From positions 1 to 6,719 of the forward strand of contig DNQL01000280.1 of the NCBI GenBank assembly GCA_003500765.1: DNA of 6,719 nucleotides, given 5' to 3'. Source of the stretch: Elusimicrobiota bacterium. Its GTDB lineage: Bacteria > Elusimicrobiota > Elusimicrobia > Elusimicrobiales > UBA9959. Shown here in pieces: positions 1 through 6,719 of this stretch. Numbering within the stretch: position 1 is the stretch's first letter; the number at the start of each line of letters is the position of its first letter. The notes below the pieces were generated by a model. It was not told the origin of the DNA, made no database searches, and saw nothing but the letters and a program-made list of their open reading frames with translations. The position numbers and the translations under genes are program-made.

Positions 1-1552
<1,552 letters not shown>

Positions 1553-1560
1553 AGTTTAGT

Positions 1561-1566
1561 ATGGTA
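1561..1566 (-). promoter_or_regulatory. Weak candidate -10 box for glmS
   Basis: The minus strand reads TACCAT, matching TATAAT at 4 of 6 positions, 8 bases before the glmS ATG. This is the spacing seen at the three stronger TATAAT boxes in this window. glmS has no Shine-Dalgarno close to its start, so a leaderless transcript from this site would explain how it is translated. The match is poor and no -35 box is recognisable. glmS may simply be read through from glmM-pdxJ. Confidence 0.22.
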
Positions 1567-1568
1567 CC

Positions 1569-1593
1569 GGGACACCATGCCGCATGGTGTCCC
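1569..1593. repeat. Perfect inverted repeat between pdxJ and glmS (11-bp arms, 3-base centre)
   Basis: The arm GGGACACCATG (1569-1579) is followed by CCG and then its exact reverse complement (1583-1593). As RNA it would form an 11-bp hairpin with a 3-base loop, 16 bases before the glmS ATG. No T run follows on either strand, so it is not a standard intrinsic terminator. It could be an operator for a dimeric regulator, an RNA structure controlling glmS translation or mRNA decay, or a copy of a dispersed genomic repeat. The sequence cannot decide between these. Confidence 0.9.
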
Positions 1594-1612
1594 CCGCTGA
1601 TGCGCCGGCCTC

Positions 1613-2332
1613 CTATTGGATAAGGCGCTTCATCTCGGCGACGGCCGAGCGAAGGCCGGTGAAAACGGCGCGGGAAATTATGGCGTAGCCGATGTTCAGG
1701 CAGTCCATGCCCTCGATGCGCGCGACCTGGGCCACATTGTAATAGTCCAGCCCATGGCCGGCGTGCAGGCCCAGCTTGAGCTCCTTGACCAGGAACGAGG
1801 CGAGCTGCAGTTTTTCCAGCTCCCTGGCCTGCAGCTTCTTGCCCCAGGACGAGGAGTAGGCGCTGGTGCAGAGCTCGATGGAGTCCGCGCCCAGCTTGTG
1901 CACCTTGCGTATGGCCTCGGGCTCGGGATCGGTGAAAACGGCGACCTCTATGCCGGCGCCGGAAAGCGACTTTATAACGCGCTCCAGCTCGGCGTTCTTG
2001 CCGGAGAGCTTTATCCCGCCCTGGGTGGTGACCTCGTTGGGCGATTCCGGGACCAGGCAGACCGAATCGGGCTTGGTCTTCAAAGCGAACTTTTCCATTT
2101 CGGCGGTAGCGGCCATCTCCAGGTGCAGCATGCCTTTGACCTCGGCGCGCACCCTCTCGACGTCCGCGTCCTGCACGTGACGGCGGTCGGCGCGCAGGTG
2201 CATGACTATCATCTCGGCCCCGGCGGCCAGCGCCACGCGCGCGGCCTCCACGGGGTCCGGGTTCTTCTCCCTGCGGGCCTGCCTGACGGTGCAGACGTGA
2301 TCTATGTTCACTCCGAGCTTTACCTTTTTCAT
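1613..2332 (-). CDS. pdxJ: Pyridoxine 5'-phosphate synthase
   Basis: PdxJ condenses 1-deoxy-D-xylulose 5-phosphate with 3-amino-2-oxopropyl phosphate to give pyridoxine 5'-phosphate, the last ring-forming step of DXP-dependent vitamin B6 synthesis. It is a cytosolic TIM barrel. The protein has 239 residues, the usual family length. It has NIDHVCTVRQAR (9-20), HLRADRRH (45-52, including His45), LEMA with Glu72, LVPE (93-96), HAGHGL (190-195, including His193) and NIGYAIISRAVFTGL (213-227). Two usually strict motifs differ: HLREDRRH carries Ala48 instead of Glu, and NIGH carries Tyr216 instead of His. The ATG at 2332 is preferred over a longer frame opening at 2542, because the family starts here, a GGAGG lies at the right distance, and the ATG overlaps the glmM stop as ATGA, which suggests translational coupling. 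PLP is not a GlmS cofactor, so the operon link to hexosamine synthesis is not a direct pathway link. Confidence 0.95.
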   Translation of the reverse strand: MKKVKLGVNIDHVCTVRQARREKNPDPVEAARVALAAGAEMIVMHLRADRRHVQDADVERVRAEVKGMLHLEMAATAEMEKFALKTKPDSVCLVPESPNEVTTQGGIKLSGKNAELERVIKSLSGAGIEVAVFTDPEPEAIRKVHKLGADSIELCTSAYSSSWGKKLQARELEKLQLASFLVKELKLGLHAGHGLDYYNVAQVARIEGMDCLNIGYAIISRAVFTGLRSAVAEMKRLIQ

Positions 2333-3735
2333 TTCCCCTCCACGGTATGGCGGCCGGACGCGCCCCCCTGGGCGCCGCCGGCCGATGCGCGGCCGGAATT
2401 CCTGCCGTAAAAATCTATTATCCCGTCCGCGATCTCTTTTACGAGTCCGTCGGACTCCCCTTCCACCAGCACGCGCAGCAGGGGCTCCGTCCCGGAATAA
2501 CGGACGAAGATGCGGCCCTCGCCGCCCATGCGCCGCTCCCATTCTTCTATCATCTCCTGAAAGCCGGGTATCTTTTCCAGCGCGGGCTTGGATTCCACTT
2601 TCAGAGAACGGACCTCCTGGGGGAAGCGCTTCCAGGAGGCGTGGGCGCTCATGGGGCGGCCATCCTCGCGGGCGGCGGATATCACCTGCAACGCCGTCAG
2701 GAGCCCGTCCCCCGTGGGGGCGAACTCCCGGAATATCGTATGCCCGCTGGACTCGCCGCCCAGGCTGAGGTCTTCTTTTTCGATGGCCTCGGTGACGTTC
2801 TTGTCGCCGACGGCGACCTGCGTCACGCCTATTCCCATCGAATGAAGGTGCTTTATAAGACCGCAGTTGGACATGAGGGTCAGGACCACCCTCGAATTCT
2901 TCAGCCGGCCGCCGGATTTAAGGTGCGGCGCGGCTATCGAGATTATATCGTCGCCGTCGAGCAGGCGGCCTTTCTCGTCGGAAAGCATGCAGCGGTCGGC
3001 GTCCCCGTCGAAGCTGACGCCGCACCAGGCGCCCCAGGCGGCCGTCTCCGCGCGCATCGGACCGGTCTCCAGCGCGCCGCAGCCGACGTTTATATTGGTC
3101 CCGTCGGGGCTGGCGCCCATGACCTTTATTTCGGCGCCGAGCTTTTTAAAGACGCGCGGGGCCAGCTCGCTGGCGGCGCCGTTGGCGCAGTCCAGCACGA
3201 TCTTCACGCCTTCGAGCGTGAAGCCGTCCGGCAGGGTAGAGAGCAGGTACTCCTCGTAATCTCCCGAGAAATCGGCCCGCCTGACGCCCGGCACGGCCGC
3301 GGGAACCTTAAAATCCGGCGAGGCCAGCAGCCCTTCCACGGACGCCTCTTCGGGGTCGGAGAGCTTGAGGCCGTCGGCCGAGAAGAACTTTATGCCGTTG
3401 AATTCCGGCGGGTTATGGCTGGCCGAAATGACTACGCCCAGGTCCGCCCCTTCCCTCTTGACGAGGTATGAGACGGCCGGGGTGGGGACCAGCCCGAGGT
3501 CCAGGATCTCGAAACCGCCGGCGGCCAGGCCCTCCGAAAGGGCGGCTTTTATGGAAGGGCCGGAACCCCGCGAATCCATGCCTATAATGACCGAAGGCTT
3601 GCCCTTGCGGGAGCCGTTAAGCCTGGCCACAGCCACCCGGGCGGCGGCGAAGCCTATTTTTTTGACGAAATCGGTCTCAAAGGGGTGCTTGCCCGCCAGA
3701 CCCCTTATGCCGTCGGTACCGAAAAGCTTCTTCAT
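2329..3735 (-). CDS. glmM: Phosphoglucosamine mutase
   Basis: GlmM converts glucosamine-6-phosphate to glucosamine-1-phosphate, the step after GlmS and before GlmU in UDP-GlcNAc synthesis. The 468-residue protein has the four-domain phosphohexomutase pattern. It starts KLFGTDGIRG (3-12); the phosphoserine loop is ISASHNP (103-109) with catalytic Ser106; the Mg-binding loop is FDGDADR (242-248) with Asp243, Asp245 and Asp247; the sugar-binding loop is GGESSGH (326-332); and the C-terminal phosphate loop is RYSGTEP (412-418). The GESSGH loop and the ISASHNP form favour GlmM over phosphomannomutase or phosphoglucomutase. Residues after about 443 form a Gly/Ala/Ser-rich tail of about 25 residues beyond the usual family end (about 445-450), and pdxJ overlaps that tail. 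glmM is first in a glmM-pdxJ-glmS unit and diverges from tRNA-Ser. It has no Shine-Dalgarno, and an extended -10 box sits 9 bases before the ATG. In Firmicutes GlmM binds and inhibits CdaA; here cdaA is about 2.1 kb upstream in a separate unit. Confidence 0.97.
   Translation of the reverse strand: MKKLFGTDGIRGLAGKHPFETDFVKKIGFAAARVAVARLNGSRKGKPSVIIGMDSRGSGPSIKAALSEGLAAGGFEILDLGLVPTPAVSYLVKREGADLGVVISASHNPPEFNGIKFFSADGLKLSDPEEASVEGLLASPDFKVPAAVPGVRRADFSGDYEEYLLSTLPDGFTLEGVKIVLDCANGAASELAPRVFKKLGAEIKVMGASPDGTNINVGCGALETGPMRAETAAWGAWCGVSFDGDADRCMLSDEKGRLLDGDDIISIAAPHLKSGGRLKNSRVVLTLMSNCGLIKHLHSMGIGVTQVAVGDKNVTEAIEKEDLSLGGESSGHTIFREFAPTGDGLLTALQVISAAREDGRPMSAHASWKRFPQEVRSLKVESKPALEKIPGFQEMIEEWERRMGGEGRIFVRYSGTEPLLRVLVEGESDGLVKEIADGIIDFYGRNSGRASAGGAQGGASGRHTVEGK
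2335..2341 (-). promoter_or_regulatory. Ribosome binding site of pdxJ
   Basis: GGAGGGG on the minus strand ends 2 bases before the ATG at 2332, with its GGAGG core about 5 bases away. It lies inside the last codons of glmM. Together with the ATGA overlap it fixes the pdxJ start at 2332 and rejects the in-frame extension to 2542, which lies wholly inside glmM. Confidence 0.7.
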
Positions 3736-3744
3736 GAGCGCAAT

Positions 3745-3753
3745 ATTATATCA
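3745..3753 (-). promoter_or_regulatory. Extended -10 promoter of glmM
   Basis: The minus strand reads TGATATAAT, a perfect extended -10 element (TG, one base, TATAAT). It ends 9 bases before the glmM ATG. Transcription would start about 2-4 bases before the ATG, giving an essentially leaderless mRNA, which fits the missing Shine-Dalgarno. No good -35 hexamer is present at 16-18 bases, as is common with extended -10 promoters. Confidence 0.6.
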
Positions 3754-3765
3754 TTTAATAATAAT

Positions 3766-3784
3766 GGGCCGGATGCCCCGGCCC
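3766..3784. promoter_or_regulatory. Inverted repeat between the divergent glmM and tRNA-Ser promoters
   Basis: GGGCCGG (3766-3772) and CCGGCCC (3778-3784) are exact reverse complements separated by 5 bases. The repeat covers the -35 regions of both the minus-strand glmM promoter and the plus-strand tRNA promoter, whose -10 boxes are 44 bases apart. It could be a shared operator. In G+C-rich DNA a 7-bp match of this kind may also arise by chance. Confidence 0.4.
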
Positions 3785-3794
3785 CGCCGTTTTG

Positions 3795-3800
3795 TATAAT
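3795..3800 (+). promoter_or_regulatory. -10 box of tRNA-Ser
   Basis: A perfect TATAAT preceded directly by TG ends 8 bases before the first base of the mature tRNA. The expected start site (about 3807-3809) would leave a 5' leader of 0-2 bases. No clear -35 hexamer is seen. Confidence 0.6.
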
Positions 3801-3808
3801 TTGGGGAT

Positions 3809-3899
3809 GGAGGGATGGCCGAGCGGTTTAAGGCGCCGGTCTTGAAAACCGGTGTACGGTTAACCCGTACCGTGGGTTCGAATCCCACTCCCTCCGCCA
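3809..3899 (+). tRNA. tRNA-Ser (anticodon UGA)
   Basis: A full class II cloverleaf can be folded. The acceptor stem GGAGGGA (3809-3815) pairs with TCCCTCC (3889-3895), followed by discriminator G3896 and an encoded CCA (3897-3899). The D arm contains GCCGAGCGGTTTAAGGC. The anticodon stem CCGGT/ACCGG encloses loop CTTGAAA, with anticodon TGA at 3843-3845, reading UCA and wobble UCN codons. The variable arm is long, with a GTACGG/CCGTAC stem, as expected for serine. The T arm GTGGG/CCCAC encloses TTCGAAT. It is the only plus-strand gene in the window and has its own promoter and terminator. Confidence 0.98.
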
Positions 3900-3904
3900 A
3901 TATT

Positions 3905-3932
3905 AAAAAAACCCGCTTCCGGCGGGTTTTTT
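3905..3932. terminator. Bidirectional intrinsic terminator
   Basis: The stem CCCGC (3912-3916) pairs with GCGGG (3922-3926) around a 5-base loop. It is flanked by seven A (3905-3911) and six T (3927-3932). The T run follows the stem on both strands, so the same element can end the plus-strand tRNA-Ser transcript, 5 bases after its CCA, and the converging minus-strand operon whose last gene stops at 3958. Confidence 0.92.
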
Positions 3933-3957
3933 CATAAACGGCGGAGGGAGAGCGGGC

Positions 3958-4170
3958 CTAAGAGAAGAATACCAGCCCGATGTGGACAGCGCCCAGCAGC
4001 AGGCCCGCCCAGGCGAGCCTGAAATGCGCCTGCATAGGCAGCCGCAGGCCCCTGTGGTTCAGCACGGGGACCATGGCGGCCGCGAACAGGGCGGTGAAAG
4101 CCGCCATACCGACCACCTTGAACAGCGGCTCGCCGAACAGACTGAAATAGGCCAGTTCGGAGACGCTCAT
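3958..4170 (-). CDS. Small two-helix membrane protein, family not recognised
   Basis: The gene encodes 70 residues with two hydrophobic stretches, about 17-37 and 51-69. They are joined by a short polar, basic loop (NHRGLRLPMQAHFR) that probably faces the cytoplasm. No catalytic motif or known family is visible. The ATG at 4170 is chosen because it forms an ATGA overlap with the stop of the preceding gene, the same junction type used elsewhere in this window. An in-frame ATG three codons earlier (4179) would give 73 residues and has at best a weak ribosome site, so it cannot be excluded. It is the last gene of the unit starting with the glycerophosphodiesterase at 5599 and ends 25 bases before the two-way terminator. 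Co-translation with the membrane-anchored protein at 4167-4823 suggests the two may act together at the membrane; this is inference only. Confidence 0.78.
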   Translation of the reverse strand: MSVSELAYFSLFGEPLFKVVGMAAFTALFAAAMVPVLNHRGLRLPMQAHFRLAWAGLLLGAVHIGLVFFS

Positions 4171-4823
4171 TTCCCGCAATGCCTCAGCATCATCCTGGAG
4201 AGCGCGTGCTCGTAGGAGTAATTGGCGTCCAGAAGCGCCATGAAGCCTATCTTGTCGTCCGACATCAGTATCTCCACGACCAGCCTCTTCTCCAGTTTGA
4301 GCCGGAAGTCCTCCGGCACGTCGTCCTTGCCGCAGACCGCGGAAGAGGCGTAGCCCACGCTTTCGCCTCCTATGCTTTCGGCGTAGCCCTCCATCTTCCA
4401 GTCCTTTAGGAAATGATACTTCAGGGGTGTTTTCTGCTCCTGCACCAGGTCGTATAGCGCCTGCCTGACCAGCACCGGCGTCCCGGCCGACGCGATGTCG
4501 GCCACCGGCAGCACGATCCTGTCGTCCATGAGCGAGTAGCTGCAGCCGGCGGAATCCCCGCAGAACGGCGTCATCAGGTGATACATGGAGCCCGGGCCCG
4601 CAAGGTACACCTTGAATTTTCTCGAGGGAGAATAAAGCGGCGAGGCCTCCAGCCGCTCTATGGCCTTATCCAGGAATTCGACGCCCGGCTTATCCAGGGG
4701 CTTCTCCGACAGCAGCACGAAACCCCTGTGCTCGAAAGAATGCTTGAAAATAACGCCGGGATATTTAAGGAAACCCCAGTAGGGACCGCCGAGGACCAGC
4801 AAGGTCCAGAATATTATCTTCAT
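4167..4823 (-). CDS. Membrane-anchored protein resembling a gluzincin metallopeptidase with a lost HExxH site
   Basis: The protein has 218 residues. Residues 3-18 are hydrophobic and look like an uncleaved membrane anchor or signal segment followed by GPYWGFLKYP, so most of the protein would lie outside the cytoplasmic membrane. The order of features recalls bacterial hypothetical proteins with a gluzincin-like fold: an N-terminal GPY and F-x-H region, SEKPL (39-43), SPLYS (61-65), then a helix where HExxH is expected, and W-x-x-EGYAE downstream (142-149). Here the helix reads VLVRQALYDLV, so the HExxH positions are RQALY (120-124) and no zinc ligand remains there. The WKMEGYAE part is kept. 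Cys88, Cys94, Cys164 and Cys216 could form disulfides. If the comparison is right, this is a pseudoenzyme or a binding protein. The start at 4823 overlaps the glycerophosphodiesterase stop (ATGA) and has GGGAGG 10 bases upstream. That it is a gene is secure; the family assignment is from memory and tentative. Confidence 0.85.
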   Translation of the reverse strand: MKIIFWTLLVLGGPYWGFLKYPGVIFKHSFEHRGFVLLSEKPLDKPGVEFLDKAIERLEASPLYSPSRKFKVYLAGPGSMYHLMTPFCGDSAGCSYSLMDDRIVLPVADIASAGTPVLVRQALYDLVQEQKTPLKYHFLKDWKMEGYAESIGGESVGYASSAVCGKDDVPEDFRLKLEKRLVVEILMSDDKIGFMALLDANYSYEHALSRMMLRHCGK

Positions 4824-5599
4824 GATCGATCATCCTCCCTGAAAGCTGAGATCCCGGCGTCGTAAGCGGCCTCCAGCGCCATCGGCACGTCGTCGGTCCA
4901 TAGCGAATCGAAACCGCGGTCCATCAGCCAGCGCACGTCCCCGGGGGTATTGGCTATGCCGCCGCTGAGCTTAAGTCCGAGCTCCGAAGCTATCTCCAGC
5001 TGGTCCGCAAGATCGAAGGCGAAAGCGGACGCCTTGAAGAGGCCCCGCGCCCAGGGGCGGTCTATCCACCCCGCGCAGACCGCGTCAACCCCGGCGTCCA
5101 GCGCGGTGCGGCTTATGTTCCAGGGCAGCAGCGGCATGACGGCCGCCCCCAGCTCCGGGCAGATGCGCTTCACGCCCTCGAGCAGCCCGCCCCTGTGCGC
5201 GAAGACCAGCGCGTAAAGGCGGTCGGCGAAACCGGTGGATTTGAGTCGGTAATACAGGCGGCCGGCCAGCACAGGATCGGAGAAACAAAGCTCGAAATAA
5301 CAGGTCTTATCGCGCCGCAGGGCCAGCAGGCTCAGCAGGTCGTCGAGATGCGCCACCGGTTCGCGGCCCAGCACCCGCAGCCTGGAAAGGTCCTTCCACT
5401 TCATGGCGGAGATATCCCGGTCGAAACCGGTGAGACGCCGCGCGTCCGCGTCGTGAAAAAGAACGAACTCGCCGTCGGCGGTGACGCGGACGTCGCATTC
5501 GGCGCCGTGGGCGCCGTCGGCGAAAGCGCGCCGGAAAGCGGCTATCGTGTTCTCGGGGGCGTTCAGCGCCCCGCCCCTGTGCGCCAATATCCTTGCCAT
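4820..5599 (-). CDS. Glycerophosphodiester phosphodiesterase family protein
   Basis: This 259-residue protein belongs to the GDPD family, TIM-barrel enzymes that hydrolyse glycerophosphodiesters from phospholipid turnover to glycerol-3-phosphate and an alcohol. It has no signal peptide and should be cytosolic. Motifs in order: AHRGG (6-10), APENT (14-18), ECDVRVTADG (34-43, metal ligands Glu34 and Asp36), FHD (48-50, catalytic His49), a strand carrying Glu103 (YFELCF) and the C-terminal GFDSLWTDDVP (229-239). The His pair and metal ligands are present, so activity is plausible. Two differences stand out: the usual E-x-K of the central strand is E-L-C here, so the lysine is missing, and the usual IPTLEE segment reads VAHLDD. 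Substrate preference is therefore uncertain. It is first in a three-gene unit, with TATAAT 7 bases before the ATG and no Shine-Dalgarno, which suggests a leaderless mRNA. UgpQ and GlpQ are the known relatives, but the symbol is not secure. Confidence 0.92.
   Translation of the reverse strand: MARILAHRGGALNAPENTIAAFRRAFADGAHGAECDVRVTADGEFVLFHDADARRLTGFDRDISAMKWKDLSRLRVLGREPVAHLDDLLSLLALRRDKTCYFELCFSDPVLAGRLYYRLKSTGFADRLYALVFAHRGGLLEGVKRICPELGAAVMPLLPWNISRTALDAGVDAVCAGWIDRPWARGLFKASAFAFDLADQLEIASELGLKLSGGIANTPGDVRWLMDRGFDSLWTDDVPMALEAAYDAGISAFREDDRS
4834..4839 (-). promoter_or_regulatory. Ribosome binding site of the 218-residue membrane-anchored protein
   Basis: GGGAGG on the minus strand lies 10 bases before the ATG at 4823, within the last codons of the phosphodiesterase gene. 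It supports the start at 4823 and translational coupling through the ATGA overlap. Confidence 0.6.
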
Positions 5600-5606
5600 C
5601 AGTTTA

Positions 5607-5612
5607 ATTATA
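5607..5612 (-). promoter_or_regulatory. -10 box of the glycerophosphodiesterase operon
   Basis: A perfect TATAAT on the minus strand ends 7 bases before the ATG at 5599. The expected start site falls on or within a base or two of the ATG, so the mRNA would be leaderless; the intervening TAAACTG has no Shine-Dalgarno. At 17-base spacing the -35 region reads TGGAAT, only 3 of 6 matches to TTGACA. The box follows the cdaA-unit terminator, consistent with an independent promoter. Confidence 0.55.
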
Positions 5613-5707
5613 GAGATTATGACCGCGCAATTCCATAGCGCCGCGCCCGTACCGCTTGAACGGGGCCCCTCTCCGCCGCCTCATGCCGCGCGGGCGAAGG
5701 GACGGAT

Positions 5708-5735
5708 AAAAAAAAGCCGGCCCGCGGGCCGGCTT
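5708..5735 (-). terminator. Intrinsic terminator of the cdaA unit
   Basis: A 22-base perfect palindrome (5714-5735) built on GCCGGCCC is followed on the minus strand by a run of eight T, two of which also belong to the palindrome. It lies 22 bases after the stop of the 31-codon gene and closes the cdaA transcript. On the plus strand only two T follow, so it acts mainly on the minus strand. Together with the promoter at 5607 it separates cdaA from the phosphodiesterase operon. The remaining 95 bases between it and the promoter show no gene. Confidence 0.93.
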
Positions 5736-5757
5736 AACCCTGAGGGAGCGGGACCTC

Positions 5758-5853
5758 TTATCCCCCCACGATAAAGTACCAGATCAGCAGGGCTATGACC
5801 AGGGAGAGCAGCTTTATCTCCCAGTTGCGGGTGAAAAGTTCGCGGAAATTCAT
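5758..5853 (-). CDS. 31-residue membrane microprotein resembling the N-terminal anchor of CdaR/YbbR
   Basis: The gene encodes 31 residues: a short basic start (MNFRELFTR) followed by one membrane segment, NWEIKLLSLVIALLIWYF, and a stop after IVGG. The pattern N-W-x-x-K-L-L-S-L-x-x-A-L-L-x-W is what opens CdaR (YbbR) proteins, which in Firmicutes follow cdaA and regulate the cyclase through extracellular YbbR repeats. Here no YbbR repeat follows: a TAA stop comes at once and the terminator begins 22 bases later. No continuation is seen in the other frames. The ATG overlaps the cdaA stop as ATGA, and AGGAGGG lies 9 bases upstream, so translation looks real and coupled. The N-terminus should be cytoplasmic (Arg4, Arg9 and Lys14 before the hydrophobic core). 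It is either a decayed CdaR or a functional minimal partner of CdaA; the intact start, coupling and position favour function. Confidence 0.8.
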   Translation of the reverse strand: MNFRELFTRNWEIKLLSLVIALLIWYFIVGG

Positions 5854-6674
5854 TTGGCTCCGCCCTCCTGTTTGGCCTCCGGCTGCTTGGCGGCCTCCGG
5901 CCTGGCGCCCCGGCGCAGCAGGGTCTTCTCCGCCTTGGAGCGGTAGAGTTCGTAAAGCATCTTCTCCAGGTCTTCCGTGTCGACGTTGCGCTGAAGCTTG
6001 CCGTTGCGGGCCAGCGACACCGTCCCGTTCTCCTCGGAAACCACCACCACTATCGCGTCGGCTATCTCGCTGAGCCCCATCGCGGCGCGGTGGCGCATGC
6101 CGAGTATCTTGGAGAGTTCCTGCTGCTCGGTCAGCGGCAGTATGCAGCCGGCCGCCACGATGCGGTTATTGGCTATGACCGCGGCTCCGTCGTGCAGCGG
6201 GGTCTTGGGATGGAAGATGGTCATCAGCAGGTCCGTGGAGACCTCGCCGTTGATGCGGGTGCCGCTCTCTATTATGTCGCGCAGCCCCATGTCCTGCTCC
6301 AGCACCACGAGCATGCCGGTCCTGGACTCGGAACCCTGCTTCACCGCCGCGACCAGCTCGCTTATGAACCTGTACTCCTGCGGCACCAGTATGCGGCCCA
6401 GCGGGTTGGCTCCGATATTGGCCAGGGCGAAGCGTATCTCTGGCTGGAAGACGACGATGAGCAGGAAGATACCGGCCAGCCAGAACTGCTGCAGCAGCCA
6501 GACCGTGGCCGAGAAATGGAGCAGCTTGGCCAGGGAGGTGATGACGGCGAGGATGAAGACGCCCCAGACGACCTGCATGGCCCTGGTGCCCTTTATGAGC
6601 AGGATCAGGCGGTATACGATGTAGTATACCGCGAAGATGTCCAGGGCGTTAAGAAGGTAGGCCTTGAAGTCCAT
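5850..6674 (-). CDS. cdaA: Membrane-bound diadenylate cyclase (c-di-AMP synthase)
   Basis: CdaA (DacA) joins two ATP to form cyclic di-AMP, a messenger controlling potassium and osmolyte transport and cell-wall balance. The 274-residue protein has the normal layout. Three transmembrane helices lie at about 10-27, 33-52 and 58-76, followed by the FQPEIRFAL linker (76-84) into the cytosolic DAC domain. Both catalytic signatures are present: DGA in TPLHDGAAVI (158-167) and RHR in GMRHRAAMG (192-200). The LEQDMGLRD segment (125-133) is also typical. A charged Ala/Glu/Lys-rich tail fills the last 20 or so residues. The ATG at 6674 follows the stop of the upstream gene by 4 bases, with GGAGG 12 bases before it, so cdaA is part of an operon entering from the right. 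The stop overlaps the 31-codon CdaR-like gene. glmM, its usual Firmicute operon partner, lies about 2.1 kb further along in another unit. Confidence 0.97.
   Translation of the reverse strand: MDFKAYLLNALDIFAVYYIVYRLILLIKGTRAMQVVWGVFILAVITSLAKLLHFSATVWLLQQFWLAGIFLLIVVFQPEIRFALANIGANPLGRILVPQEYRFISELVAAVKQGSESRTGMLVVLEQDMGLRDIIESGTRINGEVSTDLLMTIFHPKTPLHDGAAVIANNRIVAAGCILPLTEQQELSKILGMRHRAAMGLSEIADAIVVVVSEENGTVSLARNGKLQRNVDTEDLEKMLYELYRSKAEKTLLRRGARPEAAKQPEAKQEGGAK
5863..5869 (-). promoter_or_regulatory. Ribosome binding site of the 31-codon gene
   Basis: AGGAGGG on the minus strand lies 9 bases before the ATG at 5853, within the last codons of cdaA. It is the best Shine-Dalgarno in this unit and the main evidence, beside the ATGA overlap, that the small gene is translated. 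Confidence 0.7.
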
Positions 6675-6678
6675 CGGC

Positions 6679-6719
6679 TCAGGCCGCCTCCGCGCCGGGC
6701 TCGGCGCCGGGTTCCGCCG
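6679..6719 (-). CDS. C-terminal end of an unidentified upstream gene (partial)
   Basis: A minus-strand frame enters from the window edge and encodes AEPGAEPGAEAA before a TGA stop 4 bases ahead of the cdaA ATG. The Ala/Glu/Pro/Gly repeat looks like a disordered C-terminal tail. This is too little to name a family. Genes often found before cdaA in other bacteria include folP, but nothing here shows that. The short gap indicates that it is co-transcribed with cdaA. Confidence 0.5.
   Translation of the reverse strand, partial: AEPGAEPGAEAA

What the first reader, a model, noticed from the sequence alone, without database searches (positions are those of the whole stretch)
5758..5853. CdaR reduced to its membrane anchor: a 31-residue partner gene coupled to cdaA
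The gene right after cdaA encodes only the N-terminal transmembrane segment typical of CdaR/YbbR (NWEIKLLSLVIALLIW) and then stops, with a terminator 22 bases on. It has a good Shine-Dalgarno and an ATGA overlap with cdaA, so it does not look like random decay. If real, the membrane segment alone may be enough to bind or regulate CdaA, and the extracellular YbbR repeats would be dispensable or supplied elsewhere. Such a short gene would be missed by most gene callers.
Basis: partly seen in the sequence, partly recalled or inferred. Interest (0 to 1): 0.72.

Follow-up and report, generated by a model that had tools for sequence, protein, structure and literature searches.

The report
Membrane-anchor-only partner of c-di-AMP synthase
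Right after the gene for a c-di-AMP signal-making enzyme (CdaA), this bacterium and many relatives across its phylum have a tiny, evolutionarily conserved gene for just the predicted membrane anchor of the enzyme's known partner CdaR, without CdaR's usual outer domain; it likely docks on the enzyme inside the membrane, and would show that the anchor is the part of CdaR that matters most.

Summary
Confirmed and extended. The 31-codon ORF (5758-5853, minus) is real. In 57 family loci it is a separate short gene after cdaA in 55 and fused in frame to CdaA in 2. Over 26 disjoint pairs pN/pS is 0.23 (Fisher p 2e-40), below 1 in this frame only; identity drops from 85% to 33% (ungapped) after the stop. 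Its profile matches the N-terminal anchor of full-length CdaR (hhalign E 6e-12). In named genomes all 35 confirmed motif loci (of 114 pattern matches) follow cdaA: 21 Elusimicrobiota copies are short, 14 from other phyla full-length. In 340 Elusimicrobiota genomes the anchor occurs at E<=1e-4 in 155, all with cdaA, and in 0 of 117 without. No YbbR ectodomain was found in the window's genome or family. Several lineages fused the anchor to CdaA, some with one YbbR domain. Most likely an anchor-only CdaR that packs against CdaA's membrane helices; binding and effect are inferred. Ten literature searches listed no anchor-only CdaR. A new variant of a known kind that makes CdaR's unexplained mechanism testable.

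The parts
5758..5853 (-). anchor-only CdaR microprotein, 31 aa
   Evidence: ORF; conservation and selection; profile match to CdaR N-terminus
5850..6674 (-). cdaA, membrane-bound diadenylate cyclase, 274 aa
   Evidence: TIGR00159 225.6 bits over cut-off; Pfam DAC and CdaA_N
6435..6656 (-). CdaA N-terminal transmembrane domain (residues 7-80), the likely docking site
   Evidence: Pfam CdaA_N match; docking by the TM region is from literature on full-length CdaR (passages)
5850..5853 (-). ATGA overlap of the cdaA stop and the microprotein start
   Evidence: sequence
5863..5869 (-). AGGAGGG, Shine-Dalgarno-like, in the end of cdaA
5714..5735 (-). intrinsic-terminator-like hairpin and T run
   Evidence: consensus scan, not proof
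2329..3735 (-). glmM, phosphoglucosamine mutase; the usual third gene of cdaA-cdaR-glmM, here 2 kb downstream on the same strand
   Evidence: phmmer to GlmM structures, E 6e-104

Best explanation
The ORF at 5758-5853 is a conserved 31-residue microprotein homologous to the N-terminal anchor of CdaR but without the YbbR ectodomain, and it likely works as a fourth membrane-helix subunit of the diadenylate cyclase CdaA. Shown by sequence: the gene is under purifying selection, ends right after one hydrophobic segment, follows cdaA, co-occurs with cdaA in the phylum and is fused to the CdaA C-terminus in several lineages. Inferred: it inserts N-in/C-out, packs against the CdaA membrane helices (the region that binds full-length CdaR in the literature) through the conserved N/W/K/A/W positions, and sets CdaA stability or oligomer state and so its activity. 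The fusion topology fits this, because fusion to the cytosolic C-terminus of CdaA puts the helix N-in.
For: Present in 57 of 57 family loci, 55 separate and 2 fused. 26 disjoint pairs: pN/pS 0.23, p 2e-40; shifted frames 1.24 and 3.80; identity 0.85 in the core, 0.33 (ungapped) after the stop. Of 76 further cdaA loci outside the family, 47 have a separate anchor ORF, 12 (family f15) a helix fused to CdaA with no YbbR domain, 7 a fused helix plus YbbR domain (one cut by a contig end), 9 none next to cdaA, 1 no downstream sequence. 155 of 155 genomes with the anchor at E<=1e-4 have cdaA; 0 of 117 without cdaA have it at that level. hhalign to full-length CdaR: 97.5%, E 5.9e-12, aligned to its residues 2-32; to the fused helix of f15 CdaA: 87%, E 4.1e-6. 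35 of 35 confirmed genome-contig loci have cdaA just upstream. In-frame fusions in G009, G019, G288, G319, G320. G302 keeps the anchor gene in front of glmM although cdaA lies on another contig. Literature: CdaR binds CdaA through their TM domains, and CdaA-CdaR fusions exist in streptococci (PMC10243994 passage).
Against: No experiment on this protein; translation not shown. CdaA of families f10, f11 and f19 has no detected anchor, glmM or gyrB following instead, so CdaA can do without it. Single fused helices match the anchor profile only weakly (E 6e-6 to 4, and four of the fused forms not at all); the link rests on the profile-profile match and motif spacing. Covariation between CdaA and the anchor shows no excess in the CdaA membrane domain (top 50 pairs 34% versus 35% expected; effective number 67). 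Flank charges do not give a clear orientation, and some families have lysines on both sides of a short hydrophobic stretch. The AlphaFold model of a fused form is weak in the C-terminal helix (ten-residue blocks 56-73 pLDDT, pTM 0.52).
Confidence: 0.76

Rival explanations
1. Recent nonsense truncation, assembly error or decaying remnant of a full-length CdaR gene.
For: In 14 of 14 loci from other phyla the gene here encodes a 211-414 aa protein.
Against: In 55 of 55 separate family copies the stop comes 20-24 residues on, counted from the N of the motif; strong purifying selection; DNA after the stop is not conserved; no YbbR domain in the family.
Confidence: 0.02
2. The anchor works together with a YbbR-domain protein encoded elsewhere in the genome.
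For: The window's genome is 78% complete, and YbbR domains diverge strongly: Pfam found 5 of 340 genomes, the dedicated profile 15 at E<=3.1e-10. Seven more genomes reach E 0.003-0.1 there, one of them (G166) with an anchor ORF.
Against: The dedicated profile finds none in any family f1 genome at E<=0.1, including genomes at 100% completeness; of genomes with a strong match only G330 also has a separate anchor ORF, its YbbR domain being part of a second CdaA fusion.
Confidence: 0.1
3. The ORF serves translation coupling or mRNA end formation, and the peptide is irrelevant.
For: ATGA overlap and a nearby terminator-like hairpin in the window.
Against: Selection acts on amino acids; in other families glmM or pdxJ follows closely in most loci (48 of 80; terminators were not scanned there); in-frame fusions keep the helix.
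Confidence: 0.04
4. A membrane microprotein of separate origin and different job that converged on the CdaR anchor motif.
For: Very short sequences can converge; hydrophobic helices are easy to match.
Against: Same motif spacing (N, +4 K, +11 A/S, +15 W), same gene position after cdaA, phyletic co-occurrence and fusion to CdaA. N, W, K, L of the other-phyla CdaR set were selected by the search pattern; A(+11) and W(+15) were not.
Confidence: 0.05
5. The segment is an interfacial amphipathic helix rather than a membrane-spanning one.
For: Short hydrophobic stretch with lysines on both sides in some families, e.g. f29.
Against: In the window the best 17 residues average 2.5 on the Kyte-Doolittle scale with only GG after them; the homologous segment precedes an ectodomain in full-length CdaR.
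Confidence: 0.1

Closest known systems
CdaR/YbbR (regulator of CdaA; Pfam PF07949 ectodomain)
   Same: Gene directly after cdaA; N-terminal anchor with the same motif and spacing.
   Different: Stops after the anchor; no YbbR domain at all (full-length CdaR of other phyla here 211-414 aa).
CdaA-CdaR fusion proteins of some streptococci (PMC10243994, passage read)
   Same: Anchor physically joined to CdaA, as in G009, G019, G288, G319, G320 and family f15.
   Different: The Elusimicrobiota fusions end after the helix (f15, genus g7, three f21 genomes) or carry one YbbR-like domain (f5, f6, f12, f14, f27); the passage gives three or four YbbR domains for lactic acid bacteria.
Small single-helix subunits of membrane enzymes (KdpF, CydX; recalled, from no call)
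   Same: About 30 residues, one helix, encoded in the operon of the enzyme it would join.
   Different: No sequence relation known to me; the partner here is a nucleotide cyclase and the homology is to a larger regulator.
CdaA (TIGR00159)
   Same: The cyclase of the window is a canonical CdaA, over cut-off; entry 9g69 holds a 292-residue diadenylate cyclase with a phosphoglucosamine mutase.
   Different: Sequence searches found no solved structure of CdaA with CdaR.

Membership tests
CdaR/YbbR family | One or more YbbR domains (PF07949) | tested here: not met
   Protein ends after the anchor; no Pfam or NCBIfam match
CdaR/YbbR family | N-terminal anchor with the CdaR motif | tested here: met
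   hhalign 97.5%, E 5.9e-12; motif positions
CdaR/YbbR family | Gene directly follows cdaA | tested here: met
   Overlaps cdaA by ATGA
CdaR/YbbR family | glmM is the next gene | tested here: not met
   In the window glmM is 2 kb away with other genes between, and no glmM motif lies in the 0.6-2.5 kb fetched downstream in the 57 family loci; in 43 of 80 other Elusimicrobiota loci a glmM motif follows within 0.5 kb
CdaR/YbbR family | Binds the CdaA membrane region | not testable with these tools
   Literature passages show it for full-length CdaR only
CdaR/YbbR family | Changes c-di-AMP synthesis | not testable with these tools
   For full-length CdaR both activation and repression are reported (PMC8573169 passage)
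CdaA diadenylate cyclase (the neighbour) | DAC domain with N-terminal CdaA_N membrane domain, TIGR00159 over cut-off | tested here: met
Translated small protein | Evidence of translation | not tested
   Only indirect: selection on codons

The most novel reading that the evidence does not exclude
CdaR's functional core is its membrane helix: throughout Elusimicrobiota a 24-48 residue helix alone is the fourth-helix subunit that controls CdaA through helix-helix contacts, repeatedly becoming part of the enzyme by gene fusion, while the YbbR ectodomain is an optional sensor added or lost around it.
Probability: 0.5. Interest if true: 0.86.

Novelty: new variant of a known kind. Interest (0 to 1): 0.74.

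Why it matters
How CdaR regulates CdaA is stated to be unclear (PMC8573169 passage), with activation and repression both reported. A natural version with the whole ectodomain gone, conserved through much of a phylum, isolates the membrane helix as the conserved part and gives a minimal partner of about 30 residues to test. A cultured carrier is likely at hand: one genome with the gene (G292) is a single contig of 1,588,979 bases, exactly the length published for Endomicrobium proavitum.

Tried and rejected
Covariation between CdaA and the anchor over 137 pairs (123 Elusimicrobiota or near plus full-length CdaR loci taken together): no signal for the membrane domain, inconclusive. AlphaFold of a fused CdaA (family f15; 64 of the 120 listed proteins aligned): helix at 267-286 but weak confidence, contacts cannot be read, not used as evidence for docking. 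So invariance of N, W, K and L in other-phyla CdaR (13 of the 14 aligned) is biased by the search pattern NW[QE][LI]KL[LI][AS][LF]; only A(+11) and W(+15) count as independent. Decayed-gene reading rejected. The taxon of the 51-67 residue anchor proteins with polar tails (P0112 and others) could not be found.

Literature: ten searches (one search was on Endomicrobium only). Titles and starts of abstracts were seen, and passages of eight papers, plus the whole text of PMC4505116. None described an anchor-only CdaR; 'Elusimicrobi' with 'diadenylate cyclase' gave 0 papers. The library holds open-licence papers only. The two-hybrid papers (Rismondo 2016, Gibhardt 2020) were not read (the first is not held); I rely on passages citing them.

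Full report
What was claimed. All stated details hold: coordinates, translation, ATGA overlap, AGGAGGG and a terminator-like hairpin 22 bases on. The upstream gene is a canonical CdaA.

Where it is. The window lies in a 2.1 Mb, 78% complete, unnamed assembly. Names come from a scan of named genomes: the contig of an 'uncultured Elusimicrobia bacterium' has the same length, 57,762 bases, as that of G041 of the window's family f1, and a named Elusimicrobia bacterium (WAS_Bin_5, L172) has a CdaA 93% identical to the window's. So the host is an Elusimicrobiota bacterium (inference from these matches).

Conservation in the family. CdaA was found in 58 of 59 genomes of family f1; one of them (G053) is an 81-base contig-end fragment. 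In the 57 loci with downstream sequence, 55 have a separate ORF, 27-33 residues counted from the last ATG before the motif, that ends 20-24 residues on from the N of N-W-x-[IVM]-K; 2 (G009, G019, one genus) have the segment as the C-terminus of CdaA. In G004 it lies about 0.3 kb downstream. Entropy by codon position is 0.71, 0.26 and 1.28 bits. In the window's genus dS is 0.35-0.92 and dN 0.014-0.051 over the six pairs. Over 26 disjoint closest pairs pN/pS of the 24-codon core is 0.23 (Fisher p 2e-40), against 1.24 and 3.80 in the shifted frames, and identity falls from 0.85 to 0.33 (ungapped, so a low estimate) after the stop. This is a selected protein, not a remnant.

The rest of the phylum. 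A profile of 20 anchors matches 170 of 340 genomes at E<=0.01; CdaA occurs in 223 of 340. At E<=1e-4 I count 155 genomes, all with CdaA; of the 117 genomes without CdaA none reaches this, three reach only 2e-4 to 0.01. I did not open the locus in each of the 155. I examined 76 further cdaA loci outside f1 (L065-L140): 47 have a separate anchor ORF, 12 (family f15) have a helix fused to the C-terminus of a divergent CdaA and then stop, 7 have helix plus one YbbR-like domain fused to CdaA (one cut by a contig end), 9 have no anchor next to cdaA (families f10, f11, f19 and G302), 1 has no downstream sequence. The fused class was read partly by eye: the single sequences score weakly (E 6e-6 to 4) and L131 and L138 give no hit. 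Three more fusions are in G288, G319 and G320, while L105 and L111 (genus of G288) and L110 (genus of G319 and G320) keep separate genes. For G288 a frameshift error in the assembly could imitate a fusion, since the two genes overlap in different frames in L105 and L111; G319/G320 and G009/G019 each agree between two genomes. No tree was built, so the number of independent fusions is an inference. In G302 the anchor gene sits in front of glmM while cdaA is on another contig.

Relation to CdaR. The anchor profile aligns with residues 2-32 of 13 full-length CdaR proteins from other phyla at 97.5% probability, E 5.9e-12, and with the fused helix of 64 f15-type CdaA at 87%, E 4.1e-6. In the scan of named genomes 114 stretches matched the pattern and 35 were confirmed: 21 Elusimicrobiota (one, L173, titled only 'bacterium' and assigned by its contig length, equal to that of G029), all short, and 14 from other phyla, all the start of a 211-414 residue protein; cdaA lies within about 0.35 kb upstream in 35 of 35. 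Four of the 14 long proteins were tested, and all four carry YbbR domains over Pfam's cut-off. The spacing N, K(+4), A/S(+11), W(+15) is kept with few exceptions in 55 f1 anchors, 47 other anchors, 13 CdaR and 64 fused forms. N, W, K and L in the CdaR set were fixed by the search pattern, so only A(+11) and W(+15), in 13 of 13, are independent.

No ectodomain elsewhere. PF07949 finds nothing over cut-off in the window's genome (one match of 12.3 bits), 0 of 101 relatives and 5 of 340 in the phylum. A profile of first YbbR domains (A5) finds 15 of 340 at E<=3.1e-10, all in f5, f6, f12, f14, f15 (one) and f27, seven more at E 0.003-0.1, and none in f1; several of the 15 contributed rows to A5 and match by construction. 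Of the 15 only G330 also has a separate anchor ORF; its YbbR domain is in a second, fused CdaA.

Mechanism. Passages in PMC10243994, PMC6368335 and PMC8573169 state that full-length CdaR binds the membrane region of CdaA and that how it regulates CdaA is unclear. Combined with co-occurrence and repeated fusion, the most likely reading is that the microprotein is a helix subunit of CdaA. Fusion to the cytosolic C-terminus implies the helix runs from inside to outside, as in CdaR. What it does to activity is not known; stabilising CdaA or setting its oligomer state is my inference. Against or neutral: no covariation signal, weak structure model, ambiguous flank charges, and families with CdaA but no anchor.

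Novelty. Ten searches of the open-licence library listed no paper on an anchor-only CdaR. Homologues exist in protein databases, most of the 120 listed unnamed or 'hypothetical protein'; one 33-residue member is named 'YbbR domain-containing protein' (P0018) though Pfam finds no domain in it. As the YbbR domain is absent, the microprotein is not a YbbR-family member by Pfam's definition; it is an anchor-only homologue, a new variant of CdaR. A testable cultured carrier is likely Endomicrobium proavitum: G292 is one contig of 1,588,979 bases, the published genome length (whole text read), and has the ORF (L104).

Noticed in passing
L120, L122-L126, L131-L136, L138, L139, e.g. L122:2348-3391: In f14 and f15 loci with enough downstream sequence the fused CdaA is followed, often with overlap, by an ORF of about 345-360 residues with a DHPDPDALASAW-like motif; the one tested (L122) has DHH and DHHA1 domains. 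A cyclase and a putative c-di-AMP or pApA phosphodiesterase in one operon.
   Followed up: partly
window 4167-4823 (-); similar-looking ORFs in L011, L013, L037, L051-L056: Uncharacterised protein of about 220 residues with no Pfam family over cut-off; by eye, similar ORFs lie soon after the anchor gene in other family loci.
   Followed up: no
P0097, P0098, P0109, P0112, P0241-P0247: A group of 51-67 residue anchor-like proteins, the two read with a polar tail; taxon unknown, possibly an anchor-only CdaR outside Elusimicrobiota.
   Followed up: partly
L065, L098, L100, L108, L109, L116, L119, L129: Families f10, f11 and f19 have CdaA but no detectable anchor gene; a glmM motif (f10, f11) or gyrB motif (f19) follows within 140 bases.
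   Followed up: partly
L060 and L089 (genome G330): One genome carries both architectures: cdaA plus anchor gene, and a CdaA-helix-YbbR fusion.
   Followed up: partly
L064 (genome G331): A YbbR-like match (23.1 bits) inside a 903-residue ORF, in a genome without a CdaA match.
   Followed up: no
window 3958-4179 (-): 73-residue ORF with a weak VKOR match below cut-off (15.7 bits).
   Followed up: no
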